This document shows, one piece after another, positions 1 through 64,000 of a DNA stretch of 64,000 bases. The translations under genes and the position numbers were made by a program. The stretch spans positions 4,526,001 to 4,590,000 of the forward strand of contig NZ_CP114288.1 of assembly GCF_027111335.1 (NCBI RefSeq). The letters run 5' to 3'. A model generated the notes under the pieces. It did not search any database, was not told the origin of the DNA, and was given only the letters and a program-made list of their open reading frames with translations. How positions within the stretch are numbered: position 1 is the first letter of the stretch; every line of letters begins with the position of its first letter. The stretch is from Flavobacterium aquiphilum. Its GTDB lineage: Bacteria; Bacteroidota; Bacteroidia; Flavobacteriales; Flavobacteriaceae.

Positions 1-966
1 AACCCAGAATTAGAGCAAATAATCGGTCAAAAACCAGCTGACCGTTTACGTGAGGAATTAGAATTGATCGATGAAGTTTATCCTAAATTTAATCAACAAG
101 ATTATTTGGACGGAAAATTACAACCTGTCTTTTTTGGTTCTGCCTTAAACAACTTTGGAGTTCGTGAACTATTGGATTGTTTTATAGCTATTGCACCATC
201 ACCAAGAGCCAAGGATTCTGAAACTCGATTAGTTGATCCGAAAGAAGAAAAAATGTCTGGATTTGTTTTTAAAATTCACGCCAATATGGATCCAAAACAT
301 AGAGACAGATTGGCTTTCATAAAAATTGTTTCCGGTACTTTTGAAAGAAACAAACCTTACTTCCACGTACGTCAAAAGAAAAACTTGAAATTCTCAAGTC
401 CAAATGCCTTTTTTGCCGAGAAGAAAGAAATAGTAGATATTTCTTATCCTGGCGATATAGTTGGATTACATGATACCGGGAATTTCAAAATTGGTGATAC
501 TTTGACCGAAGGTGAAATAATGAGTTTCAAAGGTATTCCAAGTTTCTCTCCGGAACACTTTAGATACATCAACAATGCCGATCCAATGAAAGCCAAACAA
601 CTTGACAAAGGAGTTGATCAATTGATGGATGAAGGGGTTGCTCAATTATTTACTTTGGAAATGAATAACAGAAAAGTAATCGGAACAGTTGGGGCATTAC
701 AATATGAAGTTATCCAATACCGATTGGAGCACGAATATGGAGCAAAATGTACTTATGAAAACTTCCCTGTTCACAAAGCTTGTTGGGTAAAACCCGATGA
801 TGCCAAAAATGAAGAGTTCAAAGAATTCAAGCGTATAAAGCAGAAGTTTTTGGCTAAGGACAAATACAACCAATTGGTTTTTCTAGCCGATTCTGATTTT
901 ACAATCCAAATGACACAAAGCAAATACCCAAGTGTCAAATTATTTTTCACTTCTGAATTCGATTAA
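1..966 (+). CDS. prfC: Peptide chain release factor 3, C-terminal part
   Basis: RF3 is the GTPase that recycles RF1/RF2 from the ribosome after peptide release. The window opens inside the gene: the frame is open from base 1, so the 321 visible codons lack the N-terminal G1-G3 motifs of a family that is usually about 525-530 residues long. What remains is the end of the G domain followed by domains II and III, with RF3-like stretches such as 'GALQYEVIQYRLEHEYG' and 'ENFPVHKACW'. An in-frame TTG at 64 is not the start. The gene ends with TAA and is followed at once by an intrinsic terminator. Family assignment is by recognition and is secure against EF-G or LepA because the domain III sequence is RF3-like. 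Confidence 0.93.
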   Translation, partial: NPELEQIIGQKPADRLREELELIDEVYPKFNQQDYLDGKLQPVFFGSALNNFGVRELLDCFIAIAPSPRAKDSETRLVDPKEEKMSGFVFKIHANMDPKHRDRLAFIKIVSGTFERNKPYFHVRQKKNLKFSSPNAFFAEKKEIVDISYPGDIVGLHDTGNFKIGDTLTEGEIMSFKGIPSFSPEHFRYINNADPMKAKQLDKGVDQLMDEGVAQLFTLEMNNRKVIGTVGALQYEVIQYRLEHEYGAKCTYENFPVHKACWVKPDDAKNEEFKEFKRIKQKFLAKDKYNQLVFLADSDFTIQMTQSKYPSVKLFFTSEFD

Positions 967-984
967 CTCAATTATTAGAAAATA

Positions 985-1018
985 CAAAAAAAACGCCAAC
1001 GTAAAGTTGGCGTTTTTT
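985..1018 (+). terminator. Intrinsic terminator of prfC
   Basis: A 9-bp perfect stem AACGCCAAC / GTTGGCGTT (992-1000 and 1006-1014) with a 5-nt loop is followed by a T run and preceded by an A run, 26 bases after the prfC stop. The A run could also let it act leftward. Confidence 0.9.
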
Positions 1019-1049
1019 CATATATACAAATTAAATTTAACCTTAAATT

Positions 1050-1424
1050 CTAACAAGATTCAACATTTAAAGCCTTTTTCAAAAGGGTTTTCAACAGCAA
1101 ATGATTTGGTTCTCTACCAGAAGTTAAAATGCTTTTTTTGGTGAAAAATGTATCTTTTGATTTAGTACAATCGACATCTTCTTTTGTACCCATAAACCAT
1201 AAAATAAAATTCATACTTGAATTCAATTTTACGCTACTGGACGCATTAACTGGTGCTGTACCAACAGCATTATCATTTCTGTTTATTGAAATATCATTTA
1301 AACGACTTTCAACATCTGCCTTTTGGGCAAATGCAGATGAACCAGCAAAAAAAACAAACAGAACAGAAATCAAAAATTGAATTCTCTTATTACTCTTTGT
1401 TCTCAATTTTAAAACGTTATCCAT
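1050..1424 (-). CDS. Small secreted protein of unknown function
   Basis: A 124-aa product. I chose the ATG at 1424 because the message reads GAAGGAATA just before it and because it puts a basic start (KLRTKSNKR) in front of a hydrophobic core ending FAGSSAFAQ, a good type I signal peptide cleaved after SAFA at about residue 33. The mature part is about 90 residues, rich in Asn and Ser, with one hydrophobic stretch (NFILWFMG) and a basic C-terminus ending in Cys. I recognise no domain. It stands alone between prfC and the DUF3467 gene. It is probably exported to the periplasm, but its role is unknown. Confidence 0.55.
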   Translation of the reverse strand: MDNVLKLRTKSNKRIQFLISVLFVFFAGSSAFAQKADVESRLNDISINRNDNAVGTAPVNASSSVKLNSSMNFILWFMGTKEDVDCTKSKDTFFTKKSILTSGREPNHLLLKTLLKKALNVESC

Positions 1425-1611
1425 TATTCCTTCTATACTTTGGGGTTGTAAACAAGGCGCAAAACTACTGGAATACATTTTTGAGAAAAAAAATAGTCGT
1501 TGAACAATAAAAAAAATCGTTTAAATGCAACTCTTAGATCAAAGCGTTAGAAAAAAAACTAAATTCTACCGTAATGAGTTTAACTCAAATGCTCTTTTAA
1601 ATAATAAGAAC

Positions 1612-1646
1612 AAAAAAAAGACTACCCAAAAGGTAGTCTTTTTTTC
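1612..1646 (-). terminator. Intrinsic terminator after the DUF3467 gene
   Basis: A 10-bp stem AAAGACTACC / GGTAGTCTTT (1617-1626 and 1632-1641) with a 5-nt loop is flanked by A and T runs on both sides, so it could work either way. It lies 10 bases past the stop of the minus-strand gene and probably ends the rpoBC-DUF3467 transcript. Confidence 0.85.
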
Positions 1647-1656
1647 TAATTTCAAA

Positions 1657-1968
1657 TTATGCTTGTCCTGTCGGACCAAAATTTAGTGGAATTGGGGGCT
1701 GTTCAACCTCTTTGATTTCACCATGTGTCATTTCAAAACGATGGATATTTTCACCAATTGCTTTGAGCAATCTTTTAGCATGCTGTGGAGTCAAAACAAT
1801 TCTTGATTTCACTTTTGCTTTTGGAACACCAGGCATAATACATACAAAATCCAATACAAATTCTGATGAAGAATGATTAATAATAGCTAAGTTAGAATAA
1901 ATCCCCTCTGCTATATTTTCATCTAACTCTATATTTATTTGTTCTTGTTGTTGTTTAGGATTGCTCAT
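1657..1968 (-). CDS. DUF3467 family protein
   Basis: A 103-aa product starting at ATG 1968 (MSNPKQQQEQ). The upstream in-frame extension was dropped because the family normally starts with this Gln-rich segment. The body has the DUF3467 pattern: 'EGIYSNLAIINHSSSEFVLDF', 'MPGVPKAKVKSRIVLTPQHAKRLL', ending in an IPLNFGP-like tail. DUF3467 proteins are small, probably structured, and of unknown function. This one sits 66 bp behind rpoC on the same strand, before a terminator, so it is probably the last gene of the RNA polymerase operon. That position suggests a link with transcription, but this is inference only. Confidence 0.85.
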   Translation of the reverse strand: MSNPKQQQEQINIELDENIAEGIYSNLAIINHSSSEFVLDFVCIMPGVPKAKVKSRIVLTPQHAKRLLKAIGENIHRFEMTHGEIKEVEQPPIPLNFGPTGQA

Positions 1969-2034
1969 AAAAAAATTATATTTTTTCAATATTCTCTCTC
2001 TACTCAAGCAAAGAGAGAAATATTGCAAAAAGAA

Positions 2035-5000
2035 TTAATAAATATATTCTTCTTTGTTAGCCATCATATCATTATAATCTTCTCTAGAACCTACAATTGC
2101 ATTGTCATATTCTCTCATACCTGTACCAGCAGGGATTCTATGTCCAACAATTACATTTTCTTTCAATCCTTCTAACAAATCAAGTTTACCTGCAACAGCA
2201 GCTTCATTCAATACTTTTGTTGTTTCTTGGAACGAAGCAGCAGAGATAAATGATTTCGTTTGAAGAGAAGCTCTGGTAATACCTTGTAGAATTGGTGTTG
2301 CAGTCGCTGTAATTACATCACGGGCAACAACAAGATTTTTATCCGTACGCTTCAATAATGAATTTTCATCACGCAATTGACGTGGCGTAATAATCTGACC
2401 TGGTTTCAATACACTTGAATCTCCAGCATCTTCAACCACTTTCATTCCGTAAAGATTATCGTTTTGAACGATGAAATCTTTAGTATGAATCAATTGATCT
2501 TCTAGGAACAATGTATCTCCCGGATCTTCAACTTGTACTTTACGCATCATTTGGCGGATTACTACCTCAAAGTGCTTATCGTTGATTTTTACCCCTTGAA
2601 GACGGTATACCTCTTGAATTTCATTTACCAAGTACTGTTGAACAGCTGCAGGCCCTTGAATTCTTAAGATATCATCTGGCGTAATTGCACCATCAGATAA
2701 AGGAGCACCAGCTCTTACGAAGTCATTTTCCTGAACTAATATTTGGCTTGATAATTTAACCAAGTATTTTCTAACGTCACCAAATTTAGACTCAATAACG
2801 ATCTCACGATTACCTCTTTTAATTTTTCCAAAAGAAACAACACCATCAATCTCAGAAACTACAGCTGGATTCGAAGGATTACGAGCCTCTAACAACTCGG
2901 TAATTCTTGGTAAACCTCCTGTGATATCCCCAGATTTAGAAGAACGACGAGGGATTTTAACCAAAACTTTACCAGCTTTAATTTTCTCACCGTTATCAAC
3001 CATCAAGTGTGCACCTACTGGTAAGTTATAAGAACGAATTAATTCTCCATCTTTACCGTAAACCAATAATGTAGGGATTAATTTTTTGTTTCTTGCCTCA
3101 GAGATTACTTTTTCTTGGAAACCAGTTTGCTCATCGATTTCAACCATGAACGATTGTCCTTGCTCTAAATCTTCGTAAGCAATTTTACCGGTAAACTCAG
3201 AAACGATAACCCCGTTATATGGATCCCATTTACAGATTACATCACCTTTTGCTACTGATTGACCATCAGCCACAAAAATACTAGAACCGTAAGGAATGTT
3301 ATGAGTACTTAATAAAATACCTGTTTTTTCGTCAACTAATTTTAATTCTGTAGAACGAGAAACAACGATATCAACTGAATTACCTTCAGCATCTTCACCT
3401 TTTACAGTTTTAAGATCTTCAATCTCTAATTTACCTGCAAAACGAGTAACAATACTAGACTCTTCAGAAATACCTCCTGCAACCCCTCCAACGTGGAAAG
3501 TACGCAATGTCAACTGTGTACCTGGCTCTCCAATTGACTGTGCAGCAATTACACCAACAGCCTCACCTCTTTGAGTCATTTTACCAGTTGCCAAGTTTCT
3601 ACCATAACATTTAGCACAAATACCTTTAGTAGCCTCACAAACCAATGGAGAACGCACTTCTACTTTCTCTACTGGAGAAGCTTCGATACCTTTCACTAAT
3701 GCTTCAGTAATTTGCTCACCAGCGTGTACTAAAATTTCACTTGTTAAAGGATTAATTACATCTTGTAATGCAACACGTCCTAAGATTCTTTCTCCTAATG
3801 TCTCAACGATTTCCTCATTTTTCTTTAAAGCAGAAACTTCGATACCTCTAAGAGTACCACAATCCTCGATGTTAACAATAACATCCTGAGAAACGTCATG
3901 TAATCTTCTTGTCAAGTATCCAGCATCGGCAGTTTTCAAAGCCGTATCCGCAAGACCTTTACGAGCACCGTGAGTAGAGATAAAGTACTCAAGGATCGAA
4001 AGACCTTCCTTAAAGTTGGAAAGAATCGGGTTTTCAATAATCTCACCACCACCAGCAGTAGATTTTTTAGGCTTAGCCATCAAACCACGCATACCGGTTA
4101 ACTGACGAATCTGTTCTTTAGAACCCCTCGCCCCAGAGTCAAGCATCATATACACAGAGTTGAAACCTTGTTGGTCTTCTCTAATGTTTTTCATTGCCAA
4201 CTCTGTCAATTGAGCATTTGCAGAAGTCCATACGTCAATAACTTGGTTGTAACGTTCGTTATTGGTAATAAGACCCATGTTATAGTTAGCAGAAATACCT
4301 TCAACTTGCTCTCTGGCATCTGCAATCAATTTTGGTTTTTGTTCTGGGATTCTAATATCACCAAGAGAGAATGATAATCCTCCTTTGAATGCAAATTTAT
4401 ACCCCATATCTTTCATATTGTCCAAGAAAGCTGCAGTTGTAGGAACATCAGTCGAACTCAATACGTGTCCGATGATATCTCTTAAGTTTTTCTTAGTCAA
4501 TACGTCATTGATATATCCAGCTGCTTCCGGTACTACTTCGTTAAATAATACACGTCCGGCAGTTGTTTGAATAATTTGGTAAACCAAATCTCCATTTTCA
4601 TTAAAATCTTTTGCTCTAATTTTCACACGAGCATTCAATTCTAATCTTCCTTCGTTTAATGCAATATTTACCTCTTCAGCAGAATAGAATGTAATTCCTT
4701 CTCCTAAAATAGTTTTCTCAGGTGTTGACAAACGCTCTTTGGTCATATAATATAGACCCAAAACCATGTCCTGAGAAGGTACAGTGATTGGCGCACCATT
4801 TGCTGGGTTCAAGATATTATGAGAAGCCAACATTAACAATTGAGCTTCCAAAATAGCCTCTGGTCCTAATGGCAAGTGAACCGCCATCTGATCCCCGTCA
4901 AAATCCGCGTTGAACGCCGTACACACTAATGGGTGCAATTGAATCGCTTTTCCTTCAATCAATTTTGGCTGGAACGCTTGAATACCCAATCTGTGCAAAG

Positions 5001-6342
5001 TAGGAGCACGGTTTAGTAATACTGGATGTCCTTTGATTACATTTTCAAGGATATCCCAAACTACTGGCTCTTTTTTGTCGATTATTTTCTTAGCAGATTT
5101 AACTGTTTTTACAATTCCTCTTTCTATCAATTTACGGATAACAAAAGGTTTGTATAATTCAGCTGCCATATCTTTTGGCAAACCACACTCAAACAATTTC
5201 AACTCAGGTCCAACAACAATTACCGAACGAGCAGAATAATCCACACGTTTTCCAAGTAAGTTTTGACGGAAACGCCCTTGTTTACCTTTTAACGAATCAG
5301 ATAATGATTTCAAAGGTCTGTTTGATTCCGTTTTTACTGCAGAAGCTTTACGAGTATTATCGAAAAGTGAATCTACAGATTCTTGTAACATACGTTTTTC
5401 GTTACGAAGGATTACTTCAGGAGCTTTAATCTCGATCAATCTTTTCAAACGGTTGTTACGGATGATTACACGACGGTATAAATCATTCAAATCCGAAGTT
5501 GCAAAACGTCCACCATCAAGTGGCACAAGAGGACGCAATTCTGGTGGAATAACCGGAATTACTTTCATAATCATCCACTCAGGACGATTTTCTCTATTCA
5601 AAGTAGACTCACGGAAAGATTCTACAACTTGTAGTCTCTTTAACGCTTCAGTTTTACGTTGTTTTGATGTTTCGTTATTCGCTTTATGTCTTAAATCATA
5701 AGATAATTCATCAAGATCTATACGAGCCAATAAATCCATAATACACTCTGCTCCCATTTTGGCAACAAACTTATTAGGATCGAAATCATCTAAATATTGA
5801 TTGTCAGCAGGAAGAGTATCTAGAATGTTCAAATATTCTTCTTCTGTCAAGAAATCTAATTTTTGAATAGCTTCACCATCTGCATGTTTGGCGATACCTG
5901 GTTGAATAACTACATATCTTTCGTAGTAGATAATCATATCTAATTTCTTAGATGGAAGACCAAGAATATATCCAATTTTATTAGGAAGTGAACGGAAATA
6001 CCAGATGTGAGCGATAGGCACAACAAGGTTGATGTGTCCTACTCTATCTCTACGTACTTTCTTTTCAGTAACTTCAACACCACAACGGTCGCAGATGATA
6101 CCTTTGTAACGGATTCTTTTATATTTTCCACAAGCACATTCAAAATCTTTTACTGGTCCAAAAATTCTTTCGCAGAAAAGACCGTCACGCTCTGGTTTGT
6201 GAGTTCTATAGTTAATAGTTTCAGGCTTCAATACTTCACCTCTTGATTCTTTCAAGATAGATTCTGGAGAAGCTAATCCTATCGAAATTTTGTCAAATCT
6301 TTTTACAAGATTCTTTTCTTTATTATTTCTATTATTTATCAT
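2035..6342 (-). CDS. rpoC: DNA-directed RNA polymerase subunit beta'
   Basis: The 1435-aa beta' subunit forms the active centre and clamp of RNA polymerase. The Mg-binding motif NADFDGDQ is at about residue 480. The N-terminal zinc site ([10 protein letters not shown] then CDRCG) lies at about residues 66-92, and the second zinc site ends with CAKC near residue 905. The start is the ATG at 6342 ([10 protein letters not shown]), which fits the usual flavobacterial N-terminus; an extension upstream to 6414 would add residues unlike the family. The gene lies 239 bp behind rpoB, in the standard order, and the DUF3467 gene follows. The spacer to rpoB contains two small palindromic repeats. Confidence 0.98.
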
Positions 6343-6384
6343 AGTTTTTACTATTGATTTATTTGCAATTAAAAATTGATTCTT

Positions 6385-6411
6385 TACAAAAGCTGCAATG
6401 CAACATTTGTA
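6385..6411. repeat. REP-like palindrome, copy 1
   Basis: Arms TACAAA (6385-6390) and TTTGTA (6406-6411) enclose a core containing CTGCAATGCAACAT. The core nearly matches that of the palindrome at 6539-6567. It lies just upstream of the rpoC start. Confidence 0.45.
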
Positions 6412-6538
6412 CACCTCGAATTACTTCTCTAAACTTCAAACTTACTTTTGAAGTGCTAATTATAAAACTTTTAAAAATTCTATAAAAAATCGGAACGGTT
6501 TACGGGTATAAATCTTTAAAAACTCGTAAAAATGCCAA

Positions 6539-6567
6539 GTAGAGATACTGCGATGCAACATCTCTAC
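6539..6567. repeat. REP-like palindrome, copy 2
   Basis: Perfect 8-bp arms GTAGAGAT / ATCTCTAC enclose a 13-nt core ACTGCGATGCAAC. It lies 14 bases beyond the rpoB stop. It has no T run, so it looks more like an interspersed palindromic repeat or an mRNA-stability hairpin than a terminator. Confidence 0.6.
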
Positions 6568-6581
6568 TGTGACAAAAAAAT

Positions 6582-9500
6582 TTATTCTTCTAAACGAATA
6601 TCAAGTCCAAGACCTTTCAATTCGTGCATTAATACATTGAATGATTCTGGCAATCCTGGTTCTGGCATAGTTTCACCTTTTACGATTGCCTCGTAAGTTT
6701 TGGCTCTACCAATAACATCATCAGATTTAACAGTCAAGATTTCTCTAAGAGTACTTGATGCTCCATAAGCTTCAAGAGCCCAAACCTCCATCTCTCCAAA
6801 ACGCTGACCTCCAAATTGAGCTTTACCTCCAAGTGGTTGTTGAGTAATCAACGAGTATGGACCGATAGAACGTGCGTGCATCTTATCATCAACCATGTGT
6901 CCTAATTTCAACATATAGATAACTCCAACGGTTGCAGCTTGGTGGAAACGCTCTCCAGTACCTCCATCATAAAGGTGCGTATGTCCGAAACGTGGTACTC
7001 CAGCTTCATCAGTCAAAGCATTGATTTCGTCAAGAGAAGCTCCGTCGAAAATTGGAGTAGCAAACTTTCTACCCAAATTCATACCAGCCCATCCTAATAC
7101 TGTCTCATAGATTTGCCCGATGTTCATACGCGATGGTACCCCAAGTGGGTTCAATACAATATCAACTGGTGTTCCGTCTTCCAAGAAAGGCATATCTTCA
7201 TGACGAACGATACGAGCAACGATACCTTTGTTACCGTGACGTCCTGCCATTTTATCCCCTACTTTCAACTTACGTTTTTTGGCAATATATACTTTAGCCA
7301 ATTTCAAGATTCCTGATGGTAATTCATCCCCAACAGTAATAGTGAATTTCTCTCTACGTAAAGCTCCTTGTAAATCGTTCAATTTAATTTTATAGTTATG
7401 AATCAAATCATTTACCATAGTATTTGTTGCATCATCAGCAACCCATTGACCTTTACTTAAGTGAGCAAAATCTTCAACAGCATAAAGCATTTTTTGAGTA
7501 TATTTTTTACCTTTTGGTAAAACTTCTTCACCCAAATCATTCATTACACCTTGAGAAGTTTTTCCGTTTACAATATTGAAAAGTTTCTCAATCAATCTAT
7601 CTTTAAGCTCAACAAATTTAACTTCGAACTCCATTTCAAGTGCTCCTAAAGCATCCTTGTCCTGAGTACGTTTACGTTTATCTTTTACTGCTCTTGCAAA
7701 TAATTTTTTATCTAAAACCACACCATGTAAAGAAGGAGACGCTTTTAATGAAGCATCTTTTACATCACCTGCTTTATCCCCGAAGATTGCACGTAGCAAT
7801 TTCTCTTCCGGAGTAGGATCTGATTCCCCTTTTGGCGTAATTTTACCGATAAGAATATCACCAGGTTTAACCTCGGCACCAATTCTAATCATACCGTTTT
7901 CATCCAAATCTTTTGTAGCTTCTTCAGAAACGTTTGGTATATCATTCGTTAATTCTTCATTACCTAATTTAGTATCTCTAACTTCTAATGAATAGTCATC
8001 AATGTGAATAGAGGTAAAGATATCATCACGAACTACTTTTTCAGAAATCACAATCGCATCCTCAAAGTTGTAACCTTTCCATGGCATGAACGCAACTTTA
8101 AGGTTTCTACCTAAAGCTAATTCTCCATTTTGAGTTGCATATCCTTCAGACAACACTTGACCAGGAATCACTCTGTCCCCTTTTCTTACGATAGGTTTAA
8201 GATTGATACTTGTCCCTTGATTGGTTTTTCTAAATTTAATTAAGTTGTATGTTTTTTCATCAGCATCAAAACTCACCATTCTTTCTTCTTCAGAACGATC
8301 GTATTTGATAGTAATGATATTAGCATCAACATATTCTACAACTCCATGTCCTTCTGCATTAATCAATACTCTGGAATCCGAAGCTACTTGACGCTCTAAA
8401 CCTGTACCAACAATTGGAGCTTCAGGACGTATCAATGGTACGGCCTGACGCATCATGTTCGATCCCATCAACGCACGGTTCGCATCATCATGCTCCAAGA
8501 AAGGAATCAAAGATGCAGAAATCGAAGCGATTTGGTTTGGCGCAACGTCAGTGTAATGTACTTGAGAAGGGTCAATTACAGGGAAATCACCTTCTTGACG
8601 CGCAATTACGTTTTCGGCAGTAATTTGACCTGAAGCTTCCATTTTTATGTTAGCTTGGGCAATTAACATTCCTTCTTCTTCTTCAGCACTTAAGTAAATA
8701 GGAGTAGATTCTAAATCAACAACTCCATTGGTTACTTTACGGTAAGGAGTTTCAATGAATCCCATTCCGTTAACTTTAGCATAAACACCAAGAGACGAAA
8801 TCAAACCGATGTTTGGTCCCTCAGGAGTTTCAATTGGACATAAACGACCATAATGCGTGTAATGAACGTCACGAACCTCAAATCCAGCTCTCTCTCTCGA
8901 AAGTCCACCTGGTCCAAGTGCAGATAATCTTCTTTTGTGTGTAATCTCAGCCAATGGATTCGTTTGATCCATAAATTGAGACAACTGGTTAGTTCCAAAG
9001 AAAGAGTTGATAACAGACGATAATGTTTTAGCATTGATCAAATCTATCGGTGTAAACACCTCGTTATCTCTAACGTTCATTCTCTCACGAATAGTTCTAG
9101 CCATACGAGCCAAACCAACACCAAATTGTTGAGACAATTGCTCTCCAACAGTTCTAACACGACGGTTTGACAAGTGGTCGATATCGTCAATCTCAGCTTT
9201 TGAGTTAATCAACTCGATCAAATATTTAACGATAGTAATGATATCTTCTTTGGTAAGCACTTGCTTTTCCATTGGAGTATCAAGGTTCAGTTTTTTGTTA
9301 ATTCTATAACGACCTACTTCACCTAAGTTGTAACGTTGATCAGAGAAGAATAATTTATCAATGATACCACGAGCAGTTTCCTCATCAGGTGGTTCAGCGT
9401 TACGTAATTGTCTATAGATATGCTCAACAGCTTCTTTTTCAGAGTTTGTTGGGTCTTTTTGTAATGTATTATGGATGATAGAATAATCAACCGCATTATT

Positions 9501-10394
9501 ATCTTCTTTGTGTAACAAGATAGATTTAACGTTTGATTCGATGATTTCCTCAACATTATCTTTATCGATGATGGTATCTCTATCCAAGATAATCTCATTA
9601 CGCTCGATAGAAACAACCTCTCCAGTATCCTCATCCACGAAATCCTCATGCCAAGTGTTCAATACACGGGCAGCAAGTTTTCTTCCAATATATTTTTTAA
9701 GTCCTGTTTTAGAAACTTTAATTTCTTCAGCAAGGTCAAAAATTTCAAGGATGTCCTTATCTCTTTCGAAACCAATTGCACGGAATAAAGTTGTAACAGG
9801 TAATTTTTTCTTTCTATCAATATACGCATACATTACGCTGTTGATATCGGTAGAAAATTCTATCCAAGATCCTTTAAAAGGAATAACTCTCGCAGAATAT
9901 AATTTTGTTCCATTTGCATGGAATGACTGCCCAAAGAAAACACCCGGAGAACGGTGTAATTGAGAAACTACAACTCGCTCTGCTCCATTGATAACAAAAG
10001 TACCACTTGGTGTCATGTAAGGTATTGTTCCAAGATAAACGTCTTGTACAATAGTTTCAAAATCTTCGTGTTCAGGATCTGTACAATATAGTTTCAACCT
10101 AGCTTTTAAAGGCACACTATAAGTAAGACCTCTTTCTATACATTCTTGAATGGTGTAACGTGGTGGATCTACAAAGTAATCAAGGAATTCCAATACAAAG
10201 TTGTTTCTTGTGTCTGTAATTGGAAAGTTTTCCATGAAGGTATTGTATAACCCTTCGTCGCCTCTTTCGTCAGATTTAGTTTCTAATTGGAAGAAATCTT
10301 TAAACGATTTTACCTGAACATCCAAGAAATCCGGATACTGAGGTATGTTTTTGGTAGAGGCAAAATTCAATCTTTCAGTCTGATTTGTTATCAT
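6582..10394 (-). CDS. rpoB: DNA-directed RNA polymerase subunit beta
   Basis: The 1270-aa beta subunit. The start is ATG 10394 ([11 protein letters not shown]); a TTG one codon upstream is ignored. The rifampicin-binding region, at about residues 465-500, reads [19 protein letters not shown] then [20 protein letters not shown]. Compared with E. coli it has Thr at the position of Asn518 and Leu for Ile in KRRIS; I infer these are family-typical and not resistance mutations. The C-terminus carries the usual [21 protein letters not shown] segment that contacts beta'. Upstream lie rplL and a strong hairpin that probably attenuates read-through into rpoBC. Confidence 0.98.
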
Positions 10395-10610
10395 CAATGG
10401 ACAAAATTTTGATTAAAAAAAAGTAGTTATTTGTGTAAAAACACTGTTTAATTTATAAAACAATCTATACTTTCTTTTTATAATCAATACATCTTTAAAA
10501 ATAAACCAAGAAACTCTTTGTACATTTTCTTTCTTCGTATTGATCAAAAACCTTTTCGTATTTTAAACTATTTTATAATAAAACTTGATATATTTTATTA
10601 TACGAAAAAT

Positions 10611-10649
10611 GGTTTAGACCGTTGGACGCTTTCGTCCAAGGTCTAAACC
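10611..10649 (-). terminator. Attenuator-like hairpin between rplL and rpoB
   Basis: A 17-bp stem with one bulged base: GGTTTAGACC (10611-10620) pairs with GGTCTAAACC (10640-10649), and TTGGACG pairs with CGTCCAA inside it. On the minus strand the hairpin is followed by ATTTTTCG. It lies 21 bases after the rplL stop and 217 bases before rpoB. In E. coli a partial terminator and an RNase III site at the same junction lower rpoBC expression relative to L7/L12; a similar role is likely here by analogy. Confidence 0.75.
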
Positions 10650-10670
10650 TACTTTAAAACTGACGTTTTA

Positions 10671-11042
10671 TTATTTTAACTCAACAACAGCTCCAGCTTC
10701 TTCTAAAGATTTTTTAAGACCTTCAGCCTCTTCTTTAGTTACACCTTCTTTAACGTTGCTAGGAGCGCTATCAACTACATCTTTAGCTTCTTTCAAACCT
10801 AAACCTGTAAGTTCTTTAACTAATTTTACTACAGCTAATTTAGAAGCTCCAGCATCTTTCAATACTACTGTAAATTCTGTTTGAGCCTCTTCAGCAGCAC
10901 CTTCACCACCTCCAGCAGCAACTACTACAGCTGCAGCAGCTGGTTCGATACCGTACTCATCTTTCAATATTGTTGCTAATTCGTTAACTTCTTTAACTGT
11001 CAAGTTAACTAATTGCTCTGCGAATTGTTTCAAATCTGCCAT
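10671..11042 (-). CDS. rplL: Ribosomal protein bL12 (L7/L12)
   Basis: A 123-aa acidic stalk protein that recruits translation GTPases. Residues 1-30 form the N-terminal dimerisation helices ([21 protein letters not shown]). An Ala/Gly-rich hinge of about 20 residues follows, then the C-terminal domain with the factor-binding segment [19 protein letters not shown]. The gene lies 91 bp behind rplJ and is separated from rpoB by the attenuator-like hairpin, which should help give the several-fold excess of L12 over RNA polymerase subunits. Confidence 0.98.
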
Positions 11043-11133
11043 TTTTTCTATTTTTTTAAAATGATTTGTAAAAATATAATTTATTTATTGTGCGCTAATT
11101 CAAGCAACAAGGAGAAACTCCTTGCTTTGGTTA

Positions 11134-11634
11134 TTAAGCTTCAGCCTCTTCGCTACCTGCGAATTGGTTTTGTAAAGCAGAAATAACTCTTTGAGCTGGC
11201 GATTGTAACAATCCAATGATTTCACCGATAAGCTCTTCTCTAGATTTAATTGTAGCCAATGTATCCAATTGATCATCACCGATATAAATCTCAGAATTGA
11301 TAAAAGCACCTTTTAAAATAGGTTTTGCAGCTTTCTTTCTGAAATCTTTGATGATTTTTCCTGGTGCATTTGCAACATCTGCAATGAATATAGCACTGTT
11401 ACCTGCCAATACAGAAGGTAAATCTCCATAATCATTATCAGAAGCTTCCATTGCTTTTGCAAGCAAAGTGTTTTTTACTACTTCTAATTTAACACCTGCT
11501 TTAAAACAAGCTCTTCTCAAGTTTGAAGTTGTTTCTGCGTCTAACCCTGAAATATCAGATACATAAATGATATTTGTACCAGCTAACTGTGCAGTTAAAT
11601 CTTCAATCGCGATTGATTTTTCTTCTCTAGTCAT
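11134..11634 (-). CDS. rplJ: Ribosomal protein uL10
   Basis: A 166-aa protein that anchors L12 dimers at the stalk base. The N-terminus MTREEKSIAIEDLTAQL, the RNA-binding part 'LRRACFKAGVKLEVVKNTLLAKA' (usual L10 pattern), and a C-terminal helix ending in EEAEA that should bind L12 are all visible. It starts 22 bp behind rplA. A 7-bp hairpin (11108-11124, CAAGGAG/CTCCTTG, 3-nt loop) lies just after the stop; it has no T run and could be a processing or stability element. Confidence 0.97.
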   Translation of the reverse strand: MTREEKSIAIEDLTAQLAGTNIIYVSDISGLDAETTSNLRRACFKAGVKLEVVKNTLLAKAMEASDNDYGDLPSVLAGNSAIFIADVANAPGKIIKDFRKKAAKPILKGAFINSEIYIGDDQLDTLATIKSREELIGEIIGLLQSPAQRVISALQNQFAGSEEAEA

Positions 11635-11656
11635 ACTAAAAATTATTAACTACCAA

Positions 11657-12346
11657 TTATACTGCTTTTGGATCCAATGCAATTGCAGGACTCATTGTGC
11701 TTGTAAGGTGGATACCTTTGATGTATGTACCTTTAGCAGCAGTTGGTTTAAGTTTGATTAATGTTTGAATAATTTCGTGTGCGTTGTCAACAATTTGCTC
11801 AGCTCCAAAAGAAACTTTACCAATTCCTGCATGTACGATACCAGTTTTATCAACTTTAAAGTCAATTTTACCAGCTTTTACCTCTGCAACAGCTTTTGCA
11901 ACATCCATAGTTACAGTACCTGTTTTAGGGTTTGGCATTAAACCTCTAGGTCCTAAAATACGACCTAATGGACCTAATTTACCCATAACAGCAGGCATAG
12001 TGATGATTACATCAACATCTGTCCAACCATCTTTAATTTTTTGTAGATAATCATCAAGACCAACATGATCTGCACCAGCTTCTTTAGCTTCCGCTTCTTT
12101 ATCTGGAGTAACCAATGCCAATACTTTAACATCTTTTCCTGTTCCATGAGGTAATGTTACTACACCTCTCACCATTTGATTCGCTTTTCTTGGATCAACA
12201 CCCAAACGAACTGCGATATCAACTGACTCATCAAATTTTGCAGAAGCAACCTCTTTAATCAATGCCGCAGCATCTTTCAAAGAGTACAATTTGTTCTTCT
12301 CAATTTTTGAAGCAGCCACTTTTTGCTTTTTTGTCAATTTTGCCAT
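11657..12346 (-). CDS. rplA: Ribosomal protein uL1
   Basis: A 229-aa L1 stalk protein, full length for the family. The signature near residues 120-140 ([20 protein letters not shown]) is intact, followed by GTVTMDV. It starts 13 bp behind rplK. In many bacteria L1 represses the L11-L1 mRNA by binding its leader; I do not see an obvious L1-site mimic in the 66-bp rplK leader by eye. Confidence 0.98.
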
Positions 12347-12359
12347 GTCTTTCTCTTAA

Positions 12360-12797
12360 TTAAAAAGGAGAATCTCCTGATACGGTTATACCCATAGATC
12401 TAGCTGTTCCAGCAATCATGCTCATTGCAGATTCGATTGTGAATGCATTTAAATCTACCATTTTATCTTCGGCAATTGCCTTGATAACATCCCAAGTAAC
12501 GCTAGCTACTTTTTTACGATTTGGTTCACCAGATCCTGACTTTAGCTTTGCAGCTTCCAATAACTGGACAGCAGCAGGAGGAGTCTTAACAACAAAATCA
12601 AATGATTTGTCTTTGTACACAGTGATTTGCACTGGACAAATTTTGCCAGGTTTATCTTGAGTTCTAGCATTAAATTGCTTACAGAACTCCATGATGTTTA
12701 CCCCAGCAGCTCCTAAAGCAGGTCCAACCGGTGGCGACGGGTTCGCAGCACCTCCCTTAACTTGTAGTTTAACTACCTTACTAATTTCTTTAGCCAT
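12360..12797 (-). CDS. rplK: Ribosomal protein uL11
   Basis: A 145-aa protein of the GTPase-associated centre. I chose ATG 12797 ([13 protein letters not shown]); nine extra codons further upstream do not fit the family. The Pro-rich N-terminal domain ([20 protein letters not shown]) and the C-terminal rRNA-binding domain ([18 protein letters not shown] ... [10 protein letters not shown]) are complete. It lies 66 bp behind nusG in the usual secE-nusG-rplK-rplA order. Confidence 0.98.
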
Positions 12798-12863
12798 TTT
12801 TAAAAAATTTAACACAACAATCATTGGAAGCGATTGCAGTGGTTATTATAGATGTAACAAAAA

Positions 12864-13415
12864 TTATACTTTTTCAACTTGCATAAAACTCAATTCCAAA
12901 GGTGTTTTTCTACCGAAAATTTTCACCATTACCTCAAGTTTACGCTTTTCTTCATTAATTTTTTCAACTGTACCGTTAAAACCATTAAATGGACCATCGA
13001 TCACTTTAATAGTTTCTCCAACGTTGAAAGGAATAGCACGAGTATCTGTGTTAACAGCTAACTCATCAACTTTACCTAGCATTCTATTTACTTCTGACAT
13101 TCTTAACGGAACAGGTTCTCCTCCTTTAGTCTCTCCTAAGAATCCAATAACACTTGTAATAGACTTAATAATATGAGGAATCTCACCAACTAAATTGGCT
13201 TCCAACATAACATATCCCGGAAAATAAACTTTATCTTTAGATAATTTCTTTCCTTCTTTTACAGTAACTACTTTCTCGGTAGGCACAAGAACTTGCGAAA
13301 CATAATCACTCATTCCTAAACGAGCAATTTCAGTTTCGATATAAGCTTTCACTTTATTTTCTTGTCCGCTTACTGCACGAACGACATACCACTTTTTTAT
13401 ATTATTATCTGCCAT
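12864..13415 (-). CDS. nusG: Transcription elongation/antitermination factor NusG
   Basis: A 183-aa protein. The N-terminal NGN domain begins KKWYVVRAVSGQENKVKAYI and contacts the RNA polymerase clamp. The C-terminal KOW domain (VIDGPFNGFNGTVEKI, then KVMVKIFGRKTPLELSFMQVE-like sequence) binds S10 or Rho. It starts 9 bp behind secE. No insertion domain is seen between NGN and KOW. Confidence 0.97.
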   Translation of the reverse strand: MADNNIKKWYVVRAVSGQENKVKAYIETEIARLGMSDYVSQVLVPTEKVVTVKEGKKLSKDKVYFPGYVMLEANLVGEIPHIIKSITSVIGFLGETKGGEPVPLRMSEVNRMLGKVDELAVNTDTRAIPFNVGETIKVIDGPFNGFNGTVEKINEEKRKLEVMVKIFGRKTPLELSFMQVEKV

Positions 13416-13424
13416 TAGAAAAAA

Positions 13425-13622
13425 TTATGCTTTTATCCAATTAAAAAACACAGCTAATGTTTTTGCAAATACTTCATCTACTCCCCACGTTGCTAAAGCG
13501 AATACCACTGAAAAAACAGCAACAACGATTGTAAGACGTTGTACTTCAGCCCAAGCAGGCCAAGTTACATTTGATTTTAATTCTTCAAATGATTCTGATA
13601 TGTAATTAACAACTTTTGTCAT
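13425..13622 (-). CDS. secE: Preprotein translocase subunit SecE
   Basis: A 65-aa single-span form of SecE, the clamp of the SecYEG channel. ATG 13622 (MTKVVNYISESFEEL) is chosen; the longer frame would run into the tRNA-Trp gene. The amphipathic helix with the conserved 'NVTWPAWAEVQRLT' segment is followed by one transmembrane helix (TIVVAVFSVVFALATWGVDE). The gene is 18 bp from tRNA-Trp and 9 bp from nusG. Confidence 0.95.
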   Translation of the reverse strand: MTKVVNYISESFEELKSNVTWPAWAEVQRLTIVVAVFSVVFALATWGVDEVFAKTLAVFFNWIKA

Positions 13623-13640
13623 AGTGATTAGTTTATTTTG

Positions 13641-13711
13641 CACGGGCGGAGGGATTCGAACCCCCATCAACGGTTTTGGAGACCGCTATTCTACCCTTGA
13701 ACTACGCCCGT
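13641..13711 (-). tRNA. tRNA-Trp (anticodon CCA)
   Basis: A 71-nt cloverleaf: acceptor ACGGGCG pairs with CGCCCGT, the anticodon stem GCGGT/ACCGT closes the loop CTCCAAA, and the T arm contains GGTTCGAATCC. CCA is not encoded. It lies between tuf and secE, a common bacterial arrangement. Confidence 0.97.
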
Positions 13712-13713
13712 AG

Positions 13714-13747
13714 AAAAAAACCAGTGTCGTAATAAGCACGACGCTGG
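13714..13747 (-). terminator. Intrinsic terminator after tuf
   Basis: On the minus strand CCAGCGTCGT pairs with ACGACACTGG (one mismatch) around a 7-nt loop and is followed by seven T. It lies between the tuf stop and tRNA-Trp, so it should end or attenuate the tuf transcript before tRNA-Trp-secE. Confidence 0.85.
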
Positions 13748-13767
13748 CTTATTGAATTTATTTAGTA

Positions 13768-14955
13768 TTAAGCTACAATTTCAGTTACCTGACCTGCACC
13801 TACTGTTCTACCACCTTCACGGATAGCGAAACGTAAACCAACACTCATAGCGATTGGGCTTAACAAAGAAACATTAATAGTTAAGTTGTCACCTGGCATT
13901 ACCATCTCTACACCTTCTGGTAAAGTAATAACTCCTGTTACGTCAGTTGTACGTACGTAGAACTGTGGACGGTAGTTATTATGGAATGGAGTGTGACGTC
14001 CACCTTCTTCTTTTTTCAAGATATACACCTCAGCTTTGAAAGTAGCGTGTGGTTTAACAGATCCTGGTTTAATGATAACCATACCTCTTTTGATATCAGC
14101 TTTATCAATACCTCTCAACAACAAACCTACGTTATCTCCAGCTTCACCTCTATCAAGGATTTTACGGAACATCTCAACTCCAGTAATTGTAGAAGTCAAT
14201 TTCTCAGCTCCCATACCAATGATTTCAACTGGATCTCCAGTATTAGCAACTCCAGTTTCGATACGACCTGTAGCAACAGTTCCACGACCTGTAATTGTAA
14301 ATACGTCCTCAACCGGCATCAAGAATGGCTTAGCTACGTCACGTACTGGCTCTTCGATCCAGTTATCAACAGCTTCCATCAATTCAATGATTTTAGGAAC
14401 CCAGTTTGGATCATTATTCAATCCTCCTAAAGCAGATCCTTGAATAACTGGACAGTTATCTCCATCATACTCATAGAAAGACAACAAGTCTCTGATTTCC
14501 ATTTCAACTAACTCTAACAACTCAGCATCATCAACCATATCCACTTTGTTCATGAAAACAACGATTCTTGGAATACCTACCTGACGACCTAAAAGGATGT
14601 GCTCACGAGTTTGTGGCATTGGACCATCTGTAGCAGCAACTACTAAGATAGCTCCGTCCATTTGAGCAGCACCAGTAACCATGTTTTTTACGTAATCCGC
14701 GTGACCTGGACAGTCAACGTGAGCATAGTGACGGTTAGCTGTTTCGTACTCTACGTGAGATGTATTAATTGTAATACCTCTTTCTTTTTCTTCTGGAGCA
14801 TTATCAATTTGATCAAATGATTTTGCTTGACAGTAACCAGCATCAGATAACACTTTTGTGATTGCTGCTGTTAAAGTAGTTTTACCGTGATCTACGTGTC
14901 CGATCGTACCTATATTTAGGTGTGGTTTCGAACGGTTAAAGGTTTCTTTTGCCAT
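13768..14955 (-). CDS. tuf: Elongation factor Tu
   Basis: A 395-aa GTPase that delivers aminoacyl-tRNA. G1 is GHVDHGKTT at residues 19-27, G3 is DCPGH, and G4 is NKVD. Domains 2 and 3 are complete ([11 protein letters not shown] ... [16 protein letters not shown]), ending [17 protein letters not shown]. Three tRNA genes lie upstream and tRNA-Trp-secE downstream. Codon use looks like that of a highly expressed gene. Confidence 0.98.
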
Positions 14956-15009
14956 TTTACTTAATTTTTAATCTAGTTTATATATTTATTTCAATTTCCT
15001 ACTTACTTG

Positions 15010-15081
15010 AGCCAACTACGGGATTTGAACCCGTGACCTCTTCCTTACCAAGGAAGCACTCTACCCCTGAGCTAAGTCGGC
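15010..15081 (-). tRNA. tRNA-Thr (anticodon GGT)
   Basis: A 72-nt cloverleaf with acceptor GCCGACT/AGTTGGC (including G-T pairs), anticodon stem CTTCC/GGAAG and loop TTGGTAA giving GGT, and T loop GGTTCAAATCC. It is the nearest of three tRNAs upstream of tuf. Confidence 0.97.
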
Positions 15082-15172
15082 AGAATCCTTGATTTTTAGA
15101 AGAGCTTAAATTTTGATCTTAAATTTTTCAATCTACCACTCAAAATCCGTAATCCAAAAAAAACAATTCTTG

Positions 15173-15253
15173 TGGGAAGAGCAGGATTCGAACCTGCGAA
15201 GGTTACCCAACGGATTTACAGTCCGTCCTCGTTGGCCGCTTGAGTATCTTCCC
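15173..15253 (-). tRNA. tRNA-Tyr (anticodon GTA)
   Basis: An 81-nt class II tRNA with acceptor GGGAAGA/TCTTCCC, anticodon stem ACGGA/TCCGT with loop CTGTAAA, a long variable arm, and T loop GGTTCGAATCC. Confidence 0.97.
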
Positions 15254-15283
15254 AACTTTTTCTATTAAAACTTTTACCTTTTG

Positions 15284-15357
15284 AGCCGATAGAGGGACTC
15301 GAACCCACGACCTGCTGATTACAAATCAGCTGCTCTAGCCAGCTGAGCTACATCGGC
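15284..15357 (-). tRNA. tRNA-Thr (anticodon TGT)
   Basis: A 74-nt cloverleaf with acceptor GCCGATG/TATCGGC, anticodon stem GCTGA/TCAGC with loop TTTGTAA giving TGT, and T loop GGTTCGAGTCC. It decodes ACA/ACG-type codons, complementing the GGT tRNA in the same cluster. Confidence 0.97.
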
Positions 15358-15365
15358 GTTATCAA

Positions 15366-15394
15366 TAAAAAAAGTCCGCTATTTCTAACGGACT
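15366..15394 (-). terminator. Intrinsic terminator after hpf
   Basis: On the minus strand AGTCCG pairs with CGGACT around a 10-nt loop and is followed by seven T. It separates the xer-hpf unit from the tRNA-tuf unit. Confidence 0.8.
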
Positions 15395-15448
15395 GCAAAT
15401 GTAGATATTTTATCCTTTAATCAAAACATTTTTTGAAAAAAATTTTAA

Positions 15449-15751
15449 TTAAATATGTGCTCTTAACTTTTCTTTACGTTTCACCAACAATCTTTCCAGC
15501 GATTCCGCCGCCTGCTCTACAGCCTCCTCAAAGGATTTACACTGCTTCTTAACCAAAAAATCATCCCCAGGGACATTAATCTTTACCTCCACAATTTTAT
15601 TTTCCTTTTCACTAGTCTTTTCCACTTTCATAAAAACATCTGAAGAGACAACTCTATCATAATATTTCTCCAACTTATCCATTCTCTCTTGAACGAAATC
15701 TACCAGCTTTTTGTCAACAGTAAAGTTAACTGCATGAACATTTACCTTCAT
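15449..15751 (-). CDS. hpf: Ribosome hibernation-promoting factor, short form
   Basis: A 100-aa HPF/RaiA-type protein. ATG 15751 (MKVNVHAVNFTVDKK) is used; an upstream in-frame ATG would add nine atypical residues. The fold pattern is typical: an N-terminal strand, a helix (KLVDFVQERMDKLEKYY), then strands with 'DVFMKVEKTSEKENKIVEVKI', and a C-terminal helix with a basic tail (LLVKRKEKLRAHI). It lacks the C-terminal dimerisation domain of long HPF. It binds the decoding centre of idle ribosomes. The gene follows the Xer recombinase by 35 bp. Confidence 0.93.
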   Translation of the reverse strand: MKVNVHAVNFTVDKKLVDFVQERMDKLEKYYDRVVSSDVFMKVEKTSEKENKIVEVKINVPGDDFLVKKQCKSFEEAVEQAAESLERLLVKRKEKLRAHI

Positions 15752-15786
15752 AATCAATCTTTTTATATGGTTAAACATTTCAAGAA

Positions 15787-16686
15787 TTACTTTTTATTCC
15801 TAGGATGAGCCTCCTGATACACCTTTTTAAGTTCTGACAAACTACTATGCGTATAAATCTGCGTGGAAGCCAAACTAGAATGTCCTAATAACTCTTTAAC
15901 TGAATTCAAATCGGCTCCATTATTCAATAAGTGAGTCGCAAACGTATGTCTTAATATATGCGGACTCTTTTTTACCTTTTCGGAGACACTACTAAAGTAT
16001 GAATTTATTAATCGATACACAAAAGAATCATTCAATTTTAACCCTTTTTTTATGAGAAATAAATAATCCCCATCAACTATATTTTCCAATTTTGAACGCT
16101 CTCTTATATATAAAGATAGTTGCTCAGCCACTATTGGCAAAATCGGCAAAATGCGTTCTTTATTCCTTTTTCCCAACACCTTTAAAGTTCCACTCATCAA
16201 ATTAACATTAAAAAGCTTTAAATGAATCAACTCAGTCCTGCGCATTCCCGAAGTATAAAACAACTCCACAATAAGCTTATCCCTAATTTCCTGAAAATCG
16301 TCAGAGGTTGATTTTTGAGACAAAGCCTCGACCAACTCTTTTTCAGAAAATGGAATTTGAAGTTTTTTTTCCGTTTTTAAAACCTTGTGTTTCAACAACG
16401 GATTAACCTGAATTTGTTTTGTTTTTAAAAGAAATTTATAAAAAGATTTTAAAGAAGCAATCTTTCTATTTATTGTAGTATTCGAAATCCCATCCTCAAC
16501 AAGCGAAACAATCCAACTTCTAATTTGACTGTAATTTACCTGATCAATGGCTTCCTCACCAAAACACTCCTTATTAAATGATTCAAAATAACCAACATCA
16601 TTCAAATAAGCATTAATGGTATGTGGAGAATATTTTTTTTCTAATTGCAAATAATCCCTAAATGCATCTTTATTATTTATAGCCAT
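15787..16686 (-). CDS. Tyrosine recombinase, XerC/XerD type
   Basis: A 299-aa site-specific recombinase. The N-terminal SAM-like domain (about residues 5-90) precedes the catalytic domain. By hand count the catalytic set is Arg149 (TSGMRRTE), Lys173, His243 and Arg246 (HILRHTFATHLL), His269 (LLGHSS) and the nucleophile Tyr278 (TQIYTH). It is full length and lies between rpsU and hpf, a housekeeping position, so it is more likely the dimer-resolving Xer enzyme than a phage or integron integrase. XerC cannot be told from XerD here. A terminator hairpin ends almost at its start codon. Confidence 0.9.
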   Translation of the reverse strand: MAINNKDAFRDYLQLEKKYSPHTINAYLNDVGYFESFNKECFGEEAIDQVNYSQIRSWIVSLVEDGISNTTINRKIASLKSFYKFLLKTKQIQVNPLLKHKVLKTEKKLQIPFSEKELVEALSQKSTSDDFQEIRDKLIVELFYTSGMRRTELIHLKLFNVNLMSGTLKVLGKRNKERILPILPIVAEQLSLYIRERSKLENIVDGDYLFLIKKGLKLNDSFVYRLINSYFSSVSEKVKKSPHILRHTFATHLLNNGADLNSVKELLGHSSLASTQIYTHSSLSELKKVYQEAHPRNKK

Positions 16687-16733
16687 AAAAAAACCGTTAG
16701 AATCAAAGTTAAGAAACTTTAATTACTAACGGT
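16687..16733 (-). terminator. Terminator between rpsU and the Xer gene
   Basis: Nested arms on the minus strand: ACCGTTAG with CTAACGGT (16693-16700 and 16726-16733) and an inner AAAGTTT/AACTTT stem, followed by seven T that run into the ATG of the recombinase gene. It should strongly limit read-through from rpsU. Confidence 0.85.
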
Positions 16734-16759
16734 AATTTATTTCAAAATGTATGACAATA

Positions 16760-16957
16760 TTAGATATTCTCGATACTATCTCTCAAGCCTTGGATATAAG
16801 CGGCTTTTTGGAATTTCATCCTATTAACAACTGAAGGCTTAATAAAAGCTGTACGAGCTCTTAACTGTCTTACAGTTCCAGTTTTATCAAATTTTCTTTT
16901 ATAGCGCTTTAGTGCTCTATCGATATTTTCTCCGTCTTTAATTGGTATAATTAGCAT
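16760..16957 (-). CDS. rpsU: Ribosomal protein bS21
   Basis: A 65-aa small-subunit protein: MLIIPIKDGENIDRALKRYK, then KFDKTGTVRQLRAR and a C-terminal basic segment. In Flavobacteriia bS21, with bS18 and bS6, is known to hold the 16S 3' tail so that Shine-Dalgarno pairing is blocked; rpsU mRNA itself keeps a strong Shine-Dalgarno sequence, allowing autoregulation. The 12-base AAAGGAGGTGAT six bases before this ATG fits that model exactly. A terminator follows the gene. Confidence 0.97.
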   Translation of the reverse strand: MLIIPIKDGENIDRALKRYKRKFDKTGTVRQLRARTAFIKPSVVNRMKFQKAAYIQGLRDSIENI

Positions 16958-16963
16958 AATTTT

Positions 16964-16975
16964 ATCACCTCCTTT
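16964..16975 (-). promoter_or_regulatory. Extended Shine-Dalgarno sequence of rpsU
   Basis: The minus strand reads AAAGGAGGTGAT, fully complementary to the usual 16S 3' end, with six bases before the ATG. Other genes in the window lack comparable sites by eye. It decides the rpsU start and is the likely autoregulatory element. Confidence 0.9.
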
Positions 16976-17077
16976 CGTTAAGGCTGCAAAAGTAAAAATT
17001 AATTATGAATTATGAGTTATAAATTATGAATTATTTTAAAAAAAATAGAAGTAAGAAGATAGACACAAGAGAAAAGA

Positions 17078-17125
17078 CAAAAAAAGAGCCAAACGCATTT
17101 TCTTACTTCTTGGCTCTTTTCTCTT
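17078..17125 (-). terminator. Terminator after the acyl-CoA dehydrogenase gene
   Basis: AGAGCCAA (17085-17092) pairs with TTGGCTCT (17110-17117), flanked by a further AGAGAAAAGA / TCTTTTCTCT pairing. On the minus strand the stem is followed by a run of seven T. Confidence 0.75.
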
Positions 17126-17151
17126 TATTCTATTTTATTCTATTTTCTTCT

Positions 17152-18294
17152 TTAATCTTTCAATAAATCTCTAGAAATAACCAATTTTTGAATTTCGGTA
17201 GTCCCCTCTCCTATTGTGCATAATTTTGAATCCCTATAGAATTTCTCTACAGGATAATCTTTGGTATAACCATAACCACCATGTATTTGAACAGCATCAT
17301 TAGCCACTTTTACACACATCTCCGATGAATACATCTTAGCCATTGCCCCGGATGTAGTTACCGATCTGTTTTGCCCTTTCAAAAAAGCCGCCTTGTGCAA
17401 CAACAATTCCGAAGCTTCAATATTGGTAGCCATATCAACCAATTTAAAGGAGATTGCCTGAAAATCTGAAATAGGCTGCCCAAATTGATATCTTTCTTTA
17501 GAATATTTCAAAGCCGCTTCATACGCACCTTTAGCTATCCCTAACGCCAATGCACCAATCGAGATACGACCTCCATCCAAAATTTTCATAGCCTGCACAA
17601 ATCCCTGACCTACTTCTCCCAACCTATTAGCATCTGGAATTCTGCAATTATCAAAAATCAATTCAGCTGTTTCGCTGGCACGCATGCCCAGTTTATTTTC
17701 TTTTTTCCCCGAAGTAAATCCCATCATCCCTTTTTCAAAAACAAAGGTGGTCATTCCTTTAGAATCACCTTTTTCTCCGGTACGAACAATTACCACAGCA
17801 ATATCTCCTGAAATCGCATGGGTAATAAAGTTTTTAGCACCATTAACAACCCAAAAGTCTCCATCACGAACAGCAGTAGTATTCATTCCTCCAGCATCTG
17901 ACCCCGTATTATGCTCAGTCAAACCCCAAGCACCAATGTGTTCGGCAGAAGCCAATTTTGGAATCCATCTTTTCTTTTGCTCTTCATTACCGAAAGTCAA
18001 AATATGATTCACACATAAAGAATTATGTGCAGCAACAGACAAACCTATAGAAGGATCAACTTTGGAAATTTCTTCAACAAGCGTTATGTATTCATGGTAA
18101 TTTAGCCCTGAACCTCCCAATTCAGTAGGAACAAGCGCCCCCATAAATCCCATTTCACCTAATTTTTTAAAAAGCGGAACTGGAAAAGTCTGAGCTTCGT
18201 CCCATTCCATAATATGTGGTCTTATATTTTTTTCGGCAAAATCTCTTATAGATTGCGCTATTAAAGATTGAGTTTCACTGTAATCAAAATTCAT
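17152..18294 (-). CDS. Acyl-CoA dehydrogenase
   Basis: A 380-aa FAD flavoenzyme that oxidises acyl-CoA at the alpha-beta bond and passes electrons to ETF. The three ACAD parts are visible: an N-terminal helical domain, a middle beta domain (AWGLTEHNTGSDAGGM, then GAKNFITHA), and a C-terminal helical domain with IHGGYGYTKDYPVEKFYRD. The catalytic Glu is in IGEGTTEIQ near the C-terminus, as in short-chain ACADs. Three ATGs lie close together (18294, 18297, 18303); 18294 (MNFDYSETQ) is preferred. Substrate cannot be told from sequence alone. Confidence 0.93.
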   Translation of the reverse strand: MNFDYSETQSLIAQSIRDFAEKNIRPHIMEWDEAQTFPVPLFKKLGEMGFMGALVPTELGGSGLNYHEYITLVEEISKVDPSIGLSVAAHNSLCVNHILTFGNEEQKKRWIPKLASAEHIGAWGLTEHNTGSDAGGMNTTAVRDGDFWVVNGAKNFITHAISGDIAVVIVRTGEKGDSKGMTTFVFEKGMMGFTSGKKENKLGMRASETAELIFDNCRIPDANRLGEVGQGFVQAMKILDGGRISIGALALGIAKGAYEAALKYSKERYQFGQPISDFQAISFKLVDMATNIEASELLLHKAAFLKGQNRSVTTSGAMAKMYSSEMCVKVANDAVQIHGGYGYTKDYPVEKFYRDSKLCTIGEGTTEIQKLVISRDLLKD

Positions 18295-18311
18295 CATAAA
18301 CATCTTTCGTA

Positions 18312-19196
18312 TTAAAAGCTCAAATATAAAGCAATAAAATTTGCTTTTTCAACAGGAAAGCCATTAATTTTTATCAAATCCTCAATATTTTTAAAATCAC
18401 CATTCATGCTTCTGAATTTTACAATTTGTCTTGCCAGGTCATATTTGAAATAAAAAAACTGAGACAGCTCCTTTAATGAAGCATTATTGACATTAATTTT
18501 ATTCAAATTTGGAAGCTTTAAAACACCAAAGTACACATTTAGATTTTGTATTACTTCCGGAGACAAACCCCAAACTTCTTTCAGTTGCTCCATAGAAACA
18601 AATCCTCCAAGTTTTTCCTTTTGGGTTAAAATACGCACAGAAAGCGTCTCACCAACTCCATTTACCATAATCAAATCTTCTTTGGTTGCCTGATTAATAT
18701 CAATCAAAACTATCTTTTCTTTTTTGGCGTAAGCCAAATTTTGAACATATTTGTGTTCTACAAAATCTTTCTTGTGATTTACCCAATCCGGAAATTTAAA
18801 AAACGGAGCAATCAAATTCAACAATGAATCTGAAACTTTTGTGACTTCCTGGAATTCCTTAGCAGAATTAACATATTTATTTTTCTCTCTAAAAGCCAAA
18901 AGACGATCTATTTCCTGAACCGACATTCCTAGTTTGTATCCCTTGTAGTCTGTTATAAAATTAGGATTAAAAGGATACATCTTTGGCATATCGGTCTGAA
19001 CTGTTCTTTTTGCATCCTCAACTTCAGATTGCAATGCAAGCCATTTTTGTGCTTCCGGAGTTATCTTCTCAATTTTACTAAAATCAGCAAAAAACCAAAC
19101 TAATTGCAACACTATCACGATTCCAAACAAGACAAAAATCCCTGTCCTCTGATCGCGCGAAAATTTTGTATATTCTTTAATTTTATTGAAAGCCAT
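18312..19196 (-). CDS. Membrane-anchored helix-hairpin-helix (ComEA-like) protein
   Basis: A 294-aa protein with an N-terminal basic segment, one transmembrane helix at about residues 18-37 (GIFVLFGIVIVLQLVWFFAD), and several helix-hairpin-helix units: around 'YKLGMSVQEIDRLLAFREK', 'DINQATKEDLIMVNGVGETL' and 'NVNNASLKELSQFFYFKYD'. HhH repeats bind DNA backbone non-specifically; ComEA uses one for DNA uptake. The C-terminal repeats lack some classical Gly residues, so binding could be weak. It lies 17 bp ahead of the acyl-CoA dehydrogenase gene. Function is inferred from fold only. Confidence 0.8.
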   Translation of the reverse strand: MAFNKIKEYTKFSRDQRTGIFVLFGIVIVLQLVWFFADFSKIEKITPEAQKWLALQSEVEDAKRTVQTDMPKMYPFNPNFITDYKGYKLGMSVQEIDRLLAFREKNKYVNSAKEFQEVTKVSDSLLNLIAPFFKFPDWVNHKKDFVEHKYVQNLAYAKKEKIVLIDINQATKEDLIMVNGVGETLSVRILTQKEKLGGFVSMEQLKEVWGLSPEVIQNLNVYFGVLKLPNLNKINVNNASLKELSQFFYFKYDLARQIVKFRSMNGDFKNIEDLIKINGFPVEKANFIALYLSF

Positions 19197-19414
19197 AACA
19201 CAAATTTGAGATTTTAAAGAAACTTCTTTTATTTCTAAAAATATGAAAAATATAACAGTTATATTTTTTTAAAAGAAAAATATTAATTGCAATTCTTTGT
19301 GAATATTTTACAAAAATCATCATTACTACTTTTTTTCCAAATAAAAAAATAAGAAAACTCTAAAATTTGTTAGCAAAATGAAATTATAATTTTTACTTTT
19401 TTGTAAAAAAACAA

Positions 19415-19422
19415 TACATTTG
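19415..19422 (+). promoter_or_regulatory. -7 promoter element of the amino acid permease gene
   Basis: TACATTTG, a perfect match to the Bacteroidota TAnnTTTG element, 28 bp before the start codon. No TTG is seen at the expected -33 distance. Confidence 0.5.
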
Positions 19423-19450
19423 GCACTTAATAACACTTAAACCATAAACC

Positions 19451-21091
19451 ATGTCTATTTGGAAAAGAAAACCATTAGCTCAACTATTAGCAGAAGCAGC
19501 GGATTCTGAAAAAGGATTAAAGAAAACATTAACAGCACCTGGATTGGTTGCATTAGGAATTGGTGCAATTATCGGAGCTGGATTATTTTCAATAACAGGT
19601 CTAGCAGCATCAATGAATGCTGGTCCTGCAATAACCATTTCTTTTTTAGTAGCTGCTTTTGGTTGCATTTTTGCAGGTTTATGCTATGCAGAATTTTCTT
19701 CAATGATTCCAGTTGCGGGTAGTGCCTACACATACTCATTCGCAACAATGGGTGAATTTGTCGCTTGGATAATTGGTTGGGATTTAGTTTTAGAATATGC
19801 AGTAGGTGCTGCGACAGTCTCTATCAGTTGGTCACGGTATTTTGGAAAATTCTTGAGTAGTTACGGAATTCATCTAAACGAAGCCTATATGCTTTCTCCA
19901 TTTGAAGGCGGCATCATCAATATTCCAGCAGTTGCCATCGTTATGATTATGTCATTAATATTAATAAGAGGAACAAAAGAATCGGCTTTAGTAAATGGTC
20001 TAATTGTACTATTAAAAGTCACAGTTGTTTTAGTTTTTATTGCAGTAGGATGGCAATACATAAGACCAGAAAACTACCATCCATATATCCCTGAAAATAC
20101 AGGCAAATTTGGAGAATTCGGTTTCTCAGGAATTATTAGAGCCGCAGCCATTGTATTTTTTGCCTACATTGGGTTTGATGCCGTTTCAACTGCTGCACAG
20201 GAAGCCAAAAACCCAAAAAGAGATATGCCAATCGGGATATTATTGTCGTTAGCAATATGCACTATCCTTTATATTCTTTTTGCTCACGTAATGACAGGAG
20301 TAGTAAATTATCAAGCTTTTGCGGGTAAAGATGGTATTGCACCAGTAGCCATTGCTGTTGATGCTATGGGATCTATGGGCGCAAATGGATTAATAACTCC
20401 CGCCTATCCTTGGCTAAACAATGCAATTATATTAGCAATTTTAGGAGGTTACTCTTCGGTTATTTTAGTAATGCTAATGGGACAAAGTAGAGTGTTTTTC
20501 TCTATGAGTAAAGATGGACTAATGCCAAAAATTTTCTCGGAAGTACACGAAAAATTCAGAACTCCTGCCAAAAACAATTTATTATTCATGGTTATCGTGA
20601 GTCTTTTTGCCGCTTTTGTTCCTGCAAGAGTAGTTGGAGAAATGACAAGTATTGGTACTTTATTTGCTTTTATACTTGTGTGTATAGGTGTATTAATCAT
20701 GCGTAAAAAGATGCCTGAAGCACCGAGAGCATTTTCAACACCTTTTGTTCCGATTGTTCCGATTGCCGGTGTTTTAGTATGTTTATTCATGATGATCTTC
20801 TTACCATTAGATACTTGGATTAGATTAATTGTATGGATGATGATTGGTTTTGATTTGTATTTGTTTTACGGAATGAAAAACAGCATACTTAACAAAGGAA
20901 ATTTCAGCCTAAACAACTACAAAACTGTTGCAAGTTCTGGTTTAGGAATGGTAGTAGCTTTAGTTATCGTATCTTTAATCAATTACTTGGATCCAAAAGT
21001 ACATGAAGATTTTCTATTCTACTTTTCATTAGCATTTGCTTTTATACATATATTCGTTTATTCGTATAGTCTCAAAAAATCGAAAGACTAA
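19451..21091 (+). CDS. Amino acid permease, APC superfamily
   Basis: A 546-aa inner-membrane transporter with about 14 hydrophobic spans. The first span carries the APC substrate-loop motif GIGAIIGAGLFSITG, and the consensus amphipathic region 'FFAYIGFDAVSTAAQEAKNPKRDMP' lies between later spans, a pattern of the cationic amino acid transporter (CAT) branch. The ATG at 19451 follows a good -7 element. The gene stands alone between a divergent HhH gene and a terminator. Substrate is not determined; cationic amino acids are only a branch-level guess. Confidence 0.9.
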   Translation: MSIWKRKPLAQLLAEAADSEKGLKKTLTAPGLVALGIGAIIGAGLFSITGLAASMNAGPAITISFLVAAFGCIFAGLCYAEFSSMIPVAGSAYTYSFATMGEFVAWIIGWDLVLEYAVGAATVSISWSRYFGKFLSSYGIHLNEAYMLSPFEGGIINIPAVAIVMIMSLILIRGTKESALVNGLIVLLKVTVVLVFIAVGWQYIRPENYHPYIPENTGKFGEFGFSGIIRAAAIVFFAYIGFDAVSTAAQEAKNPKRDMPIGILLSLAICTILYILFAHVMTGVVNYQAFAGKDGIAPVAIAVDAMGSMGANGLITPAYPWLNNAIILAILGGYSSVILVMLMGQSRVFFSMSKDGLMPKIFSEVHEKFRTPAKNNLLFMVIVSLFAAFVPARVVGEMTSIGTLFAFILVCIGVLIMRKKMPEAPRAFSTPFVPIVPIAGVLVCLFMMIFLPLDTWIRLIVWMMIGFDLYLFYGMKNSILNKGNFSLNNYKTVASSGLGMVVALVIVSLINYLDPKVHEDFLFYFSLAFAFIHIFVYSYSLKKSKD

Positions 21092-21104
21092 ATTAATTCA
21101 TATA

Positions 21105-21152
21105 TACAAAAAGGGATTTCAAAGCTTAACCACTTTAAAATCCCTTTTTTAT
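21105..21152 (+). terminator. Intrinsic terminator, convergent
   Basis: AAAAAGGGATTT pairs with AAATCCCTTTTT, with an inner AAAG/CTTT step, about 20 bases after the permease stop. A and T runs flank both sides, so it may also stop the opposing PspC transcript. Confidence 0.85.
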
Positions 21153-21181
21153 TTCTTATAATTTGTACGTATAAATCATTT

Positions 21182-21409
21182 CTACAAATCAAAAACGGAA
21201 GTCCTTTTCGCCCGAATTAAATCTTTTAGCCGAATCCAAAATGCCAGCGTAAGATAAACCCCGAATCCCAAACCTGCAGTAACAAATGATATGTATATAA
21301 AAAACAAACGAACATTGGTCACACGCATTCCTAATTTATCTGCCAATCGGGAAGAAACATGGAAACCATATTTTTCAAAAAAGAATTTCAGTTTTAAAAT
21401 TGCTCGCAT
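21182..21409 (-). CDS. PspC domain protein
   Basis: A 75-aa protein with the PspC pattern: an N-terminal cytoplasmic helix (FEKYGFHVSSRLADKLGMRVTNVR), then one or two closely spaced hydrophobic segments (LFFIYISFVTAGLGFGVYLTLAFWI) and a basic tail. PspC proteins take part in membrane-stress responses in proteobacteria; here no psp operon is adjacent, so the role is open. It lies 54 bp beyond the DUF2851 gene on the same strand. Confidence 0.8.
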   Translation of the reverse strand: MRAILKLKFFFEKYGFHVSSRLADKLGMRVTNVRLFFIYISFVTAGLGFGVYLTLAFWIRLKDLIRAKRTSVFDL

Positions 21410-21463
21410 TTTTATTTTTTTACAAACTTACAAATTATCTAATTACCCACATTTTCTATTTAT

Positions 21464-22735
21464 CTAATTATTTCTAAGCAATTCCATTCCAATAGCACAA
21501 TCCAAACATTTATTCTTATTACAATATTCATTTTTAAGTTGCAGTAGTGATTGACTTTCAAATGCATTTTTAGCTTTTATTCCGAAAGAGCTGAATTTTT
21601 CAATAATGGAATTCTTTTCAGGTTCAACTTCATTCAAAACAGCAATTATATCTTCTGAAACTTCTTTTCCCTGACTTTTAGCATAAGCAAATTGAAGCGG
21701 AATAATTGTATTCAAAACTATCAAATCTATAAAGGATTTGGTTAATTTTTTTGTCTTCTTAGGACTTTCTTTATCAAATTGATAATGCGTTTCCCAGTAA
21801 GGAGTTACCGAAATACGAAAAATTTCATAAGCAACTTCGACAGAATTCAAATCGGTTATTTTGGAAAACAGATTTTGCTGACTGTGATACAAATTTGCTA
21901 ATTGTGAAAGTCTAATTGTTGGAAAATTATCAGGACGGTGTTTAAAAAACTGAACGGGTTCGACGCGACTCTTTTCAATTTGGTGTTTATGAAGCAAATA
22001 AAAATACCTGAATTTTAAATCTTTGAAACAGCTATCTTCTTTCTCAGCATCCAGCAATCCGGCAGATCCAAACAATAATGCTTCCAGATTTTCGACTTCA
22101 AAACATTCTTTTCGAATAACTGAAAAAGGAATAGCCTGAGCAATCTTAAAAAAAATTTCGCCATTAGTATTTAATCCAAAATTCTTTGCCAAAAGACAAA
22201 ATAAAACAGCTTCCCAATCATTGTTAGTTGACTGTAACAATTCCAAAATAGGTTTTGATTTTCGTTCCAAGCGTTCAAAAAACAAGCGCTCCTGCCAATT
22301 CGTTAATTCAAATTGAGGGATTCCCTTTAATTGCTTTTCGCAAAAGATCCAAGATTTGGGCGTCAGCAGCTTTTTATAATTATCTAAAGTTTCCTTACTA
22401 ACATAATTCTTAAGTTCAAGAACCGGAATTTCAGAATTATTATTTCTGTAAATTTCCGAATCATGTTCCCAAACCACGTGCAAAATTACATTTTCATAAT
22501 TTGAATCTTTTTCATGATGATGCAAATACCAATCGGATGATTTAATATGAATTTCAACATTTCCTGCCCATTTTTGATTACCAATAGTTATTTGTGCATT
22601 GAAAAAATCAGGACCAGCCAATTCCAGAAACTGCCCCACATTACCGATTATAATTTCCTCTTGGTTACAAGTTTTTAAATTTAAAGTGTCAAACTTTTTG
22701 AATTTCCAAAGGTAATGGAGAAAATCTTCTTTCAT
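21464..22735 (-). CDS. DUF2851 family protein
   Basis: A 423-aa protein recognisable by its N-terminal half: 'MKEDFLHYLWKFKKFD', 'QFLELAGPDFFNAQITIG', 'WAGNVEIHIKSSDWYLHHH', 'VILHVVWEHD'. The C-terminus carries Cys-rich 'CNKNKCLDCAIGMELL', which could bind metal. The family is widespread in Bacteroidota; its function is unknown to me. The conserved Asp/His/Glu residues in the first 100 amino acids could suggest a nuclease-like site, but I cannot support this further. Confidence 0.85.
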   Translation of the reverse strand: MKEDFLHYLWKFKKFDTLNLKTCNQEEIIIGNVGQFLELAGPDFFNAQITIGNQKWAGNVEIHIKSSDWYLHHHEKDSNYENVILHVVWEHDSEIYRNNNSEIPVLELKNYVSKETLDNYKKLLTPKSWIFCEKQLKGIPQFELTNWQERLFFERLERKSKPILELLQSTNNDWEAVLFCLLAKNFGLNTNGEIFFKIAQAIPFSVIRKECFEVENLEALLFGSAGLLDAEKEDSCFKDLKFRYFYLLHKHQIEKSRVEPVQFFKHRPDNFPTIRLSQLANLYHSQQNLFSKITDLNSVEVAYEIFRISVTPYWETHYQFDKESPKKTKKLTKSFIDLIVLNTIIPLQFAYAKSQGKEVSEDIIAVLNEVEPEKNSIIEKFSSFGIKAKNAFESQSLLQLKNEYCNKNKCLDCAIGMELLRNN

Positions 22736-22861
22736 TTTGTTCCGTTTTTATAAACTCCTTAGACAATAAACTAATTGTCTAATGTAATAAAAAAACAACA
22801 ACTTAACTTACAAAAAAAATAAAAAGAAAGACAATTCTTCAATTATACCTATTCGGAAAAA

Positions 22862-23344
22862 TTATTTCAACAAATATAATTTAGCACAAGCACGTGCATC
22901 CGAAAGCGCCTCGTGATGATTCAGCTGAATTTTCATTGCTCTACAGCAATCACTCAGAGTAGTAGGTTTCAATCCTTTGGACTTATAAATTTTGACTGTA
23001 CATTCCCAACGGGAACCAATATTTAAATCCTCGTACTTCAAACCGTAAAGATCCATTGACTTTGACAAAACATTACGATCGAAACTCTCATTATGAGCCA
23101 CAACGACTCTATTTTGAAGTCTTTTCTGAATTTCAGGAAACACTTCCAAAAATGTCTTTGCGTTTAACGTATCACTCGGATAAATTCCGTGAACTCTTAT
23201 CGTATAAGGATTATATTCATTATTGGGCGGTTTGATTAAAGTCACGAACTCATCAACAATAACACCATTTTCTACAGTAACAATACCAACGGAACAAGGA
23301 TGGTATCCGGTTGCGGTTTCAAAATCTATTGCAGTGAAGGTCAA
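22862..23344 (-). CDS. 3'-5' exonuclease, DnaQ-like DEDDh family
   Basis: A 160-aa single-domain exonuclease. Motif Exo I is AIDFETA (Asp7, Glu9), Exo II is VVAHNESFDRNVL, and Exo III is HHEALSDARACAKLY with the His-x4-Asp spacing of the DEDDh type. It is about the size of the DnaQ epsilon catalytic core, without a polymerase-binding tail, so it may act in repair or RNA trimming as well as proofreading. It lies 58 bp beyond the cystathionine beta-synthase-type gene. Confidence 0.9.
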   Translation of the reverse strand: MTFTAIDFETATGYHPCSVGIVTVENGVIVDEFVTLIKPPNNEYNPYTIRVHGIYPSDTLNAKTFLEVFPEIQKRLQNRVVVAHNESFDRNVLSKSMDLYGLKYEDLNIGSRWECTVKIYKSKGLKPTTLSDCCRAMKIQLNHHEALSDARACAKLYLLK

Positions 23345-23345
23345 T

Positions 23346-23397
23346 TTTATTTGAGATTTAAGATTAACGAATTATGATTTTTGATTTTAAAATTGTA
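23346..23397. repeat. Degenerate 'gattttagatt' type spacer repeat
   Basis: The spacer consists of variants of 'gatttaagattaacga' and 'gatttttgatttt'. Similar text occurs at 27866-27905, 46326-46360 and 46482-46518. Confidence 0.4.
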
Positions 23398-23402
23398 ATA
23401 AT

Positions 23403-24764
23403 TTACTTCATCGACTTAATTATATCTGACTTGGTAATGATTTGATGATGTCCATTTTCAAGATCAACCAAAACGGCATCATTTTCTTTGGTAAACAATC
23501 GGGATACTTTTTCTAACGGCGTATTTAATTTTACAATAGGAAACGATTTCCCCATTACTTCTTTGATCGGTTTATCAATCACATTTTTATCGGCTACGTA
23601 ACTTCTAAACAAATCGGTTTCATCAACAGAACCAACAAAACCAGAAATATCAACTACTGGAAGTTGCGAAATATTATGCTTACGCATCCTTTCAATAGCA
23701 TGCGAAACCAGTTCTTCTGTACGGACAACAATCAATTGTTTGTCCATATGATCTTTGATAACATCTTCGGCTTTGGTGTAATCCTCCTCAAGAAATCCTC
23801 TTTCCCTCATCCAATCGTCATTGAACATTTTGCCTACATAACGGCTTCCTGAATCATGAAACAAAACCACAACCACATCTTCCGGTTTGAAATGTTCTTT
23901 GAGCTGCAACAAGCCTTTTATTGCTGCACCGGCCGAATTACCCACAAAAATTCCTTCTTCAAGCGCAATCTTTCGCGTATAAAGTGCCGCATCTTTATCG
24001 GTTACTTTTGTGAATCCATCAATGATAGAAAAATCAACATTTTTTGGCAAAATATCTTCACCTATTCCTTCGGTGATGTAGGAATAAATTTCATTTTCGT
24101 CAAAAATTCCGGTCTCATGATATTTTTTAAAAACAGAACCATAGGTATCAATTCCCCAGATTTTGATATTCGGATTTTTTTCTTTTAAATATTTACCAAC
24201 TCCGGAAATAGTGCCTCCTGTACCTACTCCAACAACAAAATGCGTGATTTTACCATCTGTCTGTCTCCAAATTTCAGGTCCCGTTTGTTCATAATGTGCC
24301 ACTGAATTGGATAAGTTATCATATTGGTTGGCATACCAGGAATTAGGCGTTTCTTCGGCTAATTTTTTAGAAACCGAATAATAAGAACGCGGATCATTTG
24401 GCTCGACATCCGTTGGACAAACCACCACTTTGGCTCCCACCGCACGAAGAATATCCATTTTTTCTTTGGACTGCTTGTCGGACATAACACAAATCAATTT
24501 ATATCCTTTAACAATAGCAACCAGCGCTAACCCCATTCCAGTATTTCCGGAAGTTCCCTCAATTATCGTTCCTCCTGGCTTCAATCTTCCATCGGCTTCG
24601 GCATCTTCAATCATTTTTACAGCCATTCGATCTTTTACCGAATTACCGGGATTGAATGTTTCAACCTTGGCCAAAACCAAAGCATCTACCTCGGTAGTCA
24701 CTTTATTGAGCTTTACCAATGGAGTGTTTCCAATAGTACCTAATATATTTTCTGAATATTCCAT
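23403..24764 (-). CDS. Cystathionine beta-synthase-type PLP enzyme with CBS pair
   Basis: A 453-aa fold-type II PLP enzyme. The PLP lysine is Lys44 in GNSVKDRMA, followed by the SGNTG phosphate-clamping loop (EGTSGNTGMG) and GTGGTISGVGKYLKE. After about residue 330 come two CBS motifs (about 340-395 and 400-453), the usual regulatory tail of cystathionine beta-synthase. Without the tail it would look like O-acetylserine sulfhydrylase (CysK/CysM), and either activity (cystathionine from serine and homocysteine, or cysteine synthesis) is possible. There is no heme-binding N-terminal extension. Confidence 0.9.
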   Translation of the reverse strand: MEYSENILGTIGNTPLVKLNKVTTEVDALVLAKVETFNPGNSVKDRMAVKMIEDAEADGRLKPGGTIIEGTSGNTGMGLALVAIVKGYKLICVMSDKQSKEKMDILRAVGAKVVVCPTDVEPNDPRSYYSVSKKLAEETPNSWYANQYDNLSNSVAHYEQTGPEIWRQTDGKITHFVVGVGTGGTISGVGKYLKEKNPNIKIWGIDTYGSVFKKYHETGIFDENEIYSYITEGIGEDILPKNVDFSIIDGFTKVTDKDAALYTRKIALEEGIFVGNSAGAAIKGLLQLKEHFKPEDVVVVLFHDSGSRYVGKMFNDDWMRERGFLEEDYTKAEDVIKDHMDKQLIVVRTEELVSHAIERMRKHNISQLPVVDISGFVGSVDETDLFRSYVADKNVIDKPIKEVMGKSFPIVKLNTPLEKVSRLFTKENDAVLVDLENGHHQIITKSDIIKSMK

Positions 24765-24879
24765 TGTGTCAATATTTGAGTCAATTTTAAACTATACTAT
24801 ATCTATATAATTAATATACAAAACAAAGTTAACTCATTTTTCGATTGAAAGCTTAACTTTTAAGTTACTAAGTTCTAAA

Positions 24880-26847
24880 TTAATTGAAGAAATTCCAAAC
24901 TAATCCAAAACGAATTAGGAAATCGCGGTACGGATTATTAGGATCAGAAAAATAATTGCTTTTTGAAAACAACGAATTGAAGTGTTCTGCTTTCAAATAA
25001 ACTCGGGTGCGTTGGATTTTTGCATTAAAAAAGAAATCAAGAAGCGGAAAGTTCCCAATCTTCACTTTATCCTGAACAAAAAACTCGCCTATCAAAGGAT
25101 TGTAACTGTTACTATAATAACTTGTGAAATAATTTAATTCTACTCCTGTTTGAAAAAACAATTTTCTATCAAACATATGATTCGAGTAATACAACGTATT
25201 TCTAGTTAGAAATTCCGGAACATTCAAAATAAAGTCAGGCTGATCTACTTTTTGGTACAACAACGTATTGTCTAATGCCCATTTGCCAAAAACAAACTCT
25301 TTCGAAACCTTCAATGAAGCATAATTTATTGCTTTACCGTATTGTGCAGGTGCAATAATTTGAGTACCTGCTGCTCTTTCTGCATCGGTCGATACATCAG
25401 CAAAATACAAATGATCATTTATCGAATTCAACAAAACGGACACAGAACCCCATTTTGTTTCGGCATTAACACTAATAGAATTTATTTTTTCATTTACAAA
25501 ATCATTCGACCAATTGTACTTTTTATAACTGCTTTGGAACAAATCAAAATTATTATTTGGCAATTTATTCATGTTTTGGTATCGAAATGATATCTGATTC
25601 TCATCATTAATTTCATATACCGCCGATGCGTCTAGATTGGATAAATTTTGGTCAGTAACCGATTTCGAATATAAAAATTTCCCATTCCATTTGTCCTTAC
25701 GATAATTATACTGACCACCAATATTGTTTATGGCCTGACTTAACAAGTTTGGAACCGTTTCGGCATCGAAATACAAGATATTGTTGTAAAAATAATTGGA
25801 ATGCAAATCATCTACAAAAAAAGTAAAAGATCCCAAAAGCATGTTTTCATAAACCGCTCCCAGTTTATTATACATTTTATTATAGGTAGTTTTATCACTG
25901 ATCCCACTAGTAACAAATGACTCACCAAAGCGATCCACAATCTTACCGCCTACACTCGAAGGAACAGTCTGTTGGGTATAATTAAAATAGATATCTTCGT
26001 AATTGAACTGTTCAGTAACATACAAATTATTGTCACCTTTTTTTGGATTTATCCTGAAGGTTTGATCTACAAAAAAACGTTTTCCTTTCAACAAAGACAT
26101 AGCGTCCTCAAAATATACCCCCAATCGCTGTCTGTTGTCAAACTGAGGATCACCACTTTCAAAATCACTCACATTGCTAATACCTCCATTTTCCTCGTTC
26201 TGAATTTTCTGCGCTACATAATGTGCATTGGCAATATAACGTCCGCCCTTGGAATTATAACTGGTAGTAAACCTGAAATTCCCAGTTCTAGAATCAACGT
26301 TAATATATCTCCCTTCAGAACGCAAAGCTCTATAAGCAATAGAGAAATTCAAGCGTGGAGAGGTATTCAAAGAAAAAAACACATCAGTAGATTGCCCTCG
26401 AACTAAAGTTGTTTTAAAATACAACTCGGTTACCGGAGTAGCAACATTGGCATATCTAATATCTTCGGCATTACTATAATTAAAGCGTTTTGCTGTAAAT
26501 CCCATACCCGGATAAGGAGTAAAGCCATTCAATCCATATTGCAAAGTATTATAAGTTTGCCCTTCATTTGGAAAACTCAAAAGCCCAAAATTATCTTTTC
26601 TCAAATAATTAAAACTATGCTCTTTTCGAATAGATTGTGTAGTATCAATGTAGGTGGTATCCTTGTCCAACGAAATAATCTGATACATATCAATAGTTGC
26701 CTCAGGTGCTTTTTTCTTCTTTATCGAATCTGTAGCATTGTATTTTGAATTATAATCAATTTCTTTAGCACTATTGACATCCTTCTTTTTCTGCGAAAAC
26801 AGGAGAACCGGAAAAGCTAAAAAAAACAACGAAAAGAAAATCCTCAT
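24880..26847 (-). CDS. Putative outer-membrane porin (Porin_10-like)
   Basis: A 655-aa protein with a signal peptide (MRIFFSLFFLAFPVLLFSQ) and a short charged linker, then long runs of alternating aromatic/polar strands typical of an outer-membrane beta-barrel ('YRALRSEGRYINVDSRTGNF', 'NQISFRYQNMNKLPNNNF') and a C-terminus ending in aromatic residues (RFGLVWNFFN), as expected for BAM recognition. It resembles the Bacteroidota 'putative porin' family. Substrate is unknown. It has no TonB box or SusD partner. Confidence 0.8.
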   Translation of the reverse strand: MRIFFSLFFLAFPVLLFSQKKKDVNSAKEIDYNSKYNATDSIKKKKAPEATIDMYQIISLDKDTTYIDTTQSIRKEHSFNYLRKDNFGLLSFPNEGQTYNTLQYGLNGFTPYPGMGFTAKRFNYSNAEDIRYANVATPVTELYFKTTLVRGQSTDVFFSLNTSPRLNFSIAYRALRSEGRYINVDSRTGNFRFTTSYNSKGGRYIANAHYVAQKIQNEENGGISNVSDFESGDPQFDNRQRLGVYFEDAMSLLKGKRFFVDQTFRINPKKGDNNLYVTEQFNYEDIYFNYTQQTVPSSVGGKIVDRFGESFVTSGISDKTTYNKMYNKLGAVYENMLLGSFTFFVDDLHSNYFYNNILYFDAETVPNLLSQAINNIGGQYNYRKDKWNGKFLYSKSVTDQNLSNLDASAVYEINDENQISFRYQNMNKLPNNNFDLFQSSYKKYNWSNDFVNEKINSISVNAETKWGSVSVLLNSINDHLYFADVSTDAERAAGTQIIAPAQYGKAINYASLKVSKEFVFGKWALDNTLLYQKVDQPDFILNVPEFLTRNTLYYSNHMFDRKLFFQTGVELNYFTSYYSNSYNPLIGEFFVQDKVKIGNFPLLDFFFNAKIQRTRVYLKAEHFNSLFSKSNYFSDPNNPYRDFLIRFGLVWNFFN

Positions 26848-27205
26848 TTGAAAAAATTATAATTAGGCAAATTATTTTAATCGATAGACCGAGCAAAGGT
26901 AAAGGATAAAAATGTATAAATGAAAAAACACCGCAATTTATAAGAGAAACCGCAAAACATAATTTAATTTCCTTTTCATAATAATTAGTTGGGCGAGCCA
27001 CCATCCCGATAAAAGGGCTAATTTAGTTTGCGCGTACACGCCCTTTTATCAGGATGCTGTCGGGCTGTCCGTGTTACAAGGTAACTTACTCCCATCCCTC
27101 TCGCGAAAAACTGTTCCTAAACAACAAACTGAAAACATTCAAATTTGTAAAAATTAGTATAATTTGTGGCTAAAAAAATTAATCTTTGCACACAAAAAAT
27201 TCAAT
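26848..27205. repeat. Gene-free spacer with a structured interspersed repeat
   Basis: No gene is seen in this 358-bp stretch. Its middle (about 26991-27115) is GC-rich relative to its surroundings and holds a perfect 11-bp inverted repeat GATAAAAGGGC / GCCCTTTTATC (27008-27018, 27040-27050), then GTCGGGCTGTCCGTGTTACA and CTCCCATCCCTCTCGCG. This resembles a structured repeat that I recognise from many Flavobacterium spacers. The end of the spacer (27150-27205) carries a near match to the -7 element (AATCTTTG, 27181-27188) for rnhB. Confidence 0.55.
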
Positions 27206-27865
27206 ATGCTTCAAAATAATTTTTCTTCATTCCTCCTCGAAACCGGAACCGACGAAGCCGGACGTGGTTGTCTTGCCGGACCTGTCACAGCGGCAGCAGT
27301 GATCCTGCCAATTGATTTTAAAAATTCAATCCTAAATGACAGTAAACAACTATCTGAAAAAACGAGAGAAAAACTAAGACCAATTATTGAAGAACAAGCC
27401 ATTACATTTGCCGTAACCCATCTGCATCCGGCAGAAATTGACGAAATAAACATACTGAATGCCTCAATGAAAGGCATGCAGGAAAGTGTTTTAAAACTGT
27501 CCCAAACTCCCGAATTTATAATCGTGGACGGTAACCGTTCGTTGAATGCCAAATTGGGTTTAAAAAACTCCTTCGGTAAACAATTCACCAAAGCCGAAAT
27601 TGAATTGCTTAAATCAATTCCTAATCAAAGTATCATAAAAGGAGATTCCAAATATTTGAGTATCGCTGCTGCATCCATCTTAGCAAAAACTTATCGGGAT
27701 GAATATATGGACAAAATTCACGAAGAATTCCCCATGTATAACTGGAAAAAAAACAAAGGTTACCCAACCCAAGAACACCGTGAAGCCATTAAAAAATACG
27801 GCACCACAAAATACCACCGAATGAGTTTCAGACTTTTGCCGGAACAGCTGAGTTTAGAATTCTGA
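27206..27865 (+). CDS. rnhB: Ribonuclease HII
   Basis: A 219-aa enzyme that cuts RNA in RNA-DNA hybrids and removes single ribonucleotides from DNA. The start ATG 27206 ([21 protein letters not shown]) is chosen; codons upstream to 27164 do not fit the family. The active-site motif [13 protein letters not shown] holds the first acidic pair, a further acidic residue is in [10 protein letters not shown], and [17 protein letters not shown] supplies the conserved Asp-Ser region. The C-terminal HYHRMSF-like end is intact. It stands alone. Confidence 0.95.
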
Positions 27866-28003
27866 TTTAAGATTGTAGATTAACGATTTTTGATTTCAGA
27901 TTTAACCGCGAAGAGCGCAAAGGATAACGCAAAGTTCACAAAGACTTTTACAATTAAAAAATAAAAATCCGTGTCAATCCGTTTTATCCGTAAAATCCAT
28001 GGG
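27866..28003. repeat. Spacer made of flavobacterial degenerate repeats
   Basis: Three repeat types follow each other: 'gatttaagattgtagattaa', then AACCGCGAAGAGCGCAAAGG with CGCAAAGTTCACAAAGAC, then AAATCCGTGTCAATCCG with ATCCGTAAAATCCATGGGC. Such units are frequent in Bacteroidota spacers and I know no function for them. Confidence 0.55.
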
Positions 28004-28708
28004 CTATTTATTCACGAATTCCGCTTCGAATAATTGCTTGAAATGTTTCAGGATTTTGGCTTTTACTTCGGCTTCATCAACTTTTTCTACACCCAGTTCA
28101 ACGTTTAAAGAAGTAACCGCTTTGCCACGGATTCCGCACGGAATTATATTGTCGAAATAACCCAAATCGGCATTAACATTGAGAGCAAAACCATGCATCG
28201 TAACCCAGCGGGAAGCTCGCACTCCCATCGCACATATTTTGCGAGCAAATGGCGTTCCCACACCAAGCCAAACACCGGTTTCGCCGTCGCTTCGGCCACA
28301 TTCTAATCCGTATTCCTGCAAGGTCAGAATTATGGTTTCCTCCAGAAAACGCAAGTATTTATGAATGTCTGAAAAGAAATTTTCCAAATCCAGAATAGGA
28401 TAACCCACAATCTGTCCGGGCCCGTGATAAGTTATATCTCCACCACGGTTGATCTTGTAGAAAGTGGCACCTTTGGCTTCCAACTGTTTTTCGGATAAAA
28501 GCAAATTACTGAAATCACCGCTTTTCCCTAAAGTATAAACATGCGGATGTTCGACAAACAGGAAATAATTTGGGGTTGCAAGTGTTGTTTCGTCTCTCCT
28601 GTTTTGAATCTTCAAATCAACGATTCCCTTGAAAAGTTCTTCCTGATACGCCCAGGTTTCCTGATAATCCTTATTTCCTAAATCTTGAAGTTGAATTTTT
28701 TTATTCAT
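28004..28708 (-). CDS. lipB: Octanoyltransferase LipB
   Basis: A 234-aa enzyme that moves octanoyl from acyl carrier protein to lipoyl domains. Family motifs: the octanoyl pocket segment RGGDITYHGPGQIVGYP, the catalytic Lys in KICAMGVRASRWVTMHG, and the catalytic Cys in NIIPCGIRGKAVTSL. It has the usual length and stands alone, with no lipA beside it. Confidence 0.96.
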   Translation of the reverse strand: MNKKIQLQDLGNKDYQETWAYQEELFKGIVDLKIQNRRDETTLATPNYFLFVEHPHVYTLGKSGDFSNLLLSEKQLEAKGATFYKINRGGDITYHGPGQIVGYPILDLENFFSDIHKYLRFLEETIILTLQEYGLECGRSDGETGVWLGVGTPFARKICAMGVRASRWVTMHGFALNVNADLGYFDNIIPCGIRGKAVTSLNVELGVEKVDEAEVKAKILKHFKQLFEAEFVNK

Positions 28709-28715
28709 TTTTTTT

Positions 28716-28756
28716 CCTCACCCCCAACCCCTCTACTTTCGAGAGGGGAGCGAGCA
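28716..28756. repeat. Palindromic spacer repeat ('CCCCTCT' type)
   Basis: CTCACCCCCAACCCCTCT followed by a 7-nt loop and AGAGGGG gives 7-bp arms. The CCCC-AACCCCTCT form is a familiar interspersed flavobacterial repeat. It lies between lipB and the lipoprotein pair. Confidence 0.5.
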
Positions 28757-28811
28757 TAATTAAAAGTTTTTGCAAATGTACAAAGTTCTTAGCACTTCAT
28801 TTTACTGCAAG

Positions 28812-29564
28812 TTATTTTTCAAACTCAACATCAAAGTTAAGCTTATCAGGATTATCCATATAATCCGTAAAAGAATATTGAATTGTAATTGATTTACGAT
28901 CGTCGCTGAACAAAGCATCTGGATTTGAAACTTTCTTTATCTTTTTTGGAAAATGATATTTAACAATATAATTAGACGATGCGTAAACCATTTTAGACAT
29001 ATCTGCAGCGGTATCTTTTACCTTTTCAGCTAATTTTTGCTTATCGATTACCGCTTTTCGGGTAAATTTCTTTCCGTCGTAAAAGTAATTTAGTTTGCTA
29101 TTATTATCCCCAAATCCACTACCAAGAGGACTTGCATTTGCACCTCCTTCTAATTTTTGCATAGTACTGGCGGTTTGCAAAATATCCTGAAGTTCATTTA
29201 CATTTTTAAAATCAGTTGCCAAAGTCATTAAAAGTTGTTTTTTCTCTGAACTCATTTTTGTTGTAACCACGAAATTTTCCAACTTTTTAATTTCTTTTTG
29301 AACCTCAGGAGATAATTTGGCAATGCTGTCTTTTTTAGCTTCAAATAATTGTTTGAAAGTAAAAGTAGAATCGATGTCATTTTTTTTACCAGCTCCAAGT
29401 TGGGCTCCAAGTTGGTCACCAGCCATACTCATTAAGGCAGAACCATCCATATCTACTGAGAATTTCCCAGTTCCATTATCGTTGATGTAAATGTTTTCAG
29501 TAAAAGTGCAGCTTGTTAATGTCGCTAGTAAAAAAGAAAAGGCAAGTAGTTTATATAATTTCAT
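28812..29564 (-). CDS. Lipoprotein of unknown function (paralogue 1)
   Basis: A 250-aa protein with a lipobox (LATLTSC, Cys19), so it should be a lipid-anchored cell-envelope protein. The segment after the Cys, 'NIYINDNGTGKFSVDMDGSALM', is shared in pattern with the upstream gene (NEDGSGTFSYGFDMSPM), as are 'IDSTFTFKQ', 'DSIAKLS' and a C-terminal 'YHFPKKIKKVSNPDA ... DRKS' block. The two genes are clearly tandem paralogues. I recognise no domain of known function; the C-terminal part could form a beta sandwich. Confidence 0.75.
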   Translation of the reverse strand: MKLYKLLAFSFLLATLTSCTFTENIYINDNGTGKFSVDMDGSALMSMAGDQLGAQLGAGKKNDIDSTFTFKQLFEAKKDSIAKLSPEVQKEIKKLENFVVTTKMSSEKKQLLMTLATDFKNVNELQDILQTASTMQKLEGGANASPLGSGFGDNNSKLNYFYDGKKFTRKAVIDKQKLAEKVKDTAADMSKMVYASSNYIVKYHFPKKIKKVSNPDALFSDDRKSITIQYSFTDYMDNPDKLNFDVEFEK

Positions 29565-29632
29565 TGTAATGTTATTTTTTATGAAAAATGCAAAGACTAT
29601 TTTTAAGAATACATTTAAATTGAAGACTCTAA

Positions 29633-30436
29633 TTATTGTTCAAATTCCACTTTAAAACCAAAATCTACATTACTTTCCTGCATGTTATCAAGAGGAACTT
29701 CAACAGTAAAACTTTTTCTGTCTGGCTTTATTACTGCATTTTTAAGTGAAACGGTTTTAATTTTTTTTGGAAATTGATATTCAGCCGTGTATTTACATTC
29801 TTTAAGCATTTCATCCATTTTCTTAGAGAACGGATTTTCACTTTTTTCTTTCTTAGCTTCTTTTTTCTTTTTAACTTTTTTATCATCTTTAGAAGGAGTG
29901 ACTGTTTTAATAAAAACCTTTCCATCATAAAAAATAGTTGCAGTCGCTTTTTCTTCTGGTTTTGGAACAGCACTCAAAGCTCCTAATCTCTTTTTATCTG
30001 CAGCTGCTAATGCCTCTAAACTTTCAGCTGGTGTTGCAATAGATTTCAAATCATTTCCACTAGGAAAATCGAATGCCATACTATATTCGAATTGCTTTTT
30101 TTCTTCATTAACTTTTATGCTGACTTTAAAACCTTCCAAGAGTTTCATTTTCTCCTTTTCTTTCTCCAGCATTTCAATCTTTTCTTTATCTGCATCTGAT
30201 AATTTAGAAATACTGTCTTTTATTTTCGCATATACTTCTTTAAAAGTAAAAGTGGTATCAATTATTTTATTGATTTTTGTAGAATCTGCTTTTTTAACCC
30301 CAAGTTTAAACATCGGTGACATATCAAATCCGTATGAAAAAGTTCCAGATCCATCTTCGTTCATAACCATCTTTTCCTTAAGGATACAGCTTGAAAGACA
30401 TAATGTTATAAAAAAGCAAAGTAAAGTTTTTTTCAT
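29633..30436 (-). CDS. Lipoprotein of unknown function (paralogue 2)
   Basis: A 267-aa protein with lipobox CLSSC (Cys17). It shares its order of motifs with the next gene: 'MNEDGSGTFSYGFDM', 'IDTTFTFKEVYAKIKDSISKLSD', and 'YQFPKKIKTVSLKNA ... PDRKSF'. A Lys-rich low-complexity insert (KDDKKVKKKKEAKKEKSE, about residues 180-200) distinguishes it and explains the spurious opposite frames in this stretch. The two genes are 68 bp apart and probably co-transcribed. Function unknown. Confidence 0.75.
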   Translation of the reverse strand: MKKTLLCFFITLCLSSCILKEKMVMNEDGSGTFSYGFDMSPMFKLGVKKADSTKINKIIDTTFTFKEVYAKIKDSISKLSDADKEKIEMLEKEKEKMKLLEGFKVSIKVNEEKKQFEYSMAFDFPSGNDLKSIATPAESLEALAAADKKRLGALSAVPKPEEKATATIFYDGKVFIKTVTPSKDDKKVKKKKEAKKEKSENPFSKKMDEMLKECKYTAEYQFPKKIKTVSLKNAVIKPDRKSFTVEVPLDNMQESNVDFGFKVEFEQ

Positions 30437-30608
30437 CTTTTAAGTTTTAGGTTCTTTAGGCGAAGATACTTTCTTTTAATAATTATTTTCATCATATTCC
30501 AGAATACTTGGACAAGAAAAAAAATATTGCCGCTATAGCGATCAGGCCGAGACTGAACATTCATAAAAAAACAAAAAAATCAACCACAAAAAACCTTAAA
30601 GCTTTCAG

Positions 30609-30638
30609 TTGAAACTTGAAACAAAAATTTTATCTTTG
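30609..30638 (+). promoter_or_regulatory. Promoter of lysS
   Basis: TTG (30609-30611), 19 bases, then TATCTTTG (30631-30638): a full match to the flavobacterial TTG-N17-23-TAnnTTTG promoter, 22 bp before the ATG. Confidence 0.8.
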
Positions 30639-30660
30639 CGGACTTAAAAATCAGAACATA

Positions 30661-32361
30661 ATGGCATTATCCGAACAAGAAATCATCCGTAGAGAAAAAC
30701 TTCAAAGCTTACGCAATTTGGGAATTAATCCTTATCCTGCAAACCTTTTTCCTGTAAATCATACTTCCAAGCAAATTAAAGAAAACTTTGAGGAAGGTAA
30801 GAAGGTAATTGTTGCCGGGCGTTTAATGAGCGTGAGAGATCAAGGAAAAGCTTGTTTTGCTGAATTGCAGGATAGCGAAGGGCGTATTCAATTGTACGTG
30901 AACCGCGATGTTTTGTGTGAAGGCGATGATAAAACTTTGTACAATCAGGTATTTAAAAAATTGACCGATTTGGGCGATTTCATTGGTATTGAAGGGGAAT
31001 TGTTTACAACACAAGTTGGTGCAAAATGTATTCGTGTCAGCGGTTTTACTTTCTTGAGTAAAACGTTGCGTCCTTTACCATTGCCGAAAACGGATGAAGA
31101 CGGAAATGTATTTGACGCTTTCAACGACGCTGAATTGCGTTACAGAATGCGTTATGTGGATTTGACTGTAAATCAAAATGTAAAAGAAACGTTCATCAAA
31201 AGAACCAAATTGTTCAACTCGATGCGTTCGTTCTTTAACGATAAAGGATATTTGGAGGTTGAAACTCCGGTTTTACAATCAATTCCTGGTGGTGCTGCGG
31301 CGAGACCTTTTATCACGCACCACAATTCGCTAGACATTCCGCTATACATGCGTATTGCAAACGAATTGTATTTAAAAAGATTGATTGTTGGTGGTTTTGA
31401 CGGTGTTTATGAGTTTTCGAAAAACTTCCGTAACGAAGGAATGGACAGAACGCACAACCCGGAATTTACCGCAATGGAAATATATGTAGCCTACAAAGAC
31501 TACAATTGGATGATGGAATTTACCGAGCAGTTATTGGAGCATTGCGCCATTGGTGTAAACGGTACGAGCGATGTGACTTTTGGCGAACACCAAATCAGTT
31601 TTAAAGCTCCTTATGCGCGTGTAACCATGACGGATTCCATCAAACATTTTACCGGTTTTGACATTTCGGGTAAAAGTGAAGCTGAATTATTCGAAGCGGC
31701 CAAAGGAATGGGAATTGAGGTTGACGAAACAATGGGTAAAGGAAAATTGATTGATGAGATTTTCGGAGCAAAATGCGAAGGAAATTATATTCAGCCAACT
31801 TTCATTACTGATTATCCAAAAGAAATGTCTCCGCTTTGTAAAGAGCACCGTGACAATCCAGATTTGACTGAGCGTTTTGAATTAATGGTTTGCGGTAAAG
31901 AAGTTGCCAACGCTTACTCGGAATTGAATGACCCTATTGACCAAAGAGAGCGTTTTGAAGACCAAATGCGTTTGGCAGCAAAAGGGGATGACGAAGCGAC
32001 CGGAACAATCGACGAGGACTTCTTGAGAGCATTGGAATACGGTATGCCTCCTACTTCTGGTTTAGGAATTGGAATGGATCGTTTGATGATGTTCTTGACT
32101 AATAATGCTTCTATTCAAGAAGTATTGTTCTTCCCGCAAATGCGTCCTGAGAAAATACAAACCGTTGAATTATCTGACGAGGAGAAATTTATCGTAGATT
32201 TACTAAAAGGAAACGAAAATAAAATGGATCTTCAGCAGCTAAAAATTACCGCAAATTTAAGCGGTAAAAAATGGGATGCATCTATGAAAAATTTATCTAA
32301 ACATGGTTTGACTAAAGTTGCCGTTGAGGGCGAGTTTAAATTTGTGGAATTAGTTGGGTAA
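30661..32361 (+). CDS. lysS: Lysyl-tRNA synthetase, class II
   Basis: A 566-aa enzyme charging tRNA-Lys. ATG 30661 (MALSEQEIIRREKL) is chosen because the promoter lies between it and the upstream in-frame start. The N-terminal OB-fold anticodon domain spans about residues 55-140 (VAGRLMSVRDQGKACFAELQ). Class II motif 2 is FRNEGMDRTHNPEFT, and motif 3 is GLGIGMDRLMM. After motif 3 there is an extra C-terminal segment of about 70 residues (from EKIQTVELSDEEKFI on) beyond the roughly 500-residue core, which is common in this phylum. An intrinsic terminator follows. Confidence 0.97.
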   Translation: MALSEQEIIRREKLQSLRNLGINPYPANLFPVNHTSKQIKENFEEGKKVIVAGRLMSVRDQGKACFAELQDSEGRIQLYVNRDVLCEGDDKTLYNQVFKKLTDLGDFIGIEGELFTTQVGAKCIRVSGFTFLSKTLRPLPLPKTDEDGNVFDAFNDAELRYRMRYVDLTVNQNVKETFIKRTKLFNSMRSFFNDKGYLEVETPVLQSIPGGAAARPFITHHNSLDIPLYMRIANELYLKRLIVGGFDGVYEFSKNFRNEGMDRTHNPEFTAMEIYVAYKDYNWMMEFTEQLLEHCAIGVNGTSDVTFGEHQISFKAPYARVTMTDSIKHFTGFDISGKSEAELFEAAKGMGIEVDETMGKGKLIDEIFGAKCEGNYIQPTFITDYPKEMSPLCKEHRDNPDLTERFELMVCGKEVANAYSELNDPIDQRERFEDQMRLAAKGDDEATGTIDEDFLRALEYGMPPTSGLGIGMDRLMMFLTNNASIQEVLFFPQMRPEKIQTVELSDEEKFIVDLLKGNENKMDLQQLKITANLSGKKWDASMKNLSKHGLTKVAVEGEFKFVELVG

Positions 32362-32381
32362 TTTTTAATCTAATAAATATC

Positions 32382-32413
32382 AAAAAGGAGTTTCAGAAAT
32401 GAAGCTCCTTTTT
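32382..32413 (+). terminator. Intrinsic terminator of lysS
   Basis: AAAAAGGAGTTTC pairs with GAAGCTCCTTTTT around a short loop, with T runs, 20 bases after the stop. Confidence 0.88.
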
Positions 32414-32500
32414 AATTTACAATTAAAACTCTATTAATCAACCACAAACCAAAAAAATTCCCTCTATTATTTGTAATTTTACTATTCTAAATCATAAATT

Positions 32501-32743
32501 ATGAAGACTTTAGAATTAAAACAAAAGATAATTGACAAACTAAGATCTGTCGATGATCTTCACTTGCTACAGCAAGTTTTGAATTTACTTCAACCTATCG
32601 ATCCGAATGAAATTAAACACCTAAACGAAAACGAAATGGAAATGGCGAAAGAAATCGAAGAGGAAGATGGTATAATATTTGGAATTGATATTAACCACAA
32701 ACAACCTGACGAAGACGATTCCGATTGGATTACTGAATTGTAA
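32501..32743 (+). CDS. Small acidic protein of unknown function
   Basis: An 80-aa protein: an N-terminal helix MKTLELKQKIIDKLRSVDD, then 'LHLLQQVLNLLQP', and a very acidic tail (EMAKEIEEEDGIIFGI ... DEDDSDWITEL). The size, helical start and acidic end resemble antitoxins of type II systems, but no intact toxin gene follows; only a 21-codon ORF lies 8 bases downstream. Assignment as an antitoxin is a guess. Confidence 0.55.
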   Translation: MKTLELKQKIIDKLRSVDDLHLLQQVLNLLQPIDPNEIKHLNENEMEMAKEIEEEDGIIFGIDINHKQPDEDDSDWITEL

Positions 32744-32751
32744 AACGAAAC

Positions 32752-32817
32752 ATGAAAACAGTTGATGATCTAATTTCGGAAACCGAATTTTACATTTCAC
32801 AAAAAAGAGTTGAATAA
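32752..32817 (+). CDS. Very short ORF behind the acidic protein
   Basis: Twenty-one codons (MKTVDDLISETEFYISQKRVE) start 8 bases after the preceding stop. The start repeats the MKT.. pattern of the upstream gene. It may be the remnant of a toxin or second antitoxin, or no gene at all. Confidence 0.2.
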   Translation: MKTVDDLISETEFYISQKRVE

Positions 32818-32901
32818 ACTAAAAAAATCATAATTTCTTTACAATGATTAAACTTTAATCAACATCATTAGTCTTACTATAAAAATTAAAAACTACTGAC
32901 T

Positions 32902-33387
32902 ATGAAGAAATTAATCACTGTTGCTTTAATTGCTATTGCAAGCATATCAACTTATGCGCAACAACAAAGACCTCAAAAACACGATGGAAATCCTATCGAA
33001 AAATTCACACCTGAACAACGCAATCAACTAATGCTGAAAAAAATGACATTAGAACTTGATTTGAATGCTTCTCAGCAAAAAGAAGTCAGCAAATTAATTG
33101 CGGAACAAAGTTCAAAAAGAGAAGCTTTGCTAAAAAACAGAAAAACTAAAACAGAAAAACCAACTTCTGATGAGATTTTTGAAATGAAAAGCAAAATGCT
33201 TGATGAACAAATCGAGACGAAAGCCAAAATGAAAAAAATTCTTTCTCCTGATCAATTTAAAAAATGGGATGAATTAAGAGCCCATCACCAAGACATGAGA
33301 GAAGACCACTTTCGTGAAATGAGAAATCATAACAATCACGGGATGAAAAAAAACATTAAACAAAAAGATAGCACTGCCACAAAATAG
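32902..33387 (+). CDS. Spy/CpxP-like periplasmic protein
   Basis: A 161-aa protein with a signal peptide (MKKLITVALIAIASISTYAQ) and a helical, His- and Met-rich body. Two LTxxQ-like motifs are visible: 'LNASQQKEVSKLI' near residue 55 and 'LSPDQFKKWDEL' near 115. Spy and CpxP are periplasmic chaperones or stress sensors; the many His residues at the C-terminus (HHQDMREDHF, HNNHGMKK) could bind metal. The gene is alone and is followed by a strong terminator. Confidence 0.75.
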   Translation: MKKLITVALIAIASISTYAQQQRPQKHDGNPIEKFTPEQRNQLMLKKMTLELDLNASQQKEVSKLIAEQSSKREALLKNRKTKTEKPTSDEIFEMKSKMLDEQIETKAKMKKILSPDQFKKWDELRAHHQDMREDHFREMRNHNNHGMKKNIKQKDSTATK

Positions 33388-33401
33388 TTGTTATCAAAGA
33401 T

Positions 33402-33440
33402 AAAAAGGGATCAACTCGATTATCAAGTTGATCCCTTTTT
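33402..33440. terminator. Strong bidirectional terminator
   Basis: Perfect 15-bp arms AAAAAGGGATCAACT / AGTTGATCCCTTTTT around a 9-nt loop, between two convergent genes. Confidence 0.92.
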
Positions 33441-33465
33441 GTTTAGTTACTAAAACAAAACTTGT

Positions 33466-33717
33466 TTATTTCTTAGTATTCGTATTCCCTGTCGGCAAAT
33501 AATAAAGCCAACCAAAACCGATCAAAAACAATATCAGAGAAGCAATAAACGCAGGAATTAGGATTTCCTTATTGTTATCTAAAGCATTGTTCAACGCAGC
33601 ATACAACAACCAAATTTGAATACTAACATTTAGAATTAAAATAAAGATTAACGACGAAAGAATCGCGTTTAACTTATTAGGATTGGATTGGTTCTGACCT
33701 CTTCTAAAATTACTCAT
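33466..33717 (-). CDS. Small two-span membrane protein of the nitrate reductase operon
   Basis: An 83-aa protein with two transmembrane helices (about residues 20-42 and 52-72, 'LSSLIFILILNVSIQIWLLYA' and 'AFIASLILFLIGFGWLYYL') and a basic start. It is the last gene after the Rieske protein, 19 bp away, on the same strand. It could help assemble or anchor the complex. I do not recognise its family with certainty. Confidence 0.65.
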   Translation of the reverse strand: MSNFRRGQNQSNPNKLNAILSSLIFILILNVSIQIWLLYAALNNALDNNKEILIPAFIASLILFLIGFGWLYYLPTGNTNTKK

Positions 33718-33736
33718 AACGAATTATTTTTTTGGT

Positions 33737-34252
33737 TTATCCTAGTTTTTCTTGATGAGTTGTAGCTTTTACATAGACGTCATTGTCTTTGAAAAATACA
33801 TCCAGACTTGGCAAAGCTCTTGGCGGCGGCCCTCCTAACACATCTCCTGTTTTTGCATCAAATGATCCTTCGTGGCATGGACAATGAATAATTCCGGTCC
33901 CAGGCTTGTAAAAAACAGAACAGGAAAGGTGGGTACATTTCTGCTCATAAGCTTTAAACTCGCCCGTTTCCAGATGAATTAATATATACGGAATGGTACT
34001 GCCTTCGATTACAAAACCACGAGTTCCTCCCAATGGAACCTCTTCTTTTTTACATACAAAATGTTCTCCTTCGACTTCTTCTTTTGGAAACATATAAGCT
34101 TTGGCTGCAACTAAACCGCTACCAACCATCAATCCTCCTGAAACTAAAGTAAGGAATTTTGCAAAGTCTCGACGGCTAACATTAGTCGCTTGTTGTTTTT
34201 CGATTGGAAAATCTTTTTTCCAGTTTTTATTTAAATTATCTTCTTTAGACAT
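33737..34252 (-). CDS. Rieske 2Fe-2S protein with Tat signal
   Basis: A 171-aa protein. Residues 26-33 carry a twin-arginine motif (SRRDFAKFL) before a hydrophobic segment (TLVSGGLMVGSGLVAA), so the folded domain should lie outside the cytoplasmic membrane, probably held by this helix. The cluster ligands are in QKCTHLSCSVF and HCPCHEGSF, the classical CxH...CxxH pattern. It is co-oriented with a 4Fe-4S protein, a molybdoenzyme and a cytochrome-like gene. In bc1-type complexes such a protein accepts electrons from quinol; no bc1 cytochrome is here, so its partner is probably the NarI-like subunit. Confidence 0.88.
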   Translation of the reverse strand: MSKEDNLNKNWKKDFPIEKQQATNVSRRDFAKFLTLVSGGLMVGSGLVAAKAYMFPKEEVEGEHFVCKKEEVPLGGTRGFVIEGSTIPYILIHLETGEFKAYEQKCTHLSCSVFYKPGTGIIHCPCHEGSFDAKTGDVLGGPPPRALPSLDVFFKDNDVYVKATTHQEKLG

Positions 34253-34263
34253 GAGTGTATTCT

Positions 34264-34833
34264 TTAGTATATTATCAGTTCAGTACTTCCTTTTGGCATC
34301 ATAATATTCACTTTGGTATTCACTGTTTCTTTACCAAATATGAACGTATTTACTGGAGTACTGTTAGGGCGCATTTCCTGAATTTCTTCTTTCGTACCAT
34401 AAAACAAAGCACCGCTTGGACAAACTGTTGCGCACATTGGCTTTTTACCAACGCTGGTTCTGTCATAGCACATGGTACACTTCATCATCAAATCGTAGTT
34501 TTCCTCTTTTTTTGGTACACCAAAAGGACAAGCCATCACGCAATTGGAACATCCGATACATCTTTCTGTATTTGCTGTGTGCACAATTCCGAACTCGTCT
34601 TTCGAAATCGCATCGGCTGGACAAACATTCGCGCAAACGGGGTCATCACAGTGCATACATACCTGAACTGTTGTCTGTACAGTTGCTGCACGATCCACAT
34701 AATTAACATGTATCATCGAGTCCTGACCGTTAGTCTCGCATTCGGCGCAAGCCAATTCGCAAGCTTTACAGCCAATACAGCGTTGCATATCTACAAAAAA
34801 TTCTTCGTGTATATTAAAATTAGTATAATTCAT
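34264..34833 (-). CDS. 4 x 4Fe-4S electron-transfer subunit (NrfC/DmsB/NarH type)
   Basis: A 189-aa ferredoxin-like subunit with four Cys groups: [35 protein letters not shown] and CTMC ... CATVC, enough for four 4Fe-4S clusters. There is no signal peptide, so it should face the cytoplasm with the molybdoenzyme encoded next to it (16 bp away). It is the wire between quinol-oxidising membrane subunit and catalytic subunit. An opposite-strand frame of similar length here is a Cys-codon shadow. Confidence 0.92.
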
Positions 34834-34849
34834 TCTTTGCTTTTATAGA

Positions 34850-37066
34850 TTAAACACTTGCATAAGCCGTCGATTCTTTTGCAGGAGGTGCTATTTCCCC
34901 AAGTGGTTCCAAATGACAGGCACAAACTTTGAATTCGGGTATTTTTGAAATCGGATCCAATGTCCCGGGTGTCAATTGGTTTGCCGATTTTTTACCTGAC
35001 CAGTGATACGGAATAAAAACGGTATCTTCCCTGATGGTTTCTACAATATTTGCCGGAAAAATTCCTTCTCCCCTTCTCGTTGAAACACGAATTAATTCTC
35101 TTTGTTTAATGCCGTATTGTTTGGCTAAATTAGGATGGATTTCTACTAAAGGTTCCGGAAACTGATCTACTAATTTCCCAATTCTGCGGGTTTGTGTTCC
35201 ACTTAAATATTGAGAAACCACTCGTCCGGTAGTCAAAATCACGGGATAATCCGCATCAGTAACTTCTCCCGGAAGCTTATACGGCGCTGGGTTAAAATGC
35301 GCTTTCCCATCAGGCGTTTTAAACTTTCTGTCTTCCCACAAACGTGGCGTTCCTGGATGACCTATTGTTGGACAAGGCCAAAAAACACCCATTTCATCTT
35401 CAATTCTTTGGTAAGTAATTCCGTAGTAATCGGCTGTACCACCTTTGGATGCCACACGCAATTCATTAAAAATTGCTTCGCTGCTTTCGTAGGTGAATTT
35501 ATCTTTTACACCTAAACGTTTGGCGATTTCCAAGATAATAGAAGTATCTGTTCTGGCATCTCCCGGAGGAGTCACCGCCTGACGAATACGGATAACTCGC
35601 CCTTCGGCAGAAGTTGTAGTTCCTTCTTCTTCTTCCTGCAAAGAACCTGCTAAAACAATATCGGCGTGGCGGGCAGTTTCGTTAAGGAAAAAGTCGATAC
35701 AAACGTAAAATTCCAATTTTTCTAAAGCCTCACGAACATAATTACTGTTCGGCAAAGAAACCAACGGATTAAAGCAAATGGATATTAACCCTTTGATTTC
35801 TCCTCTGTGAATGGCTTCGATAATTTCATAAGCAGACAAACCTTTACCCGGTAAATCTTTTTCATTTATTCCCCAAACATCCGAAATATATTTGCGGTGT
35901 TCCGGATTTTCTATATCTCTGTTTCCTGGCAATTGATCGCATTTATGACCGTGTTCTCTTCCTCCTTGTCCATTTCCTTGACCTGTAATGGTTGCATAAC
36001 CACAATAAGGTTTACCAATTCTTCCTGTTGCCAAAACCAAATTGATACAGCCCAAAACATTATCTACTCCTTTGGAATGATGCTCAATTCCTCGTGCATG
36101 AAGCAGGAAGCTGGTATTCGCTTTACCCCATAACTCAGCTGCTTGCTGTATTTTTTCTTTTTTAATTCCGGTAACTTCTTCCGCCCATTTCAGCGTATTA
36201 TCTTTTACTGCGTCTAAAGTTTCCTGAAATCCCGAAGTATGATTATCTATAAAATCATGATCCAGCATATCGTGATCTGCTAAATATTTCAACATGGCAC
36301 CGTACAAAGCCGAATCGGTTCCGGGACGCACATCCAAATGAATATCGGCTGTTCTTGCCAACGGAATCATCCTTGGATCAATTACAATCAGTTTTGCTCC
36401 TCTGTCTCTCGCTTTCCAAATCCAGTGTGTTAATGTTGGAAACGTTTCACTGACATTGGCTCCAGCTACAATAATTACCTCAGCATATTCCAAATCAGAA
36501 TAGTTATTCGAACCTCTGTCCAGTCCAAATGCTTTTTTATTTCCAGCACCTGCACTCACCATGCACAAACGCCCATTATAATCAAGGTTTTTTGTTTTTA
36601 AAGCAACTCTGGCAAATTTCCCAACCAAATAACTTTTTTCATTGGTCAATGAAACTCCCGAAAGCATCGAGAAAGCATCATTTCCATATTTTTCTTGAAT
36701 ACGTTGAATTTCTGAAACTGTTTTGCTCATTGCATCATCCCAAGAAGTTGGCACAAACCCTTGTCCTTCTACTCTTTTCAACGGACTTAAAAGTCGGTCC
36801 GGGTGATTATTTTGCAAATAACGCTGCACTCCTTTTGGACAAAGACGCCCTTCATTAAAAGGAAATTCCATCCATGGCTCAAACCCAACTACTTTATTTT
36901 CTTTTACAGACAATTGAATTCCACATTGCATTCCGCAAAAACAGCAATGGGTTTTGACCAACTCATCAGGTTCATCTCTTCCCTCGTAGCCTTCCTTTGG
37001 ACTATAATTTTTATGAGGTCCAAAAAGCGAAACAATATTTTCTTCTGAAACAGGTAATTTTGCCAT
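34850..37066 (-). CDS. Molybdopterin oxidoreductase, Nas/Nap-type nitrate reductase catalytic subunit
   Basis: A 738-aa bis-MGD enzyme. The N-terminal 4Fe-4S site has Cys41, 44, 48 and 76 ([10 protein letters not shown] ... GRLCPKG). The probable molybdenum ligand is Cys168 in [12 protein letters not shown], which places it with periplasmic/assimilatory nitrate reductases and formate dehydrogenases, not with NarG (Asp ligand). Further family segments are '[19 protein letters not shown]' and '[20 protein letters not shown]'. No Tat signal is present, so it should be cytoplasmic. Its operon partners (membrane cytochrome, 4 x 4Fe-4S protein, Rieske protein) and narK upstream point to respiratory nitrate reduction; formate oxidation is the main alternative. 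Confidence 0.85.
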
Positions 37067-37092
37067 GTTTATATATTTTTTTGTCTTTAAAA

Positions 37093-38142
37093 TTATCCAA
37101 ATAAATTCCCCCCAGCCTGTCTTGCTCGCAAATGTGCTTGAGCCAATCGGGATCTTTTCCCTTCTGGGCTTAAATCTAAATGTGAACAGCCATCTTCCAT
37201 CGAAAAGTCAAAACCTAATTCTTTGGTCACTATTTTAAGATCGTCGATGTGCAGCTTAGTGGCAAATTCTTCACCAGTATGGGGACAAACTGCCATTCCT
37301 TTTTTCATCCCTTGCTTCTTGTAAATATGAGCACCAATTTGTGCCGGACGCTGAATAATATGGAAAAACTTTCCAAACGGAATCCAAATCAAAAACATAA
37401 TTACTGTTACTGCGTGCAATACCGCCAAAAAGTCGAAAGCAAAACCTTTCATAAATTGGTACGAATAAGTCAATCCCAATCCGGTAACCGAAATAGCTAT
37501 CAATAAAATAAGTGGTAACAAATCACCTTCAAATGATTGTGAGGCAATCAAACCCGGATTTGTTAATCGTCTTCTCAAATAATATACTGAACCAAAGATC
37601 ACCAAATAAGAAGACCAGTTCAATGCGTGAAATGTCAAGAATGCAGTAATCGAATCCAAATTAAAATCCATCACTTTGAAACCAAAGAAATGCGCTTCAT
37701 AAACCGAAATAGAATTCGGAGCCATCGTAAAATGAATCCAACCAAACGTTAACGGAATAGTGATTAAAAAAGCAGAAGTGCAACCCACAGCAATCATAAA
37801 ATGCGCCATCCAGCGGTATTTTCCCCTAGGATAAATAAATTTCTGAAACGCTATATTTTCAACTGTTTCCTTTGTAGCAAACCAAAAATGCGAAAACACT
37901 TTTCCAGTTACTAAATACGTAATTCCCCTCTTAAAATAAATCCAAGTTGGTGGTCTTTGCAACCACACGGTATAACGATAAACAATTCCAAAAAAAGCAA
38001 ACAAAGTTCCGAATAAATAAGTAATCAGAGCCGCATCAAAATTCTGCAATTCCCTTGAGCCATAAAATACCAATACAATCATAAGTATTGAAAGTAATGT
38101 GGCAATGAGTAATGCTTTTATATTATATGTTCTGTTTTTCAT
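37093..38142 (-). CDS. NarI-like membrane cytochrome subunit
   Basis: A 349-aa protein with about eight hydrophobic spans and then a cytoplasmic tail of about 90 residues. Membrane-embedded His114 ([10 protein letters not shown]), His172 (FHALNW), His243 (AVLHAVTVI) and His261 are candidate b-heme ligands, as in the NarI and HdrE families. The tail has Cys286-x-His288 (VCPHTGEEF) and Cys319/His321 (GCSHLD). It heads the operon of the molybdoenzyme, 26 bp away, so it is the likely quinol oxidase part. I class it as NarI-like from topology and context; sequence similarity needs a profile check. Confidence 0.7.
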
Positions 38143-38569
38143 TTTATTTTATGGTATTACGCGCTTACAATATGAATCGGCTTAATTCATTAAATTATTT
38201 CCAAAGCCTTATTTGCGGGAGCAAAATTAAGTAAAAAATAAAAATTAAGTAAAACTACTTAAGTATTTTTATTGAGTTCAAAACATTAAAATGTTAGAAT
38301 TTTTAAACGAATCACTAATTTAAAACAAAAAAGGATTGATAGCTCTTAAATTATTATTTTTCTGCAGCAGAAACATTTGGCATTTTTAGCCAACCGCAAT
38401 ATCTTTTATGCCTCTTGCCTTTGGGCTAGACGGCATAAAAGGATATTTGCTCCCATCGAGCTAAGGATAAACAATTGTGATTTTTGGATTCAAAGTACCA
38501 AAAAAAGTATTCAAAAAATTTAAAAGACAAAGCTAAAGCTTAGAATTACTCCTTCAGTGTCATGTTATA
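38143..38569. other. Gene-free spacer with promoter and hairpins
   Basis: No gene is seen in this 427-bp spacer. On the minus strand it offers a perfect -7 element TAATTTTG (+ strand CAAAATTA, 38222-38229) for the nitrate reductase operon, preceded by three ACTTAA units at about 38235-38265. Two hairpins follow: TTGGC/GCCAA (38377-38393), and a larger one, GCAATATCTTTTATGCC (38396-38412) with GGCATAAAAGGATATTTGC (38432-38450). The latter resembles the structured repeat at 27008-27050 and may also end narK transcription. Confidence 0.5.
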
Positions 38570-40231
38570 CTAACTTGGTCTTTCACATCCTTTACGGTTG
38601 TAAAACCACCAGTTGATGCTGGTAGCTAAGATCGTAAAAAGAATCAAGCCAATAAAGAATTGATTTACAGTACCATTTGCCGAAAGGTTATTTCCAATTA
38701 ATTTAGAAAAGATAAAAGGTCCAAAAGCAGCAATCGCGGCAGTCCAACCAATCACACCAGCTGCCTGACGTTGGTTTTCAGAAAAAATGATAGGAAATTG
38801 TCTAAAAGTACCTGCATTCCCAATTCCTGTAAAGAAAAACATCGCCAAAATCACACCTACAAACAACGGAAACTGATCCATACTCGTAGGCGAAACCAAT
38901 CCTTGGGTAATCAAAATAATGGCACCTGTCAAAATTCCGATTCCGGTGATGGTTGTCAATATCGCTCCTCCTATTTTATCGGCCACAAAACCAAAAGCGA
39001 CTCTGCTGGCAGAACCAATCAGCGGCCCATAGAAAGCATAAACTAATGGATCCGGTGCATCTGGAAAATCGCCGTACAAATATTTTATCATCAAAGGAAA
39101 AGCTGCCGATAATCCTGCAAACGTTCCAAAAGTCATCAGATAAGTAATTGTACAATACCAAGTATGCTTGTTTTTAAAAATATCCATTTGTTCTTTTATG
39201 GAAGCCTTCATCGGAATGCTTTTTAAAAAAAACCAACTGATAAATGCCAAAACCAAAAGAAAACCAATGTACCAAAATGCAGCAGATTGAATATAGATGT
39301 TTCTTTTATTTACCGCATCATTTTTGGGGCTTATTTTGTTTAATATTTTTTCAGCTAATTTAGGATTTGCATTTGCAATCGCTTTAGATTTCTCATTGAG
39401 CGGTAATGCAGAAAAAATTTCGTGATTATCATTTGATTTTGTAGCCGCAATAACAGAATCCAACACTGGTTTCTTTACAGTAGCCAAAATTTTATTTTGC
39501 GTTTTGGCGTCCAAGGCCGCAAAAACTTCTTTTTGCTTTTCAACTGTTGAATCTGTTAAAACATTTTGTGTTTCCTTGGCATCGATACTTGTAAATACTG
39601 AAGTGGTCCCGTAAATACTAACACTCAAAATAATCGGAGTAATAAACTGAGCTAAACTAACTCCAAAATTTCCAATACCCGCTTGGATTCCCAATGCTGT
39701 TCCTTTTAATCTTTTTGGAAAAAATAGACTTGTGCTAGGCATAAAGGATGAAAAATCTCCGCCTCCAAAACCAGTGGTAATAGCCAAAAGAACAAATACC
39801 CAAAATGGAGTATTGGTATCCATTACCGCAAATCCGATTCCAATTGCCGGAATTAATTTTAGTAAAGTTGCCACAGTCACCACGTGCCTTGTACCAAAAA
39901 TAGGCAGTATAAAAGTGTGGATTATTCTTAAAAATCCTGCAGCCAATCCAGGTATTGCCACCAACCAAAAAAGTTGATCTTTAGAAAACGGAAAACCAAG
40001 TCCAGGTAATTTCACCGCAATTACACTCATCATAAACCACGAAGCAAAGGAAAGTATTAATGACAAAGTTGTAATTGTCAAAGTTTTCCAAGCAATTTTA
40101 CTACCTGTTTTTTTCCAAAACTCTTCATTTTCCGGTTCCCATTCTTTCAACCAAGTTTTTGAAAGCTCTTTTTGTGTTTCGTTTGATTCGTTTTCACGTT
40201 CCGCTTCTAATTTCTCTAAATAAGTCCCCAT
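38570..40231 (-). CDS. narK: Nitrate/nitrite transporter NarK (MFS) with central insert
   Basis: A 553-aa major facilitator, about 12 spans. Both nitrate-signature regions are present: 'LGIQAGIGNFGVSLAQF' in the N half (about residues 180-196) and 'FFTGIGNAGTFRQFP' in the C half. Between the two halves, at about residues 210-310, lies a hydrophilic, Lys/Ala-rich insert of about 100 residues that ordinary NarK proteins (about 430-460 aa) lack. The N-terminal 45 residues are also long and charged. It has its own FNR-like promoter (40371-40413) and probably imports nitrate or exports nitrite for the neighbouring operon. Confidence 0.9.
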   Translation of the reverse strand: MGTYLEKLEAERENESNETQKELSKTWLKEWEPENEEFWKKTGSKIAWKTLTITTLSLILSFASWFMMSVIAVKLPGLGFPFSKDQLFWLVAIPGLAAGFLRIIHTFILPIFGTRHVVTVATLLKLIPAIGIGFAVMDTNTPFWVFVLLAITTGFGGGDFSSFMPSTSLFFPKRLKGTALGIQAGIGNFGVSLAQFITPIILSVSIYGTTSVFTSIDAKETQNVLTDSTVEKQKEVFAALDAKTQNKILATVKKPVLDSVIAATKSNDNHEIFSALPLNEKSKAIANANPKLAEKILNKISPKNDAVNKRNIYIQSAAFWYIGFLLVLAFISWFFLKSIPMKASIKEQMDIFKNKHTWYCTITYLMTFGTFAGLSAAFPLMIKYLYGDFPDAPDPLVYAFYGPLIGSASRVAFGFVADKIGGAILTTITGIGILTGAIILITQGLVSPTSMDQFPLFVGVILAMFFFTGIGNAGTFRQFPIIFSENQRQAAGVIGWTAAIAAFGPFIFSKLIGNNLSANGTVNQFFIGLILFTILATSINWWFYNRKGCERPS

Positions 40232-40370
40232 AACTTTATCTTTTTTAATTAAAAAATACTTTATTGATTGCGCTCATTCCCTTTTGTCAATCAAAGAATC
40301 ATTCATCATCAACTATTCGTAACTTTCAGTCTACAATAGATTATCTATAAATCCCTTGATTAATCATAAA

Positions 40371-40390
40371 CAAAGATAAATCAGTCTTTT
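40371..40390. promoter_or_regulatory. Inverted repeat of the denitrification promoters, narK copy
   Basis: CAAAGATA-AATC-AGTCTTTT followed by AT. Five of eight arm positions are symmetric; the right arm matches the shared TnTCTTTTAT form only from its third base on (AGTCTTTTAT). It overlaps the narK -7 element. Confidence 0.4.
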
Positions 40391-40413
40391 ATCCTTAAAC
40401 ATGATAAATATCA
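40371..40413 (-). promoter_or_regulatory. narK promoter with FNR-like box
   Basis: On the + strand CAAAGATA (40371-40378) is the reverse of a perfect -7 element TATCTTTG. TGAT-AAAT-ATCA (40402-40413) is centred 36.5 bp upstream of the last base of that element, i.e. near -41.5 if transcription starts about five bases beyond it. This is the class II activator position for FNR-type regulators. No -33 TTG is present, as expected for an activated promoter. Confidence 0.7.
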
Positions 40414-40459
40414 GCATCTCAAAATATTCTTAAACAAATATAAAGCAATTTATTAACAG

Positions 40460-40507
40460 AAAAAACCTCTCTTTACAGACTAAAAATCCTGCAAAGAGAG
40501 GTTTTCT
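40460..40507 (-). terminator. Terminator of the SCO1-porin unit
   Basis: Perfect 13-bp arms AAAACCTCTCTTT (40462-40474) and AAAGAGAGGTTTT (40493-40505), with T runs outside on the minus strand. Confidence 0.85.
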
Positions 40508-40614
40508 TGAAACCGAACTAATAATTATAGGGTCTGTTATTTCAAAAGTCCAACAATATTTGAACAAAATGGAACACAAAACGGCATTATACTAATTTCA
40601 AAATTCAATTAGTA

Positions 40615-41892
40615 CTATTTTTTAAAGGAAAATATTTGGGGATTAACGTTCACACATAACCAACCCCAATTATTGGTATGATCTACATCGCCACCTTTCA
40701 ATCTTTGCATCGTATCAGTCGCAAACATTTGAGAATAGCCGCCTGTAATATTTATAAACTTGTGAACAGCATAACCAGCAGTAAAATCGATTTCAGTACC
40801 AAGATAGTTGTCCATTTTGTTTCCGCCAGCATCCAAAACCGTATTGGCCGCATTAAACATATGAGGCAATAAAGCGAACTGCCATTTGTTTACGTTATAA
40901 CCAAATTTCAAAAATGCATCTTGAAGTCCCACCGAATTTCTAAAATTCCCGACATAGAAATAATCCATATAACCATTAAATCCATGATTAGTTCCAAAAA
41001 GAGGATAAAACGATTTTATATCAGTACTTTTATCTGTTTGGCTTTTTCCGGAAAGGAATTCATAACCAAAACCCGCTTTGAACTTTTCAGTAAAAGCATA
41101 ATTAAAATTAAGGGCTGCATCAAAAGCACTTACACTATAAGTATTATTTTTCCCAGTTTGTCCGTAAAACCAAAGGTTACCGTCCCAAGATTTACCTTTG
41201 GAATTCATATATGTTCCAAAAGTTTGCATATAATCCACTTTTAATTCAGGTGTCGGTGTTGGGATTGGTGCAACTAGTTTATTTTCATAACCGGTATTCA
41301 AAAATAACAGGCTCATGTTTAATTTCCCTAACTCTGTATGATACCAGCCATATTGCATGGATTTATAATTGGCTACTGTGTATGGTGTCGCAATATCGGT
41401 TTCAGCAAGTGCACTATAAGAGAAGCCAAGATCCAGTTGGCTTTTATTCTTTTTATAAGTAACCAATGCAGCATCATGACTTTGTGCCTGCATACCCCAA
41501 TCGCCTTCCCCCAGAATACGCTGATTGTCGTATGAAATTACCTGACGACCTAAACGGGTACTCCATTTTTCGTTAAAATTATATTGCGCCCATGCTTCAA
41601 ATACCTGAATGCCGTTTGCATCCGCTTTTGCATTAGGAGCAACATCTCCCCATACTCGAACATTTTGCATAGAAAACTTGGTAACAAATTTATCCTGTTT
41701 AAAATTCAAACTCAAACGCGTTCTTGACGAAATAAACTGACCAGGTGTTTCTCCATAAGGAATTGGGGCTTTATACCCATTTCTGAATTCGTAACGGGGT
41801 TTAATTTGTAAATTGGCATCAAATTCTTGGGCAAAAACGTTCTTACTGGCCATAAGTACTACTGCCAGTACCATAATTTTAAATAGCTTCAT
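40615..41892 (-). CDS. Outer-membrane porin, alginate-export-like
   Basis: A 425-aa protein with a signal peptide (MKLFKIMVLAVVLMASKNVFAQ) and beta-barrel strands in pairs ('FDANLQIKPRYEFRNGYK', 'RTRLSLNFKQDKFVTKFSMQ', 'WSTRLGRQVISYDNQRILG'). The pattern '..GRQ.I.YD.QR..G...W' is that of the alginate-export/OprE-like porin family found near denitrification genes in Bacteroidota. It starts 10 bp behind the SCO1-like gene. It may admit nitrate or nitrite through the outer membrane; that is inferred from context. Confidence 0.75.
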   Translation of the reverse strand: MKLFKIMVLAVVLMASKNVFAQEFDANLQIKPRYEFRNGYKAPIPYGETPGQFISSRTRLSLNFKQDKFVTKFSMQNVRVWGDVAPNAKADANGIQVFEAWAQYNFNEKWSTRLGRQVISYDNQRILGEGDWGMQAQSHDAALVTYKKNKSQLDLGFSYSALAETDIATPYTVANYKSMQYGWYHTELGKLNMSLLFLNTGYENKLVAPIPTPTPELKVDYMQTFGTYMNSKGKSWDGNLWFYGQTGKNNTYSVSAFDAALNFNYAFTEKFKAGFGYEFLSGKSQTDKSTDIKSFYPLFGTNHGFNGYMDYFYVGNFRNSVGLQDAFLKFGYNVNKWQFALLPHMFNAANTVLDAGGNKMDNYLGTEIDFTAGYAVHKFINITGGYSQMFATDTMQRLKGGDVDHTNNWGWLCVNVNPQIFSFKK

Positions 41893-41902
41893 TTAGTGAA
41901 AT

Positions 41903-42544
41903 TTAATTTAGTTTAACCGCTTCTTCTGTTATTTTTTTGATGGTTTCATCGGAGTTTACCCCTAATCCTTCCTGTTGATAAGCCAACTCTCCTTCAGCAT
42001 TGAAAACGCTTATAATATTGGAATGGGAAAAATCCATCGGGGATATTTTTTTATAATTAACAGCCAAAACTGCTGCAAACTCTCTCGTATTTTCTTCTGT
42101 CGAACGCAAAAAAAGCCACTGGTCACCTTCCATTTTATTAGCAATAGAGAATTCTTTTAATCGTTTTGGCGTGTCCGTTTGGGGATCAATACTGATTAAT
42201 ACTAATTTCACATGCTCCTTGATATTGTCAGGCAAACGAGACTCAATATTTCGCATATCGGCAACTAAACGTGGACAAGCAGCTTTGCAGGAAGTATAAA
42301 TCATAACCATTAGCAATACTTTGCCTCTCAAATCCTTCATTTCAATATTTTGCCCATTTTGAGTGGTCCATTTGGAAGGCAAATTGTAAATTGACAAATC
42401 AGAAATAGGTTTGTCTTTATCAACAACTTCTTTTTTATTACAACCTTGAACAGCAAAAAAAAGTGCAAAAATAGACAAAACAAGTAAACAAGAAAGTCCT
42501 TTTTTAAGGATTTCTTTTCGTTTTTGGGTTAATTCTAATTTCAT
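41903..42544 (-). CDS. SCO1/SenC-type copper chaperone lipoprotein
   Basis: A 213-aa protein: an N-terminal basic part, a hydrophobic segment and lipobox AVQGC (Cys35), then a thioredoxin-like SCO domain with the copper-binding CKAAC motif (YTSCKAACPRL) and the third ligand His in DFSHSN. SCO proteins deliver copper to the CuA site of oxidases. Next to nirK, whose enzyme needs two coppers per subunit, it may supply NirK instead. 165 bp separate it from nirV, so it may have its own promoter. Confidence 0.88.
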   Translation of the reverse strand: MKLELTQKRKEILKKGLSCLLVLSIFALFFAVQGCNKKEVVDKDKPISDLSIYNLPSKWTTQNGQNIEMKDLRGKVLLMVMIYTSCKAACPRLVADMRNIESRLPDNIKEHVKLVLISIDPQTDTPKRLKEFSIANKMEGDQWLFLRSTEENTREFAAVLAVNYKKISPMDFSHSNIISVFNAEGELAYQQEGLGVNSDETIKKITEEAVKLN

Positions 42545-42709
42545 ATATGTAAAAGTTATTTTTAAGCGGTCATATATGTTATCGCCTTTTTTTATCAGTG
42601 TTTATCTCACAATATTTTATTTTCATCGGTGTTCGATGATTTTCAATTGCTTGCGCAAACTTGTTGTTAATGACGATTTCATTTTGTTTGGTTTTGGTAA
42701 GGTTCGAAG

Positions 42710-43480
42710 CTATTTATCTTGAGCGCATCGGAACCCTAAATTTTTTGTAGTGTAACTTGCTTTCAGACTACCTCTAAAAGCATAACGCATAAACGCGGCG
42801 TAGTTCATCAAATCGGTCGCATTAACCGATCCGCTTCCGCAAAAGAGATTCTTATCAGTGTCTTTATCTTTTCTGGATTCACCCGAAAGAAAAATACTGT
42901 TGAAATCGGCTGTCCATTCCCAAACCAAGCCGTGCATATCATAAACTCCCCAATAATTTTTGAAGGTCTGACCAACCGGATTCGCATAGGTTTTTGGCTT
43001 TTCGTACCAAGACAAAATGTATTTATTAAATTCTTCTTTGGTACGCGCATCCGATCTTTTTTCATCGGCCATAGCCACATACTCCCATTCGTCCATAGTG
43101 GGTAATCTTTTACCCTGGCATTCACAATATTTCTTGGCGGAAAACCAGGAAACATTGGTTACAGGAGCATTACTCAGATTATTTTTTCCGTAGTTAAAAT
43201 CACTTTCCCATTGGGTTAGATAACTTTTATCGGCATATAATCCTTTCATTTTTGAACGGCTGTATTCGGGATATTTTTTAACAAATGCCAGATATTGCGC
43301 ATTCGTTGCCGGATACACATCCAATTTAAACGGAGCTACTTTGACCGGTTTTTTGGTAGTGGCTCCATAAAGGGGAACAAAAGTCCCCCCTCCTATGGAT
43401 GCCATTTTGGTATCTTGAGCAAAAAGAATACAATTTACCAACAATATAAAGATGGTTACTATTTTTTTTAATTGGAACAT
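42710..43480 (-). CDS. nirV: NirV-like SUMF1/FGE-domain protein
   Basis: A 256-aa protein with a signal peptide (VTIFILLVNCILFAQ) and the formylglycine-generating-enzyme fold: 'ATNAQYLAFVKKYPEY', 'APVTNVSWFSAKKYCECQGKRLPTMDEWEYVAMA', 'YDMHGLVWEWTADF', and the C-terminal RGSL ... NLGFRCAQ. NirV proteins of this fold are encoded next to nirK in several denitrifiers and are thought to help NirK mature, but their reaction is unknown. It follows the cytochrome c gene by 26 bp as the third gene of the nirK unit. Confidence 0.85.
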   Translation of the reverse strand: MFQLKKIVTIFILLVNCILFAQDTKMASIGGGTFVPLYGATTKKPVKVAPFKLDVYPATNAQYLAFVKKYPEYSRSKMKGLYADKSYLTQWESDFNYGKNNLSNAPVTNVSWFSAKKYCECQGKRLPTMDEWEYVAMADEKRSDARTKEEFNKYILSWYEKPKTYANPVGQTFKNYWGVYDMHGLVWEWTADFNSIFLSGESRKDKDTDKNLFCGSGSVNATDLMNYAAFMRYAFRGSLKASYTTKNLGFRCAQDK

Positions 43481-43506
43481 TGCGATTCTTTTTGCTTTCG
43501 TATTTA

Positions 43507-43884
43507 TTATTTTCTTTGGGCTTTCACCATTGCTACGGTAACTACTTTTTTACTGTTACCCCAACTTGAATATACATAAGTAAGTACATCAGCAATTTGC
43601 TGGTCAGTCAAAGGCTGCGCAGGCATAGCAGTAGTGTATTTTTTTCCGTTTACAGTTATTGGGGCAGTTGACCCTTTAATAACTTGTTTAATGGCTCGGT
43701 CCACATCGGCATTTAAGTAATCCGATTTTGCCAATGGTGGAAAAGCACCCGGAACTCCAGCTCCTGTAGCCTGGTGACAAGCGATACAGGTTTTAGCATA
43801 AACGCCTTTACCTTTGTTTACATCTTGGCTAAAACCTTTCAGACTTAATCCAATTAATGCGATTCCTAAAATGTATTTTTTCAT
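43507..43884 (-). CDS. Periplasmic mono-heme cytochrome c
   Basis: A 125-aa protein with a signal peptide ending GFSQ and one class I heme c domain: Cys33, Cys36, His37 (CIACH), with axial Met87 in TTAMPAQ. By my hand alignment 63 of 93 residues from the heme motif to the end are identical, without gaps, to the C-terminal domain of NirK, and both end AMVKAQRK. It is therefore a duplicate of that domain, 28 bp downstream of nirK. It may pass electrons to the fused domain. Confidence 0.93.
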   Translation of the reverse strand: MKKYILGIALIGLSLKGFSQDVNKGKGVYAKTCIACHQATGAGVPGAFPPLAKSDYLNADVDRAIKQVIKGSTAPITVNGKKYTTAMPAQPLTDQQIADVLTYVYSSWGNSKKVVTVAMVKAQRK

Positions 43885-43912
43885 GACTTATAAATATTTA
43901 AAATTGTGTTTA

Positions 43913-45370
43913 TTATTTTCTTTGTGCTTTTACCATTGCTGGTGTAATTACTGTTTTATTATTGCCCCAACTGCTGTAAACATAAGTTAGAACATCTGCA
44001 ATTTCGTCGTCTGATAGATTTTGACTTGGCATTACGCTATTTATTTTCTGACCATTTACTGTAATCTCACCGCTCAATCCTCTCATAACAATTTGGATGG
44101 CTCTCTTAGGATCGGCATTCAAGAAATCTGATTTTGCCAATGGAGGAAAAGCATGCGGCACACCTTGTCCTTCGGATTGATGACAGGCAAAACATGTTGT
44201 CCCGAAGATCGCTTTTCCTGACTTAATTTGCTCAGGCAATGTTTTTGCAACTGTTGATTTTGCTTCTTTTTTTCCTTCGGGCATATTTTGGACATTTCCG
44301 CCTTCAGGCAAATAAATCCCTTCCTGAGTAGTTCCTGAGTAGATTTTTTTGTTTTCTTCACCGGTTACTTTCAACATTCCCAAAGCTCCTTTATTGAACG
44401 CTCTGAAAATGGAGTGATCCACCAATATAAATGTTCCCGGAACATCCACTTTGAATTCTACAATTGCAGAACCACCCGCCGGAATCATAGTAGTTTGAAC
44501 ATTTTTATTAATCGCGTCACCTCCTTCGATATGTACTTTATCAAATATCTCTCCAATTACGTGGAAAGAAGAAACCAAGTTAGGCCCACCATTACCCATA
44601 TAGATACGAATAGTTTCTCCAACTTTGGCAGTAAGAGCGTTGTCTCCCGCAATTGATCCCACTTTACCATTGAAAACTACATAATCAGGCTCTTCTTTCA
44701 AAGCTTTGTTCATATCAAATGGCTGAACTCCCTGCTCTCCATAAGCTCCTTTAGTGTAGAAATCACCTTGCATTACGTAGAATTCTTTGTCAACAGGTGG
44801 CAAACCTCCTTCTGGTTCTACAAGAATCAATCCATACATCCCGTTTGCAATATGCATACCAACAGGCGCAGTAGCACAATGGTAAACATATAACCCAGGA
44901 TTTAGTACTTTAAAATTAAATACTTTTTCATGTCCAGGAGCCACAATAGACGAAGCTGCTCCTCCTCCTTGTCCTGTCACCGCATGCAAATCGATATTGT
45001 GTGGTAATTTATTATCCGGATGGTTTTTTAAGTGAAACTCCACTTCGTCACCCACTCTGGTTCTGATGAAACTTCCCGGAACAGAACCTCCAAATGTCCA
45101 ATACACATATTTGGTTCCGTCAACCATTTCACCTTCTTGCTCTTTGATCTCCATGTTTACAACCAATTTCATCGCAGGACGATCACCAACTGGTTTTGGT
45201 ACCATAGGCGGAGCTGTAAGTTCTGCTTCTTTTTGTCCTTCAACTTTTATTTTTTCATAATAATCAGCATTTTTATCTTCCTTTTTTTCACAAGAAAAAA
45301 TGCTAAATGCAGCAAGCAACGCAAATACTTTTACGCCATAAGACCTGCTAAAATTGATGTTCTTTTTCAT
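43913..45370 (-). CDS. nirK: Copper nitrite reductase fused to cytochrome c, lipoprotein
   Basis: A 485-aa enzyme reducing nitrite to NO. Lipobox FSIFSC puts a lipid on Cys27. Type 1 copper ligands by count: His124, Cys165, His173, Met178. Type 2: His129, His164, His319. Catalytic Asp127 (PHNIDLHA) and His270 ([11 protein letters not shown]) are present, so both copper sites are complete. After a linker (about residues 345-380) comes a cytochrome c domain with Cys393, Cys396, His397 and Met447, which should feed electrons to type 1 copper. The promoter has an FNR-like box and an inverted repeat. It heads a unit with the free cytochrome c and nirV. Confidence 0.97.
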
Positions 45371-45403
45371 TTTATTTATAGGGTTTAGATAGTTTTACTT
45401 AAT

Positions 45404-45423
45404 TAAGGACATTCATGTCTTTT
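45404..45423. promoter_or_regulatory. Inverted repeat of the denitrification promoters, nirK copy
   Basis: TAAGGACA-TTCA-TGTCTTTT followed by AT, six of eight arm positions symmetric. It would lie right at or just after the predicted nirK start of transcription, a repressor-like position. Confidence 0.5.
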
Positions 45424-45429
45424 ATAGTG

Positions 45430-45472
45430 TAAAAATAGAATAAGCCTTACTGAAAAATTATGATAAATATCA
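45430..45472 (-). promoter_or_regulatory. nirK promoter with FNR-like box
   Basis: + strand TAAAAATA (45430-45437) reads TATTTTTA on the coding strand, one base off the -7 consensus. ATGATAAATATCAT contains TGAT-AAAT-ATCA (45461-45472), centred 36.5 bp from the end of the -7 element, the same distance as at narK. The leader to the ATG is about 55 nt. Confidence 0.7.
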
Positions 45473-45498
45473 TGTTTCTTAACTTTTATTTAAGAATG

Positions 45499-45741
45499 CT
45501 ATTTTAAAGAAACAATCACAATTACAAACAATAACAAGGTCAGCATCAAGCTGATTTTCCAAAACGAATGTGCTTTCTTTAACTCCATAAAGTGAAAAGC
45601 AACCAACAAAAATTTAAAAGTGGCAAAAATTAGTATTAAAATTCCAACAACTCCAGAAAAAGCTTTTAGCCCTGAAATACAAGCAGTTGTAATGGTTAAT
45701 AAAAGTAATAAAATAAAGACTAAAATTAAGTTTTTTTTCAT
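45499..45741 (-). CDS. Cytochrome oxidase subunit IV-like protein, NorF-like
   Basis: An 80-aa protein with three transmembrane helices, starting at ATG 45741 (MKKNLILVFILLLLLT), two bases after the norE stop; a start further upstream would overlap norE. 'LIFATFKFLLVAFHFMELKKAHSFWK' matches the subunit IV (CyoD/CtaF-like) pattern. In denitrifiers the small partner of NorE is NorF, which supports NO reductase activity; the pairing with norE suggests the same job here. Confidence 0.75.
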   Translation of the reverse strand: MKKNLILVFILLLLLTITTACISGLKAFSGVVGILILIFATFKFLLVAFHFMELKKAHSFWKISLMLTLLLFVIVIVSLK

Positions 45742-45743
45742 TT

Positions 45744-46325
45744 TTAAAAAAATAAATAAAGTATAGGAAACAATAGCAGCCAAATCAAATCACACATGTG
45801 CCAAAAAGAAGCGCTTGCTTCAACATCTTCAATTTTGGTATCAGAATCTTTTTTAACCATTCCGTAATTTGTCCAGCCCAAAATGACCAAACCAATAATC
45901 ACATGAATGACATGAAATCCTGTTAACAACCAATAAAAAGTGTAAAACATATTGGTATCCAATGAAATTCCGCTTTCTATTTTGTGATAATATTCTACAC
46001 TTTTAAGAGCAAGGAACAAAAAACCTCCCAACATTGTCCATTTAAAAAATGCAGATGATTTTTGAATTTCATTCTCTTTAAAATAGTGTACCGCATTGGC
46101 CATAAAAAAGCCGCTAGTCAATAAAAAAACGGTATTCACTGCTCCAAAAACAGTATTCAATTCCATTCTGGACTGATGAAACACTGCTGTGTTCTCACTT
46201 CCGTAATACACAAAGGCAACCAATGCCATCCCGAAAGTAATCAGCTCCAGAAAAATGATTATCCACATCAGGATACCTCCAGGGGGATAATAGATGTTTT
46301 TGTAGTTTATTTTTAAGGTTTCCAT
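45744..46325 (-). CDS. norE: NorE-like cytochrome c oxidase subunit III family protein
   Basis: A 193-aa five-span membrane protein of the COX3 family: 'PPGGILMWIIIFLELITFG', 'FLLTSGFFMANAVHYFKENE', 'FYWLLTGFHVIHVIIGLVIL', and the C-terminal 'SFWHMCDLIWLLLFPILY'. No COX1/COX2 genes are near, but norCBQD are, so it is the NorE-type accessory of NO reductase, not an oxidase subunit. It is followed tightly by the small subunit IV-like gene. Confidence 0.85.
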   Translation of the reverse strand: METLKINYKNIYYPPGGILMWIIIFLELITFGMALVAFVYYGSENTAVFHQSRMELNTVFGAVNTVFLLTSGFFMANAVHYFKENEIQKSSAFFKWTMLGGFLFLALKSVEYYHKIESGISLDTNMFYTFYWLLTGFHVIHVIIGLVILGWTNYGMVKKDSDTKIEDVEASASFWHMCDLIWLLLFPILYLFF

Positions 46326-46522
46326 TTGATTTTAGATTGAAGATTAACTATTTTAGATTTATGATTTTGTGGTAAACGATAGAGAAATGATAAAAGATTT
46401 TAGATATTGAAAAACGAAGTCGATTATTTCAGCTTTCTCTTTTGTGGATAATGGTAAAAAAACTAATCTTTCTGCTCCAAAATCAGAAATCAAAAATCGT
46501 TAATCAAAAATCAGAAATCTTT
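46326..46522. repeat. Spacer with degenerate 'gatttttgatt' repeats
   Basis: Variants of 'gattttagattgaagattaa' (46326-46345) and, inverted, 'aatcagaaatcaaaaatcg' with 'aatcaaaaatcagaaatc' (46482-46518). No gene or clear promoter is seen. Confidence 0.45.
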
Positions 46523-47500
46523 TCACTCCCAATCCAACAACCTTTTTTCACCTTCAATTTTCTTGATATCTGTAATATCTTGCGACATTTCGATTACGCC
46601 TTTGTAGTTTTTATTGGCGTCCCTTACGGCAAAATAGCGGATGTAAATCAGACGTTCTTTATAATTGATCCAAAAAGAAGATTCGTTTTGGGTTCCTTTT
46701 CTAAATTCTTCTAAAATTTTGAGAACTGTTCCCACACTTTTTGGAGGATGACAAAATTTTACTTCACGGCCGATGATTCCAGCGCTTCTTGGAAACACAC
46801 GCTCTTCGCCTCGGTTGTAGAAAATCACTCGGTCATTTTCATCTACATAAGTCAAATCCACCGGCATCGTTCTAAAAAGCAGATTCACCTGCTCAACAGT
46901 CATATACCCTTCATCAAAATGTGATTTATTATCTAATGAAAAAGGTAATTCTCTCACAGTAAAATCTTCGCTCGGATGTATGTATTCTACTTTTGGGAAA
47001 GTTGGAGGCTCTTGAGACAGCATCCAGCCAATTTCTTCTTCGCCTTTGCGCATCTCAATCCAATCCTTATCGGTAAGAATATCCAATGCATTAGGAAACA
47101 AGACGTTTTCTTCAACGCCAAGCAATCTATGAATTCCATCTATCAAAAATGGAGTATTGGCTCCAACTCTTTCTGGATTATTCATTTTGAGATAATACTG
47201 AATCAAACGAAATTGTTCTCTCAAGTTATCATGGAAAGACCACATTCCCTGAGACGGACCAACCCAGCCTTTCTTTTCCAAAAAAGGAAAAAGCTGATTT
47301 TCTTTTCGCGCAAAACGTTTCTCTATAGTAAGCAACTGATTGAAGATATTCATGTATTTTGGTAAATCAATCAGCGGGTTAACGCTTTTCATCTCTTTCA
47401 AAAGAGACTCTATTAATTCTTTTTCCTGAAAGTAAGTCCATACTGGATGACCTTCCGGCAATTCTAGTGAGGGAATTGTTTCTGTCATTTCATTTTTCAT
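46523..47500 (-). CDS. DUF438/hemerythrin-like protein with PAS domain
   Basis: A 325-aa protein. Residues 1-150 form helices with hemerythrin-like residues ('EGHPVWTYFQEKELIESLL', 'RKENQLFPFLEKKGW', 'WSFHDNLREQFRLI', 'GVEENVLFPNAL'). After a linker, residues 205-320 form a PAS-like domain ('MPVDLTYVDENDRVIFYN', 'GREVKFCHPPKSVGTVLKIL', 'RYFAVRDANKNYKGVIEMSQDIT'). This is the DUF438 architecture, often near NO-metabolism genes. It lacks kinase or DNA-binding parts. A role in sensing or handling NO or iron is likely from context. Confidence 0.85.
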   Translation of the reverse strand: MKNEMTETIPSLELPEGHPVWTYFQEKELIESLLKEMKSVNPLIDLPKYMNIFNQLLTIEKRFARKENQLFPFLEKKGWVGPSQGMWSFHDNLREQFRLIQYYLKMNNPERVGANTPFLIDGIHRLLGVEENVLFPNALDILTDKDWIEMRKGEEEIGWMLSQEPPTFPKVEYIHPSEDFTVRELPFSLDNKSHFDEGYMTVEQVNLLFRTMPVDLTYVDENDRVIFYNRGEERVFPRSAGIIGREVKFCHPPKSVGTVLKILEEFRKGTQNESSFWINYKERLIYIRYFAVRDANKNYKGVIEMSQDITDIKKIEGEKRLLDWE

Positions 47501-47523
47501 TTTGAACCATTTCTATTTTTTTT

Positions 47524-47608
47524 GCCATTAAGACATTAAGAAAATTAAGTTGTTTTGTCCTCTAAAAACTTTTGAAACTCATCTTAATGAAACAAACGCC
47601 TTAATGGC
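47524..47608. repeat. Imperfect repeat spacer with inverted 'GCCATTAAG'
   Basis: GCCATTAAG (47524-47532) and CTTAATGGC (47600-47608) are perfect 9-bp arms, with more 'ATTAAG' units between. The arms are 67 bp apart. It fits the class of degenerate spacer repeats in this genome. Confidence 0.4.
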
Positions 47609-47630
47609 TGGTTAAAAAAAATGGTTAGGG

Positions 47631-49406
47631 TTATTTTTGGTGTTTTATCTTTTCATATAATTTCACTAACGATTGCAATAACTCAACGGGAGTCGTTAAA
47701 ATCTGATAGTGGTTTTGACCGAACATTTGTGGCAGATAATATTTGGCTTCGGCCTCGATGGCCAATGCATACGAATTAATGTTTTTTGAATTGAGTTCAC
47801 GAAGGGCTTGTTTTACGTCATTGATTCCGTATTTCCCTTCGTATTTATCATAATCATTGGGTTTTCCGTCCGAAATTAAGATGACCCATTTGTTTTTCGT
47901 GCTTCGTTTATCGAGTCGTGCTCCCGCATGGCGCAAAGCTGCTCCTATTCGAGTGTATCCGCTAGGTTCTACCGCACCCACTTTGTGCTTGGCACTGTTC
48001 CAATTTTCGTCAAAATCTTTGATCGTTAAATAAGTCGAATAATTTCTGGTTTTGGAATAAAAACTGTCAATCGAAAAATCGATATTGAATTCGTTTAATA
48101 TTTCCCCAAACAAAATAGAAACTTCTTTTTCTACATCGATCACACGGTTGCCGGCTGCGTAGCCATCGCTTGAAAGACTGATATCTAACAGGATCAGAAT
48201 CGACAAATCTTTTTCTTTTTTTCTATTCGAAATATAAATTTTATCCGAAGGCGTTCTTCTCGAATGAACATCAACATACAAATCGGTGATGGCATCAATG
48301 TCGAATTCATCACCTTGGGTCTGGCGTTTTTGTTGTTGCATCTTATTATTGACATTGGTCAGCATCTTGCGCAAGCCCATCAATATAGAAGCATTCTTGG
48401 CGATTGTTTTTTTGTAATAATCACTATCAGTCTTTAACTGCAGTTTTGGATATACTTTACAAAAATTTTCTTTGTAACTGTTTTTAGTAAAATCCCATTC
48501 ATCATAACTGTGGTGAAAACCTTTTTCATCTACCGAAGCACTCTCGGAAATGGTTGTGTTTTCCATAAAATCAGCTTGATAAACCGAATGTGCCGAGTCG
48601 TCCACACGAACGGTGAATTTCATATTCAATTCATCCAATGCGTCCTGATGGTCTTCCAATTCATCAGATCCATCAAAATCACGCCAATTTCCATTGAATT
48701 CCTGAGCAGTTTCTACTTTTTCAAAATTATGCAGCATCACATAATCCTCTTGTTGTTTTTTGTCGACTTCAACAGTCATTACTTCTTCAACAGCTTTTGC
48801 TTTAAGCGTAGTTAAAGGCTGAATTTCATTCGGTTTTTTAGCTTTATCCGAGAAATTTTGAAGTTCGTTTTCACTCTCAACAACCGCTTCATTTTTCATC
48901 CATTTGCCAAAAAGCCACGAAAAATCAGGTCCTTTTTTAGCATCTTGTTTTTCGATAAAATGTTTTTTGGCTTCCGCCAAAAATTGTTCATCAATAGAAA
49001 ATTCCTTAAACAAAATCGCTAGGATTTCTTCGGAAGTCTCCAATGCTCTTTGTTGCGAAACAGCCAAATCTGGTTCCGCTTCATCTGCCGTCCAATTGAA
49101 ATTCAAACGGTGTTGCACACTTAAATACAGCACTCTAAAATGATAAAAAGTAAGATTCTCTTCCAGAGTGGGGAATTCGGAAAACGAAATTGGAAGAAAG
49201 AAGTTATTGTTTTTATAGCCTCCTTCTCTTTCAGCAGGAAATATTTCAATAGGATTCCCTGTCAAAGCACGAGCCATAATTGTAAGACGAGGTTTTATGG
49301 CTGCAAGCGTAACCGTTCTGGCTTCTATTTCAGGGCTTATTTTCTTTCTGTTTTTTAAATGCTTAAAAAACTTCCCTACCAAGTATTCATCTATCTCGAA
49401 ACCCAT
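47631..49406 (-). CDS. norD: NO reductase activation protein NorD (VWA domain)
   Basis: A 591-aa protein, start ATG 49406 (MGFEIDEYLVGKFFKHL). The C-terminal 200 residues form a von Willebrand A domain with the MIDAS motif LLDISLSSDG (DxSxS) and the later LISDGKPNDYD. NorD and the MoxR-type ATPase NorQ work as a chaperone pair that inserts the non-heme iron of NorB. norQ lies just upstream on the same strand. The middle part is acidic and poorly conserved, as usual. Confidence 0.92.
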   Translation of the reverse strand: MGFEIDEYLVGKFFKHLKNRKKISPEIEARTVTLAAIKPRLTIMARALTGNPIEIFPAEREGGYKNNNFFLPISFSEFPTLEENLTFYHFRVLYLSVQHRLNFNWTADEAEPDLAVSQQRALETSEEILAILFKEFSIDEQFLAEAKKHFIEKQDAKKGPDFSWLFGKWMKNEAVVESENELQNFSDKAKKPNEIQPLTTLKAKAVEEVMTVEVDKKQQEDYVMLHNFEKVETAQEFNGNWRDFDGSDELEDHQDALDELNMKFTVRVDDSAHSVYQADFMENTTISESASVDEKGFHHSYDEWDFTKNSYKENFCKVYPKLQLKTDSDYYKKTIAKNASILMGLRKMLTNVNNKMQQQKRQTQGDEFDIDAITDLYVDVHSRRTPSDKIYISNRKKEKDLSILILLDISLSSDGYAAGNRVIDVEKEVSILFGEILNEFNIDFSIDSFYSKTRNYSTYLTIKDFDENWNSAKHKVGAVEPSGYTRIGAALRHAGARLDKRSTKNKWVILISDGKPNDYDKYEGKYGINDVKQALRELNSKNINSYALAIEAEAKYYLPQMFGQNHYQILTTPVELLQSLVKLYEKIKHQK

Positions 49407-49440
49407 TTTTTTTATTTTTTTCAATATCGGCACTATGGTA

Positions 49441-49482
49441 CGGACAACTCGCGAGTTGTCCCTACATGTGAATTGTCCCTAC
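49441..49482. repeat. REP-like palindrome between norD and norQ
   Basis: A perfect 20-bp palindrome GGACAACTCGCGAGTTGTCC (49442-49461) followed by CTAC, then ATTGTCCCTAC, a partial direct copy of its right arm. It has no T tract. Confidence 0.7.
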
Positions 49483-49486
49483 GGTA

Positions 49487-50278
49487 TTATATCATCAAAT
49501 TGCACAAATCCTTCAGTGCTTCCAATGTTTGTAAATCATCTGTCAACGGCTCAACAATCGCCACATGAACAGCTAATCTCTTTGGCAATCCGCTGTGAAT
49601 AATTTTGGCAGCATCAACCAAAAGTCGTGTCGAAACCGTTTCGGTCAATCCTAATTCGGTTAAGTTTCTAATCTTGTTACCTATGGCTACCAGTTTTTTG
49701 GCAGTATCATTGTCAATATTTGTCTCTGCAACCAAAATTTCGGTCTCAATTTTCGGTTCCGGATAATCAAACGAAACAGCAATAAACCTTTGGCGTGTAG
49801 AAGGTTTCAGTTCCTTAAAACCTCTTTGATAACCTGGATTGAAAGAAGCAACAAGCATAAAATCCTCATGCGCTTTGATTGTTTCCCCTAACTTGTCTAT
49901 ATACAGTATGCGTCGATGATCGGTCAGTGAGTGGATCGCCACAATCACATCGGGACGGGCTTCGGCCACTTCATCCAAATAGATAATCGACCCATTCTTT
50001 ACAGCAGTAGTTAAAGGGCCATCAAGCCAAACCGTTTCCGCTCCTTTGATGATAAATCGGCCAATCAAATCGGTTGAAGAAGTTTCTTCATGACAACTGA
50101 TCGTAATCAGATTTCTTTCGAATTTATGCGCCATATACTCCACAAAACGGGATTTACCGGTACCTGTGGGACCTTTCAGCAGAAAAGGGATTTTATTTTT
50201 ATACGAATGTTCAAAGATTTCTACTTCTTTGCCTACTGCATGGTAATAAGGGGCGCTTATTAAAGTATCTGCTAACAT
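49487..50278 (-). CDS. norQ: NorQ, MoxR-family AAA+ ATPase
   Basis: A 263-aa ATPase. Walker A is GPTGTGKSRF near residue 38, Walker B is IIYLDEVAEA, and 'ASFNPGYQRGFKELKPSTRQRF' carries the sensor and arginine-finger region. It powers NorD-dependent iron insertion in NO reductase. It lies between norB (293 bp away) and norD (80 bp away) in the order norC-norB-norQ-norD. Confidence 0.95.
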   Translation of the reverse strand: MLADTLISAPYYHAVGKEVEIFEHSYKNKIPFLLKGPTGTGKSRFVEYMAHKFERNLITISCHEETSSTDLIGRFIIKGAETVWLDGPLTTAVKNGSIIYLDEVAEARPDVIVAIHSLTDHRRILYIDKLGETIKAHEDFMLVASFNPGYQRGFKELKPSTRQRFIAVSFDYPEPKIETEILVAETNIDNDTAKKLVAIGNKIRNLTELGLTETVSTRLLVDAAKIIHSGLPKRLAVHVAIVEPLTDDLQTLEALKDLCNLMI

Positions 50279-50571
50279 ATTTTTTATTTTTTTGAAAAAA
50301 CCGAAACGTGAAACAAAAGTTTCTATGGAAATGGAAGTTCAAAAAACAGTCATCTCAACGTTCCGGTTAAAAGGAAATCTGAATTAGTAAGTCGTTTATA
50401 TTATTTTAGTAATTAGTCGATAGTGATCAGCACTTTGGGGACATCAAAAAAATTTAAGAGAGAGATGAATCAAAACATTATTTGTTTATTCATTTTTTTG
50501 AAATTGGAATTTATTCAGACAATGACTTAAATTCCAAACCAACCACTAAAGACTATTAATTACTAAAAAAA
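50279..50571. other. Spacer between norB and norQ
   Basis: No gene is seen. An inverted pair AACCGAAACGT (50299-50309) and ACGTTCCGGTT (50358-50368), one mismatch, could form a hairpin on the norQ leader. No clear TAnnTTTG element and no FNR-like box are visible. Confidence 0.4.
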
Positions 50572-51903
50572 TTATGCTCTTAAGGCTTCGTCTGTCGGAC
50601 GGCCGTATTTTATGAAATCGTAAACAAAAAGACAGATTCCTGTGGTGAACATCGTAGCGCAAATCAACAATACCACAAAGTGAATACTGATTTCATTTTG
50701 TACGACCATGAATTCCATTTTCATTTTTCGCTCCAAATAAACCTGTGCCACACCAGCAACTCCAAAAGCAACTGTCATTCCTAACATACCAATATTAGAT
50801 AACCAAAAAGCTGCCATTCCAGTTGGGCTTTGATATCTTTTACGGCCAGTTACATTTGGCAATGCATAACTGATTATAGCCAAAACAATCATCGCATATG
50901 CACCCCAGAAGGCGTAGTGTCCGTGCATTGCCGTAACCAAAGTTCCATGTGTGTACAAGTTAGTTTGTGGCAGAGTATGTGCGAAACCAAGTAATCCTGC
51001 TCCAATAAAAGAAACGATGGAAGAACCTATTGTCCAAAATAAAGCAATTTTGTTAGGATGGCTTTTTTCTCCCTTGCGGTACATATTCACAGCAAATAAA
51101 GCCATTGCAAGGAAAGCCAAAGGCTCTAACGCTGAGAAAATCCCTCCAACGATCAACCAAATTTTGTTTACACCTATATAATAATAGTGGTGTCCAGTTC
51201 CTAAAACTCCTGAAAGGAAAGTCAACCCAACGATTACATACAACCATTTTTCGATTACCTCTCTATCAACACCAGTCAGTTTAATTAATAAATAGGAAAG
51301 AATACCTCCCATAATTAATTCCCAAACACCTTCAACCCACAAGTGAACAACCCACCAACGGAAAAATGAATCCATTACCTGGCTGTCGAACCAAATCATT
51401 CCTGGAAGATATAATAAGGCAGCAAACAACAATCCCATACTCAATACTAGTGCCGTTGTAGTTTTGCGTTTTCCTTTGAAAAGTGTTCCTAAAATCAAGC
51501 CTAGAAACAATAATACATTGACAACAACCAAGAAATCAAGCTCTCTCGGAATCTCAAGGAATTTTCTACCTTCCCAATGATTAAAGTGAAAACCAACAAT
51601 GGCAATTACTCCGACAACTGCAAGGGAAATCAATTGCACATAGGCCCATTTCACACTTATCAATTCGCGTTGTGCTTCTTCGGGAATAATATAATAGGCC
51701 GCTCCCATAAAACCGGTCAGCAACCATACAACCAATAAATTAGTATGCACCGCCCGGGCAACATTAAAAGGGATAATTTCGTGCAACCCCTGAATACCTA
51801 TTCTATCAAAGCCCATGATAAAACCATAGACAATCTGTAGTGAGAACAGCAGCATACACAGTGCAAAAAACCAATAGGCTACTTTTTGTGATTTATATTT
51901 CAT
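50572..51903 (-). CDS. norB: Nitric oxide reductase large subunit, cytochrome b
   Basis: A 443-aa heme-copper oxidase relative with 12 spans that reduces NO to N2O. Heme and FeB ligands lie in 'RAVHTNLLVVW' (His53), 'WWVVHLWVEGVWELIMGG' with its conserved Glu residues, 'GTGHHYYYIG' and 'AMHGHYAFWGAY'. It lacks the N-terminal extension of quinol-dependent qNor, and norC lies 11 bp upstream, so it is the cytochrome-c-dependent type. Confidence 0.96.
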   Translation of the reverse strand: MKYKSQKVAYWFFALCMLLFSLQIVYGFIMGFDRIGIQGLHEIIPFNVARAVHTNLLVVWLLTGFMGAAYYIIPEEAQRELISVKWAYVQLISLAVVGVIAIVGFHFNHWEGRKFLEIPRELDFLVVVNVLLFLGLILGTLFKGKRKTTTALVLSMGLLFAALLYLPGMIWFDSQVMDSFFRWWVVHLWVEGVWELIMGGILSYLLIKLTGVDREVIEKWLYVIVGLTFLSGVLGTGHHYYYIGVNKIWLIVGGIFSALEPLAFLAMALFAVNMYRKGEKSHPNKIALFWTIGSSIVSFIGAGLLGFAHTLPQTNLYTHGTLVTAMHGHYAFWGAYAMIVLAIISYALPNVTGRKRYQSPTGMAAFWLSNIGMLGMTVAFGVAGVAQVYLERKMKMEFMVVQNEISIHFVVLLICATMFTTGICLFVYDFIKYGRPTDEALRA

Positions 51904-51914
51904 AGTACTTTTTT

Positions 51915-52349
51915 TTAATTATTTTCTTTAGCTAATGGCGATACAATGCGGTCAAATCCGTTCAAATCAATTTTCCCGATCCATTTTAAATAGGCCACAA
52001 CGGCATCGGCATCTTTTTCATTCATATTATAGGCAACCATTTTTCGGCCGTTTGGTGACCACGGCACAGGCGACATCAATACGGCCTTAACATAACCTTC
52101 TCCTCTACGATCGATAACTTTGGTTAATTCTGGAGCATAATAGCCTCCTTCACCCATAATAGTGTGGCAACCCATACAATTGTTGTGTTCCCAAATTTCT
52201 TTTCCTCTCACTACTTGTTTGTCGATAGCCTTGTAATTCGTTTGATCATTTCTGGGCATAAACGAATAAATAGTCAATCCGATAAAGATTAAAAAGGTGA
52301 CCAATGTTCCTCCCAGAAAAAATGCCCGTGCTTGTGATTTTGAAAGCAT
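51915..52349 (-). CDS. norC: Nitric oxide reductase cytochrome c subunit
   Basis: A 144-aa membrane-anchored cytochrome c. An N-terminal helix (FFLGGTLVTFLIFIGLTIYSF) is followed by a heme c site CMGCHTIMGEGGYYAPEL and the axial Met region 'MSPVPWSPNGRKMVAYNM'. It passes electrons to NorB, encoded 11 bp downstream. Its promoter carries a perfect -7 element, a weak FNR-like box at the regulon spacing and two copies of the second inverted repeat. Confidence 0.95.
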   Translation of the reverse strand: MLSKSQARAFFLGGTLVTFLIFIGLTIYSFMPRNDQTNYKAIDKQVVRGKEIWEHNNCMGCHTIMGEGGYYAPELTKVIDRRGEGYVKAVLMSPVPWSPNGRKMVAYNMNEKDADAVVAYLKWIGKIDLNGFDRIVSPLAKENN

Positions 52350-52392
52350 AATAATCTGTTTTTGTTAGTTAATAAAATTGTTAATTTTAAAT

Positions 52393-52412
52393 AAAGGATA
52401 AAGTTATCTTTT
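52393..52412. promoter_or_regulatory. Inverted repeat of the denitrification promoters, norC copy a
   Basis: AAAGGATA-AAGT-TATCTTTT followed by AT, seven of eight arm positions symmetric. It lies just downstream of the predicted norC transcription start. Confidence 0.55.
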
Positions 52413-52421
52413 ATTAAAACG

Positions 52422-52464
52422 CAAATATAAAAGATATTTTTGTCTTTTATTATAATAAATGTCA
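52422..52464 (-). promoter_or_regulatory. norC promoter with weak FNR-like box
   Basis: + strand CAAATATA (52422-52429) is a perfect reverse -7 element TATATTTG. TAAT-AAAT-GTCA (52453-52464), two mismatches from TGAT-N4-ATCA, is centred exactly 36.5 bp from its end, as at narK and nirK. Confidence 0.6.
52429..52448. promoter_or_regulatory. Inverted repeat of the denitrification promoters, norC copy b
   Basis: AAAAGATA-TTTT-TGTCTTTT followed by AT, seven of eight arm positions symmetric, the best example. It lies between the -7 element and the FNR-like box, over the -33 region. Confidence 0.6.
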
Positions 52465-52582
52465 TTTATTTTAATTTTTTTTCTTCTTATTTATTTTACA
52501 CCATAATATATAATAGGTATTAAAAAAATGAAATTTCGACAAGTTTTCAACATCAAAATGTTCTTAAGTCAGTCCCAAAATA

Positions 52583-52594
52583 TGATAAAAATCA
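52583..52594. promoter_or_regulatory. FNR-like box in the norC-ric spacer
   Basis: TGAT-AAAA-ATCA inside ATGATAAAAATCAT. On the plus strand a poor -7 candidate (TAAAATTA, 52618-52625) is at the regulon distance, so this box could drive a second, longer ric transcript. Confidence 0.5.
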
Positions 52595-52707
52595 TGTTCC
52601 AAATTTTCAATTAGTCGTAAAATTACATAGACAAAAAAAGCAAACTCCCCAAATCTCATTGTTTTAGCTTTCAATAACTTATAAAATTTTGAAATAATAA
52701 ATTTTAT

Positions 52708-52727
52708 TAAGGATAAATTTGTCTTTT
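52708..52727. promoter_or_regulatory. Inverted repeat of the denitrification promoters, ric copy
   Basis: TAAGGATA-AATT-TGTCTTTT followed by AT, five of eight arm positions symmetric but right arm identical to that of nirK and norC copy b. It covers the -33 TTTG of the ric promoter. Confidence 0.5.
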
Positions 52728-52749
52728 ATTGTAAAAACACCTATTTTTG
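52718..52749 (+). promoter_or_regulatory. Promoter of ric
   Basis: TTTG (52718-52721), 20 bases, then TATTTTTG (52742-52749): full -33 and -7 match, 35 bp before the ATG. Confidence 0.8.
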
Positions 52750-52783
52750 TGCTTATAAATTTTTAAAAATTAAAAACAACATT

Positions 52784-53515
52784 ATGGAAATTTTAGAGAA
52801 AACAACAATAGGTGAATTTGTGGCAAAAGACTTCAGAACGGCAGCTTTATTTTCCAAATATGGAATTGATTTTTGCTGTAAAGGGAACAGAACTGTAGAG
52901 GAAGTTTGCGAGAAAAAAGAGATTACTCCAAGTGAATTATTACAAGAAATTGAAGCTATTTTATCGTTAAAAAGTGAATCTGGAATTGATTATAATTCTT
53001 GGCCAATCGATTTATTAGCCGATTATATCGAAAAAACACATCACCGTTATGTAGCAGAAAAAACACCAACACTACTTCAGTTTTTAGACAAATTAAGTAG
53101 AGTTCACGGAGCAAATCATCCGGAGTTGATAGAAATAAACGAACTCTTTAAAGGTTGCGCCGGAGAATTGGCAATGCACATGAAAAAAGAAGAACTGATT
53201 TTGTTTCCATTTATCAAAAAAATGGTCAATGCTACAATTTCGGACGAATTACTTGAGCAGCCTCATTTTGGAACGGTAGAGAACCCAATTGCCATGATGA
53301 TGCACGAACATGATGCCGAAGGGGAACGTTTTAGAAAAATTGCTGCATTGAGCAACAATTACACGCCACCGGCAGACGGTTGCAACACTTACAAAGTAAC
53401 ATTTGCAATGCTTCAGGAATTTGAAGAAGACTTGCACAAACATATTCATTTGGAAAATAACATTCTATTTCCAAAAGCAGCTAAGCTCGAAAAAGACTTT
53501 TCGGCTCAACAATAA
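52784..53515 (+). CDS. ric: Iron-sulfur cluster repair di-iron protein Ric (YtfE/ScdA)
   Basis: A 243-aa protein. The N-terminal ScdA_N/DUF542 domain (TIGEFVAKDFRTAALFSKYG, then IDFCCKGN) is followed by a hemerythrin-like di-iron domain with His/Glu pairs in 'KTHHRYVAEKTPTLLQF', 'ELAMHMKKEELILFPFI', 'MMHEHDAEGERF' and 'HKHIHLENNILFPKA'. Ric restores Fe-S clusters damaged by NO or peroxide and is typically NO-induced. It is divergent from norC and leads a plus-strand series with nrdD and nrdG. Confidence 0.95.
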   Translation: MEILEKTTIGEFVAKDFRTAALFSKYGIDFCCKGNRTVEEVCEKKEITPSELLQEIEAILSLKSESGIDYNSWPIDLLADYIEKTHHRYVAEKTPTLLQFLDKLSRVHGANHPELIEINELFKGCAGELAMHMKKEELILFPFIKKMVNATISDELLEQPHFGTVENPIAMMMHEHDAEGERFRKIAALSNNYTPPADGCNTYKVTFAMLQEFEEDLHKHIHLENNILFPKAAKLEKDFSAQQ

Positions 53516-53546
53516 AAAAAAATATAAACACTAAAAATCAACAACT

Positions 53547-55652
53547 ATGGGAAATTACGTAATCAAGCGAAATGGCAAATACAAGCCATTTGAAAGTTAT
53601 AAAATCAAAGATGCTATTGAAAAAAGTTTCAAAAGCGCTTCAGTAGTTGTTGATGAAAGTGTTTATAACAGCATTATCATCCAGCTTGAAGCTGAAGAAG
53701 TATGGTCTGTCGAAGAAATTCAGGACATGATCGAAAAGAAGCTGTATGAAAAAAAGTATTTTGATGTAATGCGATCGTTCATGCTGTTTCGACATACCCG
53801 AAAATTACAGCGTGAGCATATAGCAGGACTGAATGATGACACTACTTATGTAGACAGCACTCAGACCATTCAGGAATATATTGAACAAACCGATTGGCGT
53901 ATCAATGCCAATGCCAATACTTCCTATTCAAATGCCGGATTAGTAAACAATGTGGCCGGAAAAATCATTGCCAATTATTGGTTGGATAAAGTATATTCCA
54001 AAGAAGAAGGTTATGCCCACCGCAATGGAGATATCCACATTCACGATTTGGATTGTCTCACAGGTTATTGCGCTGGCTGGAGTTTGCGTGTGTTGCTGAA
54101 CGAAGGCTTCAACGGTGTACGAGGGCGTGTGGAAAGCAAACCTCCCTCCCATTTTAGGGAAGCTTTGGGACAAATGGCTAATTTCCTTGGAATTTTACAA
54201 AGTGAATGGGCGGGTGCACAAGCTTTCAGTTCTTTTGACACCTATCTGGCACCTTATGTTTTCAAAGATAATTTAGGATTCGAGGACGTTTTAAAAGCGG
54301 TCAGAGGTTTTGTTTACAACCTGAATGTTCCCGCACGTTGGGGGCAATCACCATTTACTAATATCACTTTGGATTGGATTGTTCCTGACGATCTAAAAAT
54401 GCAAATTCCAACCAAAAATGACCATCATATATTTGAACTCAATAAAAACAAAGATTTATTAAGTAGAGCAAAAGAAAGAGGAGTAACCAAAGTAACCGAC
54501 TTGCGTTATGAGCATTTCCAAAAAGAAATGAACCTTATCAATAAAGCTTATTATACTGTAATGACTGAAGGCGATGCCAATGGACAGCCTTTCACCTTCC
54601 CTATTCCGACGGTGAATATTACCGAAGCTTTTGACTGGGATGGAGAAAACACCGATTTGCTTTTTGAAAATACTGCGAAAATTGGCTCTTCCTACTTCCA
54701 GAATTTCATTGGAAGTCAATATATTTTAGACGAAAATGGCAATCAGATTGAAAATGAGAATGCTTACAAACCTAATGCCGTTCGCAGTATGTGCTGCCGT
54801 TTACAGTTGGATTTACGAGAGTTACTAAAACGTGGCAATGGACTCTTTGGAAGCGCTGAAATGACTGGAAGTATTGGTGTAGTAACCATCAACATGGCAC
54901 GTTTAGGTTATCTTAATAAAGGAAATAAAGGGAAATTATACGAAGAATTGGATCATCTTTTATACATAGCCAAATCGACTCTGGAGAAAAAGAGAGTATT
55001 TATCCAAGAGATGTACGACCGCGGATTGTACCCTTACACAAAACGTTATTTGGAACATTTCAGAAACCACTTTTCAACTATCGGGGTGAACGGAATGAAT
55101 GAAATGATAGAAAATTTTACTAACGAAGAAGACAATGTAACCTCTGAAACCGGGATTGAATTTGCCTCAGAAATTCTGGATCACATTCGTAATAGAATGA
55201 AAGAATTCCAGGAAGAAACAGGAAATCTATACAACCTGGAGGCAACACCAGCCGAAGGAACAACGTATCGTTTTGCCAAAGAAGACAAAAAACGTTATGA
55301 CGACATTATTCAGGCGGGACAGGAAGAGAACATTTATTATACTAACAGCTCGCAAATTCCGGTAGATTTCACACAAGATCCGTTCGAAGCTTTAACATTG
55401 CAGGATCAATTGCAGTGCAAGTACACAGGAGGAACGGTTTTACACCTTTATATGAGCGAAAAAATAAGTTCACCCGAAGCGTGTAAACAATTTGTCAAAA
55501 AAGTGATTACCAATTTCAGGCTGCCATACATTACCGTAACACCAGTATTCAGCGTATGTCCAATGCATGGTTATTTGAACGGGGAACACGAATATTGCCC
55601 AAAATGTGATGAAATCATTATTGCCGAAAAAGCAAAATTTATTGAACTATAA
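53547..55652 (+). CDS. nrdD: Anaerobic ribonucleoside-triphosphate reductase, main part without glycyl-radical tail
   Basis: A 701-aa protein. Residues 1-90 form an ATP-cone (VIKRNGKYKPFESYKIKDAI). The catalytic barrel has the finger-loop Cys segments 'HIHDLDCLTGYCAGWSLR' and 'AVRSMCCRLQLDLREL', and 'ARWGQSPFTNITLDW' is typical. The zinc site near the end is VCPMHGYLNGEHEYCPKCDE. The protein stops 13 residues later, before the RVxGYxRP glycyl-radical loop that normally ends NrdD. That loop is encoded by a separate ORF at 55778-55945. The gene starts 31 bp behind ric. Makes dNTPs without oxygen. Confidence 0.93.
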   Translation: MGNYVIKRNGKYKPFESYKIKDAIEKSFKSASVVVDESVYNSIIIQLEAEEVWSVEEIQDMIEKKLYEKKYFDVMRSFMLFRHTRKLQREHIAGLNDDTTYVDSTQTIQEYIEQTDWRINANANTSYSNAGLVNNVAGKIIANYWLDKVYSKEEGYAHRNGDIHIHDLDCLTGYCAGWSLRVLLNEGFNGVRGRVESKPPSHFREALGQMANFLGILQSEWAGAQAFSSFDTYLAPYVFKDNLGFEDVLKAVRGFVYNLNVPARWGQSPFTNITLDWIVPDDLKMQIPTKNDHHIFELNKNKDLLSRAKERGVTKVTDLRYEHFQKEMNLINKAYYTVMTEGDANGQPFTFPIPTVNITEAFDWDGENTDLLFENTAKIGSSYFQNFIGSQYILDENGNQIENENAYKPNAVRSMCCRLQLDLRELLKRGNGLFGSAEMTGSIGVVTINMARLGYLNKGNKGKLYEELDHLLYIAKSTLEKKRVFIQEMYDRGLYPYTKRYLEHFRNHFSTIGVNGMNEMIENFTNEEDNVTSETGIEFASEILDHIRNRMKEFQEETGNLYNLEATPAEGTTYRFAKEDKKRYDDIIQAGQEENIYYTNSSQIPVDFTQDPFEALTLQDQLQCKYTGGTVLHLYMSEKISSPEACKQFVKKVITNFRLPYITVTPVFSVCPMHGYLNGEHEYCPKCDEIIIAEKAKFIEL

Positions 55653-55777
55653 AAAAAGTTTTAAAATGGTTTAAAGTTGTTTAAAAAAAGTTTAATACGG
55701 TTTAAACTCTTAAACAACTTTAAACCTTAAACTAAATTAATCCCTTAAACAATTTAAACTTTAAACCCTTAAAAGCT
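55653..55777. repeat. Long hairpin and TTTAAAC repeats splitting nrdD
   Basis: Perfect 17-bp arms GGTTTAAAGTTGTTTAA (55668-55684) and TTAAACAACTTTAAACC (55710-55726), with an inner AGTTTAA/TTAAACT stem, form a hairpin of about 24 pairs. More TTAAAC units (55727-55770) follow. There is no T tract after it. It separates the body and tail of NrdD. Confidence 0.85.
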
Positions 55778-55945
55778 ATGAAACTAACAACCAATCAGAT
55801 TTTAGCAGAAAATCAAGAATTGCGCACCAAATGTTTGGTGTACACACGCGTAATGGGCTATCATAGACCCGTAGAAAGTTTTAATATTGGAAAGAAAGGT
55901 GAACACAAACAACGAACCCATTTTACTGAAGGAAAGTGCTGTTAG
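55778..55945 (+). CDS. Separate glycyl-radical tail of anaerobic ribonucleotide reductase
   Basis: A 55-codon ORF with its own ATG (MKLTTNQILAENQELRTKC). Its second half, RVMGYHRPVESFNIGKKGE followed by an RTHF segment, is the C-terminal glycyl-radical loop of NrdD; the radical Gly is residue 27 (RVMGY). It lies in a different frame from nrdD, whose stop is 125 bases upstream, and its end overlaps the nrdG reading frame. Either a true small subunit that docks on the NrdD body, or the relic of a gene broken by the repeat. The intact motif and sensible start favour a functional part. Confidence 0.8.
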   Translation: MKLTTNQILAENQELRTKCLVYTRVMGYHRPVESFNIGKKGEHKQRTHFTEGKCC

Positions 55946-56615
55946 ACCCATTTATAGCCTAACACCTTTTACCTTATTGGACTATCCGCACAAATCAGCT
56001 TGCATCCTTTGGTTTGCAGGCTGTAATATGCGGTGTGTCTATTGTTACAATCCCGAAATTGTTTTTGGGAAAGGAATTATTTCATTCGAAAACGCAATCC
56101 AATTCCTAAAAAGCAGAAAAAATCTGCTAGACGCTGTTGTTTTTAGCGGTGGTGAATGTTTACTTCACAGAAAAAGTGTCGCTTTCATTAACGAAGTCAA
56201 GAATATGGGATTCTTGGTCAAAATTGACACAAACGGCTCGCAACCCAAAATACTCAAAGAACTCATCGACAAAAAACTTATCGATTATGTTGCATTGGAT
56301 TTTAAAGCCATGCCGGAAAACTTCGAAAAGATAACACAGTCAGAACTTTTTATTCCGTTCGAAAAGTCACTACATTTATTGCTTGAGAGCGAAGTTCCAT
56401 TTGAAGTGCGCACAACGGTACATTCCGATTTATTGAAGAAAGATGATATTCGACAGATGATTTCCTATTTGGAAAACATCGGTTATTTAGGAAATTACTA
56501 TATTCAGCATTTTAGGAATGAAGCGCCAACCATTGAAAAACTAGGGCATTCGTTCAGGGATTTGGAAAACGAAAATCTTTCAACAGAAAAAATCAAGGTG
56601 CATTTTAGAGGATAG
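55899..56615 (+). CDS. nrdG: Anaerobic ribonucleotide reductase activase, radical SAM
   Basis: A 238-aa radical SAM enzyme that forms the glycyl radical. The cluster motif is GCNMRCVYCYN (CxxxCxxC) near residue 40, followed by VFSGGECLLH (GGE motif). I chose GTG 55899 (reads NTNNEPILLKE), with a possible TTG at 55887; no ATG exists in this part. The start lies inside the 3' end of the glycyl-radical tail ORF, overlapping by 47 nt, which implies translational coupling with its substrate peptide. Confidence 0.88.
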   Translation: MNTNNEPILLKESAVRPIYSLTPFTLLDYPHKSACILWFAGCNMRCVYCYNPEIVFGKGIISFENAIQFLKSRKNLLDAVVFSGGECLLHRKSVAFINEVKNMGFLVKIDTNGSQPKILKELIDKKLIDYVALDFKAMPENFEKITQSELFIPFEKSLHLLLESEVPFEVRTTVHSDLLKKDDIRQMISYLENIGYLGNYYIQHFRNEAPTIEKLGHSFRDLENENLSTEKIKVHFRG

Positions 56616-56663
56616 TCCCTAAAACCAAATTCATTATTTTTATAATGCTTAAATTTTAATCAA

Positions 56664-57128
56664 ATGAAACCAACTACACCGATAAAAAGAGCCCCTGAAT
56701 TAAAGCCATTTAGTCACGACCATCATCATGCTTTACTTCTTTGCTGGAAAATTAAAACCGGAATGGCGAAAAACATCGAACTGGAACGCATTAAGGAATA
56801 CGTTAATTGGTTTTACCAAAATCATCTTCAAACGCATTTCGAATTGGAAGAAAAATACATTTTCCCCATTCTTGAAGCAGACAATGAGCACATTCAACAA
56901 GCATTGAAAGAACACAAACGTTTAACTGATTTATTTGAAACCACTTCAGATCTAGAAACAAATTTAAAAAGTATAGAGAAGGAACTTGAAGCTCATATTC
57001 GTTTTGAAGAGCGTATTTTATTCGCTGAAATTCAAAAATCTGCAACAAAAAAACAATTGGAAATAATTGAAGAAATTCATTCCAAAGACGCTTTTGTAGA
57101 AAATGAAAACGCAAATTTTTGGAGCTAA
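56664..57128 (+). CDS. Hemerythrin domain protein
   Basis: A 154-aa four-helix protein. Di-iron ligands are likely in 'FSHDHHHALLLCWKI', 'HLQTHFELEEKYIFP', 'ALKEHKRL' and 'LEAHIRFEERILFAEIQ', the H-HxxxE-H-HxxxE order. Such proteins bind O2, NO or iron. It follows nrdG by 48 bp within the plus-strand anaerobic series and is the third hemerythrin-like protein of the island. Confidence 0.88.
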   Translation: MKPTTPIKRAPELKPFSHDHHHALLLCWKIKTGMAKNIELERIKEYVNWFYQNHLQTHFELEEKYIFPILEADNEHIQQALKEHKRLTDLFETTSDLETNLKSIEKELEAHIRFEERILFAEIQKSATKKQLEIIEEIHSKDAFVENENANFWS

Positions 57129-57193
57129 ATTAAACCTACAATCTATATTTAAACCACTTTTGTTTACAAAACAAAAAACAGCCAAAATCAATA

Positions 57194-58405
57194 ATGAGAA
57201 AACATTGGATATTAATTTGCTTCGCTAATTTTTTCATCGCTTCGCTAATGGGATTATTGCTCCGATGGATGTATGTTTCCCCGATTGAAGGAGTCAATTT
57301 TCAGTTTTTGATGCACGGGCATTCGCATGTTGCAATGCTGGGCTGGGTGTATATGATGCTTTATTGCTTGATATTTTACTCTTTTATCCCTGAAAAAGCA
57401 CAAGAAAAACCCATTTACAACAAATTATTTTGGGTAACGGAAATCGCAGTAATCGGAATGATGATTGATTTTCCTGCCCAGGGATATGCTTTTGTGTCGA
57501 TACTGTTTTCAACTTTACACATATTTTGCAGTTACTATTTCTGTTATTTAATTTGGAAAGACACTAAGTCAATTTCATTTCCCGAAAAGAAAATGTTACG
57601 CACGGCTTTATTTTTTATGCTGTTATCTACCGTTGGCGTTTGGTGTTTAGGGCCGGCAGTAGGACTGGCTGGAAAAGCAAGTGCCATTTACCAAATTGCG
57701 ATTCAGTTTTTCCTTCATTTTCAGTTTAACGGCTGGTTTCAGTTTGCGGTTTTAGCATTATTTTTCAAACAAGCAAAACTAACATTCGACGAGAAAAAAT
57801 TTAAGGTAATCTATAACCTGTTTGTAAGCGCAACAGTATTAACATTGGCTTTACCGGTAAGCTGGTATTTGTCTAATCCTATTTTTCATTGGATAAATGC
57901 AATTGGTGTGGTATTGCAATTGGTTTCGGCTGTTCGTTTTATCCAAATTGCCAAACCGCAATTACGCGAGTTCTTCTCCAATCTTTCTCCTTTGATAAAA
58001 ACCGTTTACGGATTTGCTTTATTTTCATTGGCTTTAAAAATTATCATCCAATTGGTTGTTTTAATTCCAGAACTGGCACAAGTTTCTCACGAGATTAGGA
58101 ATTTCGTCATTGGATATATTCATTTAACAATGTTGGGAATTATCACTGGATTCTTGTTTGGATTTGCCTTTCAAAATAATTTTCTAAATCCGAAAAATGG
58201 AATTCAGAAATGGGGAATGATTCTATTTCTAGTAGGATTTGTGGCAACTGAAATCCTTTTATTCCTTCAAGGTATTTGGCTGTTTTTGGACAAAGGATCA
58301 CTTCCAGATTATTATCTAAATTTATTTTTGTCAAGTATCTTTTTGCCTGTGGGACTTTTGATGCTGACAGTCGGCATTTTTAAACTTAAACCAAAAATTA
58401 TATGA
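57194..58405 (+). CDS. Twelve-span membrane protein with heme-copper-like His motifs
   Basis: A 403-aa integral membrane protein with about 12 helices. 'FLMHGHSHVAMLGWVYMML' (His41, 43, 45) recalls the MHGHYAFWGAY helix of NorB, and further membrane His occur in 'FFLHFQFNGWFQFAVL' and 'GYIHLTMLGIITGFLFG'. It may bind heme or copper, as a distant relative of the heme-copper oxidase subunit I or of NnrS. It is too short and its motifs too incomplete for an oxidase. It overlaps the CopD-like gene by 4 nt. Function unknown. Confidence 0.65.
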   Translation: MRKHWILICFANFFIASLMGLLLRWMYVSPIEGVNFQFLMHGHSHVAMLGWVYMMLYCLIFYSFIPEKAQEKPIYNKLFWVTEIAVIGMMIDFPAQGYAFVSILFSTLHIFCSYYFCYLIWKDTKSISFPEKKMLRTALFFMLLSTVGVWCLGPAVGLAGKASAIYQIAIQFFLHFQFNGWFQFAVLALFFKQAKLTFDEKKFKVIYNLFVSATVLTLALPVSWYLSNPIFHWINAIGVVLQLVSAVRFIQIAKPQLREFFSNLSPLIKTVYGFALFSLALKIIIQLVVLIPELAQVSHEIRNFVIGYIHLTMLGIITGFLFGFAFQNNFLNPKNGIQKWGMILFLVGFVATEILLFLQGIWLFLDKGSLPDYYLNLFLSSIFLPVGLLMLTVGIFKLKPKII

Positions 58406-58851
58406 GCCATCATTTATTATTAATCATTCATCTTTTGTGTGCTTCTATTTGGGTAGGAGGGCATTTGTTGCTGGTCTTTGGCCATTTGCCACAAGCACTC
58501 CGGGAGAAGAATCAAAATATCATTCTAAACTATGAAAGAAAATACGAGCCGGTAGGAATGACTTCGCTGGCATTACTGGTAATAACAGGAATCCTGATGG
58601 CCTACAAATATGGTGTAAGCATCGAATATTGGTTTCAATTTTCGACACCAATAGAAAAAGTAGTTTCAACCAAACTGCTTTTGCTTTTATTGACAGTACT
58701 TTTTGCATTGAGTGCGCAATTCAGAGTGTTGCCAAAACTGAAAACCAATCCCGATAAATTACCCGAAATGACTTTTCATATCCTATCAGTTACTATAATT
58801 GGAGTTTTAATGCTTGTTTTGGGTTCTTTTGTGCGTTTTGGGGGGCTTTGA
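58402..58851 (+). CDS. CopD-like four-span membrane protein
   Basis: A 149-aa protein with four hydrophobic helices. 'LLIIHLLCASIWVGGHLLLVFG' carries His residues on one face, as in CopD/YcnJ-type copper proteins and related heme proteins. Its ATG overlaps the stop of the preceding gene (ATGA), so the two are translationally coupled and may form one complex. Copper or heme handling for NirK or NorB is a reasonable guess. Confidence 0.65.
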   Translation: MSHHLLLIIHLLCASIWVGGHLLLVFGHLPQALREKNQNIILNYERKYEPVGMTSLALLVITGILMAYKYGVSIEYWFQFSTPIEKVVSTKLLLLLLTVLFALSAQFRVLPKLKTNPDKLPEMTFHILSVTIIGVLMLVLGSFVRFGGL

Positions 58852-58978
58852 TTTTGTAAATGATTGAAAAATTTTGTTTTTTTTCAGTTTCAACTTATTG
58901 GACGAGACTAAGCAAATTTTTTAGCAAAAAACAACCTAATCATATCAATTATCACTATCTATTTTGAAACTAATTTCT

Positions 58979-58986
58979 TAATTTTG
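58979..58986 (+). promoter_or_regulatory. -7 element of the Rrf2 regulator gene
   Basis: TAATTTTG, perfect TAnnTTTG, only 13 bases before the ATG, so the leader would be very short. Confidence 0.45.
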
Positions 58987-58999
58987 AAAAAAATATATT

Positions 59000-59434
59000 A
59001 TGTTTTCCAAAACCTGTGAATACGGCATCCGTGCCACGATTTTCATAGCTTCACAATCTTATCAAAACCAAAGAGTGGGGCTAAAAGACATTGCCAAAAA
59101 AATTGATTCCCCCGAAGCTTTTACGGCCAAAATTCTTCAAATATTGTCGAAAGGCAACATCATTAATTCCGTTAAAGGAGTTGGTGGAGGCTTCGAAATC
59201 CCGAGAGAGACAATGCGGGAAGTTAAACTCGCACAAATTGTAAATGCCCTGGAGGGCGACCGTGTTTTTACGGGATGCGGTTTAGGACTGACCAATTGTT
59301 CTGACGACCACCCCTGCCCGATGCACGAAAAATTCAAATCCATTAGAACCGAATTGGCTAATATGCTCGAAAATACCAATCTAGAAGAATTGGCAATGGG
59401 AATTAAGTCGGGGGATACTTTTTTGAAATATTAA
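59000..59434 (+). CDS. Rrf2-family transcriptional regulator, Fe-S type
   Basis: A 144-aa regulator. The winged-helix start (MFSKTCEYGIRATIFIASQS) and 'GVGGGFEIPRE' wing are typical of Rrf2. Three Cys in CGLGLTNCSDDHPCPMH (C-x6-C-x5-C) should hold an Fe-S cluster, as in IscR (C-x5-C-x5-C) and NsrR. Its place next to NO-metabolism genes suggests an NsrR-like NO sensor. The second inverted repeat of the denitrification promoters could be its operator, which is a hypothesis. No isc/suf genes are adjacent. Confidence 0.85.
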   Translation: MFSKTCEYGIRATIFIASQSYQNQRVGLKDIAKKIDSPEAFTAKILQILSKGNIINSVKGVGGGFEIPRETMREVKLAQIVNALEGDRVFTGCGLGLTNCSDDHPCPMHEKFKSIRTELANMLENTNLEELAMGIKSGDTFLKY

Positions 59435-59554
59435 GTCCATTTTAGGTTCCAAAAATATTATCATAAATAATTTAATTTACTGTTCGATAATTCCTTTATA
59501 TTTACTCTAAAATATTTAATTTCAATTTTTTATGAAGATTAAAAAATATCGAAA

Positions 59555-60298
59555 ATGAATATCACATGTAAAAACTGCCATCAAACTTTCAAAGGACATT
59601 ATTGCGGTAATTGTGGACAAACAGCCGAAACCCACAAACTCAACTTACATTATTTATGGCATGATATCCAGCATGGGTTATTCCATTTTGACAGCGGAAT
59701 AACCTACACGGCCAAGCAGCTATTCACCAGACCAGGACATTCAATTCGCGAATTTATTGAGGGGAAAAGGGTTAAACATTTCAAGCCCATTTCGTTGATA
59801 GCAATTTTGGCAACTGTTTATATTACTTTAATTCATCTGTTGCATATAAACCTGTTTACAGAAACAGAACCAAGCGCAACTTCTGATTATTCGATAGCAA
59901 TTGAAAAATTCAAAGAATGGTCTATTTCACATTTTGCTTGGATAACGTTACTCAGTATCCCGTTGCACACCATTGGCACCAAAATTTGTTTTAGAAAACA
60001 AGGTTATAATTTTATCGAATATTTTGTGCTCAACACTTACAAAGCTGCCCAAAAATTATATATTTCGATACTGTTTATTCCGTTAGTTTATTATTATAAC
60101 GGTACTCCGACCATAGCAGTATTAACAAATATAACACTGCTCATTGATTTTGTCATGTATTTTTGGACCAATGTTCAATTTTTCAATCGTTTGTCAAAAA
60201 TTAAAACTTTCTTTTTGACTCTATTAACTCATCTGATATTTTGGATCATTGCAATTTTAATTACCATCATTGCGATACTAATTCTGAACAAAGCGTAG
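59555..60298 (+). CDS. DUF3667 family membrane protein
   Basis: A 247-aa protein with an N-terminal zinc ribbon (CKNCHQTFKGHYCGNCGQ), then 'GLFHFDSGITYTAKQLFTRPGHSIREFIEGKRVKHFKP', the DUF3667 signature, and four or five transmembrane helices. Family function is unknown. It is convergent with the next gene over a shared terminator. Confidence 0.85.
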   Translation: MNITCKNCHQTFKGHYCGNCGQTAETHKLNLHYLWHDIQHGLFHFDSGITYTAKQLFTRPGHSIREFIEGKRVKHFKPISLIAILATVYITLIHLLHINLFTETEPSATSDYSIAIEKFKEWSISHFAWITLLSIPLHTIGTKICFRKQGYNFIEYFVLNTYKAAQKLYISILFIPLVYYYNGTPTIAVLTNITLLIDFVMYFWTNVQFFNRLSKIKTFFLTLLTHLIFWIIAILITIIAILILNKA

Positions 60299-60304
60299 AG
60301 CAAA

Positions 60305-60336
60305 AAAAAAGGCTTGAAATTCATCAAGCCCTTTTC
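60305..60336. terminator. Bidirectional terminator
   Basis: GGCTTGA (60311-60317) pairs with TCAAGCC (60324-60330) around a 6-nt loop, with an A run before and TTTT after. Confidence 0.75.
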
Positions 60337-60341
60337 GGTTT

Positions 60342-62165
60342 TTAAACTGCAACAGCAACTTCCTGTTCAGGAATACAAAGATCAAAGAGTTCGTCTTTAT
60401 ATTGTTTTAATTGCTTTTCGATGTTTTGTTTACTTTTCTCAAACCAATTGTTATTTGCAATTAATGATTGGTAATATTCAATCCCTTCGTTCAGATTACT
60501 TTTGAAAGCTTTCAGTTTTTTAACTTGTGCAGCCGTAATCTGATCAGAAAAACTATTGATTTCGTTTTTCAGATAATCCATATACATTTTCAACTCGTTG
60601 ATGATCACATTTGGACGTTCCTTGTTACCAAGTACAGAACCGTTTCCGTAAATGTGCTTTACCATATCCAAAAGCGAAACTTCTTTGTCAAAATAAGCCA
60701 AATTTGGCCCTGGACAAATAACCACCCCTTGAGGCTGCCCTTTTATTTTTATATTATTTTCAAGATAAGAAGCGTTTGCCAAACCTACGCAAAGACATGC
60801 TTTCTCCGTAATACTGTTTTTTCTTCTGTTAAAAGCTTCTTTGGTCAATGAATCTTTTTCAGCATTCAACTCTTCCAGTTTTAAATCCTGATATTTTTTT
60901 GAAGCCGGACACATTCCCTTTGGCCCATATTCTTTACTCAAAGCCAAATATTTCTTAGGACAAGAGCTTCCCGCTTTATCATCCTGAATACGTTTTTGTT
61001 TGTAAAATTCATTCGTAGTTCCTTTCACCGCATTAAACGGAATTCCAAGAGGTGAAATATGGCTCAAATAAAAATCATCTTCTTTCGCTTTTTCTAATAA
61101 TTTTCGGGTTTGAGGATCAACAGAAGTCGCTTCGGGAACCAATAAAAATGGTGATCCCCAGCCCACAGAATCCACTTGATAATGTTCCAATAAAAAGTCG
61201 TGCTCTTCGGCAGTACCAACACCACCTTGAACTGTAATTTTCAATTCGAAAGGTTTTGCAGGAACAGGCATTCCTTTTAATTCCAATGCTTTTACCATCA
61301 ACTCATGAGCTGATTGAATTAATTGCTCTTTCTTTTGTTTAAATTCTTCCAAAATTGGCCCCAACAAATAACCGTCAGTAGCAAAAGCGTGTCCTCCGCA
61401 GTTTAGTCCAGATTCAATTCTGTATTCAGAAACCCAAAGTCCTTTTTTCGCCAAGAAATTACCTTGAATCATCGCCGAACGAAAATCGCTCACTTTCAGG
61501 ATAATTTTCTTTTGCAATTTATTATCTGCATCTGGATAAAAAACGGGGAAATTCTCAAAATAAGCATACAATCTTGGGTTCATTCCGGCAGAAAGCACCA
61601 CTGATGATGACAAATTACTGTTAGCAAAACCACGAAGCGAAGCATGTGCATCATTAAACTCAACCGGTAATTGCTGGTTTTTGTTAAAATTATCCTTATC
61701 GACTTTTGTCATGATATTGACATCGATTTCTCCGGGAGCAAGGTGCTCTTCAATGTATTTTTTGATGGAATCCTTAAAAGTAATTCCTTCATCAATAAAG
61801 TTTTGCAATCCTTTTTTGATCTCCGATTTATTAGGCAACATAGCAATGTAATTCTCCAAAGACTGCTTGCTTTCGGTCAATTCAACTTTAAATTTTTCGA
61901 ATTTATCTTTTACGATAGTATCCATCAAATTCAAATACGAAGTAACTCTTTCAGCACGGTAATCATGAATCTTCTCGGTGATTTCCTGATATGGTATTTT
62001 GAATTTTTCACTGTAAAAAGCGTTCATTTTTTCCATCAAATCGTCATCAATAATGGAAACAACGGAGGTGATTCCATATTGTGCCACACGTATCGGACTA
62101 TCAATTGTATAGCCCAATCCCATCACCGGAATATGGAAATTATGCAGTTGTTTATTAGTAGTCAT
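60342..62165 (-). CDS. Unknown 607-aa cysteine-rich protein under an FNR-like promoter
   Basis: No family is recognised with certainty. The N-terminus 'HIPVMGLGYTIDSPIRVAQYG' and the segment TVQGGVGTAEEHDFLLEHYQ (about residues 311-330), followed by VDSVGWGSPFLLVPEA, look like strands and phosphate loops of an FMN-type TIM barrel (nitronate monooxygenase or glutamate synthase-like). Between them are helical, Lys/Glu-rich stretches (residues 60-145). Cys402, 419, 457, 459 and 484 (SSCPKKY, KGMCPAS, ACLCVGL, VICPGP) could bind a cluster; Cys256 and Cys597 lie apart. The C-terminal 80 residues are coiled-coil-like. It is cytoplasmic. Its promoter shares the box and spacing of narK and nirK. Confidence 0.75.
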   Translation of the reverse strand: MTTNKQLHNFHIPVMGLGYTIDSPIRVAQYGITSVVSIIDDDLMEKMNAFYSEKFKIPYQEITEKIHDYRAERVTSYLNLMDTIVKDKFEKFKVELTESKQSLENYIAMLPNKSEIKKGLQNFIDEGITFKDSIKKYIEEHLAPGEIDVNIMTKVDKDNFNKNQQLPVEFNDAHASLRGFANSNLSSSVVLSAGMNPRLYAYFENFPVFYPDADNKLQKKIILKVSDFRSAMIQGNFLAKKGLWVSEYRIESGLNCGGHAFATDGYLLGPILEEFKQKKEQLIQSAHELMVKALELKGMPVPAKPFELKITVQGGVGTAEEHDFLLEHYQVDSVGWGSPFLLVPEATSVDPQTRKLLEKAKEDDFYLSHISPLGIPFNAVKGTTNEFYKQKRIQDDKAGSSCPKKYLALSKEYGPKGMCPASKKYQDLKLEELNAEKDSLTKEAFNRRKNSITEKACLCVGLANASYLENNIKIKGQPQGVVICPGPNLAYFDKEVSLLDMVKHIYGNGSVLGNKERPNVIINELKMYMDYLKNEINSFSDQITAAQVKKLKAFKSNLNEGIEYYQSLIANNNWFEKSKQNIEKQLKQYKDELFDLCIPEQEVAVAV

Positions 62166-62197
62166 AAAATGTAAAATTGGTTTAATTAACTTTTATG

Positions 62198-62240
62198 CAA
62201 ATATCACCATACAAATTCGCTTAAAACCTGATAAATATCA
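62198..62240 (-). promoter_or_regulatory. Promoter of the 607-aa protein gene with FNR-like box
   Basis: + strand CAAATATC (62198-62205) reads GATATTTG, one base off the -7 consensus. TGAT-AAAT-ATCA (62229-62240) is centred 36.5 bp from its end, identical to narK and nirK. The leader to the ATG is about 25 nt. Confidence 0.7.
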
Positions 62241-62371
62241 TATCTAAACGAAACATATTCCATTAAATTCGCAGGTTGCAAAACCCTTAAAGCACGCTTT
62301 TTTTTAACAAAAACTTTTTTTTTGAAACTTTTAGAAAGCTTTCGAAGATGCGAACCTTCAAAGTTTTGCCT

Positions 62372-62379
62372 TATATTTG
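62372..62379 (+). promoter_or_regulatory. -7 element of nadAB
   Basis: TATATTTG followed by C, a perfect TAnnTTTG, 47 bp before the nadA ATG. The -33 region is poor. Confidence 0.6.
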
Positions 62380-62426
62380 CATAGAATTAACCTTCAATTA
62401 AAAAACACTATTAAAGTTTTTAAAAA

Positions 62427-63353
62427 ATGAAAAGTCTTAAAGAGCGTATATTGGAATTAAAAAAGGAGAAAAATGCGGTAATCTTGGCGCATTATTATCA
62501 GGAAGCCGATATACAAGATGTGGCAGATTATGTAGGGGACAGCTTGGGATTATCTCAGGAAGCAATGAAAGTGGATGCCGATATTATCCTTTTCGCTGGA
62601 GTTCATTTCATGGCCGAAACTGCCAAAATATTAAACCCAACTAAAAAAGTAATTCTGCCCGATTTGAAAGCCGGCTGTTCACTAGCCGAGTCTTGTCCTG
62701 CAGATACATTCAAAGAATTTACAGAAGCTCACCCCGATCATATCGTAATCACTTATGTAAACTGTTCTGCTGAAGTAAAAGCATTGACAGATATTGTGGT
62801 TACTTCGTCCAATGCGGTTAAAATTGTAGAATCTATCCCTTTGGACAAACCTATCATTTTTGCGCCGGATAAAAATTTAGGAAAATATGTTATGGAGAAA
62901 ACCGGTAGAAAAATGTTGCTTTGGGACGGTTCCTGTGTGGTTCACGAAGCATTCTCACTGGACAAACTGGTGGCTTTGTACAAACAAAACCCTGATGCCG
63001 AAATCATAGCACACCCTGAATCTGAAACACATATCCTAAAAACTGCCAACTATATTGGTTCGACAGCAGGAATGATCAATTATGTTAAAACCAATCCAAG
63101 CAACAAATTTATTGTCGCTACTGAAGCGGGTATTTTGCATAAAATGAGACAGGAAGTTCCAAACAAAATCCTTATTCCGGCACCTTCAAACGAAGACAAT
63201 ACTTGTGCTTGCAGCGAATGTGGATACATGAAAATGAACACTCTGCAAAAAGTGTATGACTGTCTGCTAAACGAAACTCCGGAAATTGATGTTCCGGATG
63301 ACATCAGAGAAAAAGCGCTAATCCCTATCGAACGCATGCTCGAATTATCTTAA
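62427..63353 (+). CDS. nadA: Quinolinate synthase A
   Basis: A 308-aa 4Fe-4S enzyme condensing iminoaspartate with dihydroxyacetone phosphate. Conserved pieces include '[23 protein letters not shown]', '[14 protein letters not shown]', and the three cluster Cys: in [15 protein letters not shown], in '[11 protein letters not shown]' and in CACSECGYM (candidates overlap; three of these bind). It is full length. nadB starts 2 bases later, so the two genes form an operon. Confidence 0.96.
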
Positions 63354-63355
63354 TA

Positions 63356-64000
63356 ATGATTAAATCCAATTATTTAGTTATAGGTTCCGGAGTAGCAGGG
63401 CTTACATTTGCACTCAAGATGGCCAATCGTTTTCCAGAGAGAACCATTACCATAATCACAAAAGCAACCGCAGACGAATCCAACACCAAATATGCTCAGG
63501 GTGGCATCGCCATTGTTACTGACAAAACGGAAGATTCATACCAAAAACATATTGAGGATACCCTCATTTGTGGAGATGGCTTGTGTGATGAAACGGTTGT
63601 AAAAATGGTAGTCACCGAAGGACCAAAACGCCTGAAAGAACTCATAGAATGGGGTGCCCAATTTGACAAAAATGCCAAAGGTGCTTTTGATTTGGGCAAA
63701 GAAGGAGGCCATTCTGAAAACAGAGTGGTACACCATAAAGACCAAACTGGTCATGAGATTCAGCGCGCCATTTTGGAACAGGTAAGACAAAAAGAAAACA
63801 TTACTGTTCTCGACCATCACTTTGCGTTGGAATTAATAACAACCGAAAATCGTTGTATAGGTGCGTATGCCCTTGACGAAAAAACTAACGAGGTTATCAC
63901 CTATCAATCGGATTTCACTTTATTGGCCACTGGAGGTATAGGACACTTATACGGTCACACTACCAACCCAATCATAGCAACAGGTGATGGAATCGCAATG
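63356..64000 (+). CDS. nadB: L-aspartate oxidase, N-terminal part
   Basis: The first 215 codons of the FAD enzyme that makes iminoaspartate for NadA; the gene runs off the window. The FAD-binding start is NYLVIGSGVAGLTFALKMA, followed by 'DESNTKYAQGGIAIV', the succinate dehydrogenase/NadB flavoprotein pattern, and HHKDQTGHEIQRAIL. The ATG at 63356 lies 2 bases after nadA. The length seen agrees with a usual product of about 520-540 aa. Confidence 0.95.
   Translation, partial: MIKSNYLVIGSGVAGLTFALKMANRFPERTITIITKATADESNTKYAQGGIAIVTDKTEDSYQKHIEDTLICGDGLCDETVVKMVVTEGPKRLKELIEWGAQFDKNAKGAFDLGKEGGHSENRVVHHKDQTGHEIQRAILEQVRQKENITVLDHHFALELITTENRCIGAYALDEKTNEVITYQSDFTLLATGGIGHLYGHTTNPIIATGDGIAM

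Follow-up and report, generated by a model that had tools for sequence, protein, structure and literature searches.

The nrdD locus of Flavobacterium aquiphilum, which lies in a stretch of 64,000 nucleotides analysed as a whole (hereafter, the window), raises the question of where an anaerobic ribonucleotide reductase, which supplies DNA precursors when oxygen is absent, carries its essential but oxygen-sensitive glycyl radical. The initial annotation had described an NrdD devoid of the C-terminal glycyl-radical loop, with this loop encoded by a 55-codon ORF 125 bp downstream, and proposed either a docking of two proteins or a broken gene. The split itself is confirmed, and it recurs, above chance, in all 25 close homologues. 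Its recurrence in many bacteria and some phages points to an apparently working two-part enzyme rather than a broken gene, and we consider it very probable that the locus encodes a two-subunit class III ribonucleotide reductase, with the glycyl radical on an obligate, separately made small subunit. The features of the locus are listed in Table 1.

Table 1. Features of the split nrdD locus, with positions in the window
Feature	Position	Strand	Remarks
NrdD body, catalytic subunit, 701 aa	53547..55652	+	ATP-cone and barrel; stops past the zinc site; without glycyl-radical loop
Cys175 codon	54069..54071	+	aligns with P. copri NrdD Cys171 (second catalytic cysteine)
Cys417 codon	54795..54797	+	aligns with P. 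copri NrdD Cys416 (radical cysteine)
Zinc-site motif CPMHGYLNGEHEYCPKC	55557..55607	+	end of the NrdD body; putative ligands
AT-rich spacer, 125 nt, with GTTTAAA-type dispersed hairpin element	55653..55777	+	stops in the loop frame
Small glycyl-radical subunit gene, 55 aa, own ATG	55778..55945	+	other frame than the body, 125 nt downstream
Gly27 codon, predicted radical glycine in RVMGYHRP	55856..55858	+	within the small ORF
nrdG-type radical-SAM activase	55887..56615	+	position of the start codon uncertain; overlap with the small ORF at the latter's 3' end

With regard to the NrdD body, Pfam detects an ATP-cone (1.4e-16) and the NRDD barrel profile PF13597 (E 6.8e-164, profile positions 2-528 of 562), and the match to PRK08270 reaches 1079.2 bits, above the cut-off. 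Cys175 and Cys417 are both invariant in the 63 aligned rows (63/63). The chain ends with CPMHGYLNGEHEYCPKCDEIIIAEKAKFIEL, and the 701-residue ORF contains no RVxGY loop. The small ORF, translated as MKLTTNQILAENQELRTKCLVYTRVMGYHRPVESFNIGKKGEHKQRTHFTEGKCC, harbours the glycyl-radical loop RTKCLVYTRVMGYHRPVESFNIGKKGEHKQR and aligns with positions 532-562 of the same 562-position profile (E 7.8e-7, 28.6 bits for a gathering score of 26.2). With three positions between their matches, body and small ORF together tile one NRDD profile. Class III NrdDs are expected to hold the glycyl radical loop on the same chain; here it is found on a separate ORF. The earlier statement that known NrdDs have this arrangement is correct for class III enzymes, described with the glycyl radical on the catalytic chain in PMC11226230 and PMC9531940, but does not extend to the present subfamily.

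The host genome consists of one contig of 5,054,800 bases, with a single match to the NrdD body and a single significant match to the small ORF, a second match of the latter being at chance level (E 0.526) and containing internal stops. No second NrdD was found in this genome at E 1e-20 using the window body as query, and a distant NrdD query at 1e-40 retrieved the same nrdD gene and nothing else. The genome also carries one large subunit of the aerobic or B12 type (PF02867).

A small free glycyl-radical protein that docks into a glycyl radical enzyme is known from GrcA/YfiD (PMC8683613), and the parallel drawn in the initial annotation is sound as regards the chemistry, but not the role, since YfiD restores an enzyme originally equipped with a glycine loop, whereas here the partner never has one. 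The two proteins also differ in profile, partner and length (55 residues here versus 127 in PMC8683613). The small ORF might nevertheless be an optional spare part of this kind, needed for the repair of oxygen-cleaved NrdD only. This explanation benefits from the shared logic of a free glycyl-radical protein and from the view, expressed in PMC8683613, that spare parts for other glycyl radical enzymes are possible, YfiD/Y06I being the only validated ones according to that paper. We regard it as unlikely, because the body lacks its own loop and the genome search retrieved no other NrdD, so that the small protein would be required from the outset and is taken to be obligate. Furthermore, the NrdD profile PF13597 is the sole match of the small ORF at E up to 1, a level at which HMMER filters may drop very weak matches, and the PFL-type Gly_radical profile (PF01228) does not match it. 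Besides, the only PFL-type match in the genome has its Gly_radical domain on its own 756-aa frame.

Relatives within the phylum were collected by scanning 299 genomes of the family, then the order and the class (395 genomes each). NrdD is present in five of the 299 family genomes, with the small ORF in the same five, and in 16 and 17 of the 395 genomes of the order and class scans, respectively. These scans yielded 32 loci, namely, 25 split, five fused and two running off the fetched stretch. The 25 split ones are the close homologues from the same class, at least 74% identical to the window body (L024 among them being a body fragment at a contig end), and the fused ones share 25-28% identity with it. 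A phylum scan with a distant query matched 16 of 296 genomes, eight of which have a fused gene (L208-L215), the other eight being split loci already collected. The fused genes L210-L215 from elsewhere in the phylum display a longer linker and an extra Cys ahead of the loop, as in the split family.

Nine plasmid and phage regions, picked among 50 matches listed (127 and 2225 records matched), comprise five fused and four split loci, the latter from Sulfuricurvum kujiense, Sulfuricystis multivorans, Cupriavidus necator H16 pHG1 and Bradyrhizobium diazoefficiens. C. metallidurans CH34 is likewise split, with a small loop ORF after the body. In other genomes, the best 80 of 583 confirmed stretches, a sample therefore biased towards the query, include 65 split loci, 11 fused, three without loop and one at a contig end. 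Split hosts include Acidovorax, Hydrogenophaga, Stutzerimonas stutzeri, several Pseudomonas, Duganella and Microbulbifer, as well as MAGs labelled Acidobacteria, Elusimicrobia, Omnitrophota, Gracilibacteria and Zipacnadia. The small proteins are annotated as nrdD, without comment, in three plasmid records.

Fused genes make up 46 of 80 IMG/VR loci. In 19 others the loop match is on a different ORF, upstream or at a distance of more than 700 nt in five cases, and the remaining 15 have no loop match, eight of these being truncated by a contig end. The phage bodies of L157, L162, L192 and L184 extend no further than the zinc site or its vicinity, and their fetched flanks contain no loop, and a loop search over the entire record of L184 gave no match. 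NrdD reading frames of about 1,000 residues (L181-L183, L187-L191) probably contain inteins. In another phage group (L130, L131, L133-L136, L138-L142), split NrdDs are accompanied by a longer small ORF (77-96 codons from stop to stop), the extra N-terminal part of which is similar among members. The 196-kb phage record behind L152 (IMG/VR; L234:811-1584 and L235) has its loop gene about 110 kb from the body; this gene is interrupted by an ORF, presumably resembling a LAGLIDADG endonuclease or intein, and ends with the loop half YHRPVETFN. A faecal phage-labelled contig (L046) encodes a fused NrdD with a C-terminal extension bearing CPNC, which we take to be glutaredoxin-like. Among predicted viral structures, a search retrieved viral reductases together with a 71-residue fragment (rank 24, 67% identity) whose annotation is that of an anaerobic reductase fragment.

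The loop search selected 94 split loci (25 from the class, 4 from the plasmid and phage set and 65 from the other genomes). Relative to the body, the small ORF can be in any of the three frames (45, 27 and 22 loci), and its nearest ATG lies between -41 and +631 nt from the body stop. A Shine-Dalgarno-like stretch precedes this ATG in 57 of the 69 loci outside the window's class and in none of the 25 within it, hence no positive sign of translation there; missing Shine-Dalgarno-like sites are usual for Bacteroidota. The MGY motif is retained in all 94 loci and a Cys four residues ahead of TR in 93; at least two phage small ORFs (L132 and L148) are devoid of this Cys. A wider loop search covered eight genomes or records in which the loop was either missing near the locus or distant from it. 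The loop was recovered in five of them (that of L129 being already known) and not found in the three others (L065, L184 and the fragment L128). In two bacterial genomes, draft or metagenome, it is located on a different contig from the body and abuts nrdG, so that in these genomes the loop keeps company with the activase and not with the body.

These observations bear on the possibility that a single polypeptide is produced after all, whether by splicing of an intron or intein, by read-through of the stop, by ribosome bypass or by a programmed frameshift. In its favour, most loci have body and loop side by side, and introns or inteins are known to interrupt nrdD in phages (PMC3653736). Such a product is very improbable, given that the small ORFs have their own ATG in three frames, often behind a Shine-Dalgarno-like site outside the window's class, that starts can overlap the body or follow spacers of up to 631 nt, and that frameshift or read-through would be unable to join parts lying on different contigs. 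PMC3653736 reports six phage cases, involving introns, inteins and homing endonucleases, and treats them as interrupted genes; those described stem from intervening elements, or from fragmentation of unexplained cause, in individual phages. In the present family, by contrast, the break point is constant, and the small gene has its own start and is conserved across phyla. An nrdD gene interrupted by an intron or intein was rejected for the separate starts, the variable or missing spacer, the loci on other contigs and the lack of an Rfam intron family in the window, where a search of the whole stretch at the gathering cut-off returned four tRNAs and nothing else.

The activase gene matches NrdG2 TIGR02495 (200.5 bits, above the cut-off), and an NrdG-like ORF is found downstream, on the same strand, in 92 of the 94 split loci. 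That the small ORF stays with nrdG even where the body sits on another contig could also be expected of a regulator, or of a substrate tuning NrdG, with the body working by a glycine-free mechanism. We give this idea very little credence, as neither the radical cysteine nor the second cysteine of the barrel varies, the NrdD consensus is preserved in the loop, and the same loop is part of the chain in fused relatives. Elsewhere in the window, the neighbouring genes encode a CbbQ/NorQ-type ATPase with an adjoining COX1-family protein and cytochrome c, together with ScdA-hemerythrin, hemerythrin and Rrf2 proteins, which fits denitrifying or nitrosative conditions. In this denitrification-like cluster, a 403-aa ORF at 57194-58402 has no Pfam match at 1e-5. 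Scans for sigma-70-type promoters and terminators gave chance results (14 found versus 15.1 expected, and 3 versus 2.9).

Strong purifying selection acts on the small ORF, its 36-codon core showing a pS of 0.785 and a pN of 0.061 (ratio 0.078) across 24 sequences of the window's class. Part of this constraint may be shared and not specific to the small protein, since the core runs into the nrdG frame at its 3' end. For the NrdD body, pN/pS relative to the window ranges from 0.05 to 0.22 per pair, with synonymous sites often saturated. The spacer folds strongly (z -4.60), and its element, with 53 matches across the host genome at E up to 1, itself counted, probably represents a dispersed repeat family of this genome. 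Although such an AT-rich hairpin could resemble an insertion, the second proposal of the initial annotation, here a dead enzyme left by a recent frameshift or insertion that removed the nrdD end, or an assembly error, is exceedingly improbable, considering the undecayed loop in 25/25 close homologues, all split too, and in 65 of the other best 80, the low pN/pS, and the range of small-ORF starts, and an error of assembly at the junction appears very unlikely.

The one-chain NrdDs of P. copri (8p2s), T4 (1hk8) and T. maritima (4u3e) have in common with the present system the fold, the radical and second cysteines, the zinc site, the RVxGY loop and the NrdG activase, and the P. copri enzyme also shares the ATP-cone. 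The difference resides in the glycyl radical domain, the zinc half of which is on the body, loop and tail being encoded by a gene of their own. A structure was predicted for body and small protein as one chain, serine replacing the stops and the alignment including fused relatives, and positions the loop glycine as in characterised NrdDs with confident docking, which the single chain and the fused relatives partly build in. A larger alignment with loose small-ORF rows was left out of the folding, those rows being misaligned. The suggestion that two proteins dock to bring radical and active site together is supported by the linked-chain model, along with the conservation in many species, the purifying selection, the downstream NrdG-like ORFs and the loops on other contigs.

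We infer that the radical forms on the small protein and that the two proteins assemble into an active complex. With ATP-cone, barrel, zinc site and both catalytic cysteines on the body, the 55-residue protein would contribute only the glycyl-radical loop and C-terminal tail. By analogy with the family, NrdG would charge Gly27 of the small subunit, either free or bound to the body. The small subunit would dock on the barrel, with Gly27 reaching Cys417 as the loop does in one-chain NrdDs, and the radical would then move to Cys417 and on to the substrate.

To trace the origin of the split, 209 loci were reduced to 166 bodies by dropping 15 fragments and removing near-copies, the zinc and loop region being trimmed. 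FastTree recovers a clade of 111 rows (support 100) composed of 92 split, 14 fused and five body-only loci; the 55 rows outside it are 50 fused, two split (phage L189 and L207) and three unclear. A quick IQ-TREE tree of 70 rows is concordant, with a 57-row clade (support 99) and six changes of state. Fused rows from Actinomycetota, Maricaulis, Acidiphilium, a Desulfovibrio MAG and another MAG are nested among split ones, phage L151 lying near the base, and Maricaulis fused linkers include RQPCEVWTR, resembling the start of split small ORFs. Together, the nesting and these linkers suggest that the split came first and that fusion occurred again later. The trees favour re-fusion without proving it, since AU tests reject, at 0.05, neither the grouping of all 25 fused rows as one clade (p 0.0523) nor that of the two Maricaulis rows with 13 outgroup rows (p 0.109).

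Oxygen cleaves class III enzymes at the glycyl radical (PMC3019208), and the likely benefit of the split would be that oxygen ruins just a small replaceable subunit. Going further, we can tentatively propose an exchangeable radical subunit, whereby NrdG would charge the free small protein, charged subunits would move between bodies, and oxygen damage would be mended by swapping a 55-residue protein instead of a 701-residue enzyme, the split having a single origin within a large subfamily, with later spread to various phyla and phages and several re-fusions. If the radical subunit is exchangeable, enzyme activity would also be set by its supply.

Another ribonucleotide reductase made of two conserved polypeptides is NrdJa/NrdJb of P. 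aeruginosa, called in PMC4520616 the sole split one in a non-viral organism; it differs in being a class II enzyme with B12, whose split-off part, according to the same source, mediates thiol exchange and does not carry the radical. In the open-access literature, we came across no bacterial NrdD described as having its glycyl radical on a subunit of its own, and an earlier mention is possible. As reported in PMC2864759, NrdDG of C. necator H16, which is of the split type, is essential for complete denitrification, and that of C. metallidurans corresponds to Rmet_5137 and Rmet_5139; the small loop ORF of the latter species would be Rmet_5138.

A large conserved subfamily with a separate radical protein would be a two-subunit glycyl radical enzyme. 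The split form makes it testable how the activase gets to a glycine buried in the barrel, whether the radical is installed before assembly, and how facultative anaerobes limit oxygen damage. Proteins of about 55-70 residues labelled merely 'nrdD' are probably an essential, easily overlooked part of this enzyme, and work on NrdD in bacteria with the split form requires both genes.
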